Positions 1 to 64,000 of a stretch of 64,000 bases of DNA are shown here, one piece after another. Origin of the DNA: Paenibacillus lycopersici (GTDB lineage: Bacteria > Bacillota > Bacilli > Paenibacillales > Paenibacillaceae); NCBI RefSeq assembly GCF_010119935.1, contig NZ_CP048209.1, forward strand, positions 2,979,001 through 3,043,000. The letters are read 5' to 3'. The position numbers and the translations under genes were made by a program. How positions within the stretch are numbered: position 1 is the first letter of the stretch; every line of letters begins with the position of its first letter. The notes below the pieces were generated by a model. It was not told the origin of the DNA, searched no databases, and worked only from the letters and a program-made list of their open reading frames with translations.

Positions 1-2
1 GG

Positions 3-254
3 TTAGCGGCCAATAAACTTGAACTCTTGGGCGTGTTTTCAGGCGATGATCGGATGTATACGTATCCAAACGGCGATGAGGTGTATCTAATCGGAATCGT
101 GTACGTATGCAATGACTTCTCAGGGGAGCTAGTAACCGAAACCGATGAAACCGTAGCGCTTAAATGGTTTGAGTATGATAAAATTCCAAAGGAAATCAGC
201 CCCCTGAATGTGAAGCCGATGGAATCGTTTATTCATTTTCTAAAACAAGCCTAG
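3..254 (+). CDS. NUDIX hydrolase, C-terminal part (cut by window edge)
   Basis: The frame is open to the left edge and ends at the TAG at 252-254, so only the last 83 or so residues are present. The visible part (GVFSGDD..YTYPNGDEVYLIGIVYVC followed by DETVALKWFEYDKIP) has the beta-strand pattern found after the NUDIX box in ADP-ribose or ADP-sugar pyrophosphatase-like proteins. The NUDIX box itself lies outside the window, so substrate cannot be judged. It converges on the GH36 gene across a hairpin terminator. Confidence 0.75.
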   Translation, partial: LAANKLELLGVFSGDDRMYTYPNGDEVYLIGIVYVCNDFSGELVTETDETVALKWFEYDKIPKEISPLNVKPMESFIHFLKQA

Positions 255-351
255 CTTGCGCCGATGCGAAGCTATGACGGTACTCTGGCCGAGGTCTGCG
301 CTGAAGAGAGCCCGGCATTGGCGGTCACACTCGTGAGCCCATCACGACGAA

Positions 352-380
352 GCCCCGCGGCTGCGAGCCGCGGGGCATTT
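352..380. terminator. Hairpin terminator between convergent genes
   Basis: An 11-bp perfect GC stem (GCCCCGCGGCT, 3-nt loop, AGCCGCGGGGC) lies between the ends of the NUDIX gene and the minus-strand GH36 gene. The T-run is short on the plus side (CATTTGAC). Confidence 0.75.
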
Positions 381-429
381 GACATTGATTGGCGGTCGAG
401 ATAGGAGACCAGGGCGCTGAGGCGCCGGT

Positions 430-2559
430 CTAGAACACAATCTCCACCAGCACGCTGCTTCCTGGCGATTCGCCGCAATCGACCGTGTAGAACCCGGCCT
501 CGCGGTTGATCGCCGCCTGCACGCCGTTCACCAGCACGGCCGCCGGCTCGGCGTCCGACGCGAAGCCGAACCGTCCGCCTTCGCGCAGTCCGAGGACGGT
601 GCGTCCGTTCGCCGTCCAGCGGGATTCGATGGCCGCCGGCGAAACGTACTTGTCGACGAGTCCGAAGCAGGCGACGCCGTCCAGGTACGGCGCGAGCACA
701 TACAGCGCCGGCCGGGCGCGCTCGACGGACAGGGCGTGCGTGCCCGACGGCTCCAGCTCGAAGGCCAGCCGGCCGAAGTGATCCAGCACGGCGCAGCGCG
801 CTTCGGCAAAGCCCGGTATGTCGGCAAGCCGCAGCTCGCCGCCGACCGGCTCAGCCTCCTCATGGAGATGGAAGGCCGCAAGCAAGCCGCAGTCGCCGGA
901 GCGGTTCCACACTTTAAGCGGGACGGGCTGCTCCGCCGGGTTCACGAACAGGCAGTCTTCCGTCGGCAGCCCCGGCCGGTCGGCGCGCAGCACGCGTCCG
1001 TCCGAATAGATGAGCGGACGCAGCATCGATGCGTCCGTCGTGCCGACGGGATCGCTGATGTATACCGGACCGCCGCTGACGGCGCGCAGCACGGCATGGC
1101 TGACGCCGTCTTCGTGCGATGTCCACCACATGTCCCAGTCGCCCCAATACAGCGTGCCGTGATAGACGGAATTGTAGGCATTCTGCAGCGCATGCTCCCG
1201 GAACCATTCCGGCTTGCCCGGATAGAAATCGTCGCTGTTGCGTGAGATCGGCGTATTGCCGCGATGCCAGACGTTCTCCTGCGCCATGCCCATGCAGTTG
1301 ATCAGCCGCCCGTCGAAGTGTAGCGCCGCCGACGCTTCGAGCGATTGATGCAGCCCCGCCGCCGCTTGTCCGATCGGCAGCTGTCCCTGCACGAATTGCA
1401 CGAGCGAGCTCTGGCTGTCGACCTTGATCATGTCGATGCCCTGTCTTGCGAGGCTGTCATGCCATGTCTTCCAGAAGGCGAGTCCTCTTGCGGGATCCGG
1501 ATGCGGAATCAGGCGCCCCGCATGGTCGGCGAACAGCGCATCCCGCATGTCGGACGCGAGCTCGCTCCCCGGCTCGATGCCGTGCCAATAGCCGGTGAAC
1601 GCGTGCCAGACGCCGACCCAGTTGACGCCGTAGCGTTCCTTCAGCGTTCGGACGGAGGCGCCGAGGCCGTTCGGGAACTTCTCCGCGTTCGCGCCCAGCG
1701 AGGACAACGTCTTGTCCGCCCGCACGGGCGACCAGCCGTCGTCGATCATGACCCAGCGGACCGGGACGTCCTTCTCCTGCAGCTCGGCCGCTTTCGCTTC
1801 GACGCCCTGTTCCGTTACCTCGTGATAGAACGCGTCCCATGTGCACCAGCCCAAATATTCGAATGCTTCGGGGTACGATTTCGTTGCCCGCGTGCGCACG
1901 GGCTTGTCCATGGCATGCAGCATCGCCGCGGCCGCTTGTTCCGCCGCCGCGAAGGGCGAATCGCTCTCGCTCAGCACGCAGAGCAGCTGGCGTCCGCTGC
2001 GGCAGCCGCGCACGAGCGGGGCGACGACGAGATCGAAGCCGTCGCCGTTGCCTTGAAGCGTCGTCTTCCAGATGTCCGCGCAGGCCGGGAACAGCTGGAC
2101 ATACCGGCCGCCGGCTCGCCACAGGAGCGCCTGCGTCCGTTCGGGCAAGGCGCTCGTGCCTGCGGCGATATGCGGGCGCGACCACCATTTATAATGAAGA
2201 TAATGCGCCAGCACGCCGTCGATGCCGGCCGGCTCGCCGATCGAGAAGCGTAGCCCCGCCTCGGGATCGAGCGCGTGCGTGACGCCGAATACGTCTTGCT
2301 TCAGCTGTACGGCGGCATAGGCCAGGACGGTTCGGGCGTAACGCTTGAGCTCCAGCGCGATCGTTTCGTTCTCGTCCTCGCCGCGGAACGCGAGCACCTG
2401 CGTCCGGTATTCACCGAGCGCATCCGTGCCGGAAGGGCCGTCGCTCCAGCCCTCCGCTTGAAACGAAGGCCGTTCGCCGTTATCGAACGTAACGGTCAGC
2501 ATGAGCGGGTCGAGCATCTTCATGCCATCGCTATCGTGAAAATCATATTTGTTCGTCAC
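430..2559 (-). CDS. GH36-type alpha-galactosidase / raffinose synthase-like protein
   Basis: The protein (709 aa) belongs to the raffinose synthase/Sip1 branch of glycoside hydrolase family 36, which acts on alpha-galactosides. Visible marks are GWCTWDAF (about 237-244), VMIDDGWS (270-277), the nucleophile motif KVDSQ (379-383) and SRNSDDFYPG (439-448), which holds the probable acid/base aspartate. No signal peptide, so cytoplasmic. I choose the GTG at 2559 because AAGGAG lies 9-10 nt upstream; an open frame reaches back to 2691 but without a ribosome site. It is divergent from an AraC regulator (2898), which probably controls it. Whether it hydrolyses or transfers galactose cannot be told from sequence. 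Confidence 0.85.
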   Translation of the reverse strand: MTNKYDFHDSDGMKMLDPLMLTVTFDNGERPSFQAEGWSDGPSGTDALGEYRTQVLAFRGEDENETIALELKRYARTVLAYAAVQLKQDVFGVTHALDPEAGLRFSIGEPAGIDGVLAHYLHYKWWSRPHIAAGTSALPERTQALLWRAGGRYVQLFPACADIWKTTLQGNGDGFDLVVAPLVRGCRSGRQLLCVLSESDSPFAAAEQAAAAMLHAMDKPVRTRATKSYPEAFEYLGWCTWDAFYHEVTEQGVEAKAAELQEKDVPVRWVMIDDGWSPVRADKTLSSLGANAEKFPNGLGASVRTLKERYGVNWVGVWHAFTGYWHGIEPGSELASDMRDALFADHAGRLIPHPDPARGLAFWKTWHDSLARQGIDMIKVDSQSSLVQFVQGQLPIGQAAAGLHQSLEASAALHFDGRLINCMGMAQENVWHRGNTPISRNSDDFYPGKPEWFREHALQNAYNSVYHGTLYWGDWDMWWTSHEDGVSHAVLRAVSGGPVYISDPVGTTDASMLRPLIYSDGRVLRADRPGLPTEDCLFVNPAEQPVPLKVWNRSGDCGLLAAFHLHEEAEPVGGELRLADIPGFAEARCAVLDHFGRLAFELEPSGTHALSVERARPALYVLAPYLDGVACFGLVDKYVSPAAIESRWTANGRTVLGLREGGRFGFASDAEPAAVLVNGVQAAINREAGFYTVDCGESPGSSVLVEIVF

Positions 2560-2832
2560 TGAAATAAGCTCCTTCCGCATGGCAAGCGCGCCATGGTGTT
2601 CATGTAGGATCAGCATAGCGGAAAAGAAGCGCGGCCGGAAGGCATTCGCGTCAGCTGTTGGCCGAAAGCCGTCCGTAAAATGGCCGATCACGCGGAATAG
2701 GGGGAATTATGTACGCTGATGCCGAATAAAGGTATGAAAAATGTCATCCGAGCCTGCGGAATTCCTGAAATTGGATGCGTTGGCTGTCAGATAGCCGACG
2801 ATTTTCGGCGTCGCGCGCAGCCTGCCCCGGTC

Positions 2833-2838
2833 TATAAT
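2833..2838 (+). promoter_or_regulatory. Probable -10 box for the AraC gene
   Basis: A perfect TATAAT lies 60 bp before the AraC start in the 338-bp divergent spacer (2560-2897). No good -35 is seen at the right distance, as expected for an activator-dependent promoter. I see nothing else certain in this spacer. Confidence 0.5.
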
Positions 2839-2897
2839 GGTTGAGGCGGACGATTGCGTCCGTCATTACCCGCGATGAAGTCAGGAGGAGTACGATC

Positions 2898-3737
2898 ATG
2901 AACGGCATGCAACCATGGCTGCAGCTGATCGAGAAAGCTTCGCTGCATATTGTACAACACGACCTGCACCGGCGCTCGGAGCTGCAGCAGCGGAACCGCG
3001 TGCTTCCGTTTTACGTCGTATCTTATATAAAAGAAGGGTCCTGCCGGCTTCGGCTCGGCGGCCGCGATTATCAAGCGAAGCAAGGCGACGTCCTCTTCGT
3101 TCCCCCTAACGCGCTTCACGACCATGTGAAGGATTCGGCGGAAGAGACGGTGTTTCTGTGGTGGCATTTTACGCTCAATATCGCCGGCTGCATGGATGCG
3201 CTGCAGCTGTTTCATTTTCCGCCGGTGTTCCGGCTTCCCGATCCCGAGCGCTTCGAGCGGGCGTTCCTGGAATACCGCCGCTGCGCGGAGCAGCCGGCTT
3301 CGCTCGCCGACAGCCTTATGAAAGGGGCCAAAGCGCTGGAGCTGATCGCCATCCTGATCGATGCCGCGCTGCGTCAGCCGGACGTCCGGTTGAAGGCGGT
3401 GTATGCGGACGCCTTCACTTCCATGCTGAACGAGCTGCTGGACATGCCGGTTTCCCGCGTCGACTTGGCCGATCTCGGCGAACGGTACCATATGCACCCC
3501 ACCTACATTTCCAACCAGTTCAAGAAGATATTCGGCATTACGCCGATGCAGCTGCAGCTGCAGCTCCGGCTGCAGAAGGCCAAGCAGCTGCTGGAGACGG
3601 AGAAACGGCCGATCGGCGAGGTGGCGAAATTGATCGGCTACGAGGACACGGATGATTTCTCGCGCTTCTTCAAGAGCAAGACAGGCATTTCGCCGCTGCG
3701 ATACCGCAACGAAAGCAAGAACTGGCCGAGCTTGTAG
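2898..3737 (+). CDS. AraC-family transcriptional regulator with cupin sensor
   Basis: A 279-aa regulator. The N-terminal half has a cupin-like sugar-sensing pattern (VVSYIKEGSCRLRLGGRDYQAKQGDVLFVPPNALHDH). The C-terminal 100 residues form the double helix-turn-helix (DLGERYHMHPTYISNQFKKIFGITPMQL, then IGEVAKLIGYEDTDDFSRFFKSKTGISPLRYR). ATG 2898 is preceded by AGGAGGAG. Its position divergent from the GH36 gene suggests it responds to a galactoside or product and controls that gene; this is inference. Confidence 0.9.
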   Translation: MNGMQPWLQLIEKASLHIVQHDLHRRSELQQRNRVLPFYVVSYIKEGSCRLRLGGRDYQAKQGDVLFVPPNALHDHVKDSAEETVFLWWHFTLNIAGCMDALQLFHFPPVFRLPDPERFERAFLEYRRCAEQPASLADSLMKGAKALELIAILIDAALRQPDVRLKAVYADAFTSMLNELLDMPVSRVDLADLGERYHMHPTYISNQFKKIFGITPMQLQLQLRLQKAKQLLETEKRPIGEVAKLIGYEDTDDFSRFFKSKTGISPLRYRNESKNWPSL

Positions 3738-3793
3738 CCGACCGTGCGGCTCGAACGCATCCGGCCTTAACCCCCGCTGCAGGAAAACAATCG

Positions 3794-3830
3794 AAGCCGC
3801 CGGACTCCCGGACGGCTTGTTTCCGTTTAT
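3794..3830 (+). terminator. Weak rho-independent terminator after the AraC gene
   Basis: An imperfect hairpin AAGCCGCCGG/CCGGACGGCTT with a short loop is followed by TGTTTCCGTTT. It lies 57 bp after the AraC stop codon. Confidence 0.5.
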
Positions 3831-3959
3831 CCGACGGCAGATATGCCGAAGATTCGCCTATTGTTCTGCCCGCCCGAGAAAGGATTATTGCCGCGCTTGT
3901 GGAAGTAGTTGTCATTCCGCCGGAAAGCGGCTATTCGCCGAATAAGGAGCTGGGGAGCC

Positions 3960-4466
3960 ATGAGGGTAAGGGAAGCGCACCGATCGGATGCCGAAGGCAT
4001 CGCGAAGGTTCATGTGGAGAGCTGGCTGACGACGTATCGCGGCTTGATTGCCGAATCGTATTTGGCGAACTTGACCGTCGAGCGGCGGCTTCGCAATTGG
4101 CTCTGGACGTTCGACAATTTGCGCAAGGACGAGGCGATCTACGTCGCGGAGAGCGGCGACGGGAACATCGTCGGTTTCGCCAGCGGCGGCAGCAGCCGTC
4201 TGCAGGACGGCCGTTACGAAGGCGAGCTGTACGCGATTTATTTGCTGCGGCATTATCAGGGCATGGGGCTGGGACGGCAGCTGTTCCAATGCATCAAGGC
4301 TGCTTTGAAGGCGGGCGGCTGCTCGTCGATGATGCTCTGGGTGCTCCGGGACAACCCGGCCGCCGCCTTCTACGAGGCGATGGGCGGCCGCGTATTCGAG
4401 CGGAAAACCGAAATCTTCGCCGAGGACGAACTGGAAGAGCTGGCTGTCGGCTGGGACGTGCTGTAA
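3960..4466 (+). CDS. GNAT-family N-acetyltransferase
   Basis: A 168-aa single-domain acetyltransferase. The acetyl-CoA pyrophosphate loop reads HYQGMGLGRQL at residues 98-108, and the N-terminal MRVREAHRSDAEGIAKVHVESW is typical of GNAT. ATG 3960 follows AAGGAG. It ends one base before the start of the next gene at 4468, so the two are co-transcribed. Substrate unknown. Confidence 0.88.
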   Translation: MRVREAHRSDAEGIAKVHVESWLTTYRGLIAESYLANLTVERRLRNWLWTFDNLRKDEAIYVAESGDGNIVGFASGGSSRLQDGRYEGELYAIYLLRHYQGMGLGRQLFQCIKAALKAGGCSSMMLWVLRDNPAAAFYEAMGGRVFERKTEIFAEDELEELAVGWDVL

Positions 4467-4467
4467 G

Positions 4468-5244
4468 ATGGATCCGGTGTACGTTAGACGGGCCAATCAG
4501 CCGTGCGGCATCATCGTCAGCATCCCGCACGGCTCTTCGCGGCTGACGGGGGAAATGGACGCAAACAGGCGGCCGGACGCCATTCTGGCCAATTCGGACT
4601 GGTTTCTGAACGAGCTGTACGCATTTCTTCACGATCTGCAAGCGACCATCGTTTCGGCCAATTACAGCCGTTACGTCATCGACGTCAATCGGGCCGTAAC
4701 CGGCGGCAGCGGCAATGGGTATACGACCTCCCTCGTATACTCGGCAACAACGTTCGGCAAGGCGATTTACGATTCTCCGCTGCCGGCGGACGTCATCGCC
4801 AATCGCCTCGACACGGTGTACAAGCCGTTCCATCGCCGGCTGAAGGAAGAGATCGATGCGGTGCTCCAGACAAACCGGATCGCGTATCTATTCGATTTGC
4901 ACAGCTTCTATATCCAATCCGATGCCGATGTGGTGTTAGGCACATGCGCGGGCCGTTCCTGTTCCGGAGCGTTCGCGCAGCTGGTATACGAGGCATTCGC
5001 GTCCGAAGGGTTCGTCGTCAAGATTGACGAGCCGGGACTTACGGGCGGATATATCACGTCGCATTACGGGGCGCCCGATCGGGTCGAAGCGATTCAGATC
5101 GAGCTCCGGTATACGGCCTATATCGGCAAACGGGCCTTCGGCGAAGAAGCGGTCGCGGCGCGGGACGAGTCCCTTTTCCGCGAAACGCAAGCCCGGCTCC
5201 TGCACGTATTCAGGAGACTCGAACGAACGCTGGTCCGAGTGTAG
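4468..5244 (+). CDS. N-formylglutamate amidohydrolase-family protein
   Basis: The 258-aa protein matches the N-formylglutamate amidohydrolase fold, a zinc hydrolase used in histidine breakdown. Supporting motifs are VSIPHGSS near the N-terminus, YSRYVIDVNR with a basic residue for the substrate carboxylate, and LFDLHSFY. No other hut gene is nearby, so the true substrate may be another N-acylated amino acid. The start follows the GNAT stop by one base, indicating translational coupling. Confidence 0.75.
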   Translation: MDPVYVRRANQPCGIIVSIPHGSSRLTGEMDANRRPDAILANSDWFLNELYAFLHDLQATIVSANYSRYVIDVNRAVTGGSGNGYTTSLVYSATTFGKAIYDSPLPADVIANRLDTVYKPFHRRLKEEIDAVLQTNRIAYLFDLHSFYIQSDADVVLGTCAGRSCSGAFAQLVYEAFASEGFVVKIDEPGLTGGYITSHYGAPDRVEAIQIELRYTAYIGKRAFGEEAVAARDESLFRETQARLLHVFRRLERTLVRV

Positions 5245-5281
5245 GAATCGGCGTTCGGCTGTCGATGCCCATGGGAAATAC

Positions 5282-5311
5282 TGGACAATCGGCCTCGTTC
5301 AACGCTATACT
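5282..5311 (+). promoter_or_regulatory. Promoter for the 5371 methyltransferase
   Basis: TGGACA (5282-5287) and TATACT (5306-5311) are separated by 18 bp and lie 60 bp before the GTG start at 5371. Confidence 0.55.
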
Positions 5312-5370
5312 ATTGCCCCCAAGCTTCAATAGATGGCGGTTGATAAGTTCATATAGAGGAGCGTGATTCC

Positions 5371-6153
5371 GTGGCTGCCGAGAAACGAGCGACTTTCAAT
5401 GAAGTGGCGGCATTGTACGATCAAGCGCGCAACCGGTATCCGGGCCGATTGTTCGAGGACCTCTTCGCCTGGACGAATTTGCCCCCCGGCGCGCGCGTGC
5501 TCGAGATCGGCGCGGGAACCGGCATTGCGACGCTGCCTCCGGCCGAATACGGCTGCAGCGTGACGGCGATCGAGCTGGGCGCCGGCATGGCCGAAGTCGC
5601 GCGCGCCAAGTTAGCCGCGTATCCCGGCGTCGAAGTCGTCAACGCCGACTTCGAAACGTGGGAAGCGCCCGAGGAACCGTATGATCTGGTACTGTCGGCG
5701 ACCGCGATCCACTGGATCGATCCCGAAGTGCGCTATAGCAAACCCGCCGCCCTGCTGCGCGAAGGGGGTTATATCGCGCTTCTCGGCTACAAGCATGCGG
5801 TCGGCGGGGATCAGGCGTTCTTCGACCGTGCGCAGCAGTGCTACGAGAAGTTCATGCCGCATTCGGCGAAAGGCAGGCTGGCGGAAGCCGGTGACGTCAA
5901 TCCGCATGTGCCGGAACTGGCCGCGAGCGGATATTTCGACGAGCCGCGGATGCAAACCTGCTTCACGGAGGAACGGTACGACCGCGACGGCCTTCTCGGG
6001 CTGCTCGCGACGTATTCGGATCACCGGCTGCTTGAAGCCGCCGCCCGCGAACGGCTCTTCGCGTGCATCGGCGCTTTGATCGACAACGACTATAACGGAT
6101 CGATCCGCAAACGCTACCGCAACGATCTGATCGTGGCGCGGAAGAAGCGATAG
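5371..6153 (+). CDS. Class I SAM-dependent methyltransferase
   Basis: A 260-aa methyltransferase with motif I VLEIGAGTGIA at about residues 43-53, an acidic strand-2 end (VTAIELGAGM) and motif IV YDLVLSATAIHWID. The start is a GTG with AGAGGAG about 10 nt upstream. It resembles the ubiE/Methyltransf_11 group of small-molecule enzymes. The substrate is not predictable. Confidence 0.85.
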   Translation: MAAEKRATFNEVAALYDQARNRYPGRLFEDLFAWTNLPPGARVLEIGAGTGIATLPPAEYGCSVTAIELGAGMAEVARAKLAAYPGVEVVNADFETWEAPEEPYDLVLSATAIHWIDPEVRYSKPAALLREGGYIALLGYKHAVGGDQAFFDRAQQCYEKFMPHSAKGRLAEAGDVNPHVPELAASGYFDEPRMQTCFTEERYDRDGLLGLLATYSDHRLLEAAARERLFACIGALIDNDYNGSIRKRYRNDLIVARKKR

Positions 6154-6210
6154 TCCGGCCGGTGGCCGGTTACAGTCAGACATTTGGTGTCGGGAATGCG
6201 CGGATAGGAG

Positions 6211-6238
6211 TTGAACGGCCGGGCGGTTCCTTTATAAT
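6211..6238 (+). promoter_or_regulatory. Promoter for the FAD oxidase gene, with cre-like core downstream
   Basis: TTGAAC (6211-6216) and a perfect TATAAT (6233-6238) are 16 bp apart. Just downstream, AAGCGCTT (6247-6254) matches the core of a CcpA cre site but lacks the flanking bases, so carbon control is only possible. Confidence 0.6.
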
Positions 6239-6319
6239 GAAACGGTAAGCGCTTTATTCGGTTTGGCCGGCAATCTCGTCATTCATTCATTTATTCATGC
6301 ATCGTAAAGGAGCGCAAGA

Positions 6320-7585
6320 ATGGAAAATAATCGAAATTGGGCCGGGAACTACCGGTACGGCGCCTCGGCGCTGCTCGTCCCCGAGACGACGGAGCAAGTT
6401 CAGGAGATGGTCGCCCGCGGCGGCCGAATGCGGGTGCTCGGCACGCGCCACTCGTTCAACGGCATCGCCGACACGGCAGGCAGCCAGATCTCGTTGCAGA
6501 AGCTGAACCGGGTAAAGGCGGTGGATCGCGCGAACAACACGGTGACGGTCGAAGCCGGCATCCGGTACGGCGAGCTGTGCCGCTACTTGCATGAGCACGG
6601 GCTGGCGCTGCACAACCTGGCCTCGCTGCCGCATATTAGCGTCGCGGGCGCCGTCGCCACGGCGACGCACGGTTCCGGCGTTCGCAACGGCAATCTCGCG
6701 ACGGCCGTGCGGGCGATGGAAGTCATCCGGGCGGACGGGGAGAAGCTCGTCTTCACCCGCGGCCAGGGGGACGGCGACTTCGACGGAGCGGTCGTCGGGC
6801 TCGGAGGCCTGGGCGTGGTTACGGCGGTCACGCTGGACACGATCCCCGCCTTCCAGATCCGGCAGCACGTGTACGAGAACCTGCCGCTGTCGCGGCTTCG
6901 CGATCATGCCGACGCCATCTTCTCGAGCGGCTACAGCGTCAGCCTATTCACGGATTGGACGGCCGCGTCGTTCAATCAGGTGTGGCTGAAGCGGGAATGG
7001 ACCGCTCCGGCGGGCGCCGCATCCGAGACGGAGCCGGATTTCTACGGCGCGACGCCGGCGGACGCGGACCGGCATCCGGTGCCGGGGCACACGGCGGAGA
7101 ACTGCAGCGCGCAGCTGGGCGTTCCGGGACCGTCGTACGACCGGCTGCCGCATTTCCGGATGGAGTTCACCCCGAGCGCCGGCGAAGAGCTCCAGAGCGA
7201 GTATTTCGTGCCGCGCGCACAGGCGTATGAGGCATTGTGCGCCATCGAGCGGCTGCGTGAACGCATCGCGCCGCTGCTGTATATCTCCGAAGTGCGCACG
7301 ATCGCGGAAGACAAGCTGTGGATGAGCCCTTGTTACGGGCAGGACGCGGTCGGGATTCATTTTACGTGGAAACCGGATTGGCCGTCCGTGCGGCAGCTGC
7401 TGCCCGATATTGAAGCGCAGCTCGCGCCGTTCCGGGCGAAGCCGCACTGGGCCAAGCTGTTCACGATGGCGCCGGAACGGCTGCAGCCGTTGTACGCGAA
7501 GCTGCCCGACTTCCGGCGCCTGCTGCGGCAATGCGATCCCGAGGGCAAGTTCCGCAACGACTTCCTGGAAACGTATATTATGTAG
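6320..7585 (+). CDS. FAD-dependent alditol oxidase / sugar-lactone oxidase-like protein
   Basis: This 421-aa flavoprotein fits the VAO family member alditol (xylitol) oxidase in length and motifs. GTRHSFNGIADT (about 41-52) holds the His (H44) that in AldO-type enzymes binds FAD covalently; LPHISVAGAVATATHGSG is the second FAD-binding stretch. The C-terminal half matches the ALO domain, ending FRNDFLETYI. Such enzymes oxidise polyols or aldonolactones with O2, giving H2O2. It has its own promoter and a HAD phosphatase downstream. Confidence 0.85.
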   Translation: MENNRNWAGNYRYGASALLVPETTEQVQEMVARGGRMRVLGTRHSFNGIADTAGSQISLQKLNRVKAVDRANNTVTVEAGIRYGELCRYLHEHGLALHNLASLPHISVAGAVATATHGSGVRNGNLATAVRAMEVIRADGEKLVFTRGQGDGDFDGAVVGLGGLGVVTAVTLDTIPAFQIRQHVYENLPLSRLRDHADAIFSSGYSVSLFTDWTAASFNQVWLKREWTAPAGAASETEPDFYGATPADADRHPVPGHTAENCSAQLGVPGPSYDRLPHFRMEFTPSAGEELQSEYFVPRAQAYEALCAIERLRERIAPLLYISEVRTIAEDKLWMSPCYGQDAVGIHFTWKPDWPSVRQLLPDIEAQLAPFRAKPHWAKLFTMAPERLQPLYAKLPDFRRLLRQCDPEGKFRNDFLETYIM

Positions 7586-7630
7586 CTTGGCTGCGCGCAA
7601 GAGCGGCGGCCGGCATGAGGAGGAGAAGAG

Positions 7631-8293
7631 ATGGAGCGGATCAAAGCGGTGCTGTTCGATCTGGACAATACGATTCTCGACCGTTCGCGCATGTTCGGCG
7701 GGTTCGTCGATGAATTCTTCGCTGCTTATCTCGGGCATGTCGCGGACCGGAAGGCGATGTTCGACCGCGTCGTCGAGCTGGACCGGGACGGCTACAAGCC
7801 GCGGGAAACGCTGTTCGCCGAGCTGCTGGACGAGCTGCCTTGGGAGCGGAAGCCTTCGCATGGGGAGCTGATGACGTTTTACCGGGGCGCCTACCTGCGC
7901 CATGCCGTGCTGATGGAGCGGGCGGGCGAGGTGCTTGCGCATGTGCGGGCGAAATACCGGACCGGACTCATAACGAACGGCAGGATGGCGACCCAGTACG
8001 GCAAAATCGACCTGCTCGGCATCCGGGACGCGTTCGAGCTCATCCTCGTTTCGGAGGAAGCGGGCGTCAAGAAGCCGGACCCGCGGATCTTCGGGCAGGC
8101 GGCCGATCAGCTCGGGCTGCGCGCGGAGGAATGCCTGTTCATCGGAGATCATCCCGTCAACGATGTCGAAGGGGCGGCCCGATTCGGCATGGCGACGATT
8201 TGGCTGCAGGCCAATCATGCTTGGCCGGCAAGCAATGAAGCGAGTCCGCTGCATACGATTAAGCGGCTGGACGAGCTGCTGGCGCTGCTCTGA
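7631..8293 (+). CDS. HAD-superfamily hydrolase (subfamily IA)
   Basis: A 220-aa phosphatase-like protein with motif I DLDNT (10-14), motif II TNG, motif III lysine in GVKKPDPRIF and motif IV FIGDHPVNDV. The helical cap between motifs I and II marks subfamily I. AGGAGGAGAAG precedes ATG 7631. The 45-bp gap to the oxidase gene suggests one transcript, perhaps for polyol phosphate handling; this is inference. Confidence 0.88.
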   Translation: MERIKAVLFDLDNTILDRSRMFGGFVDEFFAAYLGHVADRKAMFDRVVELDRDGYKPRETLFAELLDELPWERKPSHGELMTFYRGAYLRHAVLMERAGEVLAHVRAKYRTGLITNGRMATQYGKIDLLGIRDAFELILVSEEAGVKKPDPRIFGQAADQLGLRAEECLFIGDHPVNDVEGAARFGMATIWLQANHAWPASNEASPLHTIKRLDELLALL

Positions 8294-8457
8294 GCAGGGA
8301 TCCGGGCGGCGCAGGAGCTTGCGGCTGGACGCGATCGCCGGACGGATGGCGGGCCGCGGCGGCGGGCGGCGAGGCCGGCCTCTGCGGCAAGCTGCCGCCA
8401 GTGCCCCGGAAGCGGGATGCATCGCATCGGAGTGAAATACGAGACGAGGAGTGACGC

Positions 8458-8973
8458 ATGGAGACGCACTATCGCGCGGTCTGCAAGGAAGCGGACCTGG
8501 AGCGGGAAGATTTGGCGTGGCGGTGCATCGAGCCCGCGCTGCTGGCGGTCAAGGCCAAGAGCGCGGAGGTCAAGGCGAACATCTACGAGCGGTTAAACGC
8601 GGGGCAAAAGGCATTGTACCTGTTCTATGCGTTCCACAATCATGCCGGGACGCGCGCGGAGTTCTACTGGTTCACGTACTACTACCTCTACGTGCTGCCG
8701 GCGTGGCCGGGGCTGAAGGAGGGGCTCGCGTTCTTCGGCGATCAGCCCCTGCTGCGGCTGCTGGAAGAAGCGGAGCTGCTCGTGGAGGAGCATACCCGGG
8801 GAGCGGACGGCGCGCGGCGGGAAGCTTCGCCTTCCGATCTCGACGCCGACGCGTCGCTGGGCGAAGCCGCGGATCGGCTGTTCTCGCGTTACGGCGCGCT
8901 CGCAGGCGAGACGATAGGCCGAATGAACGCGTACATTCGCGCGCATCCGGCCGAGTTCTTAAGGCTGGAGTAG
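8458..8973 (+). CDS. Hypothetical protein
   Basis: A 171-aa soluble protein I do not recognise. Its middle is aromatic-rich (LYLFYAFHNHAGTRAEFYWFTYYYLYVLP), the rest helical and acidic, with no signal peptide. ATG 8458 follows GACGAGGAGTG. Codon use matches its neighbours. It is followed by a strong terminator and is 164 bp from the HAD gene. Confidence 0.7.
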   Translation: METHYRAVCKEADLEREDLAWRCIEPALLAVKAKSAEVKANIYERLNAGQKALYLFYAFHNHAGTRAEFYWFTYYYLYVLPAWPGLKEGLAFFGDQPLLRLLEEAELLVEEHTRGADGARREASPSDLDADASLGEAADRLFSRYGALAGETIGRMNAYIRAHPAEFLRLE

Positions 8974-9100
8974 TAGCCGGGCGGGACGGCCGCGTCCTTC
9001 TTCGCCCGCAAGGCCTCGCGGGCGAACGGCCGCCGTCGAGCACCGTCTGCTGCCGGGATTATTCGCATCGCCGGGAGCCCCGGGGAAATGCAAACGCCAG

Positions 9101-9140
9101 GCGCAAGCGGTCACTTCGATCCCTTGCGCTTTTTTTTTTT
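9101..9140 (+). terminator. Rho-independent terminator with 11-T tract
   Basis: GCGCAAG (9101-9107) pairs with CTTGCGC (9123-9129) and is followed directly by eleven Ts. It closes the transcript ending with the hypothetical gene at 8458. Confidence 0.85.
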
Positions 9141-9219
9141 GAGAAAGCATGAAGGTCAGGGCCGTCATCGGAGCGAAGAGTACAGAGCAACCGAATAAGC
9201 CGAAGGAGTGACGGAATAG

Positions 9220-10542
9220 ATGGAACCTGCCGGTAAAGCGGTCAATTTACTTCCTGATTTATCCGAAGAAGCGTGGCAGTCGTGGGCACCGCGTCCGGAG
9301 CTTGCGCCTGCGTTTGCCAAACGATGCGAAGGGGGGCGGGCGCAGCTGGGCATGTCGGGCGGAGGGCGTTTCGAATGCTACGGCGCTTGGCGGTGCGAAG
9401 CTTCCGGCATTCGGGGCGGCGCGGCGTATAAGCTCCTGGCCGAGTACAGGTCGGAAGGCGTCGACAGCGATCCGGTCAGCATCAATATGATCGTGACGTG
9501 GATGGATAAGGACGGCGGCTGGCTGCGGCGCGAGTATATCGATGCCTATGCGGATCGCGAAGACGGAGTAAGGGAGCTGAACAAGACGGTTCAATCCCCG
9601 CCCAAAGCCTGCTCGGCGAAGGTCGAATTGGAATACCGCTGGTCGGCGACGGGCACGGTGTCCTGGATGAAGGCGGCGTTAACCGCAGCCAGGACGGTAA
9701 CGCGCCGCCCGGTTAACATCGTGACGACGTATATTTCCCCGTATACGGATCATCGAGAGCGGTTGTCCGACAACCTGCAGCGCATGCTGGATGCCGTCGA
9801 TCGAGCCGGGGAGCATCGGGCGGATCTGATTTGTTTCTCCGAAACGATGTACGACCGCTGTTCGGGTTGCTCGCTCGATGAAGTCGCCCAGCCGATTCCC
9901 GGCGAACTGACGGAAGCGATCGGCCGCAAAGCGAAGCAGGTCCGGTCCTATATCGTGCTCAACATGCATGAGAAGGACGGGGACTGTTTCTACGTTACCA
10001 GCGTCTTGATCGGCCGGAGCGGCGAGATCGTCGGGAAATACCGCAAAACCCATCTGCCGCTCTTCGAGGCGCAGGCGGGGATCACGCCAGGCAGCGATTA
10101 TCCGGTATTCGAGACGGATTTCGGCACGATCGGGCTGCTCATCTGCTGGGATATTTCGTTCCCGGAAACCGCGCGCCTGCTCCGGATGCAGGGAGCGGAA
10201 ATCGTCTGCCTCTCGACGGCCGGCGAAGGGCTGACGCAGCAAATCGCCAGGGCGGTAGATAACGGCCTCTATCTGGTCGTGGCCGGGATAAACGGGAATA
10301 TGATCGCCGGGGATAACGGCGAGCCCATGAGCGACCCGAACGGCAGCCCGAGCCGGATTATCAATCCCGCGGGGGAAATTCTTGCCGAGATCGGATGCGT
10401 CGACGGGATCGCTCATGCCCGGGTTGACCTGAATGCCAAATTCGAATCGTACTGGATGTCCGTAGGTCCCGCGTTCGGGGAAGCGCGAAGCCTGTTCCAT
10501 CGGGAACGCAGGCCCGACACTTACGGGAAGCTGTCCGTATGA
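9220..10542 (+). CDS. Nitrilase-superfamily carbon-nitrogen hydrolase with extra N-terminal domain
   Basis: The 440-aa protein has a nitrilase/amidase domain from about residue 165 onward with the triad E208 (LICFSE), K276 (GKYRKTH) and C309 (LLICWDISFPE). About 160 residues precede it and resemble a beta-sandwich carbohydrate-binding-like module (YKLLAEYRSEG..VSINMIVTWMDKDGGWL). Such enzymes cleave C-N bonds of amides or carbamoyl groups. The extra module is uncommon for bacterial nitrilases of 260-300 aa and suggests binding of a glycan or amide polymer. Cytoplasmic as read; AAGGAG precedes the ATG. It is followed by a PhyH gene. Confidence 0.83.
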   Translation: MEPAGKAVNLLPDLSEEAWQSWAPRPELAPAFAKRCEGGRAQLGMSGGGRFECYGAWRCEASGIRGGAAYKLLAEYRSEGVDSDPVSINMIVTWMDKDGGWLRREYIDAYADREDGVRELNKTVQSPPKACSAKVELEYRWSATGTVSWMKAALTAARTVTRRPVNIVTTYISPYTDHRERLSDNLQRMLDAVDRAGEHRADLICFSETMYDRCSGCSLDEVAQPIPGELTEAIGRKAKQVRSYIVLNMHEKDGDCFYVTSVLIGRSGEIVGKYRKTHLPLFEAQAGITPGSDYPVFETDFGTIGLLICWDISFPETARLLRMQGAEIVCLSTAGEGLTQQIARAVDNGLYLVVAGINGNMIAGDNGEPMSDPNGSPSRIINPAGEILAEIGCVDGIAHARVDLNAKFESYWMSVGPAFGEARSLFHRERRPDTYGKLSV

Positions 10543-10644
10543 CGCATGACCGGCAGTCCGAACGAATATTGAAAACGCGTTACATCGAATTAAGCAGCGG
10601 ATAGGCAACAACGGCGCGAGGAACATACCAGAGGAGGATTCGAT

Positions 10645-11400
10645 ATGGAGTTGACTTATCGGCAGAAGCGGCAGTTGATCGAGGAGGGCTACGTGAAGAT
10701 TCCGGGCGTCGTCCCCGGCATCATGATCCGGGAAGCGATGAAGGCGATCAACCATTCCATCGGCAAAGGCGTTCCGGACGGCCATCACGGCGCGAACTAC
10801 TGCAAGGAGCTTGAAAATAAGCCGTGCATCACGGATCTGTTCAACCGCACGCCGGCCAAAGCGATCATCGATTCGCTGGTCGGGGACGACGGCTACCACC
10901 CGATCGGCATGGGGCAAATCGCGCTGCGCTTCCCAGGCTACATGGATAACCCGCCGGATGATTTCGGGGCGCATCTGGACGGCGTGCTGCGCGTGAAGGA
11001 CAGCATCGCGCAGAACTTCACGGCGCTCGTCGGCGTCGTGCTGAGCGACCAGAGCGAGCCGGATCACGGGAATTTCACGGTGTATCCGGGCACCCACAAG
11101 GCGTACGAGCAGTACTTCAGGGAGCATGGGCCGGAGGTGCTGTTCCGGGAGGAAGGATTCCGGACGATCCACCGCTCGGCCAACGTTCCGCTGCCGAAGC
11201 CGGTGCAGCTGACGGCCGAGCCGGGAGATCTGATCATCACGCATTATCAATTGATACACGCGGGCGGCGTCAACCAGTCGGACCGCATCCGGTATTCGAT
11301 CTATTACCGGGTGGATCACAAGGACCGCCGCGACGATTGGCAGTCGCCGCTCGTCGATATGTGGCGCCACTGGCCGGGTCTTCAATCGGCGCTGACCTAA
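10645..11400 (+). CDS. Phytanoyl-CoA dioxygenase (PhyH)-family protein
   Basis: A 251-aa Fe(II)/2-oxoglutarate dioxygenase. The iron-binding triad is visible as H110-x-D112 (GAHLDGVL) and H205 (YQLIHAGG), followed by the 2-oxoglutarate-binding arginine region QSDRIRYSIYYR. GAGGAGG precedes the ATG. It lies 102 bp after the nitrilase gene with no terminator between, so the two may act on the same small molecule. Substrate unknown. Confidence 0.85.
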   Translation: MELTYRQKRQLIEEGYVKIPGVVPGIMIREAMKAINHSIGKGVPDGHHGANYCKELENKPCITDLFNRTPAKAIIDSLVGDDGYHPIGMGQIALRFPGYMDNPPDDFGAHLDGVLRVKDSIAQNFTALVGVVLSDQSEPDHGNFTVYPGTHKAYEQYFREHGPEVLFREEGFRTIHRSANVPLPKPVQLTAEPGDLIITHYQLIHAGGVNQSDRIRYSIYYRVDHKDRRDDWQSPLVDMWRHWPGLQSALT

Positions 11401-11509
11401 GCGGCCGAACGCGCCGTCCGGACGGGCATCGCTGCCATGCAATCCAAGCGCGGGCATCGTTCGCGCGCAGGGCTTCTTCGGTCAGGAAGGAAGGATATAT
11501 GCGGCGCCG

Positions 11510-11556
11510 GCGGCGGCTCGGAACGGGAGACAACGTTCCGGGCCGCCGCTTTGTTA
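11510..11556 (+). terminator. Rho-independent terminator after the PhyH gene
   Basis: A 16-bp GC-rich stem, GCGGCGGCTCGGAACG (11510-11525) against CGTTCCGGGCCGCCGC (11534-11549) with one mismatch, is followed by TTTGTT. It insulates the SOS operon. Confidence 0.8.
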
Positions 11557-11606
11557 TGCGGCTTGCGGGCGGGAGCGGAAATCGTGCGGGCAGGGAGATA
11601 TTTCCC

Positions 11607-11660
11607 TTGCATTGGGAACGTACATTCGGTATATAATAAGAACATACGAACATATATTCG
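11607..11660 (+). promoter_or_regulatory. Promoter with two LexA-like (SOS) boxes
   Basis: TTGCAT (11607-11612) and a perfect TATAAT (11632-11637), 19 bp apart, are overlapped by GGAACGTACATTCG (11615-11628) and followed by CGAACATATATTCG (11647-11660). Both fit the Bacillus LexA pattern CGAAC-N4-GTTCG except for A in place of G in the right half. Placement over the promoter and directly before a Y-family polymerase gene supports SOS control. Confidence 0.75.
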
Positions 11661-11683
11661 CGTTCTTGGAGGGGGATATAGCG

Positions 11684-12940
11684 ATGTCGAGGCAAATTTT
11701 CCTGATCGACGGACAGTCCTTCTACGCATCCGTGGAGAAGGCGGCTCATCCGGAATACCGCGACAAGCCGGTCGCCGTCGGAGACCCCGCAAGGATGAAC
11801 GGCATTGTGCTCGCGGCCTGTCCGATCGCCAAGTCCCGCGGCGTGACGACGGCGTCGCGCGTCGGAGAGGCGATGGCGAGATGTCCCGATCTTGTCGTCA
11901 TCCGGCCCCGGATGGGGACGTATATTCAGATCTCCTTATTGATTACCGGCATTTTCGAATCCTATACGGAGCTCGTGGAGCCGTACAGCATCGACGAGCA
12001 GTTCCTGGACGTAACGGGCTCGCTCGCCTACTTCGGCGTTTCGCCGAAGGAGCTGGCCGCCCGCATCCAGCAGCATGTGCTGCAATCGACCGGCGTCTGG
12101 TCGCGGGTCGGCATCGGGCCGACGAAGATTCTCGCCAAGATGGCGACCGACAACTATGCGAAGAAGGAGGACGAGGGCGTCTTCGAGCTATCCTACGACA
12201 ACCTGGAATCCACGCTCTGGGAGCTGCCCGTGCACCAGATGTTCATGGTCGCCTCCGGAATGACCCGGCATTTCACGCGCATGGGCTTATCCAGCATCGG
12301 CGACATCGCGCGGATGGATTTCGCCGAATTCAAGCGGCGCATGCGGCGCGAGATGGGCAAGCAGAGCGACATTCAAGCGGGGTACTACTGGCAGACCGCG
12401 CGGGGAATCGATCCAAGCCCCGTGGAGCCGGGCATCCGGCGCCAGCTCAAGTCGGTCAGCCACGGCAAGGCGCTGCGCTGGAACCTGTACCGCGAGCTCA
12501 AGGATATCGAGGTCGTGCTGCTGGAGCTGGTCGTGGAGGTGTGCCAGCGCACGCGGCGCCACCGGTTCCTGGGCTCGGTCGTGTCCGTGGCCGCGGCGGA
12601 AACCGACGGCGTCCGCTCCTGCTGGTTCAGCCGGCAGCTGACCCTGCAGCAGCCGACGTCGTTGACGCACGAGGTGGCGGCCGCCGCGCTGAAGCTGTTC
12701 CGGGAGCATTGGCACGGGCTGCCGGTCAGCCGGCTCAGCATCGCCTTGTCGGGGCTGACGGAAGACAACGTCATTCAGCTGACGCTGTTCGAGGACCGCT
12801 CCCGCGCGTACCGCAAGGAGCGGACCATCGACGCCATCAAGATGCGGTACGGAAGCACGGCCATCATGCGCGCCTCGTCGCTGCTGGAGTCCGGCGTGGC
12901 GCGGGAAAGGGCGGAACAAATTGGAGGACACTACAAATGA
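11684..12940 (+). CDS. uvrX: Y-family DNA polymerase, UvrX/YqjW type (translesion synthesis)
   Basis: A 418-aa error-prone polymerase. It starts MSRQIFLIDGQSFYASVEK, with D9 as first metal ligand and D104-E105 (YSIDEQFLDV) as the second acidic pair; the little-finger region ends near 400. The form RVGIGPTKILAKMATDNYAKK is typical of the UvrX subgroup rather than DinB. ATG 11684 follows GGAGGGGG; an open frame extends upstream but without a ribosome site. It overlaps the next gene by ATGA and lies under LexA-like boxes, so it should be made after DNA damage. Confidence 0.88.
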   Translation: MSRQIFLIDGQSFYASVEKAAHPEYRDKPVAVGDPARMNGIVLAACPIAKSRGVTTASRVGEAMARCPDLVVIRPRMGTYIQISLLITGIFESYTELVEPYSIDEQFLDVTGSLAYFGVSPKELAARIQQHVLQSTGVWSRVGIGPTKILAKMATDNYAKKEDEGVFELSYDNLESTLWELPVHQMFMVASGMTRHFTRMGLSSIGDIARMDFAEFKRRMRREMGKQSDIQAGYYWQTARGIDPSPVEPGIRRQLKSVSHGKALRWNLYRELKDIEVVLLELVVEVCQRTRRHRFLGSVVSVAAAETDGVRSCWFSRQLTLQQPTSLTHEVAAAALKLFREHWHGLPVSRLSIALSGLTEDNVIQLTLFEDRSRAYRKERTIDAIKMRYGSTAIMRASSLLESGVARERAEQIGGHYK

Positions 12941-13464
12941 GCAAGCTGGACGGCAACGAGCGCTGGAAATCCAAAATGTTATTGACCGAGCATGTCGAGC
13001 GTTATGACGAGCATCACGCGGACGGAGGCGCGCCGGGCGCCGCGGCCGCCGTGCAGGCGCGCGCGCCCAGGGAACGGAACATCATTACGACGGAGGAGCG
13101 GGCGATGCTGCGCGACTATATCCTGCTGCCCCATATGGTGAAGATGGTGGAGAAGAGCATTGCCGACGTGGAGCATATGACGACGGTGCTGAAGCGCGCG
13201 TATCTGATGGCCGGACAGAAGATCCTGGACCGCGTCTCGCAGGATTTGTACGGCTTGCGGCGGGAGCTGAATCAGCGGAACATCCGGATCCTGAACGAGG
13301 AGCATGCGGATCTCGTCGTCTATCACCGCTACTTCTGCCGCGGCTACGAAGACCGCTTCGGCATGACGCGCGACGTGATGCGTTCCGAGATCAGCATGAA
13401 GCTGGCCCGGTACACGTCCGAGCTGGCGGCGCTGCTGAAGGAAGGACCGCCGAAGCCCGTGTAG
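12937..13464 (+). CDS. SOS-operon partner protein with YolD-like N-terminus
   Basis: A 175-aa protein whose start ATG overlaps the polymerase stop (ATGA), with GGAGGA upstream. Residues 9-23 (RWKSKMLLTEHVERY) resemble the N-terminal motif of YolD-like proteins, small partners of UvrX polymerases in Bacillus. The rest is helical and unfamiliar, with YHRYFCRGYEDRFGM near the C-terminus. It is longer than a typical YolD (about 110 aa), so it may be a divergent or extended form. A role in translesion synthesis is inferred from coupling. Confidence 0.65.
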   Translation: MSKLDGNERWKSKMLLTEHVERYDEHHADGGAPGAAAAVQARAPRERNIITTEERAMLRDYILLPHMVKMVEKSIADVEHMTTVLKRAYLMAGQKILDRVSQDLYGLRRELNQRNIRILNEEHADLVVYHRYFCRGYEDRFGMTRDVMRSEISMKLARYTSELAALLKEGPPKPV

Positions 13465-13618
13465 CGGGCCGCGCGGCCGCGGGCGCAGCGGCGGTCTCGG
13501 CATCCATGCGGCCGCATCTTGATCGCGCGGAAGAGCTCGCCGGTGCCATCCGAGAGGAGATTCGGCCGATCGCAATAAGCGCGTTGCAACAAACCGGAAA
13601 TGAAATCCGCATATTTTT

Positions 13619-13647
13619 TTGACTATTCAAACAACAACGTATAAAAT
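13619..13647 (+). promoter_or_regulatory. Promoter of the riboswitch transcript
   Basis: TTGACT (13619-13624) and TAAAAT (13642-13647) are 17 bp apart in a locally AT-rich stretch, just upstream of the c-di-AMP riboswitch. Confidence 0.65.
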
Positions 13648-13654
13648 AAAGCTA

Positions 13655-13795
13655 CGCTTAATTTTCGGCTTATCGCCGAAAAGCGGGGGAACCAGTCAAT
13701 TGGGGCGAATCGTTCGATGTAAGGAACGTAGGGTACCATCTTACCCGAGTCCGTCAGCTAACCTCGTCAGCAGTGGATGGGTCTATCTTTATATG
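13655..13795 (+). ncRNA. c-di-AMP riboswitch (ydaO/yuaA type)
   Basis: The leader holds the hallmark blocks of this class in order: CGCCGAAAAGCGGGGGAACC (13675-13694), TGGGGCGAATC, GTAGGGTACC, then CCGAGTCCGTCAGCTAACCT (13745-13764) followed by CGTCAGCAGTGG. These match the consensus GGGGGAACC..GGGGTGAATC..CCGTCAGCTAACCTCGTAGGC. The riboswitch binds c-di-AMP and usually turns expression off through a terminator, which is present here at 13808. It controls the KamA-family gene at 13917. Confidence 0.93.
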
Positions 13796-13807
13796 CGTAA
13801 CCAACCA

Positions 13808-13842
13808 GAGACCCTATTAGCGGGTCTCTTTTTGTCTTTTTT
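13808..13842 (+). terminator. Riboswitch expression-platform terminator
   Basis: GAGACCC and GGGTCTC with the loop TATTAGC, followed by TTTTTGTCTTTTTT, stand between the riboswitch core and the gene at 13917. This suits transcription termination on c-di-AMP binding. Confidence 0.85.
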
Positions 13843-13916
13843 GACCCTGCTGGCGGCGTTCCTTAGCACTGGCTCCCTTTACTACCCGTTCATTCGGACA
13901 AAGAGGAGAGAAGCGC

Positions 13917-15062
13917 GTGAAGAAAGTCAAATATTTCACGGACGTAAACAAGGTGAAGCACTTATCCGAACACGAGAAAAAGACGTTGAAGCCGATTACG
14001 GAGAAATTCGTCTTTCGCGTCAACGACTATTACATGGATCTGATCGATTGGAATGATCCGCATGATCCGATCCGCAAGCTCGTTATTCCGAACGAAGGCG
14101 AATTGCTGGAATACGGCCGGTGGGATGCTTCCGACGAGGATACGAATTACGTCGTTCCGGGCTGTCAGCATAAGTACTCGACCACGGCGCTGCTGATCGT
14201 GTCCGAGGTATGCGGGTCGTACTGCCGGTACTGCTTTCGCAAACGTCTGTTCCGGAACGATGTCAAGGAAGCGATGTCCGACGTGACGCCGGGGATTCGT
14301 TATATTGCAGAAACGCCCGAGATCAACAATGTACTGCTGACCGGCGGGGATAGCCTGATTCTCGCCACCTCCAAGCTTCGCATCATCATCGAGCAGCTGC
14401 GGCAGATCGATCATGTGAAGATCATCCGGCTCGGTTCGAAGATGCCGGTATTTAACCCGATGCGGATTTACGAGGATGAAGAGCTTCTGGAACTGATCCG
14501 TACCTATTCGACGGAAGAGAAACGTATTTACGTCATGGCGCATATCAATCATCCGCGCGAAATTACAGCCGAAGCCAAGCGGGGCTTCCGGGCGCTCCAC
14601 GAGGCCGGGGCGATCGTCGTCAACCAGACCCCCGTTCTGAAAGGCATCAATGACGACCCGGCCGTGCTGGCTGAATTGCTCGATAAGCTGTCTTGGGCGG
14701 GAGTCACGCCGTATTATTTCTTTATCAACCGTCCCGTGGCCGGCAACCGGGATTTCGTGCTGCCGTTATCCCAGGTTTACCGCATCGTCGAAGACGCCAA
14801 AGCAAGAACCTCGGGATTGGGCAAGCGGGTGCGTCTGTCGATGAGCCATACTTCGGGAAAAATCGAAATCCTGGCGATTGAAGAGGGAACCGCTTATCTG
14901 AAGTACCATCAATCGAGAGACAATCAATACGGCAAGTTCATGAAGCTCGCTTGCCCCGACGAGGCGGAATGGTTCGACGACCTGCCCGGGAGCGAAGTGT
15001 ACTGGAACAAGCCCAAGAAGAAGAACGAGGCTATCGTCTCCGCGAATGAAATATTCGATTGA
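13917..15062 (+). CDS. KamA-family radical SAM aminomutase-like protein
   Basis: A 381-aa radical SAM protein. C99, C103 and C106 (CGSYCRYC) bind the 4Fe-4S cluster, and K315 in HTSGKIE is the expected PLP-binding lysine. The family moves an alpha-amino group to the beta carbon (lysine to beta-lysine, glutamate to beta-glutamate). In lysine 2,3-aminomutase two aspartates hold the lysine side-chain amine. At the matching places here I read N271 (or I270) and a serine seven residues before K315, so lysine may not be the substrate. The usual partner acetyltransferase AblB is absent. Expression is gated by a c-di-AMP riboswitch. ATG or GTG at 13917 follows AAGAGGAGAG. Confidence 0.85.
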   Translation: MKKVKYFTDVNKVKHLSEHEKKTLKPITEKFVFRVNDYYMDLIDWNDPHDPIRKLVIPNEGELLEYGRWDASDEDTNYVVPGCQHKYSTTALLIVSEVCGSYCRYCFRKRLFRNDVKEAMSDVTPGIRYIAETPEINNVLLTGGDSLILATSKLRIIIEQLRQIDHVKIIRLGSKMPVFNPMRIYEDEELLELIRTYSTEEKRIYVMAHINHPREITAEAKRGFRALHEAGAIVVNQTPVLKGINDDPAVLAELLDKLSWAGVTPYYFFINRPVAGNRDFVLPLSQVYRIVEDAKARTSGLGKRVRLSMSHTSGKIEILAIEEGTAYLKYHQSRDNQYGKFMKLACPDEAEWFDDLPGSEVYWNKPKKKNEAIVSANEIFD

Positions 15063-15124
15063 TCGTCATTCTTCATTCCGGATCGGATAGCGGCGTCATC
15101 GTCGGAGGCGCCTGTCACCTGCCA

Positions 15125-15241
15125 TCATTGACTTTTCGGCATTTTGCTCTCATCCCTATATAGCAGGTTCCAGCGGTGACCGTCCGGGTCGGCGAAGCCT
15201 GCACCGTACATCCAGCCGCCGACTTCACGCTCTTGTGACAT
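15125..15241 (-). pseudogene. Remnant of a VOC (glyoxalase-like) gene
   Basis: A 38-codon minus-strand frame keeps a good ribosome site (AAAGGGGG, 8 nt) and ATG but then reads straight into REVGGWMYGAGFADPDGHRWNLLY, the typical last strand of a VOC domain, and stops. The N-terminal 90 or so residues are missing, suggesting an internal deletion. The rest of this 330-bp spacer (15063-15393) shows nothing else. Confidence 0.65.
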
Positions 15242-15393
15242 GGCTGCAGCCCCCTTTGAATATGGTCTTCATTCCTATCGTTTCAGTTACTCTTACTATA
15301 CCCTTTTTCCGGCAGCAGAAGCATTCAAGGATTGAACATGATGCGGCCGGCATGTAAGATGAAGAGTATGACCAGCAAGAGGGAAGGCGCAGC

Positions 15394-16881
15394 ATGTGGA
15401 CGTATACGATTAATTTGGTTCGCGATTTATCTCCGGGCGTGAAGCGGTTCATCGCGACGGAGAGCTTGTTCGGCATCGGTGCCGGCATATTCGGCTTGAT
15501 TCTTAATTTGCATCTGCTCGATCTCGGCTTCTCCAAGGCCTTCATCGGCCAGATCACGTCGCTGGGGGCGCTGACGGTCGGCTTGACCAGCCTGCCCGCA
15601 GGTTTGATCGTCAAGCGCGTCGGGCGCAAAAAGATGCTGGTGATCGGCATGCTGCTGGCGTTCGTCTCGCTCGTGCTGTTCGGCGCCGGCACGGGCGCCG
15701 CGGCGGTCATTGCCGCGCAGCTCATCTGGTCGCTCGGCATGACGGCGGTCGTCAATTCGGAAATTCAGCTCATCTTCCAATATTGCCGCAGCAAGAAGGA
15801 AGAGACGAGCGCGTATTCGCTGCTGTTCGCGGTGTTCACGTTCTTCACCGGCGTCGGCACGTGGGTGGCCGGATATTTGCCGGACTGGATGCCGGGTCAT
15901 TCGACGGTTTATCAATACGCGTTCTTCGCGGCGGGAGGCTGCTTGGCGCTCGCGGGCATCCTGCGGGGCGCGCTGCTGCCTTCCACGAATGCGAGGGCGG
16001 AGATCGCGGCGGGTGCGGCGGATAGCGATGCGGAGAATAGCGCGGGCGGCGCAGCGGGGATCGCTGCGGAGGCCGCAACGGGCCGAGCCGAGCAAGCAGC
16101 TGCGGAGGCCGCAGCGGGCCGAGCCGGGAAAGCGGCTACGGAGGCCGCGACGGGCCGAGCCGGGAAAGCGGCTACGGAGGCCGCGACGGGCCGAGCCGGG
16201 AAAGCGGCTACGGAGGCCGCGACGGGTCGAGCCGAGCAAGCAGCGGCCTCCGGGCCGGCGGCATCGGCCGAAGCGGCCGCGAAGGCGAAGAAGGGCCAAG
16301 CCTCCTATCGCTTCCTGCTCCTGTTGGCGATGCTGATCTTCACGTCCGGATTTACGTTCGGTCTGCTTAATCCGTTCCTGAACGTCATCCTGAAATTCAG
16401 GTTCGGGATGGAGGACGGCCTGATTTCCGGGCTGCTTGCGCTGTCGGGGTTCTTCTTCTTCATCGGCTCCCTTGCGATGCCGTATTGCGTGGAGCGGTTC
16501 GGCAGCCGCAGGACGTTCGTCGGCCTGTTCCTCTTCAATGCGATTATCGCGGCGGCGATGGCGGCGAGCATGCCCGCGGCGCTGTTCGCCGGCTTGCTGC
16601 TCGCGCGCGGAGCGGGTTTTACGATGCTGAACAACCTGATGGACAGCGAGTGCATGTCGGCCGTCGACGAGGACGAACGCAATTTGTTCGCGGGCATGCG
16701 GACCGTTTCGCGCAGCGTCGGCAATACGATCGCGTCGTACTGGGCGGGGTATATTTTGGCCGGCGATCATTATGCGTGGCCATTCCTGCTGACGGCGGCC
16801 GCCGTCCTGGCAGGCTATGCGATCTATGCGCGGTTCGTGCAGGGCAGGCTGGACCGGCGGCTGAGCGGGCAGGCCGGGTGA
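15394..16881 (+). CDS. MFS transporter with alanine-rich repeat in the central loop
   Basis: A 495-aa, 12-helix major facilitator protein. The N-half has the loop motif GLIVKRVGRKK between helices 2 and 3. About 100 residues between the two six-helix halves (about 200-300) are low-complexity, with AATEAATGRAGK-type 12-residue repeats, and predicted cytoplasmic. This loop normally spans 20-40 residues. The substrate is unknown, probably drug or metabolite efflux. The gene runs on into the Rieske gene 42 bp later. Confidence 0.85.
   Translation: MWTYTINLVRDLSPGVKRFIATESLFGIGAGIFGLILNLHLLDLGFSKAFIGQITSLGALTVGLTSLPAGLIVKRVGRKKMLVIGMLLAFVSLVLFGAGTGAAAVIAAQLIWSLGMTAVVNSEIQLIFQYCRSKKEETSAYSLLFAVFTFFTGVGTWVAGYLPDWMPGHSTVYQYAFFAAGGCLALAGILRGALLPSTNARAEIAAGAADSDAENSAGGAAGIAAEAATGRAEQAAAEAAAGRAGKAATEAATGRAGKAATEAATGRAGKAATEAATGRAEQAAASGPAASAEAAAKAKKGQASYRFLLLLAMLIFTSGFTFGLLNPFLNVILKFRFGMEDGLISGLLALSGFFFFIGSLAMPYCVERFGSRRTFVGLFLFNAIIAAAMAASMPAALFAGLLLARGAGFTMLNNLMDSECMSAVDEDERNLFAGMRTVSRSVGNTIASYWAGYILAGDHYAWPFLLTAAAVLAGYAIYARFVQGRLDRRLSGQAG
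16064..16245 (+). repeat. 36-bp coding minisatellite (about five copies)
   Basis: Unit of twelve codons (Ala-Ala-Thr-Glu-Ala-Ala-Thr-Gly-Arg-Ala-Gly-Lys), with three central copies nearly identical in DNA and the outer copies variant. Whole-codon length keeps the frame open, so copy number can change without breaking the MFS protein. Confidence 0.9.
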
Positions 16882-16923
16882 GGCGGCAGAGCAAGGCCGT
16901 TCATTACGCAAAGGAGTGATCGC

Positions 16924-17469
16924 ATGGACCGTAAAATGCCGGACCACATCACCCGCAGGGCGTTTCTGGGCACAGCGGCCAAAGTCGCGCTGGGCGCGGC
17001 AGGCCTGGTCGGCGGCAGCGCCGGGTTGTTTTATTACGGGGCGGTGAAGCACCGTAAAGTCGGCAGCGACGCGCTTCCGCCCAATATCGTCAGGCTCGGC
17101 GAGGTCGCGGACTTGAAGCTGCTGCAAGGGGTGGCCAAAGTGGCATACGAAGCCGAATACATCGACGCGTGGTATACGAAACCGGTGAAGGGCTTCGTCT
17201 ATGTCACGGTCGGAGCACAAGGCCAATTGCTCATTATGTCGCCCGCATGCAGTCATCTGGGCTGCGATGTCGTGCCGGCTTCGGAGGCGCAGCAGGGCGG
17301 GAACAAGGACATGTACTTCTGGTGCCCGTGCCATGGCGCCGGCTTCGACAGCGAGGGCGGCGCGGTTGTCGTCGTCGATCGCGGCTTGGACACGTATGAG
17401 CCGATTATCTCCGGCGGCAGCGTCTTCTTTGACGTGATGAAGCCGATACCGGGAGAGACGATCGCATAG
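16924..17469 (+). CDS. Rieske 2Fe-2S protein with Tat signal
   Basis: The 181-aa protein has a twin-arginine start (THRRAFLG-like, ITRRAFLGTAAK at 9-20), a membrane anchor and a Rieske centre: C109-S-H111 and C134-P-C136-H137 (CSHLGC, CPCHGAGF), with C114/C136 as the disulfide pair. It resembles the iron-sulfur subunit of menaquinol:cytochrome c reductase, but no cytochrome b or c1 gene is next to it. It may be an arsenite-oxidase-like or stand-alone Rieske electron carrier outside the membrane. GGAGTG precedes the ATG. Confidence 0.88.
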   Translation: MDRKMPDHITRRAFLGTAAKVALGAAGLVGGSAGLFYYGAVKHRKVGSDALPPNIVRLGEVADLKLLQGVAKVAYEAEYIDAWYTKPVKGFVYVTVGAQGQLLIMSPACSHLGCDVVPASEAQQGGNKDMYFWCPCHGAGFDSEGGAVVVVDRGLDTYEPIISGGSVFFDVMKPIPGETIA

Positions 17470-17524
17470 ATCGGGCAGCGGAGCAGGCTGCGCGCACGGC
17501 GCGGCCGACAGGTTAACCAAAGAG

Positions 17525-17630
17525 AACGGCAGCGATGCCGTTTCAGGCTGTCGAGAATTCGATGCCGCCTATGCCGCAGAAAGGACCATCCTCTAAGATT
17601 CGCGGACAGAGGCTCCGTCCCTCTGGTAAT
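17525..17630 (+). repeat. Dispersed repeat family R1, copy A
   Basis: An AACGGCAGCGATGCCGTT hairpin is followed by TTTCAGGCTGTCGAG, a GAATTC hairpin, ATGCCGCCTATG and CGCGGACAGAGG. Similar blocks occur at 44124-44240 and in part at 43483-43550. The hairpin may also end the Rieske transcript. Confidence 0.7.
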
Positions 17631-17787
17631 AATGGTTTTTCTCACGTATGCTCTCTCATTCGCAGGATTTCAAGTGCATTGGACAGGTGACAGAAGCTAG
17701 GCAAGGTAGCCGACTCCCCAAGCAAAGCGCAGGCGGGCATGCGGGAATAGAGGATGCCATAGAAGCTCCTTTGCGAGGAGGGAAATT

Positions 17788-18440
17788 GGAAAAGTTGCCC
17801 GTATAGCAACTTTACCGGCATTATTGCCGGCCAGAGGCGGGAAAAGTTGCTCGAATAGCAACTTTACCGACATTATTGCCGGTCCGTGGCGGGAAAAGTT
17901 GCTCGAACAGCAACTTTACCGGCATTATTGCCGGTCCGTGGCGGGAAAAGTTGCTCGAACAGCAACTTTACCGGCATTTTTACCGGCCAGAGGCGGGAAA
18001 AGTTGCTCGAACAGCAACTTTACCGGCACTTTTACCGGCCAGAGGCGGGAAAAGTTGCTCGAACAGCAACTTTACCGACATTATTGCCGGTCCGTGGCGG
18101 GAAAAGTTGCTCGAATAGCAACTTTTCCGGCATTATTGCCGGTCCGTGGCGGGAAAAGTTGCTCGAATAGCAACTTTTCCGGCATTTTTACCGGCCAGAG
18201 GCGGGAAAAGTTGCCCGAACAGCAACTTTACCGGCATGTTTACCGGCCAGAGGCGGGAAAAGTTGCTCGAACAGCAACTTTACCGACATTATTGCCGGTC
18301 CGTGGCGGGAAAAGTTGCTCGAACAGCAACTTTACCGGCATGTTTACCGGCCAGAGGCGGGAAAAGTTGCCCGAACAGCAACTTTACCGATATTTTAGTC
18401 GGTCTGACGCGAATAAAGTTGTTCGTATAGCAACTTTTCG
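17788..18440 (+). repeat. Thirteen-copy array of 52-bp double-hairpin repeats
   Basis: The block AAAGTTG recurs at exactly 52-bp steps from 17791 to 18415 (thirteen units). Each unit holds two inverted repeats: AAGTTGCT..AGCAACTT and CCGGCA..TGCCGG, joined by GCGGGA and either CCAGAG or TCCGTG linkers. Loops vary while stems hold, and the last unit has paired changes (ACCGA..TCGGT). No open frame across it resembles a protein. It fills most of the gene-free stretch 17470-18490. Confidence 0.92.
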
Positions 18441-18490
18441 ACTTTTCGTCATTCTGAGGCAGGTGTGTAAGGTTCTTTGCAAGGCTACTG

Positions 18491-18806
18491 GTTAATGTCC
18501 TCGAATGACATCGACAACAGGCTAATCAGCCGAAATAGCGGATCTCCTGTCCGCCAGCACGCGAAAACACGTGATAAAGAAGCGAATAACGGATTTCCTG
18601 TCCGCTGCCTTGCATCGACGGACGCACCGTGAACCAGCCGTCATGAAACCGGCTGGTTCGAAACGGTCACAGCCGTCCATGAAACGCCGGCGAAGCGGCA
18701 ACAGGATCTGTTCGTGTGCCAGGCGCAGGTTGCCGCGAGTCTCCTCGAAGCGGCTTATAGGTTTCGCAACAATCTGAAACGGCAGCGATGCCGTTTTCTT
18801 TTTTGG
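18491..18806 (+). repeat. Dispersed repeat family R2, copy A
   Basis: About 315 bp starting GTTAATGTCCTCGAATGACA and holding tandem GCGGAT(C/T)TCCTGTCCG(C) blocks, a TCATGAAACCGGCTGGTTCG-type block, and a final AACGGC..GCCGTT hairpin followed by TTTTC and six Ts. A second full copy lies at 44283-44620. The final hairpin looks like a terminator. Confidence 0.8.
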
Positions 18807-18969
18807 GGCTGGGGCGTAAGGAACGCCAAGTTGATTGTCCCGCTGCCGATGAAGAGACGAATGCATCTTTATTTTGCAGGCCGCCATCTATGATTATCAA
18901 AAATCAAAAAGCATGCGAATGCTTGTATAATAAGGTATTGGACATGCGTACCGGTCAGCGTTCGGAGGG

Positions 18970-19285
18970 CAGCAGCCGGCATATTAATAGGCTCGAGACG
19001 AAGGATTTCAAGCGGCCGCTATCGAAGGGTATGGCAGAACGTTGCCGGCGATGAAGGCGTTCCCGGCGACGCGGTAGACGCGGTATCACACGGCCGGCGA
19101 AGACGCCCCATACCTGGAATTTCGATTTGTTGTTCAAGAAGCCGGGGATTATGAGGTAAAATTGGATATGCAGCCTTCCAATACGGTCACGACGGCCGAT
19201 AATACGCTGCATCACGGCATTCAAGCCAATGACGGGCAGATTGAGGCCGCGATTGCGATTGCGGAAGGTCATGCGGCAAGCGAAT
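18970..19285 (+). pseudogene. Decayed 3' end of a GH115 glucuronidase-like gene
   Basis: Three successive reading frames carry pieces that look like the C-terminal domain of glycoside hydrolase family 115: HINRLETKDFKR, then IEGYGRTLPAMKAFPAT, then HTAGEDAPYLEFRFVV continuing into QEAGDYEVKLDMQPSN and DNTLHHGIQANDGQIEAAIAI. At least two frameshifts separate them and no 5' part is present. GH115 enzymes remove 4-O-methyl-glucuronate from xylan. The assignment rests on pattern memory. Confidence 0.55.
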
Positions 19286-19348
19286 ACAATCATGACCGGG
19301 AGTCCAGAGGCTGCCCATTAATGAATCACGATGAATGGAGAGTGCGCT

Positions 19349-20104
19349 ATGAACAGTAAAGAACGGTTTTCCGATCGGGTGGATACCTATGTCAAATATC
19401 GTCCGAGCTATCCGCAGGAGGCGCTGGATTACTTATACGGCACCGTCGGCATGAACGCCGCTTCGTCCGTGGCGGATGTCGGCGCCGGGACGGGGATCTT
19501 CTCCAGGCTGCTCGTCGAACGCGGCAGCCGCGTCATCGCGGTGGAGCCGAATCCGGAGATGCGGGCGGCAGCCGTCGCGGCGCTGTCGGCCTCGCCCAAC
19601 TATGTCGCCGTGGCCGGGTCCGCCGAGGAGACGACGCTTGCGGAACAGTCCGTCGATTTCATCGTCTGCGCCCAGTCGTTTCACTGGTTCGATCGGACGG
19701 CGGCCCAAGCGGAGTTCCGGCGGATCCTGAAGCCGGGCGGCAAGGCCGTGCTGATCTGGAATTCGCGCATGACGGAAGGCACGCCGTTCCGGGAAGGCTA
19801 CGACCGAATGCTGAAGGATTACGCGACGGATTACGAACAGATGACGCACAAGAACATCGCCTCGGCCGACCTGGCCCGGTTCTTCAAGCCGGGAGCGATG
19901 CGGGAAGCAAGGTTCACGATGAGCCAGTCGTTCGATCTCGAAGGCTTGAAAGGACGTCTGCTGTCGTCGTCGTACGCGCCGATGCCGGGCCATCCGAACC
20001 ATGAGCCGATGATCGCGGCGCTTGAGGAGCTGTTCGAGGCGACAAGCAAGGACGGCAGCGTCGACTTCGAATACGAGACGGAAGTGTATTGGGGCGAAGT
20101 ATAG
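19349..20104 (+). CDS. Class I SAM-dependent methyltransferase
   Basis: A 251-aa methyltransferase. It begins MNSKERFSDRVDTYVKYRPSYP, with motif I VADVGAGTGIFSRLL and post-I VIAVEPNPEMR, followed by VDFIVCAQSFHWFD; this pattern is common in Methyltransf_11 proteins. The start at 19349 follows ATGGAGAG by 6 nt; an in-frame ATG at 19331 lacks such a site. It is closed by a terminator at 20153. Substrate unknown. Confidence 0.87.
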   Translation: MNSKERFSDRVDTYVKYRPSYPQEALDYLYGTVGMNAASSVADVGAGTGIFSRLLVERGSRVIAVEPNPEMRAAAVAALSASPNYVAVAGSAEETTLAEQSVDFIVCAQSFHWFDRTAAQAEFRRILKPGGKAVLIWNSRMTEGTPFREGYDRMLKDYATDYEQMTHKNIASADLARFFKPGAMREARFTMSQSFDLEGLKGRLLSSSYAPMPGHPNHEPMIAALEELFEATSKDGSVDFEYETEVYWGEV

Positions 20105-20152
20105 AAGGTTGAAAGTTAAGCTGTTGCTGGAATGGCGCTTCACAGCGCCGTC

Positions 20153-20190
20153 GGCAGTCCGGACCGGAGAGGTTCGGACTGCCGTTTTAT
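20153..20190 (+). terminator. Rho-independent terminator
   Basis: GGCAGTCCG (20153-20161) pairs perfectly with CGGACTGCC (20175-20183), followed by GTTTTATT. It ends the methyltransferase transcript. Confidence 0.82.
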
Positions 20191-20218
20191 TGTTCGCAGC
20201 CAAAGGAGACAAGACGAC

Positions 20219-21430
20219 ATGACGCCAATCTGGTTCGACCCCGCCGCCCTTACGGTTAGCTGCGGGACGGAAACCGCGGCGCTGCTCGCGCAGGAGTACG
20301 CGCTGCTGAAATACCTGTACGACCGGCGCGGGCAGGTGTTCTCGCGCGAACAGCTGCTCGATCGCGTCTGGCCGGACCGATACCCGGACGAGCGGACCGT
20401 GGACGACCATATCTACCGCATCCGCCGGAAGCTCGCCCGCCTGCCGCAGCTCGCGGTCGTTACCGTGCGCGGCTGCGGCTATTGCCTGCGTCTGACGGAA
20501 GCGGCCGCTGCGCCGAATCCGTCCGTCATGGATGAGGAAATCCGCGCCTCCGTGCAAGGCTTGTTCCGCAAGTATCATCTGCTCGGCCAAGGCCGCTCGA
20601 TGCTGACGCTGGCCGCGCAGCAGGATGCGCTCGGCATCGAGGTGGACGCGTTCTACGCGGTGTTCCTGCATTTCATCCAAGGCGATCTGGCATGGCTGCT
20701 GCGCACGGATGAGGTTCCGCCGGAGCATCGGCTGTATTGGGTGCTGCTGTACTATTCCCTGACGGCGGATGCGCAGGCAAGCCTGGCGATGTTCGAGCGG
20801 GCGCTGAAGCTGGACGTGCTGCCCCCGGAGCAGAAGCGCGAATTGTACATCCTGAACATCGTCGATCTGTACGCCGATACGGGCCGGACCGCGCAGGCGG
20901 AGGCGAGGATCGCCGTCGCCCGCGACGTCGTGGAGCGCGACGGCTTGACCGGCTTTGCGATGCCGGTCGCGCTCGCGGAGCTGTATGTCCGCATCGTCAA
21001 GGACGACCTCGCCGCAGCGGCGCAAAGCATGGAAGCGCTGGAGCGGATGCTGGCGGAAGCGCCGTACTTGCGGGAGCTCGGCCGGTTTCATGCGCTGCGG
21101 GCGATGCTGCTGCTTCGGTCCGGGAGAATGAAGGAAGCGGCGCAGGCCGCGGACATGGGGCTGCATGTTCTGCGTCAATCGCAGAACGTGCCGCTTGCGC
21201 TTATGTCGGTTCGGCAGCTGCTGCGCTGTCTGGATCGGCCGCCGGTCGGCGCGCCGCCGGGCCAAGCGGACGGCGGCAAGCGGGACGCCCGGCGGACGGC
21301 GCTGAAGCGGAAGCTGGAGGCGGAGCGGGCGGAGCTTGACCGGGAGTACGGATTAGAGCGGCTTCTCGGCGAGATGCGTGCCATGCTGGATCGGAATTTA
21401 CGGTCCGGCGAAAATAAAGGCATCGACTGA
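20219..21430 (+). CDS. Winged-helix (OmpR/PhoB-type) regulator with helical repeat domain
   Basis: A 403-aa protein. Residues about 10-100 form an OmpR-type winged helix (VFSREQLLDRVWPDR and ERTVDDHIYRIRRKLARL, ending VRGCGYCLRL) but no receiver domain precedes it. The rest is helical and TPR-like, with repeated LxLL..A pairs (LYWVLLYYSLTADAQASLAMFERAL), ending in a charged coil (RKLEAERAELDREYG). Proteins of this build sense partners through the helical part. I chose ATG 20219 because AAAGGAG lies about 11 nt upstream, after the terminator. Confidence 0.8.
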   Translation: MTPIWFDPAALTVSCGTETAALLAQEYALLKYLYDRRGQVFSREQLLDRVWPDRYPDERTVDDHIYRIRRKLARLPQLAVVTVRGCGYCLRLTEAAAAPNPSVMDEEIRASVQGLFRKYHLLGQGRSMLTLAAQQDALGIEVDAFYAVFLHFIQGDLAWLLRTDEVPPEHRLYWVLLYYSLTADAQASLAMFERALKLDVLPPEQKRELYILNIVDLYADTGRTAQAEARIAVARDVVERDGLTGFAMPVALAELYVRIVKDDLAAAAQSMEALERMLAEAPYLRELGRFHALRAMLLLRSGRMKEAAQAADMGLHVLRQSQNVPLALMSVRQLLRCLDRPPVGAPPGQADGGKRDARRTALKRKLEAERAELDREYGLERLLGEMRAMLDRNLRSGENKGID

Positions 21431-21554
21431 AAATCAAGCATTTGAACATACGGAAAATAAAGCACCGGGCTGCGGGAAAGAAGCGTCAGACTGCGATAAT
21501 AAGATGTAAGCTGGAATTATCCCCAGGCCACGGGCAGTACGATTCTGCATAAAA

Positions 21555-21611
21555 TAGTTGCAATAACATCCTATATGGCGTACCATGATATTAGTTGCAA
21601 TAACATCCTAT
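21555..21611 (+). promoter_or_regulatory. Two 20-bp direct repeats before the marR gene
   Basis: The 20-bp sequence TAGTTGCAATAACATCCTAT occurs exactly at 21555-21574 and 21592-21611 (37-bp period). The first copy supplies a possible -35 (TTGCAA), with TACCAT 17 bp later as -10. The second ends just before the ribosome site. They are likely operators for autoregulation by the MarR protein. Confidence 0.7.
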
Positions 21612-21626
21612 TAGGGAGGAAGCGAA

Positions 21627-22079
21627 TTGAGCGATCATTGGAGAGAGCCGGATCGGGAATCGGCGGAATCGCACGGCCAATACATCTCCGCCATCTATCG
21701 CCACATGCAGATATTGATCTCCGCCGAGCTGGCGCCTTATCGAATCGGAAGCGGGCAGTATATCTTTCTGATGGCGATCGCTTCTAGGCAGCCCGTTACG
21801 CAGAAGGCGTTAAGCGAGAAGCTGCTCATTGACAAGACGACTACCGCCAAGGCGATTGCCAAGCTGGAAACGGAAGGATACGTGCGGAGGGAAGCCGATC
21901 CCGCCGATAATCGGTATCAGCTTCTCTATTTGACAGAATCGGGACGCGAAGTGGTTCCGAAGGTACGGGAGGCGCTGGACCGCGTCAAGAACCAAACCCG
22001 GAAGGGCATTGCCGACGAGGATTACGACTTGCTGATCGACCTGCTTAAAACCGTGCTTCGCAATCTGAGCGAGCAATAG
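21627..22079 (+). CDS. MarR-family transcriptional regulator
   Basis: A 150-aa MarR protein. The winged helix reads QKALSEKLLIDKTTTAKAIAKLETEGYVRREADPADNRYQLLYLTESG (residues about 53-100), the wing carrying the usual D-x-R. The start is a TTG with GGAGGA 6 nt upstream; no ATG fits. It is followed by a VOC gene in the same direction (109 bp), which it probably controls through the direct repeats upstream. Confidence 0.9.
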   Translation: MSDHWREPDRESAESHGQYISAIYRHMQILISAELAPYRIGSGQYIFLMAIASRQPVTQKALSEKLLIDKTTTAKAIAKLETEGYVRREADPADNRYQLLYLTESGREVVPKVREALDRVKNQTRKGIADEDYDLLIDLLKTVLRNLSEQ

Positions 22080-22188
22080 CCAATGAAGCGATGAGCCTGA
22101 GCGGAGCGGCAGGCTTGACGGGGAGCTGCCCTTGCCATCGAAATCGCGCGTTCCCGATGATCAAATACAATTTAGGAGGTTGAAAGCA

Positions 22189-22557
22189 ATGATGGCCATT
22201 CCCTTTATCGTAGTGGCAAATTGCAAAGACGAAATCAAGTATTATCAAAGCGTGTTCGGGGGCGAAATCGACATTCTTCGCAAGCAGGGGGAAGCGGTGT
22301 TTAACGCGGATCTGCATGTAGCGGGGGCAACCCTTAAGTTTGCCGATACGCAAGCGGCGAAGCCGGCAATGAAGGGCGATTACGTGAGAGTTTTCTTGAA
22401 AATCGAGACGGAGGAAGCGTTCCGGCGGATCTACGCACAATTGGCGGCCGAGGGAATTATTAATTCGGAAGCGTATGAAGCGCCGTTTAACGGTCTGTTG
22501 GCTATCGTGACCGATCGGAACCGCGTGTGCTGGGTGCTGTCCTATTATCGAACGTAA
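22189..22557 (+). CDS. VOC-family (PhnB/glyoxalase-like) protein
   Basis: A 122-aa single VOC module: MMAIPFIVVANCKDEIKYYQSVFGG, then the AGATLKFAD and GLLAIVTDRNRVCWVLSY strands typical of PhnB-like proteins. TAGGAGG lies upstream of ATG 22189. The family includes dioxygenases, glyoxalases and antibiotic-binding resistance proteins. With a MarR gene upstream, a stress or toxin-response role is plausible. Confidence 0.82.
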   Translation: MMAIPFIVVANCKDEIKYYQSVFGGEIDILRKQGEAVFNADLHVAGATLKFADTQAAKPAMKGDYVRVFLKIETEEAFRRIYAQLAAEGIINSEAYEAPFNGLLAIVTDRNRVCWVLSYYRT

Positions 22558-22673
22558 TGCAAGAAGCCTAGATATTCCCGGGCGGTGCGTCTGTCTGACA
22601 GTCCTCTGATATTACTCCGATACAATGGCGTCGTAGGTTGAACGACGCAAGACATTGGAAGGGGAACGACGGA

Positions 22674-23966
22674 ATGAGGACGGAATCGGCGCATAATCCA
22701 GACAAGAACAGCCTATGGCGCAACCGCGTCTTCGCCCGCATGTTCGCCGCCTATGCAGGCGCGGCGATGGGAGAATGGTTCGACGCGATCGCGATCCAGG
22801 TAATGATCGTCTACCGCTGGGGAGCCGGACCGGTGACGCTGTCCTGGATACCGGTCGTCATGGCGCTGCCCGGCCTGCTGCTCGGCACGCTGGCGGGCGT
22901 CGCCGCGGACCGGCTGCCGCGCATCCGGCTGATGCTGCTGTGCGATCTGTTCACGGCCGCCGTCACGGCCGCGCTGCTGGCAGCGCCGAACGTCGGCGCG
23001 CTGATCCCGCTGCTGGCGCTGCGCGCGGGCGCAGCCGCGTTCATCGCGCCGGCCCAGCAGGCGGTCACGCGGCGGATCGTGCCGGCGGACCAGCTGTTCC
23101 GGGCGACGACGCTGAACGGCTTGCTGCAGCAGAGCGCCAAGATCGCCGGCCCGCTCATCGGCGCGTCCATTCTTGCGGCGCTGTCGCCGAGCGCCTGCAT
23201 CCTGATCCACGCGGCGATGCGGCTGCTCTCGGCAGGCCTGCTCTGGACGGTCCGTTCGGCCGAGCCAGGGGCCGCGCCGGATGATACGGCGACGAGTTCG
23301 TCACGGGCCGCACGGCGTCAGTCCGTGGCGGCAGAGTGGCGCGAAGGCCTGCGGGCGATCGTCCGGGTGAAGCCCGTGCTGCATACGCTGCTCTTCGGGT
23401 TCGTCGGGCTGACCGCGATCCTGATGGTCGACTACCAGTTCGCGACGCTGCTGCAGGAGCTGGCGCCCGGGCAGCCGTCTCTGCTGGGCTGGCTCGTCGC
23501 GTCGATCGGCGCCGGCTCGGTCGCGGTCATGCTGCTGCTGAACAAGCGCGGACGTCTTCCGTACCGCTGGGGACTGGGCGGCGGCTACGCGCTGCTCGGC
23601 GCGGCCATCGCGGGACTCGGGACGCTCCGTCCCGGCGTGCCGGACGCGGCCGTACTTGCGCTCGGCCTGCTGCTCGGCATCGGGAACGGAATGTGCATCG
23701 CCACCAAAATCGCGCTGCTGCAGCAGGAAATGCCCGCCGACTTGATCGGCCGGGTGTTCGGCGTCGATCAGGCGTTGACGAGCCTTGTCATGCTGGGCGC
23801 GCCGCTCGCCGGCGGCTTGATGATCGAAGCGGCGGGCGCGCGTCCGGCGTTCGCGGCGTTCGGCTTGGCGACGGCGGCCGTCGGTCTGGCGGGTCTGCTC
23901 TGCGGGCCTGCCCTATGGGGGCGAAGCGGCGAAGCCGGCGTCGGAGCCGTCCGGCGGGAGGCATGA
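22674..23966 (+). CDS. MFS transporter (MFS_3/EntS-like)
   Basis: A 430-aa 12-helix transporter. The helix 2-3 loop reads GVAADRLPRIRLML and the helix 5 region FIAPAQQAVTRRIVPADQLFRATTLNGLLQQSAKIAGPLIGA, a pattern typical of the EntS/bacilysin-type efflux branch. Start ATG 22674 follows GGAAGGGG. A terminator at 23988 ends it. Substrate unknown. Confidence 0.87.
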   Translation: MRTESAHNPDKNSLWRNRVFARMFAAYAGAAMGEWFDAIAIQVMIVYRWGAGPVTLSWIPVVMALPGLLLGTLAGVAADRLPRIRLMLLCDLFTAAVTAALLAAPNVGALIPLLALRAGAAAFIAPAQQAVTRRIVPADQLFRATTLNGLLQQSAKIAGPLIGASILAALSPSACILIHAAMRLLSAGLLWTVRSAEPGAAPDDTATSSSRAARRQSVAAEWREGLRAIVRVKPVLHTLLFGFVGLTAILMVDYQFATLLQELAPGQPSLLGWLVASIGAGSVAVMLLLNKRGRLPYRWGLGGGYALLGAAIAGLGTLRPGVPDAAVLALGLLLGIGNGMCIATKIALLQQEMPADLIGRVFGVDQALTSLVMLGAPLAGGLMIEAAGARPAFAAFGLATAAVGLAGLLCGPALWGRSGEAGVGAVRREA

Positions 23967-23987
23967 CATCGCATGTAAGATGAAGAG

Positions 23988-24024
23988 GAAGGAGCTGCGG
24001 CTTAGGCTGCGGCTCCTTCTTTTG
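23988..24024 (+). terminator. Rho-independent terminator after the MFS gene
   Basis: GAAGGAGC pairs with GCTCCTTC (23988-23995 and 24012-24019) with an inner GCGGC/GCTGC stem, followed by TTTTG. Confidence 0.75.
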
Positions 24025-24127
24025 TTGCGCGGCCAGCCGCGCTCGGTCGATCTTTCAGACGCGCATATTTTTGTCCATCGACTAATAAATTTTGGGTAAG
24101 ACGTTTAATTGTGAAGGAAGTGTGGCT

Positions 24128-26026
24128 ATGGGAAGATATCGATGGAAAAAATGGCGTAAATTCTTCCTTTGGCTGCTTGTAATCGGTGCCGTGATCTGGT
24201 ACGTAGCTACCGGCGGCCCTACCGTGCTGGGAGTCGCGATGACGATTCTCAGCCTGCTGCTGCAGCTGTTGTTCGCGATGATGTTCATGATCGTGCAGTT
24301 CGTCGCGCTCTTCTGGTTCCTGGCGAGGGGCCGAACGTACTGGATTTTGCCCGGCGAGACGGGCGCCACGTGGGACGACTATCGCGGCAATCCCGAAATC
24401 GTGGACAACGCGAAGCGGATCGTGACGCTGCTGCGAGGCGTGAAGGACTTCAAGGAAATGGGCGGCGAGGCGATTCGGGGCTTCCTGCTGTGCGGACCGC
24501 CGGGCACGGGCAAATCGTATCTGGCGCAGGTCATCGCCAACGAGGCGCAGGTGCCGTTCGCTTATGCGTCGGCGCCGAGCTTCCAGAACATGTTCTTCGG
24601 CGTCGGCAACATGAAGGTCATGCGGCTGTACAAGAAGGCGCGCAGCCTGGCGAACGTATACGGCGCGTGCATTATTTTCATCGACGAGATCGATGCGATC
24701 GGGATGAAGCGCAACGGCGGCGGCGGGGCGATGATGGGCATGATGGGCATGGGCGGCGGTTCGGGGCTGCTCAACGAGCTGCTGCTGCAGATGGATCCGC
24801 CGAACATCGACAACGGCAGGATCGCCAAACTGCTGCGGACGCTCGGCTTGCGGCGCAAGAAAGCGGAACGGCCCGCGGTGCTGACCGTCGCCGCGACGAA
24901 CCTGCCCGAGGTGCTCGACTCGGCGCTGCTGCGGCCGGGACGGTTCGACCGCCAGCTGTGGGTCGATGCGCCGGACTACGACGGACGGGTCGATATTTTC
25001 CACTATTATCTGAAGAAAGTGAAAGCCGACGAGACGCTGACGCCGGAGAAAGCCGCGCTCGACACGATTGGCTACAGTCCGGCGCAGATCAAGCATATCG
25101 TGAACGAATCGGTCATCATCGCGCATCAGCGGGGCGCATCGCTTGCCAGCTACCTGGATTTCCGGGTCGCGATGGAGACGTACGAATGGGGGCTCAAGCA
25201 GCCGCTCCGCTCCATGAGCGAGGACGAGAAGCGCAATGTCGCCTATCACGAAGCGGGTCACGCGGTTGCGCAATATTTGCTCAAGCCGCATGACCGGGTG
25301 TGGAAGGTGACGATCATCCGCCGGGGCAGCGCCCTCGGCCTCGCCGCGACGAAGCCGACGCACGAGCGTTACAACCGGAGCGACAGCGAGATTCTGGCGG
25401 CGATCCAAGTCTGCTTGGCCGCCCGGGCGGTCGAGGAGGAATTTCTCGGGAAGAAGCTGAACGGCGTGACGTCCGATCTGCAGCAGGCGACCCATCTGGC
25501 GGGCGCTTACCTCGGGGCGGTCGGAATGGGCGACGAGCTGTTCAGCTTCCTCGCGGCGGGCTCGCATCAGGAAGCGCTGAAATCGCTGCGTCCGAAAATC
25601 AACGAGCTGCTGAAGGACCAGATGCAGCAGGTGAAGAAGCTCGTGAAGGAGCATGCCGAATTCGTCCATGTCATTGCCGAGGATTTGCTGAAGCAGGGCG
25701 ACCTGACGGGCGAGGAAATCGAGGGCATCTATTTCGCCATCTACGGGCGGACGCGTCCGGAACCGCCTAAGGTCATGGCGCTTGCCGAGAAGGCGGCGGA
25801 GCAAGAAGCGGCTCGGCCCGGATCCGCGCAAGGTCATCCGGCTGGCCAAGCGGGGCAGGCCGAGGACATGCGGGGACAGGCGGAGCAGGAACCGGAGAAG
25901 CCGGCGCAAACCGCTTCAGAGCCGGCGCCTTCGGAGGCGGATCCGGGCAAGGAGGAACCGACGGAAGACGAATCGGGCGAAGATGACGACTCTACCGGGC
26001 CGGACGGTACAGAAGAGAAGGCTTGA
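24128..26026 (+). CDS. FtsH-like membrane AAA+ zinc metalloprotease (divergent)
   Basis: A 632-aa protein with two N-terminal membrane helices (about 11-27 and 33-66). The AAA domain has Walker A GPPGTGKS (123-130), Walker B IIFIDEID (182-189) and LLRPGRFDRQ; the protease domain has HEAGH (374-378) and a third-ligand aspartate (D450). It differs from housekeeping FtsH: almost no extracytoplasmic domain between the helices, a Gly/Met-rich insert after Walker B (about 196-212), an insert near residues 225-248, and a Pro/Glu-rich tail of about 90 residues. It is therefore probably a second, specialised FtsH paralogue. GAAGGAAG precedes the ATG. Confidence 0.88.
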   Translation: MGRYRWKKWRKFFLWLLVIGAVIWYVATGGPTVLGVAMTILSLLLQLLFAMMFMIVQFVALFWFLARGRTYWILPGETGATWDDYRGNPEIVDNAKRIVTLLRGVKDFKEMGGEAIRGFLLCGPPGTGKSYLAQVIANEAQVPFAYASAPSFQNMFFGVGNMKVMRLYKKARSLANVYGACIIFIDEIDAIGMKRNGGGGAMMGMMGMGGGSGLLNELLLQMDPPNIDNGRIAKLLRTLGLRRKKAERPAVLTVAATNLPEVLDSALLRPGRFDRQLWVDAPDYDGRVDIFHYYLKKVKADETLTPEKAALDTIGYSPAQIKHIVNESVIIAHQRGASLASYLDFRVAMETYEWGLKQPLRSMSEDEKRNVAYHEAGHAVAQYLLKPHDRVWKVTIIRRGSALGLAATKPTHERYNRSDSEILAAIQVCLAARAVEEEFLGKKLNGVTSDLQQATHLAGAYLGAVGMGDELFSFLAAGSHQEALKSLRPKINELLKDQMQQVKKLVKEHAEFVHVIAEDLLKQGDLTGEEIEGIYFAIYGRTRPEPPKVMALAEKAAEQEAARPGSAQGHPAGQAGQAEDMRGQAEQEPEKPAQTASEPAPSEADPGKEEPTEDESGEDDDSTGPDGTEEKA

Positions 26027-26099
26027 ACAGGCGCGCGCTTGGCAATTGTCCATTCTCTATGCGATGATGGGAGCATAGCGGGTAAGAGGAGGAGAATGG

Positions 26100-27056
26100 A
26101 TGATGAAATGTGCCGTGTTGGACGATTACCAACAGGTCGCACTGTCAATGACGGATTGGTCGGCGATCGCCGATCGCGTGGAAGTCAAGGTGTTCGCTGC
26201 CCATTTCGAGACCGAGGACGAAGTGGCGGCTGCCATCGGAGATTGCGAGATCGTGGTCATCATGCGCGAGCGGACGCCGTTTCGGCGTACGCTCTTCGAG
26301 CGCCTGCCCCGGTTGAAGCTGCTCGTGACGACGGGGATGCGCAACGCTTCGGTCGATCTGGCCGCGGCGGCGGAACGCGGCATCGTGGTCTGCGGCACGC
26401 CGGGAGGCGGCGAAGGAACGACCGAGCTGACGTGGGCGCTCGTATTGGGACTGGCCAGAAAGCTCGTGCAAGAGAATGAAGCGCTGCGCGGCGGCGGACC
26501 GTGGCAGTCGACGGTCGGCGTCGATTTGATCGGCAAGCGCCTCGGTCTGCTGGGTCTTGGCCGGATCGGCAGCAACGTCGCGCGGATCGGACAAGCATTC
26601 GGCATGGAGGTAGCGGCGTGGAGCCAGAATCTGACCGCGGACAAAGCCGCCGCCGCGGGCGTGCGTCTGGCGGCATCGAAGGAAGAGCTGCTGGAGAGCA
26701 GCGACATCGTCTCGGTTCACCTCGTGCTCAGCGAGCGCACGAGAGGACTGATAGGCGCGCGGGAGCTCGGGCTCATGAAGCCGAGCGCCTACTTGATCAA
26801 CACCTCGCGCGCGCCGATCGTCGACCGGACTGCGCTCTTGGACGCGCTGCGCGGCGGCATGATTGCGGGCGCCGGACTGGACGTGTACGAGACGGAGCCG
26901 CTGCCTGCCGACGATCCGATCCGGTCGCTGCCCAATGTGCTGGCCACGCCTCATATCGGGTATGTGACCGAGGACTCCTACCGCGGCTTCTTCCGCGGGA
27001 TCGTGCAGGATATCGAGGCGTTCTTGAACGGCTCGCCGATTAACGTAATCGGCTAG
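26100..27056 (+). CDS. D-isomer-specific 2-hydroxyacid dehydrogenase
   Basis: A 318-aa NAD-dependent dehydrogenase. The NAD loop is GLGRIGSNVA (152-161), and the catalytic set is R237 (TSRAPIVD), E264-266 (VYETEP) and H285 (TPHIGYVT). The N-terminal MKCAVLDDYQQVA is typical of phosphoglycerate-dehydrogenase-like members. AGAGGAGGAG precedes ATG 26100. The exact 2-hydroxyacid is unknown. Confidence 0.88.
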   Translation: MMKCAVLDDYQQVALSMTDWSAIADRVEVKVFAAHFETEDEVAAAIGDCEIVVIMRERTPFRRTLFERLPRLKLLVTTGMRNASVDLAAAAERGIVVCGTPGGGEGTTELTWALVLGLARKLVQENEALRGGGPWQSTVGVDLIGKRLGLLGLGRIGSNVARIGQAFGMEVAAWSQNLTADKAAAAGVRLAASKEELLESSDIVSVHLVLSERTRGLIGARELGLMKPSAYLINTSRAPIVDRTALLDALRGGMIAGAGLDVYETEPLPADDPIRSLPNVLATPHIGYVTEDSYRGFFRGIVQDIEAFLNGSPINVIG

Positions 27057-27168
27057 AGGCAGCGGTTGCATCGCCGGCTGCCGATGAAGCTCGGTTTAAA
27101 CATGGGAAGAACGCACGCATGTTAATGAAAGTACAATCAAACATCAGCGTCGCGGGCAAATTAGAACG

Positions 27169-27214
27169 AACAACCTCCGAACACGGCTTTCGCCAATGTT
27201 CGGAGGTTGTTTGC
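27169..27214. terminator. Bidirectional terminator
   Basis: A perfect 15-bp stem, AACAACCTCCGAACA (27169-27183) and TGTTCGGAGGTTGTT (27197-27211), lies between two convergent genes. Confidence 0.85.
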
Positions 27215-27220
27215 CTTCCG

Positions 27221-28183
27221 CTAGCTTTCGAATAAAATCTCGCCCGTCCGCGATAGATCGTAGCCGGCGATCGCTTGCAGCTCCTGCTTGAACGCCTCCG
27301 AACGGATGATGCGCAGCAGCGTCGGCAGCCACGCCATCGCGGCGGGCGTCTTCATGACGACGAGATCGTACCGTTCCCGGATCAGCGGGACGAAGTCGAT
27401 GCCGCCCACGAGCGAGGCGGCCTTCTCGCTGCCGACGCCGGCATCGGCATGGCCTGCGGCCACCTGCGCGGCGACGCCGAGATGATTGGTCTGCTCCTGC
27501 TCGTAGCCGGTTATCCGATCGGCCTGGATGCCGTGCAGCCGAAGCTGCTCGTCCAACAGCACGCGCGCGCCCGAACCGCGCTCGCGGTTGACGATGCGCA
27601 AGCCGGGACGGCCGAGGTCCGTCCAGCCGAGCAGCCCCAGCGGATTGCCCCGCGCAACGTAGAGGCCCGCTTGGCGGGACAGCAGATTGACGACGACGAA
27701 CGAGGTGCCGACGAGCAGCTTGCGGATATAGGGCAAGTTGTATTCGCCGGTCTCGCCGTCAAGCAAATGCGTGCTCACGATATCGGCTTCGCCGCGGTAC
27801 ATCGAGATGAGGCTGTCCATGCTGCCGACATGCGCGCGCAGCGGACGCGTGCCGGGCAGCTGCTTCTCCAGATGGTTGGCGAGGATGTCCAGGCTGACGT
27901 CCTGCCCGGTGATGACGATCGGCCGCGTCCCGTTCATGGACGACGACGGGATGCGAGTGAACGCGGCGTCGGCAGCCGCGGCCGCTTGGAACTGGCGCTC
28001 CGGCGCGCTGATGCCTTTCGCGCGCTGCTTGTACGCCTCGAAGTCGGAGGCGTCCACGCGCATTTGCTTGCCGACGCGGTAGGAGGGCAGCTCGCCTTTC
28101 TTGATCAGGTCGTAGACGGTCAGTTTGGATATTTTCAGCAGCTTGGCGATTTCTTCGGTCGTATAGGAAACGTCGCTGGCCAT
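27221..28183 (-). CDS. Excisionase-type HTH fused to periplasmic-binding-like domain
   Basis: A 320-aa regulator. Residues 5-55 form a MerR/excisionase-type helix-turn-helix (SYTTEEIAKLLKISKLTVYDLIKKG..SYRVGKQMRVDASDFEAYKQR). From about 90 onward it resembles a type 2 periplasmic-binding domain of the molybdate/tungstate-binding or MetI-like kind (ITGQDVSLDILANHLEK..NRERGSGARVLLDEQLRLHGI..ADAGVGSEKAA). Such fusions sense a small anion or cofactor precursor. No Mo/W transporter is adjacent. Start 28183 is set by GGAGGAG. Confidence 0.82.
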   Translation of the reverse strand: MASDVSYTTEEIAKLLKISKLTVYDLIKKGELPSYRVGKQMRVDASDFEAYKQRAKGISAPERQFQAAAAADAAFTRIPSSSMNGTRPIVITGQDVSLDILANHLEKQLPGTRPLRAHVGSMDSLISMYRGEADIVSTHLLDGETGEYNLPYIRKLLVGTSFVVVNLLSRQAGLYVARGNPLGLLGWTDLGRPGLRIVNRERGSGARVLLDEQLRLHGIQADRITGYEQEQTNHLGVAAQVAAGHADAGVGSEKAASLVGGIDFVPLIRERYDLVVMKTPAAMAWLPTLLRIIRSEAFKQELQAIAGYDLSRTGEILFES

Positions 28184-28321
28184 GATGAAGCTCCTCCTGC
28201 GGATCGGGATCATTGCGTTTATTGTACCATATTGCGGCAGAGCGAGGCGCGGGAAGACTCGTAAAGTCCGGCCGCGTATGTTAGATTATGGGTACTACAT
28301 CCAAAGGAAGGTTGTCCAACA

Positions 28322-29080
28322 ATGACGTCTGACTCGAGCGCTTATTCGATGATCATGGGAATTCCGGTTCCGAAACTGACGATGGCGGAGACCGCGGCGA
28401 ACGTGCAAGCCGTTATCCGGGCACGACAAGACGAGCTCTATCATATCGTGACGCTGAACCCGGAAATCGCGATGGCCTGCCAGCAGGACCGGGAGCTGCG
28501 CGGCATTATCGACGAGGCCGACCTGCTGACGGCGGACGGCATCGGCGTAGTCATGGTTTCCCGCATGCGGGGGAATCCGCTGCCCGAACGCGTCACCGGC
28601 TGCGATTTGCTGTTCGAGCTGCTGGCGGCCGGACAGCGGAATCGGTGGTCCTTCTATCTGCTGGGCGCGAGCGAAGAAGCCAACAGGCGCGCGGCGGAAG
28701 TCATCGCGGCCCAATATTCGGGCGCGATCGTAGCGGGCCGGCAGCACGGCTTCTTCGATGCGTCGGAAGACGAGCGGATCGTGGCGGACATTAATGCCAA
28801 GCAGCCGGACGTGCTCGTCGTCGCGCTCGGCGCGCCGAAAGCGGAGCGCTGGATCCATGCGTACAAGCACCGCCTCCGCGCTTCGGTCGCCGTTGGCGTC
28901 GGCGGCAGCCTGGATATCGTGGCGGGAACGGTCAAGCGGGCTCCGCGCCTCTGGCAGCGGCTGCACGCGGAATGGCTCTACCGGCTGCTGAACCAGCCGT
29001 CGCGCTGGCGCCGTCAGCTGATTTTGCCAAGGTTCGCGCTGAAGGCGTTGTTCTACAACGAACGCGGCGGATCGTCCTAG
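28322..29080 (+). CDS. WecG/TagA/CpsF-family glycosyltransferase
   Basis: A 252-aa GT26 enzyme: YHIVTLNPEIAMACQQDRELRGIIDEADLLTADGIGVV, then ERVTGCDLLFELL and the C-terminal GAPKAERWIHAYKHRL..GVGGSLDIVAGTVKRAP, all typical. TagA-type enzymes transfer ManNAc to undecaprenyl-PP-GlcNAc in wall teichoic acid linkage-unit synthesis, or act in exopolysaccharide assembly. No other tag gene is adjacent. AAGGAAGG precedes the start. Confidence 0.9.
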   Translation: MTSDSSAYSMIMGIPVPKLTMAETAANVQAVIRARQDELYHIVTLNPEIAMACQQDRELRGIIDEADLLTADGIGVVMVSRMRGNPLPERVTGCDLLFELLAAGQRNRWSFYLLGASEEANRRAAEVIAAQYSGAIVAGRQHGFFDASEDERIVADINAKQPDVLVVALGAPKAERWIHAYKHRLRASVAVGVGGSLDIVAGTVKRAPRLWQRLHAEWLYRLLNQPSRWRRQLILPRFALKALFYNERGGSS

Positions 29081-29148
29081 GCGCGCCGCTGCATGGAATT
29101 CGATCGGCTTCGTATGCTAAGCAAGGTACGGTATGCAGCATATGATGG

Positions 29149-29178
29149 AGGCAGCCTGCGCGGCTGCTTCTTTATTTT
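29149..29178 (+). terminator. Rho-independent terminator
   Basis: GCAGCC (29151-29156) pairs with GGCTGC (29162-29167), followed by TTCTTTATTTT, between the glycosyltransferase and the sigma factor gene. Confidence 0.75.
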
Positions 29179-29272
29179 GGTTGCGGAAACATATACCAAT
29201 GCGAATTTTTGCGATTGCAATGAACTTTTCGCGCCTCGGCGGGCTCTTAGTTATGAAAGGGGAGAGAACCTG

Positions 29273-29812
29273 ATGGTCAGCCGTCTTGTGAGACAAGCCA
29301 AAAAAGGCAACAAGGATGCATTATTACAACTCATCATGGCCGACCGGGACGCTTATTACCGTCTTGCCTACTCCTATATGGGGAACGAGCATGACGCGAT
29401 GGATGCGATGGAGGATATGATCGTTACGCTCTACGAGAAGATCGGGCAGCTGCAGAAGGCGGAGGCGTTCTACGGCTGGAGCAAAACCATTCTCGTCAAT
29501 CGATGCAAAGCGCTGCTCCGCAAGAACGGGATGTTTCAGCCGCTGGAAGAGGAGCTCGAAGCGTCGGTGCAGGCGTTAACGGAAGCCAATCCGTACCGGA
29601 GCACGGAATCCGAGATGGACATGCAGGCGCTGCTCGCTCACTTGAATGCGCAGCAGCGGGAAGCGATCGAGCTTCGCTATGTGCACGACTTTCCCTATCA
29701 GACGATCGCGGACATGACGGGCGTGCCGCTCGGCACGATCAAGTCACGCATTTCGATTGGCATGCAGAAGCTGAAAGAGATCATCGGAGGTGAGCGCTAT
29801 GAGTACCATTGA
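29273..29812 (+). CDS. RNA polymerase sigma factor, sigma-70 (ECF-type)
   Basis: A 179-aa ECF sigma. Region 2 is RLVRQAKKGNKDALLQLIMADRDAYYRLAYSYMGNEHDAMDAMEDMIVTLYEKI, and region 4 is LNAQQREAIELRYVHDFPYQTIADMTGVPLGTIKSRISIGMQKLK. AAAGGGGAGAG precedes ATG 29273. It overlaps the downstream anti-sigma gene by 14 bp, the usual layout for ECF systems such as SigV/RsiV. A GGAAAC at 29185 may be its own -35, but I see no convincing -10. Confidence 0.9.
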   Translation: MVSRLVRQAKKGNKDALLQLIMADRDAYYRLAYSYMGNEHDAMDAMEDMIVTLYEKIGQLQKAEAFYGWSKTILVNRCKALLRKNGMFQPLEEELEASVQALTEANPYRSTESEMDMQALLAHLNAQQREAIELRYVHDFPYQTIADMTGVPLGTIKSRISIGMQKLKEIIGGERYEYH

Positions 29813-31136
29813 GGAGAAATTCCATCAGCACAAAGAGAGCTTGCATCAGCTCAAAGCGCCGATTGAATTGGAAGATCGGCTGCGGCAAGCGCTGTATCGC
29901 GCCCCCGCCAAGAAGCGCAAGCGGAACCGGGCTTTGACCTGGAGCCTGTCGGCGGCCGCGGCGCTGCTGCTGTTCGTCCTGACCTACCAGTACCCGGCCT
30001 TCGCTTATTACGGGGGCAAGCTGTTGAATCGGGAAGAGCTGACTTCGACTAGCTTCTCCGAAGTCGCCGAGCATGGATACGGACAAACCGTCGGCAAAAG
30101 CAAGACGATCCAAGACGGCACCGTCATTACCGTTACCGGCGTAATCGCCGACGATAATGAGTTTCTGATGTATTATACGATCGATCTTCCGGAGGGCGAG
30201 ACGTTTAAAATCGGTGATTCCAACCGGTTTGATATCTACAAAGTAAAAGGTTTTCTGACGGATTCCAACGCGACGGAGGGCGGCAGCGGGTACAATAAGG
30301 ATCGGACCCGGCTGCAGGGCGTCCAGAAGTTCGAGCCGGTCAGCCCGTTCTCGCGGACGTTAACGGTCGAATTCAGCGAGTGGCTGGAAACCGGTACAAC
30401 GGAGAAAGCCGGCACGAAAAAAGTGTATCCGATCTCGTTCAAATTCGAGGCGAATAAAGCGATGAAGAGCATCCTTCGGGCAGACATCGCGAAATCCGTG
30501 CCCGTCGACGAAGGGACGGTCGCATACGACTCGATCACGGCTTCGCCGACTTCGACGGTGATTAAAGGGCACTACGAGATGGACAATGGCGAGCCTCCGA
30601 GATATCCGGGCACGATGAAGCTTTTGGTGAATGGGGTCGAAGTGAATTCCTGGGGAATGAGATCGAGCGGATCGAACAAAAAGGGCGTTGCGAATTTCGA
30701 GCTCGGCTATGACGTGCTGCCGACCGACAAGATCGAAACGATGGATATCGTACTTGAAAGTTTCCCGGGCTATCAGAAGGTAACGGAACCGATTTCGCTT
30801 ACTTCGCCTTCGGATCGATCGATTCGAATCGGCACGGAGAAGCTGTTCGTTCGAAGCGTGACCAAGACCGCGTCCGGGTACGATATCGTCATCGCAAGGG
30901 CGCAGTTTACGCAGTTCGACACCGACGGGTTACTCGTGCAGGCCGGCGGCAAGCGGGTGCCGATTGCTTCGGTTTCCAAGGCGCGTCCATGGGATTTGGG
31001 CAACAATAACGTGTTCTGGGAGCAGACGTATGCCGTGAAGACGACGGATAAGCCGGAATTTCTGCTGCTGCAAGGCTTTCATTATATCAAGCCGTATCAG
31101 GAGACGATAGCGATTCCGATCGATACCGACAAATAG
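29799..31136 (+). CDS. DUF4179-type transmembrane anti-sigma factor
   Basis: A 445-aa protein with a cytoplasmic N-terminus of about 44 residues ending in a basic cluster (PAKKRKRNR), one membrane helix (45-63) and a large outside region. The first part (TSTSFSEVAEHGYGQTVGKSKTIQDGTVITVTGVIADDNEFLMYYTIDLP) fits DUF4179 and the later part DUF5643. Such proteins hold the partner ECF sigma inactive and sense envelope stress. The start overlaps the sigma gene and has GGAGGTG upstream. Confidence 0.85.
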   Translation: MSTIEEKFHQHKESLHQLKAPIELEDRLRQALYRAPAKKRKRNRALTWSLSAAAALLLFVLTYQYPAFAYYGGKLLNREELTSTSFSEVAEHGYGQTVGKSKTIQDGTVITVTGVIADDNEFLMYYTIDLPEGETFKIGDSNRFDIYKVKGFLTDSNATEGGSGYNKDRTRLQGVQKFEPVSPFSRTLTVEFSEWLETGTTEKAGTKKVYPISFKFEANKAMKSILRADIAKSVPVDEGTVAYDSITASPTSTVIKGHYEMDNGEPPRYPGTMKLLVNGVEVNSWGMRSSGSNKKGVANFELGYDVLPTDKIETMDIVLESFPGYQKVTEPISLTSPSDRSIRIGTEKLFVRSVTKTASGYDIVIARAQFTQFDTDGLLVQAGGKRVPIASVSKARPWDLGNNNVFWEQTYAVKTTDKPEFLLLQGFHYIKPYQETIAIPIDTDK

Positions 31137-31194
31137 AACGTTATTATGACTGGATAGCGGTAGGATGGAATGGGAAGCAATAGGCGCATGACGA

Positions 31195-31233
31195 AGAGAC
31201 GGCGGCCGGTCAATGACCGGCTGCCGTCTCTCT
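31195..31233. terminator. Bidirectional terminator hairpin
   Basis: AGAGACGGC-G-GCCGGT and ACCGGC-T-GCCGTCTCT form a stem of 15 pairs with a 5-nt loop between the convergent anti-sigma and small membrane protein genes. Confidence 0.85.
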
Positions 31234-31260
31234 ATGGCGTGTATTCGGTTTCGTTTAAGG

Positions 31261-31617
31261 TTACCGGCCGGACCGCATCATCAGGTACGCGATCAAATAA
31301 GCGGCGGACGTCAGGCCGAACAGCGCGTAGATGCCCGGCGTGCACGCCAAGTACAGGCTGATCGGCAGCGACCAGAGGAAGGCGGCGAGCAGCGGGTAAG
31401 GCTTGGCGAACCAGGAGGCGACGGCCGCCAGCAGAGCCGGCAGCAGCAGCGTCCAGCCCGAGCGGATCAATACCGCGTGCGCGTCATCCCCCGGTTCGGC
31501 GTATACGTTGGCGAAGTTGAACGACAGCCATAACAGGACGGAAACTCCGGCCGCGGACAGCCCGAGCATGCCGGATTTACGCATGCCGCTCCGTCTGGAC
31601 GAGACAGCCTGCATCAT
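31261..31617 (-). CDS. Small membrane protein, unknown
   Basis: A 118-aa protein with about four hydrophobic helices: GMLGLSAAGVSVLLWLSFNF, then SGWTLLLPALLAAVASWF, YPLLAAFLWSLPISLYLACT and GIYALFGLTSAAYLIAYLMM. GGAGGGAGG lies before two consecutive ATGs (31617 and 31614). It is 119 bp upstream of nothing obvious and could be a stand-alone inner membrane protein. I do not recognise its family. Confidence 0.65.
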   Translation of the reverse strand: MMQAVSSRRSGMRKSGMLGLSAAGVSVLLWLSFNFANVYAEPGDDAHAVLIRSGWTLLLPALLAAVASWFAKPYPLLAAFLWSLPISLYLACTPGIYALFGLTSAAYLIAYLMMRSGR

Positions 31618-31736
31618 TCGTGACGACCTCCCTCCAAGTATAGGCGCTGTGCACGGATCGCGCGCCGACCGGCGCATACCGCCGCCAATCGCCCCCTGCC
31701 ATCGTCTCCTTCTGTCTACCGTCGGCTGACCGTTCG

Positions 31737-32513
31737 TTAGTCCGCTACGCGCACATAGACCCGTTCACCGTGTTTGTCCACCGCGACCGGAGACTCGAAG
31801 AACTCGCTCAAGCCGTCGGATGTCAGTACCTCTTCCGTGCGGCCGCTGCGCACGACTTCCCCGCCCCGAATGAGAAGCGCATGCGTGAACGCCGGCAAAA
31901 TCTCTTCCGTGTGGTGGGTGACATAGATCAGCGTCGGCGCATCGGGGCGCTCCGCAAGGTCCTTGATGCTCGCCAGCAGCCGTTCGCGGGAGAAGAGATC
32001 GAGCCCGTTGCACGGCTCATCCAGAATCAGGATGCGCGGCTTCGCCATCAGCGCGCGGGCGATGAGGAGCTTCTGCTTCTCGCCCTGCGAGCAGGTGCGG
32101 AACTCGCGGTCCCAGAGATGGGCGCAGCCGAGCGTTTCCATCAACGAACGGGCGGTATCGATGTCCGCCTCGGAGACGTGGTCGTACAGTCCGATCGTCG
32201 CGTGCTTGCCGCTGATGACGATGTTTTGCGTGCGGTCCGACGCGTACAGCTTCTCCTGCAGCGATGTGCTGACCCAGCCGATTTCTTTGCGCAGCGCCCG
32301 CAAATCGACTTCCCCGAAGCGATGGCCGAGTACGCTGACGGTGCCTTCCGATGGCCAGAAATAGCCGTTTACGAGATTGAGGAGCGTCGTTTTGCCCGAG
32401 CCGTTCAGCCCGAGCAGCGCCCAATGCTCGCCGGGAGCGACCTGCCAGCTCACGTCCTTCAGCAGCGTGAGCGGCCCGTTGCGCCAGGTGACATGTTGAA
32501 TATCGATGATCAT
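31737..32513 (-). CDS. ABC transporter ATP-binding protein
   Basis: A 258-aa single ATPase domain: Walker A LGLNGSGKTT (34-43), signature TCSQGEKQKLLIARAL, Walker B RILILDEP and the H-loop VTHHTEE. The closest pattern is the ModF/PhnC-like group (LPAFTHALLIRGGEVVRSG). No permease is adjacent, so it may serve a transporter encoded elsewhere. The ATG at 32513 has GGAG 14 nt upstream, a long spacing. Confidence 0.87.
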   Translation of the reverse strand: MIIDIQHVTWRNGPLTLLKDVSWQVAPGEHWALLGLNGSGKTTLLNLVNGYFWPSEGTVSVLGHRFGEVDLRALRKEIGWVSTSLQEKLYASDRTQNIVISGKHATIGLYDHVSEADIDTARSLMETLGCAHLWDREFRTCSQGEKQKLLIARALMAKPRILILDEPCNGLDLFSRERLLASIKDLAERPDAPTLIYVTHHTEEILPAFTHALLIRGGEVVRSGRTEEVLTSDGLSEFFESPVAVDKHGERVYVRVAD

Positions 32514-32651
32514 ATGATTGTCGTAAACTCCTTCCGCGATGCCATGCGCGTCAAGCCGAGCCGATGGCTGACGATTCCTTGCGCGCAATTCGTTGTGTCT
32601 ATGATTCTATTGTACGCCTGTCGGACGGATTGCTCAATTCGCGCGGCGCCA

Positions 32652-33881
32652 TTAATTTCGCATGAGCTTGGCGTCGCGGGGCAGGAAGAAGGCGCAGATG
32701 CCGAGCAGCGGCAGGAACGCACAGAGCCCGACGACGAAATCGACGCTCGTCGTGTCCATCAGCCAGCCGAGCAATACCGAGCCCAAGCCCGCCATGCCGA
32801 ACGCCAGGCCGAAGAACAAGCCGGACACCGTGCCGACATGATCCGGCATCAGCTCCTGCGCGTACACGATGATGACGGAGAAGCCGGACATGAGAATGAG
32901 GCCGATCGCGCAGCAGAGGAGGACGGCGGCGACGGGGCCGACGTAAGGCAGCAGCAGCGAGAACGGCGCCGTGCCGGCAATGGAAATCCAGATCATCGTC
33001 TTGCGCCCGATCCGGTCCGCGAGCGGTCCGCCGAGCAGCGTGCCGAGCATACCGGCGAATTGCAGCGCGAACAAGCAGATCTGGGCGCGCGCCAGGGGCA
33101 GATGGTAATGGTCCATGAAATAGAACGAGTAGAAGCCGGTCATGCCTGCGATATAGACGAATTTAGAGAAGAGCAGCGCGATCAGGATTGCCATCGAGCC
33201 GGCGATGAACCATTTGGTATGCGGCTGCTGTGCCTGACGCTCTCGGCTTGCTGAAGCGGCGGCCCGCTTCGTCTTCGCTGGCGCGGCGGCCAATTGACTG
33301 CTATACCAGCGGCTGATGACGAGCTGCACCGCGATGCCGATGACGGCCGCGATCGTAAACCAGAGGAAGCCGAGCTGTCCGTTCGGCATGAGCACGAACG
33401 CGACGAGCAGCGGCGCAAGCGCCTGGCCGGTATTGCCGCCGACTTGGAACACCGACTGCGCCATGCCGCTCCCTTTGCCGGCTGCCATGCGCGCGACGCG
33501 CGACGACTCCGGATGCAGCACGGACGAGCCGACGCCGATCAAGGCCGAGGACGCGAGCAGCATCCAGAAGGCGTCCGCATAGGCGAAACCGACGATGCCG
33601 AAGAGCGAGAACAGCATGCCGAGCGGAAGCAGGCCCGGCATCGGGCGGCGGTCCGACATGTAGCCGATGAACGGCTGCAGCAAGGAGGCCGTGATGTTGA
33701 GCATGAACGCGACCCAGCCGATTTGGGTGAACGTCAGATGCATGGAGGATTGGAAGAGCGGGAATGCCGATGGCACGGCCGTCTGCATCGCATCGTTGAG
33801 CAGATGGGCGAAGCTGACGCCGAGCAGCATGAAGACGGCGGGATTGCGCGTCGCTTGCACGGCAGCGGTGGATACATTCAT
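32652..33881 (-). CDS. MFS transporter, fosmidomycin-resistance (Fsr)-like
   Basis: A 409-aa transporter whose N-terminus (LLGVSFAHLLNDAMQTAVPSAFPLFQ) and VGSSVLHPESSRVARMAAG block match Fsr-type pumps. Twelve helices. A divergent AraC gene starts 113 bp away at 33995 and may control it. Substrate unproven. Confidence 0.87.
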   Translation of the reverse strand: MNVSTAAVQATRNPAVFMLLGVSFAHLLNDAMQTAVPSAFPLFQSSMHLTFTQIGWVAFMLNITASLLQPFIGYMSDRRPMPGLLPLGMLFSLFGIVGFAYADAFWMLLASSALIGVGSSVLHPESSRVARMAAGKGSGMAQSVFQVGGNTGQALAPLLVAFVLMPNGQLGFLWFTIAAVIGIAVQLVISRWYSSQLAAAPAKTKRAAASASRERQAQQPHTKWFIAGSMAILIALLFSKFVYIAGMTGFYSFYFMDHYHLPLARAQICLFALQFAGMLGTLLGGPLADRIGRKTMIWISIAGTAPFSLLLPYVGPVAAVLLCCAIGLILMSGFSVIIVYAQELMPDHVGTVSGLFFGLAFGMAGLGSVLLGWLMDTTSVDFVVGLCAFLPLLGICAFFLPRDAKLMRN

Positions 33882-33994
33882 GGGCGGGGCCCCCTTTCGA
33901 TTTTCTACATTGTAGCGAAAGCAGGAGAGCGGGTCGTTGCGATTCGTGCTGCGAGCCGAGCAATTTTTGCTATAATGGGAGCAGGTGATGGCTG

Positions 33995-34810
33995 ATGGAG
34001 ATGAAAGTGGAGACGGATTGGATCGAATTATGGCAAGGGAGCGAAGCGTTCAGCAACGTCCCGCATACGCATGACGAATGGATGCAGGTGACGCTGCCGG
34101 TCAAGGGCGTGTGCCATTTTACGCAGGAGGCGCGCAGCTTCGGGCTGGAGCAAGGGAGCGGCTTGATTCAGCCGCCCGGAACGAACCACCACTTCCGCAT
34201 CGGCGAGAGCGCCGCGGTCGTGATTGTGAAGGTGCGCGAACGCGGCCGCGGCGGCATGGCTTCCGTCCGGCGGGATTTCGAAGCCGGCGCGGGGCATGAG
34301 CTTCGCCAGCGGTTCGATGCGGACGCCGTCGTCGCCCGTTTCCGGACGTGGATGCTTGCGCTCATACAGGGCCAGTCGGCGGCCGATCCGCTTGCCGTTC
34401 AGGAGGTGGAGCATGACGTCCTGGCTTATGTAAGCGGCCTGATCGGGATGGAGCATGGCGAGACATATCGGTCCGAGCCGCCGAAAGGGGTTGCGGATCC
34501 GCATTTGCTGCGGGCGATCGCCTATATGCACGATTGTTACGATGAAACGATTAGCGTCGACGAACTGGCGGCGCTCGCGCTGCAGAGCCGGTTTCATTTC
34601 ATACGTTCGTTTCGCGAGGCTACCGGCACGACGCCGTATCAATACGTGCTCAAGCTGCGCGTGGATGAAGCGATGGCGCGCCTCCGGCGGACGGAGACGA
34701 CGATCGGGCAGATCAGCGCGGATCTCGGCTTCGCGAGCACGAGCCAGTTTCATCGGGCGTTCCTGAAGATGACCGGGATGACGCCGAAGGCGTATCGGCT
34801 GCTGCAATGA
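33995..34810 (+). CDS. AraC-family transcriptional regulator with cupin domain
   Basis: A 271-aa regulator. The N-terminal cupin has NVPHTHDEWMQVTLPVKGVCHFTQEARSF with metal-type histidines. The C-terminal AraC domain has DELAALALQSRFHFIRSFREATGTTPYQYVLKLRVDEA and ISADLGFASTSQFHRAFLKMTGMTPKAYR. AGGTGA precedes ATG 33995 and TATAAT is at 33971. The divergent MFS gene is the likely target. Confidence 0.88.
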   Translation: MEMKVETDWIELWQGSEAFSNVPHTHDEWMQVTLPVKGVCHFTQEARSFGLEQGSGLIQPPGTNHHFRIGESAAVVIVKVRERGRGGMASVRRDFEAGAGHELRQRFDADAVVARFRTWMLALIQGQSAADPLAVQEVEHDVLAYVSGLIGMEHGETYRSEPPKGVADPHLLRAIAYMHDCYDETISVDELAALALQSRFHFIRSFREATGTTPYQYVLKLRVDEAMARLRRTETTIGQISADLGFASTSQFHRAFLKMTGMTPKAYRLLQ

Positions 34811-34920
34811 AGGACGGATAGCCGGGAATAACAGGACGGACTGGCAGGCTAACGGAGTGCAGCCGTATGAGGGAAGCATGGATTTGAGAGCGGTGATCGT
34901 GTAAGGCAATCGCGGGTTGC

Positions 34921-35114
34921 AAGGGCTGGAGAGCGGCCGTATTGGGCAAGTGCGGATTGTAAGGACGAGAGCGGCCGTATTGGGCAGGCGTGGAATGTAA
35001 GGACTGGAGAGCGGTCGTATTAGGCAGTGCGGAATGCAAGGACGAGAGCTGCCGTATTAGGCAGGCGTGGAACGTAAGGACTGGAGAGCGGTCGTATTAG
35101 GCAGTGCGGAATGC
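34921..35114 (+). repeat. Five tandem units of 38-40 bp
   Basis: Units start at 34921, 34961, 34999, 35038 and 35076. Two unit types alternate: AAGGACTGGAGAGCGGTCGT followed by ATTAGGCAGTGCGGAATGC, and AAGGACGAGAGCTGCCGT followed by ATTAGGCAGGCGTGGAACGT. Units 3 and 5 are identical. No gene is apparent in 34811-35464. Confidence 0.88.
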
Positions 35115-35142
35115 AAGGACTGCAGGGGCAGCATGTAGCAAA

Positions 35143-35250
35143 CTACAAGGGCAACAAGGGCAACAAGGGCAACAAAGAGTAGAAAGGCAACAAAGACTAC
35201 AAAGACTACAAAGACTACAAAGACTACAAAGACTACAAAGGCAACGTGGG
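35143..35250 (+). repeat. 9-bp microsatellite (AAGGGCAAC / AAAGACTAC)
   Basis: Three AAGGGCAAC units are followed, after a short variant, by five perfect AAAGACTAC units (35192-35236). All forward frames stay open as simple peptides, which is a by-product of the 9-bp period and not evidence of a gene. Confidence 0.9.
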
Positions 35251-35409
35251 AGTGACCTGACCACCGTTCGTAGCTTCGCGAGCCCTTGGGTCTCGGGCTA
35301 GTGGGCAGCTTAACTGAAACGTGCAACTATGGCAGCGGACACAGGATCCACTATTTTCTTGAAATCAATGGTTTTTGAATAGCAGCCGGACACAGTGCAG
35401 TTAGTATTA

Positions 35410-35475
35410 ATAGTGGACACACGCTTAACGAACACAGGATAATACACGTAACGAATAAGAAGAGGTGTCCACTAT
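35410..35475 (+). promoter_or_regulatory. Inverted repeat masking the orfA start in read-through RNA
   Basis: ATAGTGGACAC (35410-35420) is perfectly complementary to GTGTCCACTAT (35465-35475), which covers the last bases of the ribosome site and the AT of the orfA ATG. RNA entering from outside would fold and hide the start; RNA begun inside the element would not contain the first arm. Confidence 0.65.
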
Positions 35476-35794
35476 GGGGGAACAACGGCAACGATACAAC
35501 GAAGAATTTAAGAGACAAACAGTGCGATTCGTGCAGGAGCAAACGAAGTCCCTTTCGGATCTGAGTGAGGAGTTGAATATCCCCAAAAGTACGCTGAGTC
35601 AATGGATGACACAGTACCGACAGTTCGAAAAGGAGCCGGTGGTGAATCACCCTGAGAAAATCAAACTCCTCGAACAGTCACTAAAGGATGCTGAGCTGGA
35701 GAACCGCCGTAAAGAACGCGAGCTCGAAGACATGAAAGAAGAGCTCGCTATCCTAAAAAAAGCATTGCACATTTTCAGCAAAGCAAAGAACTAA
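35474..35794 (+). CDS. IS3-family transposase OrfA (HTH/leucine zipper)
   Basis: A 106-aa protein. The helix-turn-helix is QRYNEEFKRQTVRFVQEQTKSLSDLSEELNIPKSTLSQWM, followed by a coiled coil (KLLEQSLKDAELENRRKERELEDMKEELAILKKAL). ATG 35474 follows AGAAGAGG; a GTG at 35465 is a possible alternative. Seven As then G at 35755-35762 form a -1 slippery site that would fuse it to OrfB. Confidence 0.9.
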   Translation: MGEQRQRYNEEFKRQTVRFVQEQTKSLSDLSEELNIPKSTLSQWMTQYRQFEKEPVVNHPEKIKLLEQSLKDAELENRRKERELEDMKEELAILKKALHIFSKAKN

Positions 35795-35841
35795 GGTTCC
35801 AGCTCATCGACGAACACCGCTCCGAGTTCCGAGTCGAGAAA

Positions 35842-36666
35842 ATGTGCGTAGTCTTAGGAGTATCCAAGAGCGGCTATTACAAATGGCTTGAAGCAACGCC
35901 TTCCGAGCGTCAACTGCGTAAAAAGCAGCTCACTGAAAGGATTACGTGGCACTTCTACGACTCACAGAAACGCTACGGCAGCCCGCGCATACACAATGAG
36001 CTCGTCAAAGAAGGCTGGGTCGTCTCTGAACGCACGGTAGGCAAGATCATGAAAGAGAACAACCTTCGCTCGTGCATGTCGGGGAAATTCAGAGTGACCA
36101 CGACAGATTCTAAACACCAACTGCCGATTGCGCCAAACGTGCTTCAGCAAGATTTTACCGCAACGAAACCGAACCAGAAGTGGGTAGCGGATATTACGTA
36201 TATCCCCTGCCGCCAAGGGAAGCTTTACCTGGCTAGCATTTTGGATTTATACACGAAGCAAATCGTAGGCTGGAAGCTTAGCAATACCATGACGACAGAT
36301 TTGGTTTTGGACGCCTTGAAGCAAGCGTACGCGGCTAAGAAACCAGCAAAGGGTCTCATTCATCACTCTGATCGCGGATCGCAATACGCGTCCAAAGAAT
36401 ACCGCAAGCAGCTCAAGAAGTACAAAATGGAAGCCAGCATGAGTCGCAGAGGCAACTGCTACGATAACGCTTGTATCGAGGCGTACCACAGCATCTTGAA
36501 ACGCGAATTGATCTACTGCAATCCTAAGTTTAAAACCCAGGCAGAGGCATACCAGGAAATCTACCGCTACCTGGAGTTCTTTTACAACCGCAAACGCTCG
36601 AACAGCACACTCGGCTACATTTCGCCGTATCTATTTGAGCAACTTTATTACGAAAAAAATGCATAA
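35842..36666 (+). CDS. IS3-family transposase OrfB (DDE integrase)
   Basis: As an ATG frame it is 274 aa, but the frame is open upstream and reads SIAHFQQSKELRFQLIDEHRSEFRVEK before it, so the working product is probably OrfAB made by -1 frameshift at 35755-35762. The rve domain shows WVADITYIP (first D), HHSDRGSQYAS (second D) and the E in ACIEAYHSILKRE, then the usual RYLEFFYNRKRSNSTLGYISP end. Confidence 0.92.
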   Translation: MCVVLGVSKSGYYKWLEATPSERQLRKKQLTERITWHFYDSQKRYGSPRIHNELVKEGWVVSERTVGKIMKENNLRSCMSGKFRVTTTDSKHQLPIAPNVLQQDFTATKPNQKWVADITYIPCRQGKLYLASILDLYTKQIVGWKLSNTMTTDLVLDALKQAYAAKKPAKGLIHHSDRGSQYASKEYRKQLKKYKMEASMSRRGNCYDNACIEAYHSILKRELIYCNPKFKTQAEAYQEIYRYLEFFYNRKRSNSTLGYISPYLFEQLYYEKNA

Positions 36667-36689
36667 TTTCTTGTCCACTTTATTGACGG

Positions 36690-36820
36690 AAGAGCACAGG
36701 ATCCGTTATTGGGCTCGGAAATCGCCAAAATCCCGCTATTCGGACGAAATAAAGGATCTCCTGTCCGTCAGTATGCTGGAAATCGATCTTTTTCGGACAA
36801 TAGCGGATCTCTTGTCCGTC
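36690..36820 (+). repeat. Copies of the GGATCTCCTGTCCG-type repeat
   Basis: Blocks GGATCCGTTATTGG, AAATAAAGGATCTCCTGTCCG and AATAGCGGATCTCTTGTCCG are spaced 50-70 bp apart. They match the short motif in the R2 repeats at 18.5 and 44.3 kb. Confidence 0.65.
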
Positions 36821-36821
36821 G

Positions 36822-37022
36822 GGCCCGCCGGCGCCGAGCGCATGGCCGCCAGCGCCGGCGCCGAGCGCAGGGCCCGCCGGCGCCGAGCGCAGGGCCCGCC
36901 GGCGCCGAGCGCAGGGCCCGCCGGCGCCGAGCGCAGGGCCCGCCGGCGCCGAGCGCAGGGCCCGCCGGCGCCGAGCGCATGGCTCGCCGGCGCCGAGCGC
37001 ATGGCCCGCCGGCGCCGAGCGC
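36822..37022 (+). repeat. GC-rich 21-bp minisatellite, nine copies
   Basis: Unit GGCCCGCCGGCGCCGAGCGCA repeated nine times with few changes (A or T in the third last position, one 24-bp unit). It lies between the IS element and the terminator of the GxGYxYP gene. Because 21 is a multiple of three and the unit lacks stops, several frames stay open; none is a credible gene. Confidence 0.92.
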
Positions 37023-37037
37023 CATGCATTACATGCA

Positions 37038-37078
37038 AAAACGGCCTGCGGGGCTCATTCCCCGCAGGCCGTTTTGCT
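37038..37078. terminator. Strong bidirectional terminator
   Basis: AAAACGGCCTGCGGGG (37038-37053) and CCCCGCAGGCCGTTTT (37060-37075) form a perfect 16-bp stem with a CTCATT loop. It gives a T-run on both strands and ends the minus-strand GxGYxYP gene. Confidence 0.9.
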
Positions 37079-37092
37079 TTCAAATACCCAGC

Positions 37093-39159
37093 CTAGTTTG
37101 CCTTCGCCGGCAGGCCGTTCGCTTCGCGCACGAGCGCGAAATACTGGTCTGCCCGGACGGCTTGATAGTCGTTGCCGAGCGATTGGTTCAGCGACGCGAC
37201 GTCGGTAGGCGTCATGCTCCACGCCAGCAGGCCGAGCGAGACGAAGAGCGGCGATTTGCCGTCCCAGTTCGCCTTGGCTTCGTCCAGAATGCGCTTGCCG
37301 TCCTGCACGGTGCTGATGCCTTGAATCGTCGACACCGGCAGCTTGCCGCCCTCGATCGAGATGCCGTAGCGGTCTTCCCAGCTCAGGAACACGCCCGGTG
37401 CGCGATATTCGTTCGCATACGCGGCGACCTTGGCCGCGCTGAGCGGCACGTTCTGGCCGGCGACGCGGTTCAGCACGTACGGGATCGTCATGCCGGTCTT
37501 CTTCATGTACGAGTACGTTTGTTTCAGATAAGGCGCGAACGTGGCGTCAGGCCAAGCGTTCGGATAGAAATACCCGGCGCCCGACGGACCTGCGATAATC
37601 TCGTCGTTCGGCGTCGCGGTGCTGAGGTAGTGATCGAGCATGACCGGCGCGCCGTCGTACAGCAGCGGGCTCGACGTCCAGTTGATCGGCACCTTGCCGC
37701 GGTTCGGATCGTCCCACAGGACGCGCAGCCGGTGCTCGTTGTACTGGAAGTTGTCGCCTTCGCTGAACGTATAGGTGACGTAGATTTTATTTTCCAGCTT
37801 CGGCGTCTTGGCCGGGGCGGGCAGCTTCACTTTCATGGACGTGCCGGAGAACACCGACATGTTGCTGAACCAATCCGCGGCCAAGACGTAGACGCCGTGC
37901 TGCGACGTAATTTCGACGGAATTGAACTCGCCCTGAACGTCGTTGCTGAACCAGCCCAAGTACGGCGTGCCAGGCTTGACGTCCGACAGGATGCGTTCGA
38001 ACAGCTCGCGCTGCTCGGGCACGTTCGCGTCGAGCCAGAAGACCATCGCCTTGTTGGCGACCGCGTAATCGCGCAAGTAGCCGTAAGGCTCCTTCTGCTC
38101 CGAAGACAACGGCTGCTCGCTGCCGGCCGATACCTTGTATTGATTCCACATGTCGACGGAGGCGGTCAATTGCTTCGTGCCTGCGGGCGGCGTGAACTTG
38201 TACACGAAGTAGCGGCCGTTATCGGCAAAGCGATGACCGCCGCTTCCGTCCGAAAGCTGCGAGCTTTGCGCATCGTACAGGAACGGCGTCTCGTCCGCCG
38301 TCCCCGGCACGAAACGGGCGATCGTCTGGCCGTCCGCCTTCACGGTCACTTCATGCACCGCGGAGCCCCAGCCGTCTTGCGGGAACGCGTCGTCGAAACG
38401 GAGATAAACCGAGTCTTTGCCCAGGAAAGAACTCAGATCGAGATCGTAGACGCTGCGGTTCTTCGCGTCGCGCTCCTGCGTCGTATCGGCGGCGATCGTC
38501 TTGAAGGAAGCGGGGAGTCCGTCCGGGATGGGAACGGACGTATCCGGGCTCAGCCCGATCAGCATCCGGTGCGTCGTTTGGCCCCACAGATGCTCGTACT
38601 CCCACGTGTAGGCATCCAGCCGATCCTTGAATTTGCCGCGTAGATCGTCAAGCACCTTCAAGCCGAAAGGGGCGGCTGCCAGCTTCTGCGCCAGCTCGGG
38701 ACTAGCGACGATGGCGTTCTCGAGTCCGGCCATCGTCGTCGCGACGTTAATGGAATCCGGCACGTTCGGATCGTATACGATAACGCCTTTGACCTCGTTC
38801 TTGAACGTGCGCACGATGTCCCAGTAATTGTCTCGGACCTTGTACGGCACGTCGAGATCGTTCAGCCACGTGAATTTGCCTTCTTCCTTGCTTTCGAGCA
38901 AATAGATGCGGGGCTGCTCGCGGTTGACGATACCCTGCAGCGTAGCCAGCATAATTTTGACGTCGCCGGGCGCGCCGTAAATATCGGCGACTTCGAGCTG
39001 CTTGACTTTGGCGAAGCTCGGCAGCGCTTGACCGGCAGGCCAGCTGATCGCGCTTTTGTTCTTGGCGGCGGGCTGCCCGGGAGTTTCCGCCGATGCGCCG
39101 ATGGTGAAGGTGAGCAGGCAGGCAATCGCCAGTCCTGCCGTCGTTGTCGTTCGAAACAT
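37093..39159 (-). CDS. Secreted GxGYxYP-domain putative glycoside hydrolase
   Basis: A 688-aa protein with a Sec signal peptide (TTTAGLAIACLLTFTIGASA, cleavage near 25). The name motif is present as GAGYFYP in IAGPSGAGYFYPNAWPD (about residue 530), in the GxGYxYP C-terminal domain, and the N-terminal half (VKIMLATLQGIVNREQPRIYLL) matches GxGYxYP_N. The family is linked to polysaccharide use, but its reaction is not settled. The insert around 245-365 (SVYDLDLSSFLGKDSVYLRFDDAFPQDGWG) looks like a beta-sandwich module. It is divergent from the GntR gene, with AT-rich palindromes between. Confidence 0.85.
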   Translation of the reverse strand: MFRTTTTAGLAIACLLTFTIGASAETPGQPAAKNKSAISWPAGQALPSFAKVKQLEVADIYGAPGDVKIMLATLQGIVNREQPRIYLLESKEEGKFTWLNDLDVPYKVRDNYWDIVRTFKNEVKGVIVYDPNVPDSINVATTMAGLENAIVASPELAQKLAAAPFGLKVLDDLRGKFKDRLDAYTWEYEHLWGQTTHRMLIGLSPDTSVPIPDGLPASFKTIAADTTQERDAKNRSVYDLDLSSFLGKDSVYLRFDDAFPQDGWGSAVHEVTVKADGQTIARFVPGTADETPFLYDAQSSQLSDGSGGHRFADNGRYFVYKFTPPAGTKQLTASVDMWNQYKVSAGSEQPLSSEQKEPYGYLRDYAVANKAMVFWLDANVPEQRELFERILSDVKPGTPYLGWFSNDVQGEFNSVEITSQHGVYVLAADWFSNMSVFSGTSMKVKLPAPAKTPKLENKIYVTYTFSEGDNFQYNEHRLRVLWDDPNRGKVPINWTSSPLLYDGAPVMLDHYLSTATPNDEIIAGPSGAGYFYPNAWPDATFAPYLKQTYSYMKKTGMTIPYVLNRVAGQNVPLSAAKVAAYANEYRAPGVFLSWEDRYGISIEGGKLPVSTIQGISTVQDGKRILDEAKANWDGKSPLFVSLGLLAWSMTPTDVASLNQSLGNDYQAVRADQYFALVREANGLPAKAN

Positions 39160-39371
39160 GAATCGAACACCTCGTTTGGGTTAGTGTGAGAATCGCTTAT
39201 TCCGCGCCGCCCCTCTTCAACTCCTCGTCAGCGGCGCTGCTTCAAACAAGTCCGTCGTCATGAATCCATGCGCTGCTTCTTGCTTCAAGCCGTTCTTGCG
39301 CATGCTTTACACGATTCACCTCCTGATTGAGTCCCGTATCGTCCACTCGCACAACGTGCAATGAACACGAT

Positions 39372-39386
39372 ATATATTTAATATAT
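39372..39386. promoter_or_regulatory. Candidate operator 1: AT-rich palindrome
   Basis: ATATATTTAATATAT, nearly its own complement, lies in the 419-bp spacer (39160-39578) between the GxGYxYP gene and the GntR gene. It is similar to sites at 39534 and 40834. Nothing else clear is seen in this spacer. Confidence 0.5.
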
Positions 39387-39533
39387 TAGATATGTAAAAT
39401 CAATGCATTCGACAAAAGATCCGATCGATCAACATGAAATTGATTCGTTCGATCGGGAGTGCATAATGGGCAATCCATTGGATAAAGAGGTATCTAGGCG
39501 CATGGAATCATGCTTGCACAGCCGCTTACAAAA

Positions 39534-39546
39534 ATATATTATATAT
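39534..39546. promoter_or_regulatory. Candidate operator 2: AT-rich palindrome before the GntR gene
   Basis: ATATATTATATAT lies 33 bp before the GntR start, at a place suited to autoregulation. TATATT/TATATA here may also serve as the -10. Confidence 0.5.
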
Positions 39547-39578
39547 ACGAATAAGACACAGAGAATTGGTGGTGTGAC

Positions 39579-40748
39579 ATGAGCACGGCCGAACGAATAC
39601 CACTTTACCAGAAGATTCAGGATTACATTCGCGAACTGATCGAGACAGAGGGGTTGAAAGAAGGGGATCGGATCCCGACAGAGAAAGAGCTGATGGAGAA
39701 GTTTAACGTCAGCAAAATTACGGTTGTCAATGCGTTGTCCGGACTAGCGAACGAGAAAATCATTTCGCGCGTACCCGGGCGGGGCAGCTTCGTGAGCGAG
39801 CGAAACAAAGAAACGGCGGCCGATACGCAGCATCCGGTTTCGGCGCATTCGCCGGCAGGCTCGGCGGCTTCGGAGCCGCATGAATCCGGGCTGATGAGGA
39901 GGGGGGTCGTCGGGCTTGTCATGCCGTCGATTTACGATTTCTTCGCGATGCGGCTCGTCGAAGGCATACGAAGCACCTTGGAAGAGAAGGGCTGCCGCTG
40001 CGTCATACTGATGTCCGGCGGGGATCCGAAGCAAGAGATCGAAGCGATCAAGACGCTGAAGGAAATCGGCGTCGAGGGGCTGTTGATCTTCCCGGTCGAC
40101 GAGGAACGGTATAATGAAGAGATTCTCGCCATGAAGTTCTCGGGCTTTCCTTTCGTTCTGATCGACCGTTTCCTGCCCGGCGTTGAGACGAATTACATCG
40201 CGGCGGACGGCCGGATGGGCGCGAGCCTTGCGGTGGATCATCTCTGGGAGCTCGGTCACCGGGAAATCGCGATCTGCTCCGATTCGCCGCTGCAGACGGT
40301 CACCGTGCAGGAGCGGATCGAAGGGTACATGAACGCGCTCAAGAACAAAGGGGCGATGATCAACCCGGCGCATATGATCACGGAATTCAGAATGAACGAA
40401 ACGGATAACCCGGAGCAGCATCCGCTGTACCGCTATATCCGCAACCGGATGGCGACCGCCTACATTACGCTGAACGGAAGGCTTGGAATCGAGATCTATC
40501 AGATGGCCAAGCATGCCGGGCTCAGCGTGCCGGGCGACGTCTCCATCGTCAGCTTCGACGACCCGACCTCGATCGTGGAAGATTTCGGCATCTTCACGCA
40601 TGTCAAGCAGTACGAGTACGACATGGGCTGCCGGGCGGCGGAGATGCTGCTGCAAGTCATCCGGAACGGCAAAGGCAAATACATGAAGACGCTGATCGAG
40701 CCCGAGCTGGTCGTCCACCAGACGACCGGAGCGCCGACGGTCAAGTAA
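39579..40748 (+). CDS. GntR-HTH / LacI-type sensor regulator (AraR-like)
   Basis: A 389-aa regulator. Residues 1-75 form a GntR winged helix (IPLYQKIQDYIRELIETEGLKEGDRIPTEKELMEKFNVSKITVVNALSGLANEKIISRVPGRGSFV); residues 105-385 form a LacI-type sugar-binding domain (VGLVMPSIYDFFAMRLVEGIRSTLEEKG, ending VSFDDPTSIVEDF). This AraR architecture usually represses sugar-use genes until a sugar binds. GxGYxYP on one side and an unassigned enzyme on the other are likely targets. ATG 39579 has a weak ribosome site (GGTGGTG). Confidence 0.88.
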   Translation: MSTAERIPLYQKIQDYIRELIETEGLKEGDRIPTEKELMEKFNVSKITVVNALSGLANEKIISRVPGRGSFVSERNKETAADTQHPVSAHSPAGSAASEPHESGLMRRGVVGLVMPSIYDFFAMRLVEGIRSTLEEKGCRCVILMSGGDPKQEIEAIKTLKEIGVEGLLIFPVDEERYNEEILAMKFSGFPFVLIDRFLPGVETNYIAADGRMGASLAVDHLWELGHREIAICSDSPLQTVTVQERIEGYMNALKNKGAMINPAHMITEFRMNETDNPEQHPLYRYIRNRMATAYITLNGRLGIEIYQMAKHAGLSVPGDVSIVSFDDPTSIVEDFGIFTHVKQYEYDMGCRAAEMLLQVIRNGKGKYMKTLIEPELVVHQTTGAPTVK

Positions 40749-40774
40749 GCGTGCGAACAACGAACCGATCCAAT

Positions 40775-40812
40775 AAACCGGCTTCCTTTTATCAGGAGGC
40801 CGGTTTTTGTTT
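40775..40812 (+). terminator. Rho-independent terminator after the GntR gene
   Basis: AAACCGGC(T)TCC pairs with GGA(G)GCCGGTTT across a TTTTATCA loop, followed by TTGTTTTG. Confidence 0.85.
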
Positions 40813-40833
40813 TGATCGCATAAGCCAATAAAA

Positions 40834-40868
40834 ATATATTGAATATATATAATGAATATTATATATTA
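40834..40868. promoter_or_regulatory. Candidate operators 3 and 4: AT-rich palindromes
   Basis: ATATATTGAATATAT (40834-40848) and AATATTATATATT (40856-40868) repeat the TATATT-n-AATATA pattern seen before the GntR gene. They stand at the promoter position for whatever is transcribed toward 41088. Confidence 0.5.
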
Positions 40869-40994
40869 AGTGCAAGAAGCTGGCTCTCGGCTCCTACGTC
40901 CGCAATGATGGAAACGGACTGTGACGATGCGATGAAATACACCAACGAGAACCTGAAGGGCAAAGAAGTCGTTACGCTGCAAATGCCTAACTAA
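40869..40994 (+). pseudogene. C-terminal scrap of a deleted gene
   Basis: A frame open from about 40869, with ATG at 40905, ends ..DDAMKYTNENLKGKEVVTLQMPN and stops at 40994. The tail looks like the C-terminus of a longer protein, possibly a sugar-binding protein, which often follows AraR-like genes. It is followed at once by a terminator. No ribosome site is seen, so I read it as a deletion scar. Confidence 0.4.
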
Positions 40995-41020
40995 TCTTAT
41001 AAGGCGGCGTTTTTGTCAAG

Positions 41021-41055
41021 AGCCTCGCCGGCGAAAGCCGGCAGGCTTTTTTAAT
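41021..41055 (+). terminator. Rho-independent terminator before the 41088 gene
   Basis: AGCCTCGCCGGC and GCCGGCAGGCT with a GAAA loop, followed by TTTTTAATC. It lies between the AT-rich operators and the 41088 gene, 33 bp before its start, so that gene either has a promoter in the terminator region or is controlled by read-through. Confidence 0.85.
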
Positions 41056-41087
41056 CGATCAAGGCAAATTAAAGGAGGCAGTGACGC

Positions 41088-43283
41088 ATGGCACGAAGAG
41101 CGAAGGCGAATCCCGAATGGACGGGCTTTCAGGAGTCGCGCCCGTACGGGACGAAGTATGATTTGCGCACCGATTTCGTCATGGTGTACGGCATCGGGAA
41201 TGATTTGCCGGCACGAATCGAAGGCTGGAAGCAGGCCGGGTATACGATACACTTGATGACAGGCGTATCCTGGGGAGAATACCAGGATTATTTGTACAGC
41301 CGGTTCGACGGACGCGATCACTGGGACGAGGCGCAGAAGGACCGCGAAGGCAACCTGATCCAGCATGGCAAGGACGTTCCGTATATGGTGCCGACGATCG
41401 CGTTCTCGGAATACCTCGCGACGTACATCAAGCGGGCGATCGATTGCGGCGTCGAAGCGATTCATATGGAAGAGCCGGAATTTTGGGCGCAGGCGGGTTA
41501 TTCCGAGGCGTTCAAGCGAGAATGGCTCACTTACTACGGCGAGGACTGGATTCCGCCGCATTCGTCGCCGGATGCGCAGTATCGGGCGTCCAAGCTGAAG
41601 GCGGCCATGTATTACCGGGCGCTCGACCGGATTTGCAGCCAGATGAAGGAATACGCGCTCGTCACGTATGGACGGACCGTCCGTTTCTATGTGCCGACGC
41701 ACAGCCTGATCAATTATACGCAGTGGCGGATCGTCAGCCCCGAAGCGATGCTGGTGTCGATGCCGGCATGCGACGGCTTCATCGCGCAAATATGGACGGG
41801 AACGGCGCGCACGGCGAACGTCTACCGCGGCGTTCGCCGCGAGCGCACGTTCGAGACGGCGTATCTGGAATACGGCATTATGCAGGAGCTGACGCGAGGC
41901 ACCGGGCGGGAGATGTGGTTCCTGCATGACCCGATCGAGGATAACCCGCGTTACACGTGGAGCGACTATCGTTATAACTACCGGCAGACCGTCGTCGCGT
42001 CGCTGCTTCATCCCGGCGTAAGCCAATATGAAGTCTGTCCGTGGCCGTGGCGGGTGTTCTCGCTGAAGTATCCGACCGAAGACGGCACGGGCAAGGAGAC
42101 GATTCCGGGCGAATACGCGACCGTTCTGCTGACGGTCATGAGCGTGCTGCGGGATATGCACAATCACGAGGAAGAAGCGGGCGGCGCGGCATATACGAAA
42201 GGCGTCGGCCTCTGTCTCGCCAACTCGGCGATGTATCAGCGGGGAGACGTGATCGGGGAGGGCGAGGACAAGGGCATGTTCAAGTACGACGGCACCGGCT
42301 CGTCCGACAAGCTGACGGCGGAACAGCAAGATCTGCTCGACTGGTCGGCGTTCTACGGGCTGGCGCTGCCGCTCGTGAAGAAAGGCATCCCGCTGCGCCC
42401 GGTGCAGCTTGACAATATCCTGACCTTCCCTGGCTATATCGATGACTACCGGGTGCTGCTGCTCAGCTACGAATTCATGAAGCCGGAGCATCCCGGCATC
42501 CATCAGGCGCTCGGACAATGGGTGCGCGAGGGCGGCGTGCTGATCTATGTCGGCGACGGCTCCGATCCGTTCCATAACGTGCAGGAATGGTGGAACCGCG
42601 GCAACGGCGCAAGGAAGTACGACCGGCCCGAAGAGCATCTGTTCGAATCGATGGGGCTCGGCCGCGAGCCGAAGGAAGGCGAGCATACGGTCGGGCAAGG
42701 CGCGGTCATCTACTTGCGCGTCAATCCGGTCGCGCTGTCGCAGTCCGGAGAAGGGGCGGATCGCGTCACGGCGAGCGTTCGCCGCGCGCTCGGCATCCGC
42801 GGGGAAGAGCGGGATTATTCCGAAAGCGGCGTCTTGCGAATTCAGCGCGGGCCGTACGTCATCGCGCAGGCGATGGACGAGACGGGCTTGGAATCCGGTA
42901 CGCTGCTGCAGGGCTCGTACATCGATTTGTTCGAGGCCGGTTTGCCGGTGCGCGACGGATTCGCGCTGAAACCGGGCGAGAACTGCCTGTTGTACGACCT
43001 CGGCCATGGAGCCGGCTCGGCTGCGGCGTCCGCCGAACCGGCCATTCTGATCAGCTCGTCGCGTATCCGCGATGAGCGCGACGATGCGGGAGCCTTCGGC
43101 TTCTTATCGGAATCGCCGTCGGATATGATCGTCAGCACGCGCATTCGCTGCGCCTCGGAGCCGAAACGGGTTACGGCGGACGGCAAACCTGCCGAATTCG
43201 ATTACGATGCGGCTTCGGGCACGCTGCTCCTCCGGCACGAAGGGCAGCCAACCGGCGCGGCGATCGCGATCGAATGGCATTGA
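41088..43283 (+). CDS. Unassigned TIM-barrel-like protein, putative glycoside hydrolase
   Basis: A 731-aa cytoplasmic protein I cannot place in a named family. The first 350 residues look like a barrel with catalytic-type acidic ends (VEAIHMEEPEFWAQAG near 125-140; MWFLHDPIEDNPRYTW). A middle part (about 435-490) reads DDYRVLLLSYEFMKPEHPGIHQALGQWVREGGVLIYVGDG, like the flavodoxin-like trimerisation domain of GH42-type enzymes. The C-terminus is a beta domain. AAAGGAGG precedes ATG 41088. The GntR/GxGYxYP neighbourhood suggests glycan breakdown. Confidence 0.7.
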   Translation: MARRAKANPEWTGFQESRPYGTKYDLRTDFVMVYGIGNDLPARIEGWKQAGYTIHLMTGVSWGEYQDYLYSRFDGRDHWDEAQKDREGNLIQHGKDVPYMVPTIAFSEYLATYIKRAIDCGVEAIHMEEPEFWAQAGYSEAFKREWLTYYGEDWIPPHSSPDAQYRASKLKAAMYYRALDRICSQMKEYALVTYGRTVRFYVPTHSLINYTQWRIVSPEAMLVSMPACDGFIAQIWTGTARTANVYRGVRRERTFETAYLEYGIMQELTRGTGREMWFLHDPIEDNPRYTWSDYRYNYRQTVVASLLHPGVSQYEVCPWPWRVFSLKYPTEDGTGKETIPGEYATVLLTVMSVLRDMHNHEEEAGGAAYTKGVGLCLANSAMYQRGDVIGEGEDKGMFKYDGTGSSDKLTAEQQDLLDWSAFYGLALPLVKKGIPLRPVQLDNILTFPGYIDDYRVLLLSYEFMKPEHPGIHQALGQWVREGGVLIYVGDGSDPFHNVQEWWNRGNGARKYDRPEEHLFESMGLGREPKEGEHTVGQGAVIYLRVNPVALSQSGEGADRVTASVRRALGIRGEERDYSESGVLRIQRGPYVIAQAMDETGLESGTLLQGSYIDLFEAGLPVRDGFALKPGENCLLYDLGHGAGSAAASAEPAILISSSRIRDERDDAGAFGFLSESPSDMIVSTRIRCASEPKRVTADGKPAEFDYDAASGTLLLRHEGQPTGAAIAIEWH

Positions 43284-43482
43284 CCGGCGGCGCCGGGCGC
43301 GGATAACGACTGGGATGCGGCGGTCGCGAGAGCGGCTGCCGCATTGTGAACGGTGTGCGGATAAACCGGTGCACTCGTGTATCGGTCTAATCCGTGCGAA
43401 CGCGGGTGCAGCTATCGCCATTTCCTGGCGAAGCATTTGCGCGTGTCCGGTCCCGGACGTTGCACTAGCAACGCGTTAACCA

Positions 43483-43550
43483 AGCTGCCTTCGGGCGGCT
43501 TTCAGAGTGTCGAGGAAGTCCGCGGGACTTCCCGGCACTTTTATTTTGAT
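43483..43550 (+). repeat. Repeat family R1, partial copy
   Basis: GCTGCCTTCGGGCGGC hairpin, then TTTCAGAGTGTCGAG and a GGAAGTCC..GGACTTCC hairpin, ending CACTTTTATTTT. It may end the 41088 transcript. It opens the gene-free stretch 43284-44837. Confidence 0.65.
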
Positions 43551-43716
43551 GCGGTTGGTCCCGTCTCGGAGCGGATAATCGAGCGGAACGGATCGGGCGC
43601 CTACTATAATGTGATCATGCGGAAATTCGCGGTACTTCAGCTCCATATAGTGAAATGGGGCTTTCCCGAGGGTCTGAGGAGGTACAAGGGCAGCGCTCTA
43701 CCGCGAATGTAGTGTA

Positions 43717-44036
43717 CGTGGTACAACTCTTTGGCCGAACTCAGCGGAATATTGCCAATGTAGTGCACCAGGTTCACTAGCATGCAAAGAACCCTGCACC
43801 CCTGCCGCAGAATGGAGAAAAGTCGAAAAGTTGCTATACGAGCAACATTATTCGCCTTAGACCGATAAAAATGCGGGAAAAGTTGCTGTTTGGGCAACTT
43901 TTCCCGCATCAGACCGGTAATAATGCCGGTAAAGTTGCTGATCGGGCAACTTTTCCTTGTACCAACAACACTTTGCCCGAACTCAGCGGAATATCGCGAC
44001 TGTCGTGTACCAGGCTCAACTCTTTGCCCGGTACTT
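43717..44036 (+). repeat. Repeat R3, two copies around a short hairpin array
   Basis: Copies at 43717-43779 and 43965-44036 share CCGAACTCAGCGGAATAT, followed by TG or CG..TGTAGTGCACCAGG / TGTCGTGTACCAGG. The hairpin array at 43783-43955 lies between them. Confidence 0.7.
43783..43955 (-). repeat. Inverted short copy of the AAAGTTGC hairpin array
   Basis: Three hairpin units with AAAAGTTGC..GCAACTTTT stems and one ACCGGTAATAATGCCGGT stem. Its left flank (TGCAAAGAACC..CCTGCC.CAGAAT..GAAAAGTCG) is the reverse complement of the right flank of the 17788-18440 array, so the two are copies of one element in opposite orientation with three and thirteen units. Confidence 0.8.
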
Positions 44037-44123
44037 TCATTCCCGGCCCGGAAACAAGAGATCACCCGCCGTATAATTCGACCGCTTGGGGACTTGGACT
44101 TGGGTTCCGCTGCCGCAAGCAGG

Positions 44124-44240
44124 CGGCTTTCTTTGGGCAGCCTCTGCCTCAGTCTGTCGAGAACGTTCGACGCCACCTATGTCGCATGTACGGAAAAGAT
44201 CCCTCTTCCTAAGACGAGCGGACAGAGGTTCCTTTATTGG
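44124..44240 (+). repeat. Repeat family R1, copy B
   Basis: AGTCTGTCGAGAACGTTCGA followed by CGCCACCTATGTCGCA and GAGCGGACAGAGG, matching copy A at 17525-17630 in the same orientation. Confidence 0.75.
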
Positions 44241-44282
44241 GGTGAAATCGGGCTTTCGGGGCAACGCACGGACACAGGATCC

Positions 44283-44620
44283 GTTAATGTCCCCGAATGA
44301 CGTCGAAAACAGGCTAATTAGCCGATATAGCGGATCTCCTGTCCGTGAGCACGCGGAAAAACGTAATACAGAAGCGGATAGCGAACCTCCTGTCCGCGAG
44401 CACGCGGAAAACCAACGGATCTCCTGTCCGCTTCCTTGCATGGGCGGACGCAAGTGTACCTGCCGTCATGAAGCCGGCTGGCTAGAAACATACAGCAGTC
44501 CATGCCGCGCCGGCGAAGCGCCAACAGGAACTGTTCGTGCTCCGGGCGCGGTTTGCCACGAGCCTGCTCGAAGCAGCGTGTAGTTCCCAACAATCTGAGG
44601 CTGCCTTCGGGCAGCCTTTT
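44283..44620 (+). repeat. Repeat family R2, copy B
   Basis: Starts GTTAATGTCCCCGAATGACG, then three blocks of GGATCTCCTGTCCG type, TGCCGTCATGAAGCCGGCTG and a final GGCTGCC..GGCAGCC hairpin with five Ts. Same order and orientation as 18491-18806. Confidence 0.8.
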
Positions 44621-44730
44621 TCGCGTCGGGCGAACGCATGGGCCGAGCTTCTTCCCCGGCGAGAATCCGTGCAGCCTGTCAGCTCAGCTGGTATAGTGGA
44701 GTACCCGGCAACTGCAAACGCAGTGTTTTT

Positions 44731-44784
44731 GTGCACCTTTTCAGTCAGTCAGTGCACCTTTTTCATGTAAGCGCTTGCTATACT
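44731..44784 (+). promoter_or_regulatory. ABC-operon control region: direct repeats, cre site and -10
   Basis: GTGCACCTTTTCA (44731-44743) and GTGCACCTTTTTCA (44752-44765) are direct repeats 21 bp apart, the spacing expected for an AraC/YesN-type activator on one face of DNA. TGTAAGCGCTTGCT (44766-44779) matches every position of the cre consensus TGWAARCGYTWNCW. TATACT (44779-44784) is the -10. No good -35 is present. CcpA would repress by covering the -10. Confidence 0.78.
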
Positions 44785-44837
44785 AGGGGAGATCAAAACG
44801 GCGGCAAACCGCAAACGCAACGAAGGGGGCAACACCA

Positions 44838-45812
44838 TTGTCAAAATCTAGCCTCGGGCCGGCCGCGGTCCCGGCAATCGGAACGGCGGCCGCGGTTCCG
44901 GCGAAACGCGGTCTATGGCGGCGAATCGTGGAGCACCGCATCCTGTATCTGATGTTCCTGCCCGTCGTCGTCTACTATGTCATCTTCCGCTACTGGCCGA
45001 TCGTGCTGGCGTGGATCGTCGCGTTCAAAGATTTGCAGCTGGGCACGGGCGTGTTCAGCAGCGAATGGGTCGGCTTCGCCAACTTCCGGACGCTGTTCGA
45101 GGATCCGGAGATCGTTGACGTCATGCGCAACACGGTCGAAATCAGCCTGCTCCGCATAGTCGTCGGCTTCTTCCCGCCGATCGTGCTCGCGATCATGTTC
45201 CACGACCTCTCGTCGCGGCGGCTGAAGAAATGGCTGCAAAGCGCGGTGTACATTCCGCATTTCTTCTCATGGGTGATCGTATACGGCATCGTTTTCGCGT
45301 TTTTCTCCACGGGCTCGGGCTTCGTGAACAACGTGCTGGCATGGTTGGGCCATGATCGGTATGAATTCTTCCTCTCGGAGTCGTGGTTCCGTCCGCTGCT
45401 GCTCGGCTCGGCGCTATGGAAGGAGATCGGCTGGAGCACGATCATCTACCTCGCGGCGCTGACGACCGTGGACCCGCAGCAGTACGAAGCGGCGACGATC
45501 GACGGCGCGGGGCCGATCAGAAGGATTACGGCGATCACGCTGCCGAGCATTCTGCCCGTCATGACGTTCGTGCTGTGCATCAGCCTCGGCAACATCCTGT
45601 TCGCGGGCGGCGAGCAAATCCTGCTTTTCTACAACAAAGCGGTGCTGGATTCCGCCGACGTCATCGAGACATGGGTGTACCGCGAAGGGCTGAGCCGGCT
45701 GCAATTCAGCATCGGCACGGCCGTCGGCGTCTTCCAGTCCATCATCGGCATGATCTTCATCCTGGGCAGCAATTTCGTCGCCAAAAAATATACCGGCCGC
45801 GGCATCTGGTAG
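44838..45812 (+). CDS. Carbohydrate ABC transporter permease, LplB-type
   Basis: A 324-aa permease with six helices. The EAA-loop reads AATIDGAGPIRRITAITLPSILPVM. The N-terminus is RRIVEHRILYLMFLPVVVYYVIFRYWPIVLAWIVAFKD, typical of LplB/YtcP-type importers of oligosaccharides. The start is a TTG with AAGGGGG 9-10 nt upstream. First gene of the five-gene operon to 51916. Confidence 0.9.
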   Translation: MSKSSLGPAAVPAIGTAAAVPAKRGLWRRIVEHRILYLMFLPVVVYYVIFRYWPIVLAWIVAFKDLQLGTGVFSSEWVGFANFRTLFEDPEIVDVMRNTVEISLLRIVVGFFPPIVLAIMFHDLSSRRLKKWLQSAVYIPHFFSWVIVYGIVFAFFSTGSGFVNNVLAWLGHDRYEFFLSESWFRPLLLGSALWKEIGWSTIIYLAALTTVDPQQYEAATIDGAGPIRRITAITLPSILPVMTFVLCISLGNILFAGGEQILLFYNKAVLDSADVIETWVYREGLSRLQFSIGTAVGVFQSIIGMIFILGSNFVAKKYTGRGIW

Positions 45813-45824
45813 AAAGGGGTCACC

Positions 45825-46706
45825 ATGTTCTATAAATCGCGCAGCGAAATCATCTATCAGACGATCATTCATATCATCGTCATTCTCGTCGCCGTCACCG
45901 CCGTGTTCCCGCTCGTCTACGTGCTCGGCATGTCGATCACGACCAAGGCGGAAATGATCCAGCGCAACTATTTCGTCATTATCCCGAAGGAACCGACCCT
46001 CGAAGCCTACAAGCGCATCATGGCCTCGTCCGTCGTCTGGCATTCCTTCCTGATTTCCGTCTTTCGCAGCACGGTCGGCCCGCTGCTCGCGCTGGCGCTG
46101 ACGACCATCGGCGCCTACGTGCTGGCACAGCGCACGCTGCCGGGGAGGAACCTGTTCCTGTTCTTCATCCTGGCGACGATTCTGCTGAACGGCGGCATGA
46201 TACCGACGTATCTCGTCATCAAGCAGCTGGGCCTCATTAATTCGCTCTGGTCCATGGTGCTGCCGCTGCTCGTCGACAGCTTCGGCCTGCTCGTGATCAA
46301 GATCTTCATCGAGAACTTGCCGGACGGGCTGATCGAGTCCGCCAAGATCGACGGCGCCAGCGAATGGAGCACCTTCACGCGCATCGCCGTGCCGCTGGCC
46401 GCGCCGGCATTGGCCGCTATCGGGCTGTTCAACCTCGTGGCGCACTGGAACAGCTGGTTCGACGCGCTGCTGTACCTGAACGACAAGTCGAAGTATCCGC
46501 TGCAAATGGTGCTCAAAAACATGCTCACCGTCGATTCCATCAGCGGCGACAACATGAACGGCATGCTGAAATCGACGCAGGCCGTCAGCACGGAGACGAT
46601 CAAAATGGCGACGGTCGTCATCGGCCTCGTGCCGATCCTGTGCGTCTACCCGTTCCTGCAGAAGCATTTCGTCAAAGGCATGTACCTCGGGGCCGTAAAA
46701 GGCTGA
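45825..46706 (+). CDS. Carbohydrate ABC transporter permease, LplC-type
   Basis: A 293-aa permease; EAA motif ESAKIDGASEWSTFTRIAVPLAAPALAAIGLFNLVAHWNSW and C-terminal KHFVKGMYLGAVKG are typical of LplC/YtcP. It is 12 bp after the LplB gene, with AAAGGGG upstream. Confidence 0.92.
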   Translation: MFYKSRSEIIYQTIIHIIVILVAVTAVFPLVYVLGMSITTKAEMIQRNYFVIIPKEPTLEAYKRIMASSVVWHSFLISVFRSTVGPLLALALTTIGAYVLAQRTLPGRNLFLFFILATILLNGGMIPTYLVIKQLGLINSLWSMVLPLLVDSFGLLVIKIFIENLPDGLIESAKIDGASEWSTFTRIAVPLAAPALAAIGLFNLVAHWNSWFDALLYLNDKSKYPLQMVLKNMLTVDSISGDNMNGMLKSTQAVSTETIKMATVVIGLVPILCVYPFLQKHFVKGMYLGAVKG

Positions 46707-46793
46707 TCCCGATACTTGGCGGTGAAAGGGAGCCGTCTTCCGGCGGTTTCTTCACATAATTCGCAAGCGAGAAGAGAAAGGGGAAATCGAAGC

Positions 46794-48527
46794 ATGAGAA
46801 AGAAATCGACCTACGCCTTATTGTCGGTCATGCTCGCATCCGTAACCGTGATGAGCGCATGCTCCGGCAATTCGAATGGCGGTAACGGGGCGAACGGCGG
46901 CGGAGCGAACGCGGCGGCGAACAATGGCGGCGCCCAGACGAATGCCGGAACGAACGCCGGCAGCGGCAATGGCGCGAATGCAGGAGGCGCGGCGTCAGGA
47001 CCGCCGGTAACGGACTTGAGTTTCCCGGACGCGTTCCCGGCCGTGCCGAAGGCCGTCGACAAGTCCGTCTACGCCTACGACGACATGAGCAAGTCGTACG
47101 ACTTGGACGTCATGGTGTCCGGCTCCTTCAATCAGCCCGTGCCCGAGGATAAGGTCAAGGAATACCTCGAGCAGAAGTTTAACGTGAAGCTGAAGTTCAC
47201 CTCGATGAATTCGGACGATCTGAAGAACTCCGTCAGCGTCCGCTTCGCCTCCGGCGACGAGCCGGACATGGTCATGATGCCGGACAAGAACGTCGCGTTG
47301 TCGCTGTACAACGCGGGTCAGCTGCTGGACGGCAAAGAAGTGCTGCCGTATATGCCGCAGGCGCTCGAGTACGTCACGAAGGATTACGAGAAATGGGCGA
47401 CGACGAAGGACGATCAGCTGATCGGCGTGCCGCGCTACAGCGTGTTCCCGGACAACTGGTCCTATTTCATCCGCCAGGATTGGCTGAAGGAATTCGGCAT
47501 GAGCATGCCGACGAACGAGGATGAGCTGTTCGCCTACGCCAAGGCGGTCGTCGAGCAGGATCCGAACAAGAACGGCAAAGCGGATACGTGGCTCATGGGC
47601 GCGGCGGGCGCCGGCAACGGCTGGTCGATGATGGATTCGCTGAAATCGATGTACGGCCATCCGAGCTGGAACGTCGAGGACGGCAAGATCAACCATCCGA
47701 TGCTCGACGGCACGACCAAGCGCTTCCTGGAATTCATCAAGAAGCTCTACGACAACAAGCTGCTCGCGCCGGATTGGTACACGATTGGCTGGGAGCCGTT
47801 CAAAGCGTACAGCTTGAACGACCAGATCGGCCTCGTCTGGTATCCGGGCTGGAATATCGTGCAGGAGCAGTACGACGCGAAGAAGAAAGACGCCGCGGCC
47901 GCGAATCTGTGGGAGCCGGTTCCGCCGATGAAATCGAACGACGGCAAGGGCGGCATGTACGGTCCGGGAGGCAACCCGGGCGGGCTGTTCATCTTCTCCA
48001 AGAAGCTGAAGGACGATCCCGGCAAAATGATGCGGCTCGCCCACATGCTCGACACGATGATCTATCCGAACGAGAACTACTGGGCGGTGTCGCAGGGCGG
48101 CGGACCTGAAATCTTCCCGGACGATTCCACGGTGAAGCTGAACGACGACGGCACGAACGTCTTCTTCATCAAGGATTCGCATATCCAGAAGGCGAAGCCG
48201 GAATATCAATCGCTCGCGGACTGGCAGTTCTTCGGCTATACGCTGATCTGGCAGGTGTACGACGACGAACCGGTCGGCGTGACGGGCAGCAAATGGAATC
48301 AGCAGATCATCGCGATGCCGCGTTACAAGAACTACGACATGAACCTGACGCTGGACGGCCCGACGAGCCAGAAGCTGACGGACTTCCAGAACAAGAACGA
48401 AATCGCCTTCGTCCTTGGCAAAAAGTCCTTTGACGGTTGGGATAAGTATGTGGAAGAATGGAAGAAAGCAGGCGGGCAGAAACTGATCGACGACGCCGCA
48501 GCGCAGCTCGGCGTAGCCAAACCGTAA
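46794..48527 (+). CDS. Extracellular sugar-binding lipoprotein (LplA-type)
   Basis: A 577-aa binding protein with a lipobox SVTVMSAC (C23), a Gly/Asn-rich flexible linker (24-70) and a type-1 solute-binding fold: SVRFASGDEPDMVMM, then RYSVFPDNWSYFIRQDWLKEFGMSMPTNEDEL, typical of LplA-like proteins for large oligosaccharides. No ATPase gene is present; a shared MsmK-type ATPase is usual. AAAGGGGAAAT precedes the ATG. A strong hairpin follows the gene. Confidence 0.92.
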   Translation: MRKKSTYALLSVMLASVTVMSACSGNSNGGNGANGGGANAAANNGGAQTNAGTNAGSGNGANAGGAASGPPVTDLSFPDAFPAVPKAVDKSVYAYDDMSKSYDLDVMVSGSFNQPVPEDKVKEYLEQKFNVKLKFTSMNSDDLKNSVSVRFASGDEPDMVMMPDKNVALSLYNAGQLLDGKEVLPYMPQALEYVTKDYEKWATTKDDQLIGVPRYSVFPDNWSYFIRQDWLKEFGMSMPTNEDELFAYAKAVVEQDPNKNGKADTWLMGAAGAGNGWSMMDSLKSMYGHPSWNVEDGKINHPMLDGTTKRFLEFIKKLYDNKLLAPDWYTIGWEPFKAYSLNDQIGLVWYPGWNIVQEQYDAKKKDAAAANLWEPVPPMKSNDGKGGMYGPGGNPGGLFIFSKKLKDDPGKMMRLAHMLDTMIYPNENYWAVSQGGGPEIFPDDSTVKLNDDGTNVFFIKDSHIQKAKPEYQSLADWQFFGYTLIWQVYDDEPVGVTGSKWNQQIIAMPRYKNYDMNLTLDGPTSQKLTDFQNKNEIAFVLGKKSFDGWDKYVEEWKKAGGQKLIDDAAAQLGVAKP

Positions 48528-48546
48528 GAAGCTGCCTGCGACGGCA

Positions 48547-48580
48547 TACCCATGAATGCGCTTGCGCGCGTTCATGGGTA
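48547..48580 (+). promoter_or_regulatory. Intercistronic hairpin after the binding-protein gene
   Basis: TACCCATGAATGCGC (48547-48561) pairs over 15 positions (one G-T) with GCGCGTTCATGGGTA (48566-48580), loop TTGC. There is no T-run, so it is more likely an mRNA stabiliser or processing site that keeps binding-protein RNA above kinase RNA. Confidence 0.7.
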
Positions 48581-48627
48581 TGCTGGTCTATTCGCAAGAA
48601 ACCGCCGCCAGGGAGGGTGCAGCCGGA

Positions 48628-50382
48628 TTGAAACGCCGCTTGAAACCGGGCTCGCGGGCCAAATTGATACTGCTGTTGTTCGTGCCGAGCACGCTGTTCG
48701 TGTTCTTCGTCATTCAAATCGCCAAGGAGTACACGCTCGGATTTCTTCGGGAAACGCAGAACGAGGCGCTTGCCGGCATGTCCAGCCAGGTGACGCATCT
48801 CATCTCGATCTACAACAACGAAATTACGTTCAACATGCTTGAGATGGAGCAGACGATCAAGCAGGAAGGGGGCGCGGGGGACGGCTTGAGCAGCGCCATG
48901 CGCACGGCCGTCCAAATCCGCTCCGACTTCGTCCGGGGCGTCGTCTACATTCGCCGCGACGGCGCCATTACGGGCTACCCGCAGAATTTCTGGGGCAATT
49001 TCTCGCAGAAGGAAGAACGCCTCGTGCGCGAGCAAGCGGAGGCGAGCGGCGGCGTATTCACGTGGTCGGACACGATCCGGTCCGATATCGGCCGCACCGG
49101 GGCGTTCGGGCCGACGAGCATCGTCACGAAGACGGTGTTCGACGAAGGGGGGCAGCCCTCCGGGTACTTGGCCTTCCTCGTCGATTTGTCGGCATTCCTG
49201 GAACGCAGCGCGGCGTTCGCCGGCAGCTACGACACGCAGACGCTGTTATATGACAGCGACGACAAGCTGATCGATTACATCTGGGCTAGTCCCTCCGGCG
49301 GTTATAAAGGCTTCATCGCCGAGTCGAACGTGGAGACGCTGCCGCAGGCGCTCCGCTTCTTCCGCGAGAAGGGCATCTATCATTCCGTCTCGTCCATGGG
49401 CACGAACCTGAAGTGGAAGGTGATCGTCGTCGGCGACGTGAACAAGCTGGAAAGCCGGTTCAAGCCGCTCGGCAAGATCGCCTGGTCGCTGCTGCTGTTC
49501 GGTCTGGTCGGTTTTCTGGGCATATACGTCACCGTGTCCTGGTGGTTCACGCGGCCGATTATGGCGCTTACCAAGGGCATCCGGAAAGTCGCGCGCGGCG
49601 ATCTGGAGGCGAAGGTCGAAGTCAAGCAGAAGGACGAGCTCGGCGAGCTGGCGAACCAGTTCAATCAGATGACGCGCAAAATATCCGAGCTTGTCACAGG
49701 CCTGCAGCGCACGGAGGAAGCGAAGCGGGAATCCGATATGCAGGTGCTGCTGTCGCAGATCAATCCGCATTTTCTATACAATACGCTGAACACGATCGAC
49801 ATCATGATCGACGTCGGCTCGAAACGCGACCTGCACGAGATGATGGGCGTGCTCTGCCGGCTGTTGAAGTACAGCCTGGACGGCGATCCGCAGCCGCCGC
49901 TCGAAGAGGAGCTGCGCTACGCGGGCGATTACTTGCATATCCAGTCCGTCCGGTACGGCAACCGGTTCAATTTCCGGATCGACCCGGCGCCGCCTGAGCT
50001 CGCGCGGATGCCGGTGCCGAAGCTCGTGCTGCAGCCGATCGTCGAGAACGCGGTGTTCCACGGCCTCCATGCGCTGGAAGGCCGCAAGGGCGAACTCGTC
50101 GTCTCGGTCCGATCCGAGGCGAAGGGCGTCGTCGTGTACGTGCGCGACAACGGCGTCGGCATTCCGCCAGAGCGGCTGGAGCGTCTCCGGCAAGCGCTGC
50201 GGGACGGAGGCGATCCGGCGAGCGGGCGCGGCATCGGCATGCTGAACGTCCACCGCCGAATCGGGCTGCATTTCGGAGAAAGGTACGGGCTGTCCGTCAA
50301 CAGCGAGCCCGGGATCGGGACGACGATCGCCATTCAACTGCCCCGGCAGGAGGCTGGGGGAAGGAGAGCTGCGAATGAGTGA
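48628..50382 (+). CDS. YesM-type sensor histidine kinase
   Basis: A 584-aa kinase: first helix LILLLFVPSTLFVFFVIQIA, an outside dCache-like sensor of about 240 residues, second helix SLLLFGLVGFLGIYVTVSWWF, HAMP, then the His_kinase domain with H381 (QINPHFLYNTLNTID) and the ATP-binding domain (LVLQPIVENAVFHGL, RDNGVGIPPERL, GRGIGMLNVHRRI). I choose TTG 48628 because AGGGAGGG lies upstream; an ATG at 48571 lies in the hairpin without a ribosome site. It probably senses the sugar or loaded binding protein outside. Confidence 0.88.
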   Translation: MKRRLKPGSRAKLILLLFVPSTLFVFFVIQIAKEYTLGFLRETQNEALAGMSSQVTHLISIYNNEITFNMLEMEQTIKQEGGAGDGLSSAMRTAVQIRSDFVRGVVYIRRDGAITGYPQNFWGNFSQKEERLVREQAEASGGVFTWSDTIRSDIGRTGAFGPTSIVTKTVFDEGGQPSGYLAFLVDLSAFLERSAAFAGSYDTQTLLYDSDDKLIDYIWASPSGGYKGFIAESNVETLPQALRFFREKGIYHSVSSMGTNLKWKVIVVGDVNKLESRFKPLGKIAWSLLLFGLVGFLGIYVTVSWWFTRPIMALTKGIRKVARGDLEAKVEVKQKDELGELANQFNQMTRKISELVTGLQRTEEAKRESDMQVLLSQINPHFLYNTLNTIDIMIDVGSKRDLHEMMGVLCRLLKYSLDGDPQPPLEEELRYAGDYLHIQSVRYGNRFNFRIDPAPPELARMPVPKLVLQPIVENAVFHGLHALEGRKGELVVSVRSEAKGVVVYVRDNGVGIPPERLERLRQALRDGGDPASGRGIGMLNVHRRIGLHFGERYGLSVNSEPGIGTTIAIQLPRQEAGGRRAANE

Positions 50383-51916
50383 ACAAGCGATACGTCTATT
50401 GGTTGTCGACGACGAGCCGCTCGCGCGGATGCGCATCCGGACGTTCGATTTGGCGGCGCGCGGCTACATCGTCGCCGGCGAAGCGGAGAACGGCGAGCAG
50501 GCATGGCGCATGATCGGCGAGCTTCAGCCGGATATCGTCATCGCCGACATCGGCATGCCGGTGCTCGACGGACTCGGCTTGCTGACGCGGATCCGTCGCA
50601 TGGCTGCGCCGCCTGTCGTCATTCTGCTCACGTGCTTCGAGGATTTCGATAAAGTGCAGTATGCGCTGCGGCACGGCGCTTCCGACTATTTGACGAAGCT
50701 GCTGCTCAGCGAAGAAGAGCTCGTCGCCAGCCTGGACCAGGCCGCGGCGGAGCTCAGGAGGAAGCGCCAGCAGAAGCAGTGGTCGGACCGCCAGCTGCTG
50801 CATGAGCTGCTGCTCGCGGACTCGGAGCCGGAAGCGGCGGCGCTGGCCGGCGAATTGACCGGCTTCCGGCAGTTCAGGCTCGGCCTGCTGCGGTTCCCGG
50901 CAGGCTCGGAAGTGCCGGCGTCGCATCTGGCCGGCGCCTACGAGCTGGAAGCCGCGCCTTATGCCGCGCGCGCCGTCCGGCTGGAGGAGCCGCTTTGGGC
51001 GCTCGTGCTCGCGTCGGCGGAGCCGAACGGCGCCGCGGCCTTCAACGCCTGGGCGGCGGATCGGCTCAGCCGCGGCTATGACGCCTGCGCGTCCGCGGGC
51101 GTGCTTCCGCTTCAGGCGCTGTCGGATGTCGTCTATACGGCTTCGAGGCTGCCGGCCGCGCTGGCGGAGTGCCGCAGGCTGCTGGCGCAGGCGTTCTATG
51201 CGCCGCCAGGGATCGTCGTTACGGACGACGCCGCGGGCTTCGAAGCGGTCGAAGCCGCGGCTTCCGAGGAGCGGCTCGAGGCCGTGCACGCAGACATCCG
51301 CAAGGCGGCGGAGGAAGAAGACGCCGGCGCGTTGGCGAAAGCGCTGTCCGCGTGGCGGGAAGAGGTCGCCGGCCATTTGAAGCCGGGCCCGGAGCGGCTG
51401 AAGCATGCCGCCTTCGAGCTCGGCGGCTGCTTCCCGGAGCATGCGGCGCTGGAGACGGAAGAAGGGGACGCGGCGGTAGGGGCATGGCTTGCGGACGCGA
51501 TCGCGGAAGTCGGGCATGCGGGCGAGCTGGCCGGCATGCTCGAGCGGCTGCAGCGCGGGTTGAAGCGCCGCCCCGCGAACTTCCGCTTGGAGATTCGCGA
51601 GGCGATCGCTTACATCCGCAGCCATTACCGCGAGGATCTCGATCTGGCAACCGTCGCCCGGCACGTCAATCTCAGTCCGAGCTGGTTCGGCACGCTGTTC
51701 CGCAACGAAACCGGCATCGGGTTCATGGATTATCTGCAGAATTACCGATTGGAACAGGCCCGGTCGCTGATGACGAAGTCCGATCTCAAAATTTACGAAA
51801 TTTCCGAGCTGGTCGGAATCGGCAATCCGCGGTATTTCTCGCGGTTGTTCAGCGACAAATACCGGATCAGCCCGCAGGATTTCCGAAGCAAGGCGCGGAG
51901 CAGACGATACGGCTAG
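50375..51916 (+). CDS. YesN-type response regulator (receiver plus AraC domain)
   Basis: A 513-aa regulator: receiver with VVDDE (10-14), phosphorylation site D58 ([13 protein letters not shown]) and the conserved lysine in SDYLTKLL; a long linker of about 280 residues; and a C-terminal AraC pair ([67 protein letters not shown]). It overlaps the kinase gene by 8 bp. Its probable target is the operon promoter with direct repeats at 44731-44765. Confidence 0.9.
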
Positions 51917-52113
51917 CGGCGCGGCAGGCTGTGCTTCGCAGCGAGTCAGTGCCTCGCAAGCGTGTCGGCGCCATGCTGTACGTGTCAAGTGCCTCGCCGT
52001 GAAAGCCGGTGCCTCCCTCGCTGCGCCAATGAGCGCCTCGCAGCGCCAGTCAGCATTTTGGTTCGCGTGCCCGCACCTCGCAAGCGCGTTGATTGCAAGA
52101 AGCTATATGTATA

Positions 52114-52160
52114 CGAAACGGGCATTCCGCCGATCCGGCGGGATGCCCGTTTCGTCATTT
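52114..52160. terminator. Strong hairpin terminator
   Basis: CGAAACGGGCATTCCGCCG (52114-52132) pairs with CGGCGGGATGCCCGTTTCG (52136-52154), one G-T pair in 19, then TCATTT. It lies in the 430-bp gap 51917-52346, which otherwise shows short GTGCCTCGC-type direct repeats near 51950-52040. Confidence 0.8.
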
Positions 52161-52346
52161 GCGGGAAGCGGCCGCCGAACTTGCGGCGGCGGCGCATACC
52201 GGCGGGCTGGGAGCGATGGGAATGATTGGCGGTATCCTCGGCGAAACCAGAGCACTTTAATGTGCCTTCTTCACAGCGCGGCGGATTTGGCGCATACTGA
52301 ACAAAGTCTTAATATTAAAGCAACTAGACAAGGAGAGAATATTCAT

Positions 52347-52982
52347 ATGGCAACCGTACTGTATATTACCGCACATCCTCACGACCACCAGGCATCCTTC
52401 AGCATGGCCGTGGGCAAAGCGTTCATCGATGCTTACCGCGAAGCGAACCCGTCGGACGAAGTCGTCCATGTCGATCTCTATAAAGAGAACATCCCGCAGC
52501 TTGACGCCGACGTCTTCGCAGGCTGGGGCAAACTGCAATCCGGCGCGGGCTTCGAGCAATTGTCCGACGAGGAGAAAGCCAAAGTCGCCCGCCTTGGCCA
52601 GCTGTCGGAGCAATTCGTAGCCGCCGACAAATACGTGTTCGTCTCCCCGATGTGGAACTTCTCGTTCCCGCCGGTACTTAAAGCTTACGTCGACGCGGTC
52701 GCCGTTGCCGGCAAAACGTTCAAATATACGGCCGAAGGTCCCGTCGGCCTGCTGACGGACAAGAAAGGCCTCCACATCCAAGCGAGCGGCGGCGTCTATT
52801 CCGAAGGTCCTGCGGCCGGCTTCGAAAGCGGCTTTAGCTACCTGAAGAAAATTTCGATGTTCTTCGGCATTCCGTCCTTCGAAGGCCTGTTCGTCGAAGG
52901 CATGGCTGCCAACCCGGCGGCGGCTCCGGAAATCAAAGCCAACGCGATCGCGAAAGCGACCGAGCTGGCGGCGACGTTCTAA
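52347..52982 (+). CDS. azoR: FMN-dependent NADH-azoreductase
   Basis: A 211-aa flavoprotein of normal AzoR length. [39 protein letters not shown] is the FMN phosphate loop; [19 protein letters not shown] and [15 protein letters not shown] are flavodoxin-like fold signatures. It reduces azo dyes and quinones and belongs to the thiol- and quinone-stress response. ACAAGGAGAG precedes the ATG. Confidence 0.92.
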
Positions 52983-53004
52983 ACCTGCAAATCACTCGCC
53001 TTCA

Positions 53005-53047
53005 GTTAACTGGCATTCGTTAACTGGCATTCGTTAACTGGCATTCC
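53005..53047 (+). repeat. 14-bp tandem repeat, three copies
   Basis: GTTAACTGGCATTC occurs three times in tandem just after the azoreductase gene. The GTTAAC sites could form weak hairpins. Confidence 0.8.
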
Positions 53048-53117
53048 AAGCGGCGGTGGCAGTTGGTCGTCGATGATAATATGCTAATCGTAATACGGAC
53101 AACCTGCCCGTTTGAAG

Positions 53118-53190
53118 AGGCTGTCCCAAAAATATGTTAAGGGACGGAATTAACAGCTGATATCGCAAAGGGATGGTCCCAAAAGTAGGC
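53118..53190 (+). repeat. Two IS-end-like motifs
   Basis: GAGGCTGTCCCAAAAATATG (53118-53137) and GGGATGGTCCCAAAAGTAGG (53170-53189) resemble the GGCTGTCCCAAAAG ends of IS1182-type elements. Confidence 0.5.
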
Positions 53191-53220
53191 TAGGGAAAGC
53201 TCAGAACCGTACAAAAACCA

Positions 53221-53270
53221 CAAAGACCCAAGATGGCAGAGCTAGCTCTGCCATCTTGGGTCTTTGTGCA
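53221..53270. repeat. Perfect 50-bp palindrome
   Basis: The 25 bp CACAAAGACCCAAGATGGCA-GAGCT are followed directly by their exact complement, with no loop. The right half encodes the end of the transposase remnant on the minus strand. Confidence 0.95.
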
Positions 53271-53345
53271 TGACCGCTGTCATCTTTAGCAGATTGTGGG
53301 CAAGTGAAAGCCACCCGACCTCCAAGCTTACTGGGTAAGCCTTGT
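53244..53345 (-). pseudogene. C-terminal remnant of an IS1182-type transposase
   Basis: On the minus strand the frame ends KAYPVSLEVGWLSLAHNLLK-MTAVMHKDPRWQS-stop. The block EVGWLSLAHNLLK is the usual C-terminal end of IS1182-family transposases. No upstream part is present. Confidence 0.7.
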
Positions 53346-53429
53346 AGCAGGTACCTTCAGAATCCCCGGTTGCCCTTCAGTTGTCCGAAAACACAATCCG
53401 GCTCATGCATCCTCCGGAAAAAGGTTTGG

Positions 53430-53640
53430 GAAACGGACATGAGATCCTTTATTTGCTCGTATGCATCGTTTTTTCGCGCGCTGTCGGACAGGAGATGCGC
53501 TATTTCTGCCGAAAGCCGGATTTTTGCAGCACTCCGGAGCCCATAACGCATCCTATGTCCGATCACTGCCTCGATATCGCCGATTGCGATCAAATAGCGG
53601 ATCGTCTGTCCGCCTGCCTATGTCTGTTCGTGGAGGAGGT
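53430..53640. repeat. Degenerate copies of the GGAT-TCCTGTCCG repeat
   Basis: CGGACAGGAGATGCGCTATT (complement orientation, 53484-53503), ACGCATCCTATGTCCG (53548-53563) and AATAGCGGATCGTCTGTCCG (53593-53612). They fill the rest of the gene-free stretch 53271-54019, where I see no credible gene. Confidence 0.6.
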
Positions 53641-54019
53641 ACACGTCTGACGATGCATGTTGCCCGCCCGGTAACGTTGTCAGCCGCGGACTTCGGTTCG
53701 AACGCCTTTCAACAGCCTGCGGATCGGGCGAAGAGCCCTATTCTTAAGAAGGGGCTTCCCACCGTCTAACATGACTATGGGACGGCCGCTTTTTGTTGTT
53801 TCTTCGATGCTCCGGCAGGATGCCGCCGTCGACAGATATTGGCAATGCGCGGGCATTTTATATGGTAGGATAGTAAGGTCGTATGCAACAAGCGCTTATC
53901 CAGCATGCGTTATGCAACATGCGTTATGCTATATTCGTTCTACGGCAAAGACAATTATGAAACATGACGATACGCGCTGCGTACAATTCATTACGATTCG
54001 ATTGCTGGGGGAATGGCGT

Positions 54020-55117
54020 ATGGGACTGATGGATTGGATCAGGGAAGGCATTACGGGGCAGAAAGTATGCCCGATCGAGCATTTGGAGGCTTACAAGCGG
54101 CTCGGCGAGCAGGTGTATTCGCTGCACGTGGAGCTGGCAGACAGCCCGTCGCCGCGGGCGCAGGCGTTCGTTCAGGCGGCGCGAAGCCTGCAGACGATGG
54201 CGGACGCGCTGATCGGGGATGCCTTGGACGGCGACAAGCCGAAGCCGGTGCCGGTCATCACCCACGATCAGGCCGACGCATGGTACGGCGCCCTCCCCGA
54301 TATTATGGTCGCCGCGAGGCAGGAGACGGCTTTCGCGAATGCTGCGCGGATTGCGCTTCCCGTGACGCTCGGCGAGCAGCTGGAAGGGCCGCAGCCTTGT
54401 CCGGAGCAGCATCTGGCCGGCCTGCGCAGGGCTGCCGGCGACATGGAGGAGCTGCTGAAGCTGGACATCGAGCTTGCCCGGAGCGAAGGAGAGACGTACA
54501 AGGAAGCGATTCTGCTGTACGAGGAGGCGAGGACGCGCCGCCAGGCCGCCGATTCCATCGTCGGCACGATATCGGACGGCCGCCGCGTATCCGCCGAAAC
54601 GCATGAAGAAGCGGAAGCGCAATATTGGATCGCGTTGTCCAATTTCATCCTGATCGCGCAAGGACTGAAGGAACCCGGGCTGCTGAAAGGGACGATCGGC
54701 AGCGCGAACCGGAGCGGCGCGGCCTTCAAGCGATGCAAGCTGGATTCCCGCGACATCTGGAAAGTGACGTCGGAATTGGCAATCCGCGACATCAACCGCT
54801 CCGGCGAACGCGAACAGGCGATCGAGGATTTGACCGAGCACTGGGAGCTGTTCGTAGAGACGAGAGTCGAGCGGGAGTACGAAACGACCGTCGAGGAGCT
54901 GCTCGCGCAGGGCATGATCAGGGAAGATTCCTATTGGTACTGCTGCCCGTTCCCGTCGGTGTACAGGGTTACCGCACCGTACGTGAACGTGCTGGGCAAT
55001 CACGTCCCGCGCGGCCATGTCTTCGTCTTCGAGTACGGCGACGACGGCGAACCGGGCAGATTCATCACGCAGGCGTCGTTCCAGGCGGCGGATTCGCGGA
55101 AATACTGCGAAGACTAA
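54020..55117 (+). CDS. Hypothetical protein, partner of a PspA-like protein
   Basis: A 365-aa soluble, mostly helical protein I do not recognise. It has repeated helical segments (CPIEHLEAYKRLGEQVYSLHVELADSPSPRAQAFVQAARSLQTMADAL; then a second similar stretch CPEQHLAGLRRAAGDMEELLKLDIELARSEGETYKEAILLYEEAR), suggesting an internal duplication around residues 20 and 135. The C-terminal domain (YWYCCPFPSVYRVTAPYVNVLGNHVPRGHVFVFEYGD) looks like a small beta domain with paired cysteines. ATG 54020 has only a weak ribosome site. A PspA-like gene follows after 18 bp. Confidence 0.65.
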   Translation: MGLMDWIREGITGQKVCPIEHLEAYKRLGEQVYSLHVELADSPSPRAQAFVQAARSLQTMADALIGDALDGDKPKPVPVITHDQADAWYGALPDIMVAARQETAFANAARIALPVTLGEQLEGPQPCPEQHLAGLRRAAGDMEELLKLDIELARSEGETYKEAILLYEEARTRRQAADSIVGTISDGRRVSAETHEEAEAQYWIALSNFILIAQGLKEPGLLKGTIGSANRSGAAFKRCKLDSRDIWKVTSELAIRDINRSGEREQAIEDLTEHWELFVETRVEREYETTVEELLAQGMIREDSYWYCCPFPSVYRVTAPYVNVLGNHVPRGHVFVFEYGDDGEPGRFITQASFQAADSRKYCED

Positions 55118-55135
55118 AGCGGCGGGGGCGATCGT

Positions 55136-55735
55136 ATGGGCGTGTGGGGAAAGGTCAAAGGCTGGTTTCGTTCCGAATCTTCGGACGGCGGCAGAGCGGA
55201 GCCGTCGTTCGAAGCCTATCTCGAAGCCGCGGGCGAGCAATTGCGGGAATTCGCCGTCGCGATCAGCAAGCTGGAGTCCGAGCTGCTGAGCGCGAAGGAA
55301 CGCGCGCGCGGATTGGAGCGGCAGGCGGCGGGCTTCCGTAGCCAGGCCGAACAAGCGGCGGCACGGAACGATGCGGACGGCGCGCGTGCGGCGCTGGAGC
55401 GCGAGTACGATCGCAAGCGGCAGTCGGCCTCGACGCAGCATGTCGTGTCCGACATGGAAGCAAGCATCGCGGAGACGAAATCGCGCTTCGCCTCGTTCAA
55501 GCAGGCCGTCGACGAAGCGAGCGCGAAGCACGACGAACTTCATATGCGCGCGCTTGCGGCTTCGGCGGAATGGGAGGCAGGCCGAGCGGTCGATGCGGAA
55601 CTGCAAGCGGCGCGGCTGCGGCGGCTATCGCAGGACGCGCTGAATGCCGAAGCGCTTGCGGAGCTGCGGCAGACGGACGGCGCGGATGCCATCGACGAAG
55701 AAATCGCCAAGCTGCTGCGGGACAGCAAATCCTGA
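55136..55735 (+). CDS. PspA/IM30-like coiled-coil protein
   Basis: A 199-aa coiled-coil protein. It begins MGVWGKVKGWFRSE, like the amphipathic first helix of PspA (MGIFSRFKD..), and continues with long helices (LREFAVAISKLESELLSAKERARGLERQAAGFRSQAEQAAARNDADGARAALEREYDRKRQ). PspA-family proteins polymerise on stressed membranes. The N-terminal helix is shortened and the coil is less conserved, so assignment is by overall form. GGGGGCG-type ribosome site, 18 bp after the 54020 gene. Confidence 0.7.
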   Translation: MGVWGKVKGWFRSESSDGGRAEPSFEAYLEAAGEQLREFAVAISKLESELLSAKERARGLERQAAGFRSQAEQAAARNDADGARAALEREYDRKRQSASTQHVVSDMEASIAETKSRFASFKQAVDEASAKHDELHMRALAASAEWEAGRAVDAELQAARLRRLSQDALNAEALAELRQTDGADAIDEEIAKLLRDSKS

Positions 55736-55808
55736 GACGGCAGGGGTTGTCATGATGACTCCTGTCGGAAAGCGGATTGATAGAAGCAACGGCTATCGCG
55801 AAGATGCG

Positions 55809-55848
55809 GCCCCGCCAAGGTTCATTGAACCGGCGGGGCTGTTTTCGT
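55809..55848 (+). terminator. Hairpin terminator
   Basis: GCCCCGCC (55809-55816) and GGCGGGGC (55832-55839) enclose a second small stem GGTTCA/TGAACC, followed by TGTTTTCG. It ends the PspA-like gene transcript. The remainder of 55736-56015 shows a -10-like TATAAT at 55982. Confidence 0.8.
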
Positions 55849-56015
55849 AGATGATTTTGAAGGTTAAGTACATATCGAAGCTTTGAAGCGGCTATTAGAA
55901 AACTGTCGAAATTTCATCATGTTAAAAAAATCTTTATTATTGAACAAAAAGTGAACGCCACGTGACAAATTTGTGATATACTATAATCACAATATACCAA
56001 CGGGAGTGTTACGCG

Positions 56016-56321
56016 ATGAACGACAACAAACAAGCAGCCGGCGCTAAACTGCAAACGCCTTCCCAAGCCGAGAAGATTAAGTACTGGACCTCGCTGATGC
56101 CGAAGATCGGTTTGGCGCTGATGATTATCGGCGTGATTATGAGCGTGTGCTTCTCTTATCGATTCGCGGATACGAATTTGGGACTGATGGTCGGTTTCGG
56201 GTTTATTATCGGCGGCATTCAAGTGCTGCTGCTTGGTTCGTTGTTCCACGCGCTTCAGCCGAAGTTCGTCCAGCAGGCCAAGGCGCCGGCGCACCAGTCG
56301 ATGGAACGCGTTCAGCACTAA
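56016..56321 (+). CDS. Small two-helix membrane protein
   Basis: A 101-aa protein with a polar N-terminus and two membrane helices (IGLALMIIGVIMSVCFSY and LGLMVGFGFIIGGIQVLLLGSLFHAL). GGGAGTG precedes the ATG, and a terminator follows. Its role is unknown. Confidence 0.75.
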   Translation: MNDNKQAAGAKLQTPSQAEKIKYWTSLMPKIGLALMIIGVIMSVCFSYRFADTNLGLMVGFGFIIGGIQVLLLGSLFHALQPKFVQQAKAPAHQSMERVQH

Positions 56322-56350
56322 AGACAGCGCGTAACCCGCGCACAGAAGCA

Positions 56351-56388
56351 AGAGAGGCAGCGATCATTTCGCTGTCTCTTTTTTTGCT
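56351..56388 (+). terminator. Rho-independent terminator
   Basis: AGAGGCAGCGA and TCGCTGTCTCT (one G-T) with a five-base loop, followed by six Ts. Confidence 0.88.
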
Positions 56389-56524
56389 GTTTCTCTTTTT
56401 TATGGCCCGAACCGGTGCATGGCTCAGATTTGTTGAACGGCCATGCGTCTATTTTCCGAATCGACATCATAGCTTACTATAATCGCGCATCGATTCCGGG
56501 AATTGGACAAGGAGGGCGGCACGC

Positions 56525-57322
56525 ATGAATAAAGGCTTCTTCCGCTGGATGGGAGCGCTGGGATGCGCCCTCGCGCTGCTTGCGTTCCTGCAGCGGCCCG
56601 TAGACGCGGCCTCGACAACAGCCGTGTATATGAATGGCGTGCAGCTGCGCTTCGACAGCGTACAGCCTGTCCTGGAGGACGGCCGGCTGCTTGTGCCGTT
56701 CCAAACGCTGTTCGAAGCGCTCGGCTGCCAAGCGAAACGGGTCGATGCCGGCGGAATGCGGAAGGTGATCGGCACCAAAGCGGGAATGACCGTTGAACTG
56801 ACGATCGACAGCCGAACCGCAACGGCTGACGGCAGCAGCTTTGACTTGGATGTCCCGGCCCGGATGATCAAGGGAAACGCGATGGTTCCGCTGCGCTTCG
56901 TGGCTGAACACAGCGGCTACCGTGTCCATTACGCTGCAGCCAACGGCGCGGCGACCGTAACCTTAATCGAAATCGGCCGGCCCGAAGGAAGCGGGAAGCC
57001 CGATCAAGACATCATCAAGGCCGAGCCGAACGTCGTGCAGGGCTACGCGCGGGATTCGCAAGGGAAGGCGCTCATGGGCGTGTCTGTCTATGCCGAGCAT
57101 CAGCTTGCGTATACCGGCTATCCGTCCGCCGTCACGGACGCGAACGGTTATTACCGCATCGAACTGCCTGATCTGGCGACGACCTGGCGCGTGAGCAGCG
57201 CGTACGCCATTGCGCTGAACGGCGCGGAGCGTCCGGTATCGCTGAAGCCGGACAACGACGAAGCGTTCGAATGGAAGACGGGGGCCGTGCGCGATTTTAC
57301 GCTGGAAGCAGGCACGAGGTGA
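56525..57322 (+). CDS. Secreted copper-amine-oxidase-N / Cna-B-like stalk protein
   Basis: A 265-aa exported protein. A signal peptide (GALGCALALLAFLQRPVDAAS) is followed by a Cu_amine_oxidN1 domain (ILEDG-type: VYMNGVQLRFDSVQPVLEDGRLLVPFQTLFEALG..MVPLRFVAEHSGYRVHY, about 35-145), then a carboxypeptidase-regulatory-like beta domain (VVQGYARDSQGKALMGVSVYAEHQ..TDANGYYRIELPDL, about 175-260). This combination is common in Paenibacillus cell-surface proteins and implies wall or polymer binding rather than catalysis. ACAAGGAGG precedes the ATG. Confidence 0.85.
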   Translation: MNKGFFRWMGALGCALALLAFLQRPVDAASTTAVYMNGVQLRFDSVQPVLEDGRLLVPFQTLFEALGCQAKRVDAGGMRKVIGTKAGMTVELTIDSRTATADGSSFDLDVPARMIKGNAMVPLRFVAEHSGYRVHYAAANGAATVTLIEIGRPEGSGKPDQDIIKAEPNVVQGYARDSQGKALMGVSVYAEHQLAYTGYPSAVTDANGYYRIELPDLATTWRVSSAYAIALNGAERPVSLKPDNDEAFEWKTGAVRDFTLEAGTR

Positions 57323-57402
57323 CCGCCAGCCGCATGTATGACAGCGGGGAGCGCAGAAGGCAATGCGTCAGGCGTGTGCGCGCACGTGTATATATACATA
57401 AC

Positions 57403-57438
57403 GGTCGGCCAGAGCTGCTGGACGGCCTTTTATTTTGC
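57403..57438 (+). terminator. Terminator hairpin after the stalk-protein gene
   Basis: GGTCGGCCAG and CTGGACGGCC pair with one mismatch around AGCTG, followed by TTTTATTTT. The rest of 57323-57666 holds only a possible promoter (TATGCT near 57610) for the qox operon. Confidence 0.75.
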
Positions 57439-57666
57439 CCGGAAACGCAGATGCGGACCGATTTCCTGATTTTTCCCCTTTGGGCACGGAAGGCCGTTGG
57501 AAGCCCTTACTTCGCCATTCGTGAACGACTGTTGAACGAAAAGTGTCTGAAAAGAAACAGAACAATGACGGATTTGTTAACGGCAGTTCCAATTGCATCG
57601 GCTTCTGCTATGCTAGCGTCAAAGGGCCATAAAGCACGCTTGTATGTGTTAGGAGATGAGTAGCAA

Positions 57667-58725
57667 ATGAAGAAACGATCCAAACTCCGCGGCGTGATGC
57701 TGCTGATATCCGGACTGTTGACGACCGTCCTGCTGTCGGGCTGCGACGGCAAATTCGTCGTCTTCGATCCGCAGGGACCTGTGGCGCAGACGCAGTTCAG
57801 GCTTATTATTTTATCAGCCATCCTGTGCGCCATCGTCGTCGTTCCCGTCCTTGCGATCACGGTGTTCATCGTCTGGCGCTACCGCGACAAACCGGGCAAC
57901 ACGGCGCCGTACAAACCGCACTGGGACGACAGCAAGGTGCTGGAGATTCTGTGGTGGGGCATCCCGATCGTCATTATCGCGATCTTGGGCGGCTACACGG
58001 CGAGAGACACGTACGCGCTGGCGAAAACGCCGAAGACGGCCGTCACGGACGTCAAGCCGATCAAGATTCAAGTCACGTCGCTCGACTGGAAATGGCTGTT
58101 CCAATATCCGGACCAGAACATCGCCACTGTCAATTACGTTCACATTCCGGCCGGGGTACAGGTTCACTTCGAACTGACAAGCGACGCGCCGATGAACTCC
58201 TTCTGGATTCCGCAGCTGGGCGGCCAGGAATACACGATGCCGGGCATGGCCATGTCGTTGTGGCTGCAAGCCGATAAGCCGGGCGAATATTACGGAACGG
58301 GCGCGAACTTCAGCGGCAAGGAATTCGCTCATATGCGCTTCAACGTCGTCGCCGAATCGCAGGCCGATTTCAACAAGTGGGTCGATACCGTCAAGTCGTC
58401 CGACCACGAGCTGACCGAGGCCGGATACAACGAGCTGACGCAGAAGGGCAAATCGGATGAACAAACCTTCTCCTCTTATCCGCCTGACCTGTTCGATTCC
58501 GTCGTGGTGAAGAACGGCGCTCATCATATGGATATGGATATGGATATGAACATGGATATGGGCACGGATTCGGATAAGAACAAGTCCAACGATCAGAACA
58601 GCCAAGCGGAGGGACAGAAGTCCAATGACGCGGACGCCCATGACATGAATCATATGGACGGCATGGATATGAGCGATATGAATATGAGCAACAACAGTTC
58701 AAGTGAAATGAATCACAATCATTAG
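57667..58725 (+). CDS. qoxA: Cytochrome aa3/bo3-type quinol oxidase subunit II (QoxA)
   Basis: A 352-aa lipoprotein (lipobox LLSGC) with two helices and a cupredoxin domain. The CuA ligand cysteines are absent (YYGTGANFSGKEFAHMRF in their place), which marks a quinol and not a cytochrome c oxidase. The C-terminal 75 residues are unusual: HHMDMDMDMNMDMG and HDMNHMDGMDMSDMNM, rich in Met, His and Asp, facing outside. This may bind copper for the CuB site. Start of qoxABCD; AGGAGATGAGTAG lies before the ATG. Confidence 0.93.
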   Translation: MKKRSKLRGVMLLISGLLTTVLLSGCDGKFVVFDPQGPVAQTQFRLIILSAILCAIVVVPVLAITVFIVWRYRDKPGNTAPYKPHWDDSKVLEILWWGIPIVIIAILGGYTARDTYALAKTPKTAVTDVKPIKIQVTSLDWKWLFQYPDQNIATVNYVHIPAGVQVHFELTSDAPMNSFWIPQLGGQEYTMPGMAMSLWLQADKPGEYYGTGANFSGKEFAHMRFNVVAESQADFNKWVDTVKSSDHELTEAGYNELTQKGKSDEQTFSSYPPDLFDSVVVKNGAHHMDMDMDMNMDMGTDSDKNKSNDQNSQAEGQKSNDADAHDMNHMDGMDMSDMNMSNNSSSEMNHNH

Positions 58726-58749
58726 TTGGATGAAGGAGGAGCACCTCTT

Positions 58750-60723
58750 ATGTATGCCAGTATAAAATCATTCGCCTCCTCATTTTTTGTGACGGGCGAT
58801 CCGCTCATCTACGGCGCGGACGTCTCCATCGGTCTTACCTCGATCGCCATCCTGTTCGTGCTTTTCTACTTCAAGAAGTGGGGCTGGCTGTGGCGGGAAT
58901 GGCTGACGACCGTCGATCACAAAAAAATCGGGATCATGTATTTGATCGCCTCCTTGCTTATGCTGTTCCGGGGCGGGGTCGACGCTTTGCTGATGCGGGC
59001 GCAGCTCGCGCTGCCGAACGTGCAGTTCCTGCAGGCCGATCACTATAACGAAGTCTTCACCACGCACGGCACGATCATGATTCTGTTCATGGCGATGCCG
59101 ATGATGTTCGGTCTGTTCAATATGGTCGTGCCGCTGCAGATCGGCGCGCGCGACGTCGCGTTCCCTTACTTGAACGCCGTCAGCTTCTGGCTGTTCTTCT
59201 TCGGCGCGATGCTGTTCAACATCAGCTTCGTCATCGGCGGCTCGCCGGATGCGGGCTGGCTCAGCTATCCGCCGCTCTCGGAGATGTCGGGCAGCCCGGG
59301 CGTCGGGCAGAACTTCTACATCTGGGGCATTCAGATATCGGGCATCGGGTCGCTCGCGACGGGGATTAACTTCATCGTGACGATTCTGAAGATGCGCGCG
59401 CCGGGCATGAAGCTCATGAAGATGCCGATGTTCACCTGGTCGGTATTCTCCAGCAGCATCATTATCATCTTCGCGTTCCCGATCTTGACCGTAACGCTTG
59501 CTTTGCTCTTCATCGACCGTTACCTCGGCGGCCATCTGTTCACGATGGACGGCGGCGGCTTCCCGATGATGTACATCAACCTGATATGGATGTGGGGCCA
59601 TCCGGAAGTATATATCGTCGTCCTGCCGGCGTTCGGGATCTTCTCGGAAATCGTGGCCACCTTCTCGCGGAAACGGATATTCGGCTACAAGTCGATGGTG
59701 TTCGCGCTTATGAGCATCAGCATTCTGTCCTTCTTCACCTGGGTGCATCACTTCTTCACGATGGGCTCGGGTGCGGACGTCAACGTCGCGTTCGCGATCG
59801 CCACGATGGCGATCGGCATACCGACGGGGGCGAAAGTGTTCAACTGGCTGTTCACGATGTTTCGCGGGCGGATTCGGCTGGAGCAGCCGATGATGTGGAC
59901 GCTCGCGTTCATTCCGTGCTTCGTCGTTGGCGGTGCGACGGGCGTCATGCTCGCGGTGGCGCCGGCGGATTATCAATACCATAACAGCTATTTCCTGATT
60001 GCGCACTTCCACCAGGTGCTGATCGGCGGCGTCGTGTTCGGTTACCTCGCCGGGATTTACTACTGGTGGCCGAAGCTGTTCGGCTTCAAGCTGAACGAGC
60101 GCTTGGGCAAATACGCCTTCTGGCTGTGGAATATCGGCTTCTACGTCTGCTTCATGCCGCAATACGCGCTCGGCTTCATGGGCATGACGCGCCGCGTCTA
60201 CACGTACGGCTGGGATATGGGCTGGGGTCCGCTTAATCTGGTGTCCACGATCGGCGCGTTCCTGATGGGGATCGGCTTCGTGTTCCAGGTATGGCAAATC
60301 CTGTACAGCGTTAAATACGGCGAACGCGACACGACGGGCGATCCGTGGAACGCGCGTACGCTGGAATGGTCGATTCAATCGCCGCCTCCGCTGTACAACT
60401 TCGCGGTCGTGCCGGTGGTCGAAGAGCGCGATCCGTTCTGGGAAGAGAAGGAACGCCGCGATTTCGCTCCCGCGCCGCTGATACCGGCATCGCAATTGGA
60501 GCCGATTCATATGCCGAAGAATTCCGGCGTGCCGTTCGTATTCTCCGCATGCTGGTTCGTAGCCGGGTTCGGCTTCGTGTTCGGCTGGAACTGGATGGCG
60601 TTCACGGGCTTGGCCGGCGTAGGCATCTCGCTGCTCGTCCGCTCGTTCCAGTACGATACCGATTATTATGTGCCGGTGGATGAAGTCATCGAGACTGAAA
60701 AGGCAGCAGGGAGGGCGGTTTAA
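58750..60723 (+). CDS. qoxB: Quinol oxidase subunit I (QoxB)
   Basis: A 657-aa catalytic subunit of the haem-copper oxidase. Seen are VDHKKIGIMYL, the haem ligand His in FTTHGTIMILFMAMP, the cross-linked His-Tyr of CuB in WGHPEVYIVVLPAFG, the CuB His pair in TWVHHFFTMG, and the haem His pair in IAHFHQVLIGG. It reduces O2 to water while pumping protons. AAGGAGGAG precedes ATG 58750. Confidence 0.95.
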   Translation: MYASIKSFASSFFVTGDPLIYGADVSIGLTSIAILFVLFYFKKWGWLWREWLTTVDHKKIGIMYLIASLLMLFRGGVDALLMRAQLALPNVQFLQADHYNEVFTTHGTIMILFMAMPMMFGLFNMVVPLQIGARDVAFPYLNAVSFWLFFFGAMLFNISFVIGGSPDAGWLSYPPLSEMSGSPGVGQNFYIWGIQISGIGSLATGINFIVTILKMRAPGMKLMKMPMFTWSVFSSSIIIIFAFPILTVTLALLFIDRYLGGHLFTMDGGGFPMMYINLIWMWGHPEVYIVVLPAFGIFSEIVATFSRKRIFGYKSMVFALMSISILSFFTWVHHFFTMGSGADVNVAFAIATMAIGIPTGAKVFNWLFTMFRGRIRLEQPMMWTLAFIPCFVVGGATGVMLAVAPADYQYHNSYFLIAHFHQVLIGGVVFGYLAGIYYWWPKLFGFKLNERLGKYAFWLWNIGFYVCFMPQYALGFMGMTRRVYTYGWDMGWGPLNLVSTIGAFLMGIGFVFQVWQILYSVKYGERDTTGDPWNARTLEWSIQSPPPLYNFAVVPVVEERDPFWEEKERRDFAPAPLIPASQLEPIHMPKNSGVPFVFSACWFVAGFGFVFGWNWMAFTGLAGVGISLLVRSFQYDTDYYVPVDEVIETEKAAGRAV

Positions 60724-60724
60724 C

Positions 60725-61348
60725 ATGCAGCATGCAATCGATCATAGCCATCCGCGGCACGCCGCCGGATCGCACGATCACGGCCATCACGATCAAGAAT
60801 CGATGAAGGTGCTCGGCTTCTGGATCTTCCTCGTCACGGACTGTCTGCTGTTCGGCACGCTGTTCGCCACGTATGTCGTGCTTAAAGGGCATACGGACGG
60901 CGGACCGACGGGGAAAGAGCTGTTCGAAATTCCGGGATTCGTCGCCGAGACGTTTATTTTGCTCACAAGCAGCTTCACGAGCGGCCTGGCCGTTCTCGCC
61001 ATGAACAAGGGCAAGGTCAACCAACTGATCGGCTGGCTGATCGTGACCGCGGTGCTCGGCGCTTCGTTCGTCGGCCTCGAAATCAACGAGTTCGTGAACA
61101 TGGTGCACGATGGCGCCACGATCTCGACGAGCGCGTTCCTGACCTCCTTCTTCACGCTGGTCGGCACGCACGGACTTCACGTATCGATCGGTCTGATCTG
61201 GATGATCGGCCTGATGATTCAGCTGAAGATGCGGGGCATTACGCCGGTAACGCGGCGGAAGATTACCGTCATCAGCTTGTACTGGCACTTTCTTGACGTG
61301 GTGTGGATCTTCCTCTTCACGATCGTTTACTTGATGGGGGTGATGTAA
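60725..61348 (+). CDS. qoxC: Quinol oxidase subunit III (QoxC)
   Basis: A 207-aa five-helix subunit III. The core KVLGFWIFLVTDCLLFGTLFATYVVL, the ETFILLTSSFTSGLAVLAMNKG block and HGLHVSIGLIWMIGLM with YWHFLDVVWIFLFTIVYL are standard. The N-terminus is histidine-rich (HSHPRHAAGSHDHGHHDQES). It begins one base after the qoxB stop. Confidence 0.93.
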   Translation: MQHAIDHSHPRHAAGSHDHGHHDQESMKVLGFWIFLVTDCLLFGTLFATYVVLKGHTDGGPTGKELFEIPGFVAETFILLTSSFTSGLAVLAMNKGKVNQLIGWLIVTAVLGASFVGLEINEFVNMVHDGATISTSAFLTSFFTLVGTHGLHVSIGLIWMIGLMIQLKMRGITPVTRRKITVISLYWHFLDVVWIFLFTIVYLMGVM

Positions 61349-61349
61349 A

Positions 61350-61700
61350 ATGAGTCAGCATTCCGCAGGCACGGCCGGTCATGAACACGGCCATCACGAC
61401 GAGCATGAAGATCATGGATCGCTGAAAGCCTATATCATCGGCTTCATTTTATCCATCGTCCTGACCGTTATACCTCTGCTGGTCGTGTTCGAAACGAGCA
61501 TGAACAAGACGGGCGTCATCATTACGATCATTACGATGGCCGTTATCCAGCTACTCGTGCAGCTGTTGTTCTTCATGCATATTCGCGAAGGCCAAGGGCC
61601 GAAGTATAACGTCATGGCGCTCGTGCTCGGATTGTTCATCGTCGTCGTTATCGTGGCGGGTTCCGTATGGATCATGTCGTTCAACTCGGTCGTGCAATAA
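61350..61700 (+). CDS. qoxD: Quinol oxidase subunit IV (QoxD)
   Basis: A 116-aa three-helix subunit IV (LKAYIIGFILSIVLTVIPLLVVF, VIITIITMAVIQLLVQLLFFMHI, VMALVLGLFIVVVIVAGSVWIM). The N-terminus is His-rich (HSAGTAGHEHGHHDEHEDHG). It starts one base after the qoxC stop. Confidence 0.93.
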   Translation: MSQHSAGTAGHEHGHHDEHEDHGSLKAYIIGFILSIVLTVIPLLVVFETSMNKTGVIITIITMAVIQLLVQLLFFMHIREGQGPKYNVMALVLGLFIVVVIVAGSVWIMSFNSVVQ

Positions 61701-61736
61701 TAGCGTACCATGCAATCATTATGTTTCATGCAGCAG

Positions 61737-61772
61737 CGCGGTTCTTCCTCGGAGAAGAGCCGCGTTTTTGTT
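61737..61772 (+). terminator. Rho-independent terminator of the qox operon
   Basis: CGCGGTTCTT (61737-61746) pairs with AAGAGCCGCG (61755-61764, one G-T), followed by TTTTTG. Confidence 0.85.
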
Positions 61773-61923
61773 GTTGCATGCGCGCGATCAGGTTATCTGG
61801 TTCGTTGAGTTGAACGTCTCGTTAATGGAAGGCGATTCGTGCCGTGCGAACCGGCATTTTACAGGAAGGAGCGGCCGCTGGTATAGTTAGAGGGCGAAGA
61901 ACTCTTCATGGGAGGGCTAACCT

Positions 61924-62670
61924 ATGTATCCGAAAGCGATTTTCCTCGATTTGGACGATACGATTATCGCCTTTGACCACGGCGTTGACGTGGATGGCTG
62001 CTGGAGGCTGGCTTGCGGTAACGAGCTGCCATACGATGAGGAGACATTGACCGGCATTATCGAGCGCATCAAGGGAAAAGCGAAGTGGTATTGGAGCGAC
62101 CCCGAGCGCCATCGCATCGGGCGGATGGATCTCGCTAAGACCCGCGCAGGCTTCATTGCCGAGGCGCTGCAGGAAGCGGGTCATGGCGGCCCGGCCGCAG
62201 CCGAGAGCGCCGCGGCGGTTGCCGAACGCATCTCGGCCGCGTTCACCGATGCGCGGGACAAGGCGATCACCATGATTCCGGGCGCGCTCGAAACGATTCA
62301 TCACTTGAGAGAGCGCGGCTTCAAGCTGGCGCTGATCACGAACGGCAGCGCCAGCGGTCAGCGCAGCAAGATCGACCGGTTCGGGCTCGCGCCGCTCTTC
62401 GATCTCATCCTCATCGAGGGGGAGTTCGGAACGGGCAAGCCCGAGCAAGCCGTCTACCTGCACGCCATGCAGGAGCTGAACGTCAAGGCGGAAGAAGCGT
62501 GGATGGTAGGCGATAATTTCGATTGGGAGATCGTCGCGCCGCAAGCGGTCGCGATGAAAGGCGTCTGGGTCAATCCGAAGCGTCTGGCGCCTACGGGCGG
62601 CATAACGCCGTTCCGAACGATCGAAACATTAAGCGAGCTTCGCGGACTGCTGGACGAGCTTGCGAATTAA
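61924..62670 (+). CDS. HAD-superfamily hydrolase (subfamily IA)
   Basis: A 248-aa phosphatase-like protein: motif I FLDLDDTI (8-15), motif II LITNGSAS, motif III lysine in GTGKPEQAVYLHAM and motif IV MVGDNFDWEI. A helical cap of about 80 residues lies between I and II. GGAGGGC precedes the ATG. Substrate unknown. The 131-bp gap to the next gene shows GTAAGCGGAACGCT-type short repeats. Confidence 0.88.
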   Translation: MYPKAIFLDLDDTIIAFDHGVDVDGCWRLACGNELPYDEETLTGIIERIKGKAKWYWSDPERHRIGRMDLAKTRAGFIAEALQEAGHGGPAAAESAAAVAERISAAFTDARDKAITMIPGALETIHHLRERGFKLALITNGSASGQRSKIDRFGLAPLFDLILIEGEFGTGKPEQAVYLHAMQELNVKAEEAWMVGDNFDWEIVAPQAVAMKGVWVNPKRLAPTGGITPFRTIETLSELRGLLDELAN

Positions 62671-62801
62671 GCGGAACGCTTAATGAATCCGTACGAACGA
62701 GCCTGGCCTCGTAAGCGGAACGCTAAGTCGGACGGGCTCGCGCGGAGTGAGCGGGAGGCGGCGCCGATCGGGCTCGCGGCCTGACTGCCGGCGAGAGAAG
62801 G

Positions 62802-63596
62802 TTATTTGGTCGCGAGCATCGACAGCCATTGCGGAATCGCGGCCTTCGGATTGAGCTGCCAATCGCACAGATCGTCAAGCTCCTGCTGCGTGCGCGGCGT
62901 CTCGTCCTCGTCGTCGATCCAGAACGTGGCGTCCGCCGCGTACATTTCCTCCATCCGCGCGATGCGCAGGCCGCCGTTCAGCATGGAGTTGGCGATGTCC
63001 TGCACGCGCCACAGGTAGCGCGGCACCTCCTCGAACGGTCCCGTCAGATGGTACGGCTTGACGACCTCGAGGACGCCGCCCTCATTGCCGCCGAACGGCC
63101 GCATGAACGGATGGATGTCGAACATGACGTACGACCCGCCGTCTTTCAAGATCCGGTGAACGTTCCGGTACATGCCCGCCAGATCGGAAATCCAGACATG
63201 GACGCCGTTCGAGGTATAGACGAAATCGTACGCCCCGCTTGCGATGCCGCTCAGCTTCATCGTGTCCTCGAGGACAAATTCGATGTCCCAGCCGTGCTCG
63301 TCGGCGATCTTGCGGCTGTTGGCGATCTGGTTCTCCGAGATGTCGCAGGACGTGACGCGGGCGCCCAGGAGATGGAAGGCGAAGACGGCGTGATTGTCGC
63401 CGCTGGACGGCACGCAGATGCGTTTGCCCCGCAGGTCGGGCATCGCTTGCTTGATCAATTCGAAAGTTGCCGGGTGGAAGGCGGATTCCGGTTGACGAAT
63501 CAGCGCGGCAATGACGTTCTCGGTGCGTTTGACGCGATACCACGTTTCCGACCATTCGTTCCATTGGTCTTTGACGCTTGAAGCTGAATGTTCCAT
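62802..63596 (-). CDS. Class I SAM-dependent methyltransferase
   Basis: A 264-aa methyltransferase with motif I ICVPSSGDNHAVFAFHLLG (an unusual SSGDN in place of GxGxG), post-I VTSCDISENQI and ILKDGGSYVMFDIHPF. The N-terminal SVKDQWNEWSETWYRVKRTENVI is typical of a Bacillus/Paenibacillus family. ATG 63596 follows GAGG by 10 nt; an in-frame start at 63611 is possible. Substrate unknown. Confidence 0.85.
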   Translation of the reverse strand: MEHSASSVKDQWNEWSETWYRVKRTENVIAALIRQPESAFHPATFELIKQAMPDLRGKRICVPSSGDNHAVFAFHLLGARVTSCDISENQIANSRKIADEHGWDIEFVLEDTMKLSGIASGAYDFVYTSNGVHVWISDLAGMYRNVHRILKDGGSYVMFDIHPFMRPFGGNEGGVLEVVKPYHLTGPFEEVPRYLWRVQDIANSMLNGGLRIARMEEMYAADATFWIDDEDETPRTQQELDDLCDWQLNPKAAIPQWLSMLATK

Positions 63597-63667
63597 GCAT
63601 GCAAACCTCATTTCACGGTTGGAGTCGTCTGACGAAGGAAGGCATGGTGTGGAAAATTCTTGATTTT

Positions 63668-63681
63668 GGAAGCGCTTCCCT
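63668..63681. promoter_or_regulatory. cre-like palindrome
   Basis: TGGAAGCGCTTCCC is close to the cre consensus (one or two mismatches) and lies before the methyltransferase gene on the minus strand. Confidence 0.4.
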
Positions 63682-63738
63682 CTATCCACACAATAAGCGA
63701 CGGACCGCCATCCGTCAATCGCCGATCAAGAACGCCTA

Positions 63739-63768
63739 TTGACGGCTCGCCGGCAATAGGGCTATAAT
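63739..63768 (+). promoter_or_regulatory. Strong promoter near the right edge
   Basis: TTGACG (63739-63744) and a perfect TATAAT (63763-63768) are 18 bp apart. It faces the small reading frame at 63784. Confidence 0.75.
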
Positions 63769-63783
63769 GGCTACAAACTTCAC

Positions 63784-63985
63784 ATGAACCATAAAATTCG
63801 TTGACGAGAAAGAGTACGTCATCCGTCTGATTCACAGAGAGTTGGGGCAGGTGCAAACCAACATTCAGGCGCTGACCGAAGCCATCTCCGAGAAGCCAGC
63901 TGAACGTAAGAGTAAGCGGCGCCGCAGGTCCAGCGTTAACGGGACGCGTATTGTTGGATACGTGATTGAGTGCCGCTTTCCTTGA
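63784..63985 (+). pseudogene. Small frameshifted reading frame
   Basis: ATG 63784 reads M-N-H-K-I-R then stops; the next frame, entered if one A of the AAAA run at 63792-63795 is skipped, reads FVDEKEYVIRLIHRELGQVQTNIQALTEAISEKPAERKSKRRRRSS and ends at 63985. The result would be a 66-aa basic-tailed helical peptide. No ribosome site is evident. It may be a pseudogene, a sequencing error or a slippage case. Confidence 0.4.
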
Positions 63986-64000
63986 CGGATTGCGGAACTA

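Follow-up and report, generated by a model that had tools for sequence, protein, structure and literature searches.

The tandem array of hairpin-forming units analyzed here very probably forms the inner part of a MITE-like, non-autonomous element derived from an IS4-family insertion sequence and assigned to the IS4Sa subgroup by its ends and its target site duplication. The array is located in a window of 64,000 nucleotides (positions 2979001-3043000) of the Paenibacillus lycopersici genome, which consists of one contig of 6.74 Mb. The element has spread in this lineage, recently in part, and is probably immobile now.

Within the window, Tandem Repeats Finder places the array at 17788-18389, with a period of 52, 11.6 copies and 91% matches; unit-by-unit reading yields 12 full 52-bp units without indels, spaced by exactly 52 bp (Table 1). 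The original prediction, made from the letters alone, had described thirteen units, each with two hairpins of conserved stems, in perfect register up to position 18440. The array, its start and its spacing are confirmed, as are 12 of the units, but the thirteenth exists only as a degenerate terminal unit, and the element continues to 18490, where it closes in ...CTTTGCAAGGCTACTG. The compensatory pair change ACCGA..TCGGT that had been pointed out is indeed found, in the unit at 18360. The generalization to two conserved stems in every unit does not hold: the unit at 18048 has a mispaired second hairpin (CCGAC..GCCGG) that does not appear in its predicted fold, and the second stem varies like the loops. 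Four units examined on the + strand, and one of these on the - strand as well, fold better than their shuffles (z-scores from -2.4 to -4.5), whereas the terminal stretch 18412-18490 folds no better than shuffles (z +0.3). This copy, which we refer to as locus L029, is intergenic; its true left boundary is not certain, since only a decayed piece of an inner left end is recognizable there by eye. The second copy in the window corresponds to genome positions 3022775-3022956, its low end having been counted by hand.

Table 1. Coordinates, within the window, of the element copies and of the genes flanking the array.
Feature	Start	End	Strand	Remarks
Left neighbour gene, Rieske-domain protein	16924	17469	+	Element lies beyond its stop codon
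Probable degenerate remnant of inner left end	17762	17787	+	Putative; aligned by eye with CAGGCTCTTTGCAAAGCTACTGGTACGAGGAGGGAAA of L014 and with other left ends
Twelve full 52-bp units	17788	18411	+	Palindrome AAAGYTG..CARCTTT, then palindrome CCGGC..GCCGG, then tail
Degenerate terminal unit	18412	18459	+	Close counterparts in other element copies
Right terminal repeat	18460	18490	+	CAGGTGTGTAAGGTTCTTTGCAAGGCTACTG; homology between copies stops there
Right neighbour gene, methyltransferase-domain protein	19331	20104	+	Element lies upstream
Second element copy	43775	43956	-	Two full units, terminal unit, mutated right end

Other repeats and one riboswitch were observed in the same window. A 36-bp repeat with five copies (16063-16241) lies in frame within an MFS transporter gene (15394-16881) and adds a GRAGKAATEAAT stretch in the middle of the protein. 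Further tandem repeats occupy 34921-35245 and 36821-37022, with periods of 38/77 bp, 9 bp and, in nine copies, 22 bp. The sole Rfam match of the window is a c-di-AMP riboswitch (ydaO/yuaA leader) at 13645-13785, just upstream of a radical SAM gene (13917-15062) that is presumably aminomutase-like.

The search for further copies in the genome, which the original prediction had proposed as a check, returned 49 BLAST matches to the array. In 37 stretches fetched around these matches, units were counted on both strands, giving 232 units in 43 arrays of at least two units. Two arrays on the + strand of L054 (six units together) were dropped because we judged them to be another repeat, and three arrays split by an IS, or by units that the filter had missed, were merged. 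This leaves 38 array loci with 2-18 units each, scattered across the chromosome; this number excludes L040, which is more distantly related, and two one-unit remnants in L039. Exact register holds within the window array but is not a rule of the family: 166 of 189 spacings are 52, and the remainder are 50, 51, 53, 102 or 103, four of the 189 stemming from two short L054 arrays judged to be a different repeat. Units are 88% identical within an array and 74% between arrays. The length from array to right end is mostly 0.13-1 kb, and gene remnants adjoin 4 of the 38 loci. When 36 loci were compared with mechanically called ORFs, an ORF of at least 120 aa overlapped the array in nine cases, and the orientation of neighbouring genes was evenly mixed (10, 9, 8 and 7 loci, two unknown); at the window locus, these calls mistook an antisense ORF for the Rieske gene, so that the orientation count carries no weight here.

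Beyond this genome, where the original prediction had proposed to look among relatives, the array was not found: the 653-bp array has no match in 58 other genomes, 21 of them of the same genus, and the 1143-bp element has none in the 21 other genomes of the genus, searches that diverged cousins could escape. Neither the exact nor the degenerate unit pattern occurs in the sets genome_contigs and viral_contigs, from which the species itself is possibly absent; for the transposase fragment described below, genome_contigs gave no confirmed match. An origin from a phage or plasmid was considered and rejected, the array being without match in phage and plasmid collections.

Two arrays are interrupted by the same insertion sequence of Mutator type, which we take to be of the IS256 type (L018:3250-4760, on the reverse complement, and L024:3100-4600; the coordinates follow the direction of the arrays). 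The two insertions are 99.9% identical over 1492 bp, and their transposase matches PF00872 (E 2.6e-101). Both interrupt the first palindrome arm at an identical point and are bordered by 8-bp duplications read by eye (GGTAAAGT, GGAAAAGT); this IS seems to aim at the first palindrome of the unit.

Most arrays share one ending: a degenerate last unit and then, with changes, CAGGTGTGTAAGGTTCTTTGCAAGNCTACTG; beyond it the copies are no longer similar, the homology stopping at CTACTG. A query with the last 99 bp gave 74 matches, of which 35 extend at least to query base 88, two of them at an inner end, R' (CAGGCTCTTTGCAAAGCTACTG). The usual right end is absent at L015, L025, L032 and the second array of L022, and it is altered at L016. 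On the opposite side, a left domain of about 145 bp directly precedes the array, without a transposase gene, in L009, L010, L011, L013, L016 and L022; it starts, with changes between copies, with CAGCAGACTTGCAAAGATCCTCACACACTGC, the right end in inverted form. L050 has this domain separate from the array, and L039 has it inverted. A far left end is recognizable in nine copies and missing from most of the 38 arrays. Terminal inverted repeats are present at both ends of L009, L010, L011, L013, L016 (with its altered right end), L022, L035, L051 and L052; most other copies are without the pair, and in the window copy the left end has decayed. The right ends of L029, L013, L019, L018 and L009 are 97-100% alike, while these copies carry 13, 8, 4, 4 and 18 units (terminal unit included); hence, the number of units changes quickly. 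The inner end R', a possible original right end of the IS, terminates a stand-alone element of some 147 bp in L050, and in L014 it forms the left end next to an exact duplication; in L051, similar bases form the transposase codons SSFAKN, which align with SSFGKW of relatives.

Evidence of insertion comes from target site duplications of 9 bp, detected at 10 of the 38 loci: six are exact and four have one mismatch. At predicted boundaries, exact duplications flank L014 (CGAAATCAC), L019 (CGTTAATGT), L051 (CCTAACGAT) and L052 (TCCCGAAGG); a search for direct repeats added L009 (CCATACTCA) and L050 (GCGATACGC), the boundary of L050 being taken from the duplication itself. Duplications matching at 8 of 9 positions were found at L011 and L023 (whose boundary was set by eye) and, by eye, at L010 and L016. 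As a control, left and right flanks of the 34 tested rows were mispaired: a 9/9 match occurred in none of 1046 combinations and an 8/9 match in 0.5%, with offsets allowed. Around the window copy, no 9-bp duplication could be detected; L013, L017 and L022 possess end sequences on both sides, yet no duplication, and L035 shows a 7/9 match with a shift of one base. Matches at L021, L031, L033, L036, L037 and L054 were not counted, because many insertions sit in older repeats, where direct repeats may arise by chance. Many arrays are flanked by further families of short palindromic repeats (for example L036, L054 and L018), in places tandem with a spacing of about 51 bp, and several array elements are inserted among them. 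One such palindromic repeat, CCTGCC-NNNN-GGNAGGAWTTC, has 34 exact matches on both strands, against none in the control.

The parent family is indicated by gene remnants. In L034, L035, L051 and L052, the array stands between the right end and a broken gene for an IS4-type transposase, which is on the opposite strand and reads away from the array. The order in L035, L051 and L052 is left end CAG[T/C]AGCTTTGCAAA, broken transposase gene, array, and right end ..TTTGCARGNCTACTG; in L034, gene and array are present and the far left is masked. The longest open piece of the gene encodes 229 aa; it has no Pfam match and scores 72 bits (E 4.7e-20) against the NCBIfam IS4 model, whose curated cut-off is 115. 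Of the DDE transposase with a YREK motif that is expected of IS4Sa, only fragments appear, in different frames and copies (VDSSMV, VFDRGYVNYG, YAWRRKIE / YAWHWKIEIFFRALK). No intact transposase was seen in the genome, where none of six family matches reaches the cut-off. Relatives occur in 11 of the 58 other genomes. Three of them, from related genomes (L060, L064 and L065), are transposases 33-36% identical to the piece; the elements that contain them measure about 1.44 kb and have the ends CACTAGCGTTGCAT, and upstream of the start codon their leaders fold into a long hairpin (z -1.6, -2.3 and -3.8, respectively). Plasmid elements annotated as IS4Bsu1 and ISTeha5 match the fragment at 30-34% identity.

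In a review of the IS4 family (PMC2266710), the IS4Sa subgroup is characterized by ends of the form CA------T, direct repeats of 8-10 bp and a length of 1150-1750 bp. The ends of the present elements have this form (CAGTAGACT / CAGTAGCCT / CAGCAGACT), with the left end of L051 beginning CTGCAG, and the duplication measures 9 bp. Including the array, L051 is 1508 bp and L052 1404 bp long; L035, from which parts are missing, is with 1109 bp below the range. The ends and the length of the duplication agree with subgroup IS4Sa, and the transposase fragments are consistent with it. The gene-less copies resemble MITEs in being short, numerous and, in part, flanked by target site duplications.

Taken as a mechanism, the preferred explanation would involve several steps. 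An IS4-type transposase would have acted on the ends, in trans for the gene-less copies. The unit may have been born by tandem duplication of the subterminal region, an origin suggested by the last unit, which grades into the right end; its source was perhaps a leader hairpin of a transposase gene, such as the relatives have. Array length would then shift by slippage or unequal exchange. Because no copy with an intact transposase was found, the family may be dead, or else rely on an enzyme not recognized here.

A further question is whether the array itself works in transposition. Under this extension of the IS4 explanation, each unit would be a degenerate copy of the element's end, the units would serve, at one end of the element, as docking or cleavage sites, and the use of an inner unit would produce truncated copies; we consider it a tentative possibility. 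In 23 of 35 per-array consensus units, the end profile is matched best at one and the same place (TTTTGCCRGTCTGCRG compared with CTTTGCAAGTCTRCTG), 14 of the 23 with a shuffle p below 0.02; the top match covers 13 of 16 bases (CTGCAGACTGGCAAAA compared with CAGCAGACTTGCAAAG, p 0.004), and a typed consensus gives p 0.016 and 0.030. Furthermore, the units of the inverted array in L014 contain CCTAAGACTTGCAAAA, and L019 begins exactly at a unit boundary, beside a 9-bp duplication. Yet these matches are not independent, because the arrays share ancestry; nine of the 23 are weak (p 0.10-0.42), and for the remaining 12 of the 35 arrays, including the window array (p 0.30), another place matches best (p 0.04-0.39). 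L019 is moreover the only truncated copy with an exact duplication that starts at a unit. These comparisons suggest that the unit derives from the subterminal region and, weakly, that units may be readable as ends. A more specific scheme, in which an IS4-type end was amplified into palindromic end-like units that would offer the transposase a ladder of alternative sites (a 'satellite transposon'), is in our judgment rather unlikely. The inverted array of L014 (genome positions 3807755-3807963) is composed of a variant unit whose end-like part is nearly intact, and it perhaps represents an older form of the unit.

The set for the covariation test comprised the 167 distinct ones among 198 units whose next unit follows at exactly 52 bp; L040 was excluded. 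According to the inferred changes per site, the arms of stem 1 are conserved as sequence (4.25, compared with 10.7 in loop 1, 9.6 in stem 2, 8.8 in loop 2 and 12.9 in the rest), and stem 2 is no better conserved than the loops. The permutation p is 5e-5 for the stem-1 arms and 0.70 for stem 2, in a test biased by the fact that units were found via their arms; the search missed few units, since gaps inside arrays are limited to two spacings near 104 and a single wider one (L011). Covariation was assessed with our own R-scape-like script, using a tree of the units and 60 simulations and ignoring recombination between units: among the 167 distinct units no column pair is significant beyond the tree, and the best stem pair ranks 70th of 1176. 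The nearly invariant arm columns lend this test no power, and structure in the arms stays compatible with it. Pair-breaking combinations are common among the 167 (C-A in 35 at 8-22, C-A in 46 at 12-18, A-C in 34 at 31-40), and wobble pairs favour neither strand consistently (G-T in 49 at 2-28, T-G in 58 at 28-43). A first palindrome kept as sequence rather than as covarying pairs would be expected of a protein site or of a palindromic founder.

One reading of this pattern is that a host protein, such as a nucleoid factor or one of replication or segregation, recognizes the palindromes as DNA sites, and that these sites were spread by the element and are now used by the cell. Arms conserved as AAAGYTG/CARCTTT without covariation do resemble a recognition sequence, and the loci are distributed over the whole chromosome; but insertion explains that distribution, spacings of 50, 51 and 53 exist, and the array is missing from all 58 other genomes, including the 21 of the genus, as is the pattern from genome_contigs. 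We therefore regard a host function of this kind as very unlikely. Selection for base pairing, in a structured RNA or a set of stem-loops (a regulatory RNA, a transcript stabilizer or an array of terminators), is more improbable still, although units outfold their shuffles on both strands and the stem-1 arms are conserved. Neither stem covaries, pairs are often broken, wobble pairs point to no transcribed strand, Rfam finds nothing in the array at gathering thresholds in a scan of the whole window, and the numbers of terminator-like sites (3, with 3.0 expected) and promoter-like sites (1, with 1.3 expected) at 17400-19400 equal those of shuffles. Of the selection on structure proposed originally, the constraint on the first palindrome is borne out, while neither selection for pairing nor the RNA with many stem-loops finds support. 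The original prediction had itself named what would speak against it, a lack of covariation together with a lack of other copies in the genome; no covariation was found, but there are 38 array loci, and many of them have transposon ends and target duplications in common, which the prediction did not anticipate. Its view that the array is not a plain minisatellite is borne out: local homogenization usually leaves a contrast such as that between 88% identity within and 74% between arrays, but spreading by recombination or slippage alone, without a mobile element, deserves hardly any credence in the face of common ends outside the array, 9-bp duplications (exact at six loci) and transposase fragments.

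The preferred explanation, an IS4-type element carrying the array, can be compared with systems described elsewhere, each as far as the available parts of the respective papers describe it. BrickBuilt, a MITE of Porphyromonas gingivalis, carries a 23-nt tandem unit and has 19 copies in one strain, 4 of the 19 with both ends; its ends (GAGACC..) are of IS5 type, its duplications are of inconsistent length, and no transposase remnant is reported there (PMC4596501). Shared with BrickBuilt are an intergenic position (here, of the window copy), an internal array of variable unit number between leader and tail, predicted stem-loops, the small number of copies with both ends and the scarcity of matches outside the species group of BrickBuilt. 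The present element differs in its 52-nt hairpin unit, IS4Sa-type ends, clean 9-bp duplications and transposase remnants in four copies. Since neither the ends of BrickBuilt and PgRS (GAGACC.., GAGACT..) nor their 23- and 41-nt units are matched here, it is built alike without being a member; MITE464/PgRS of P. gingivalis, with 41-nt repeats according to PMC4596501, shares the internal tandem array and has another unit and other ends. IS4Sa elements are described in the available part of PMC2266710 without a tandem hairpin array, whereas here an array is present and the transposase is broken in every copy found. REP/BIME sequences (PMC3733652) are likewise dispersed palindromes, but those of the present family are arranged in long regular arrays that have transposon ends and 9-bp duplications around them. 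Prokaryotic MITEs have been reviewed (PMC10969869), and our literature search for a Paenibacillus MITE with a tandem repeat found none. BrickBuilt is thus the nearest published case found; what would be new here is the identified parent family, the hairpin unit and the clean 9-bp duplications.

A survey of prokaryotic satellites, in the sections available, describes scattered non-coding satellites with long repeats as rare; scattered tandem arrays of this kind in Leptospira interrogans and Methanocella conradii are reported there with the mechanism of spreading left open (PMC6749651). No concrete mechanism is named for them in those sections, whereas in the case presented here the spreading is ascribed to an IS4-type element. 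The copies in this one genome illustrate a route by which a satellite-like repeat can spread through a bacterial chromosome. With ends, duplications, gene remnants and recent copies that differ in length, the growth of an array during or after transposition becomes measurable. The family also calls for caution: where tandem hairpins show apparent compensatory changes, an RNA or nucleoid function need not follow. If units did act as alternative transposase sites, a satellite transposon would yield truncated copies and carry its satellite across the chromosome, and it would explain in concrete terms how non-coding satellites come to be dispersed in prokaryotes.
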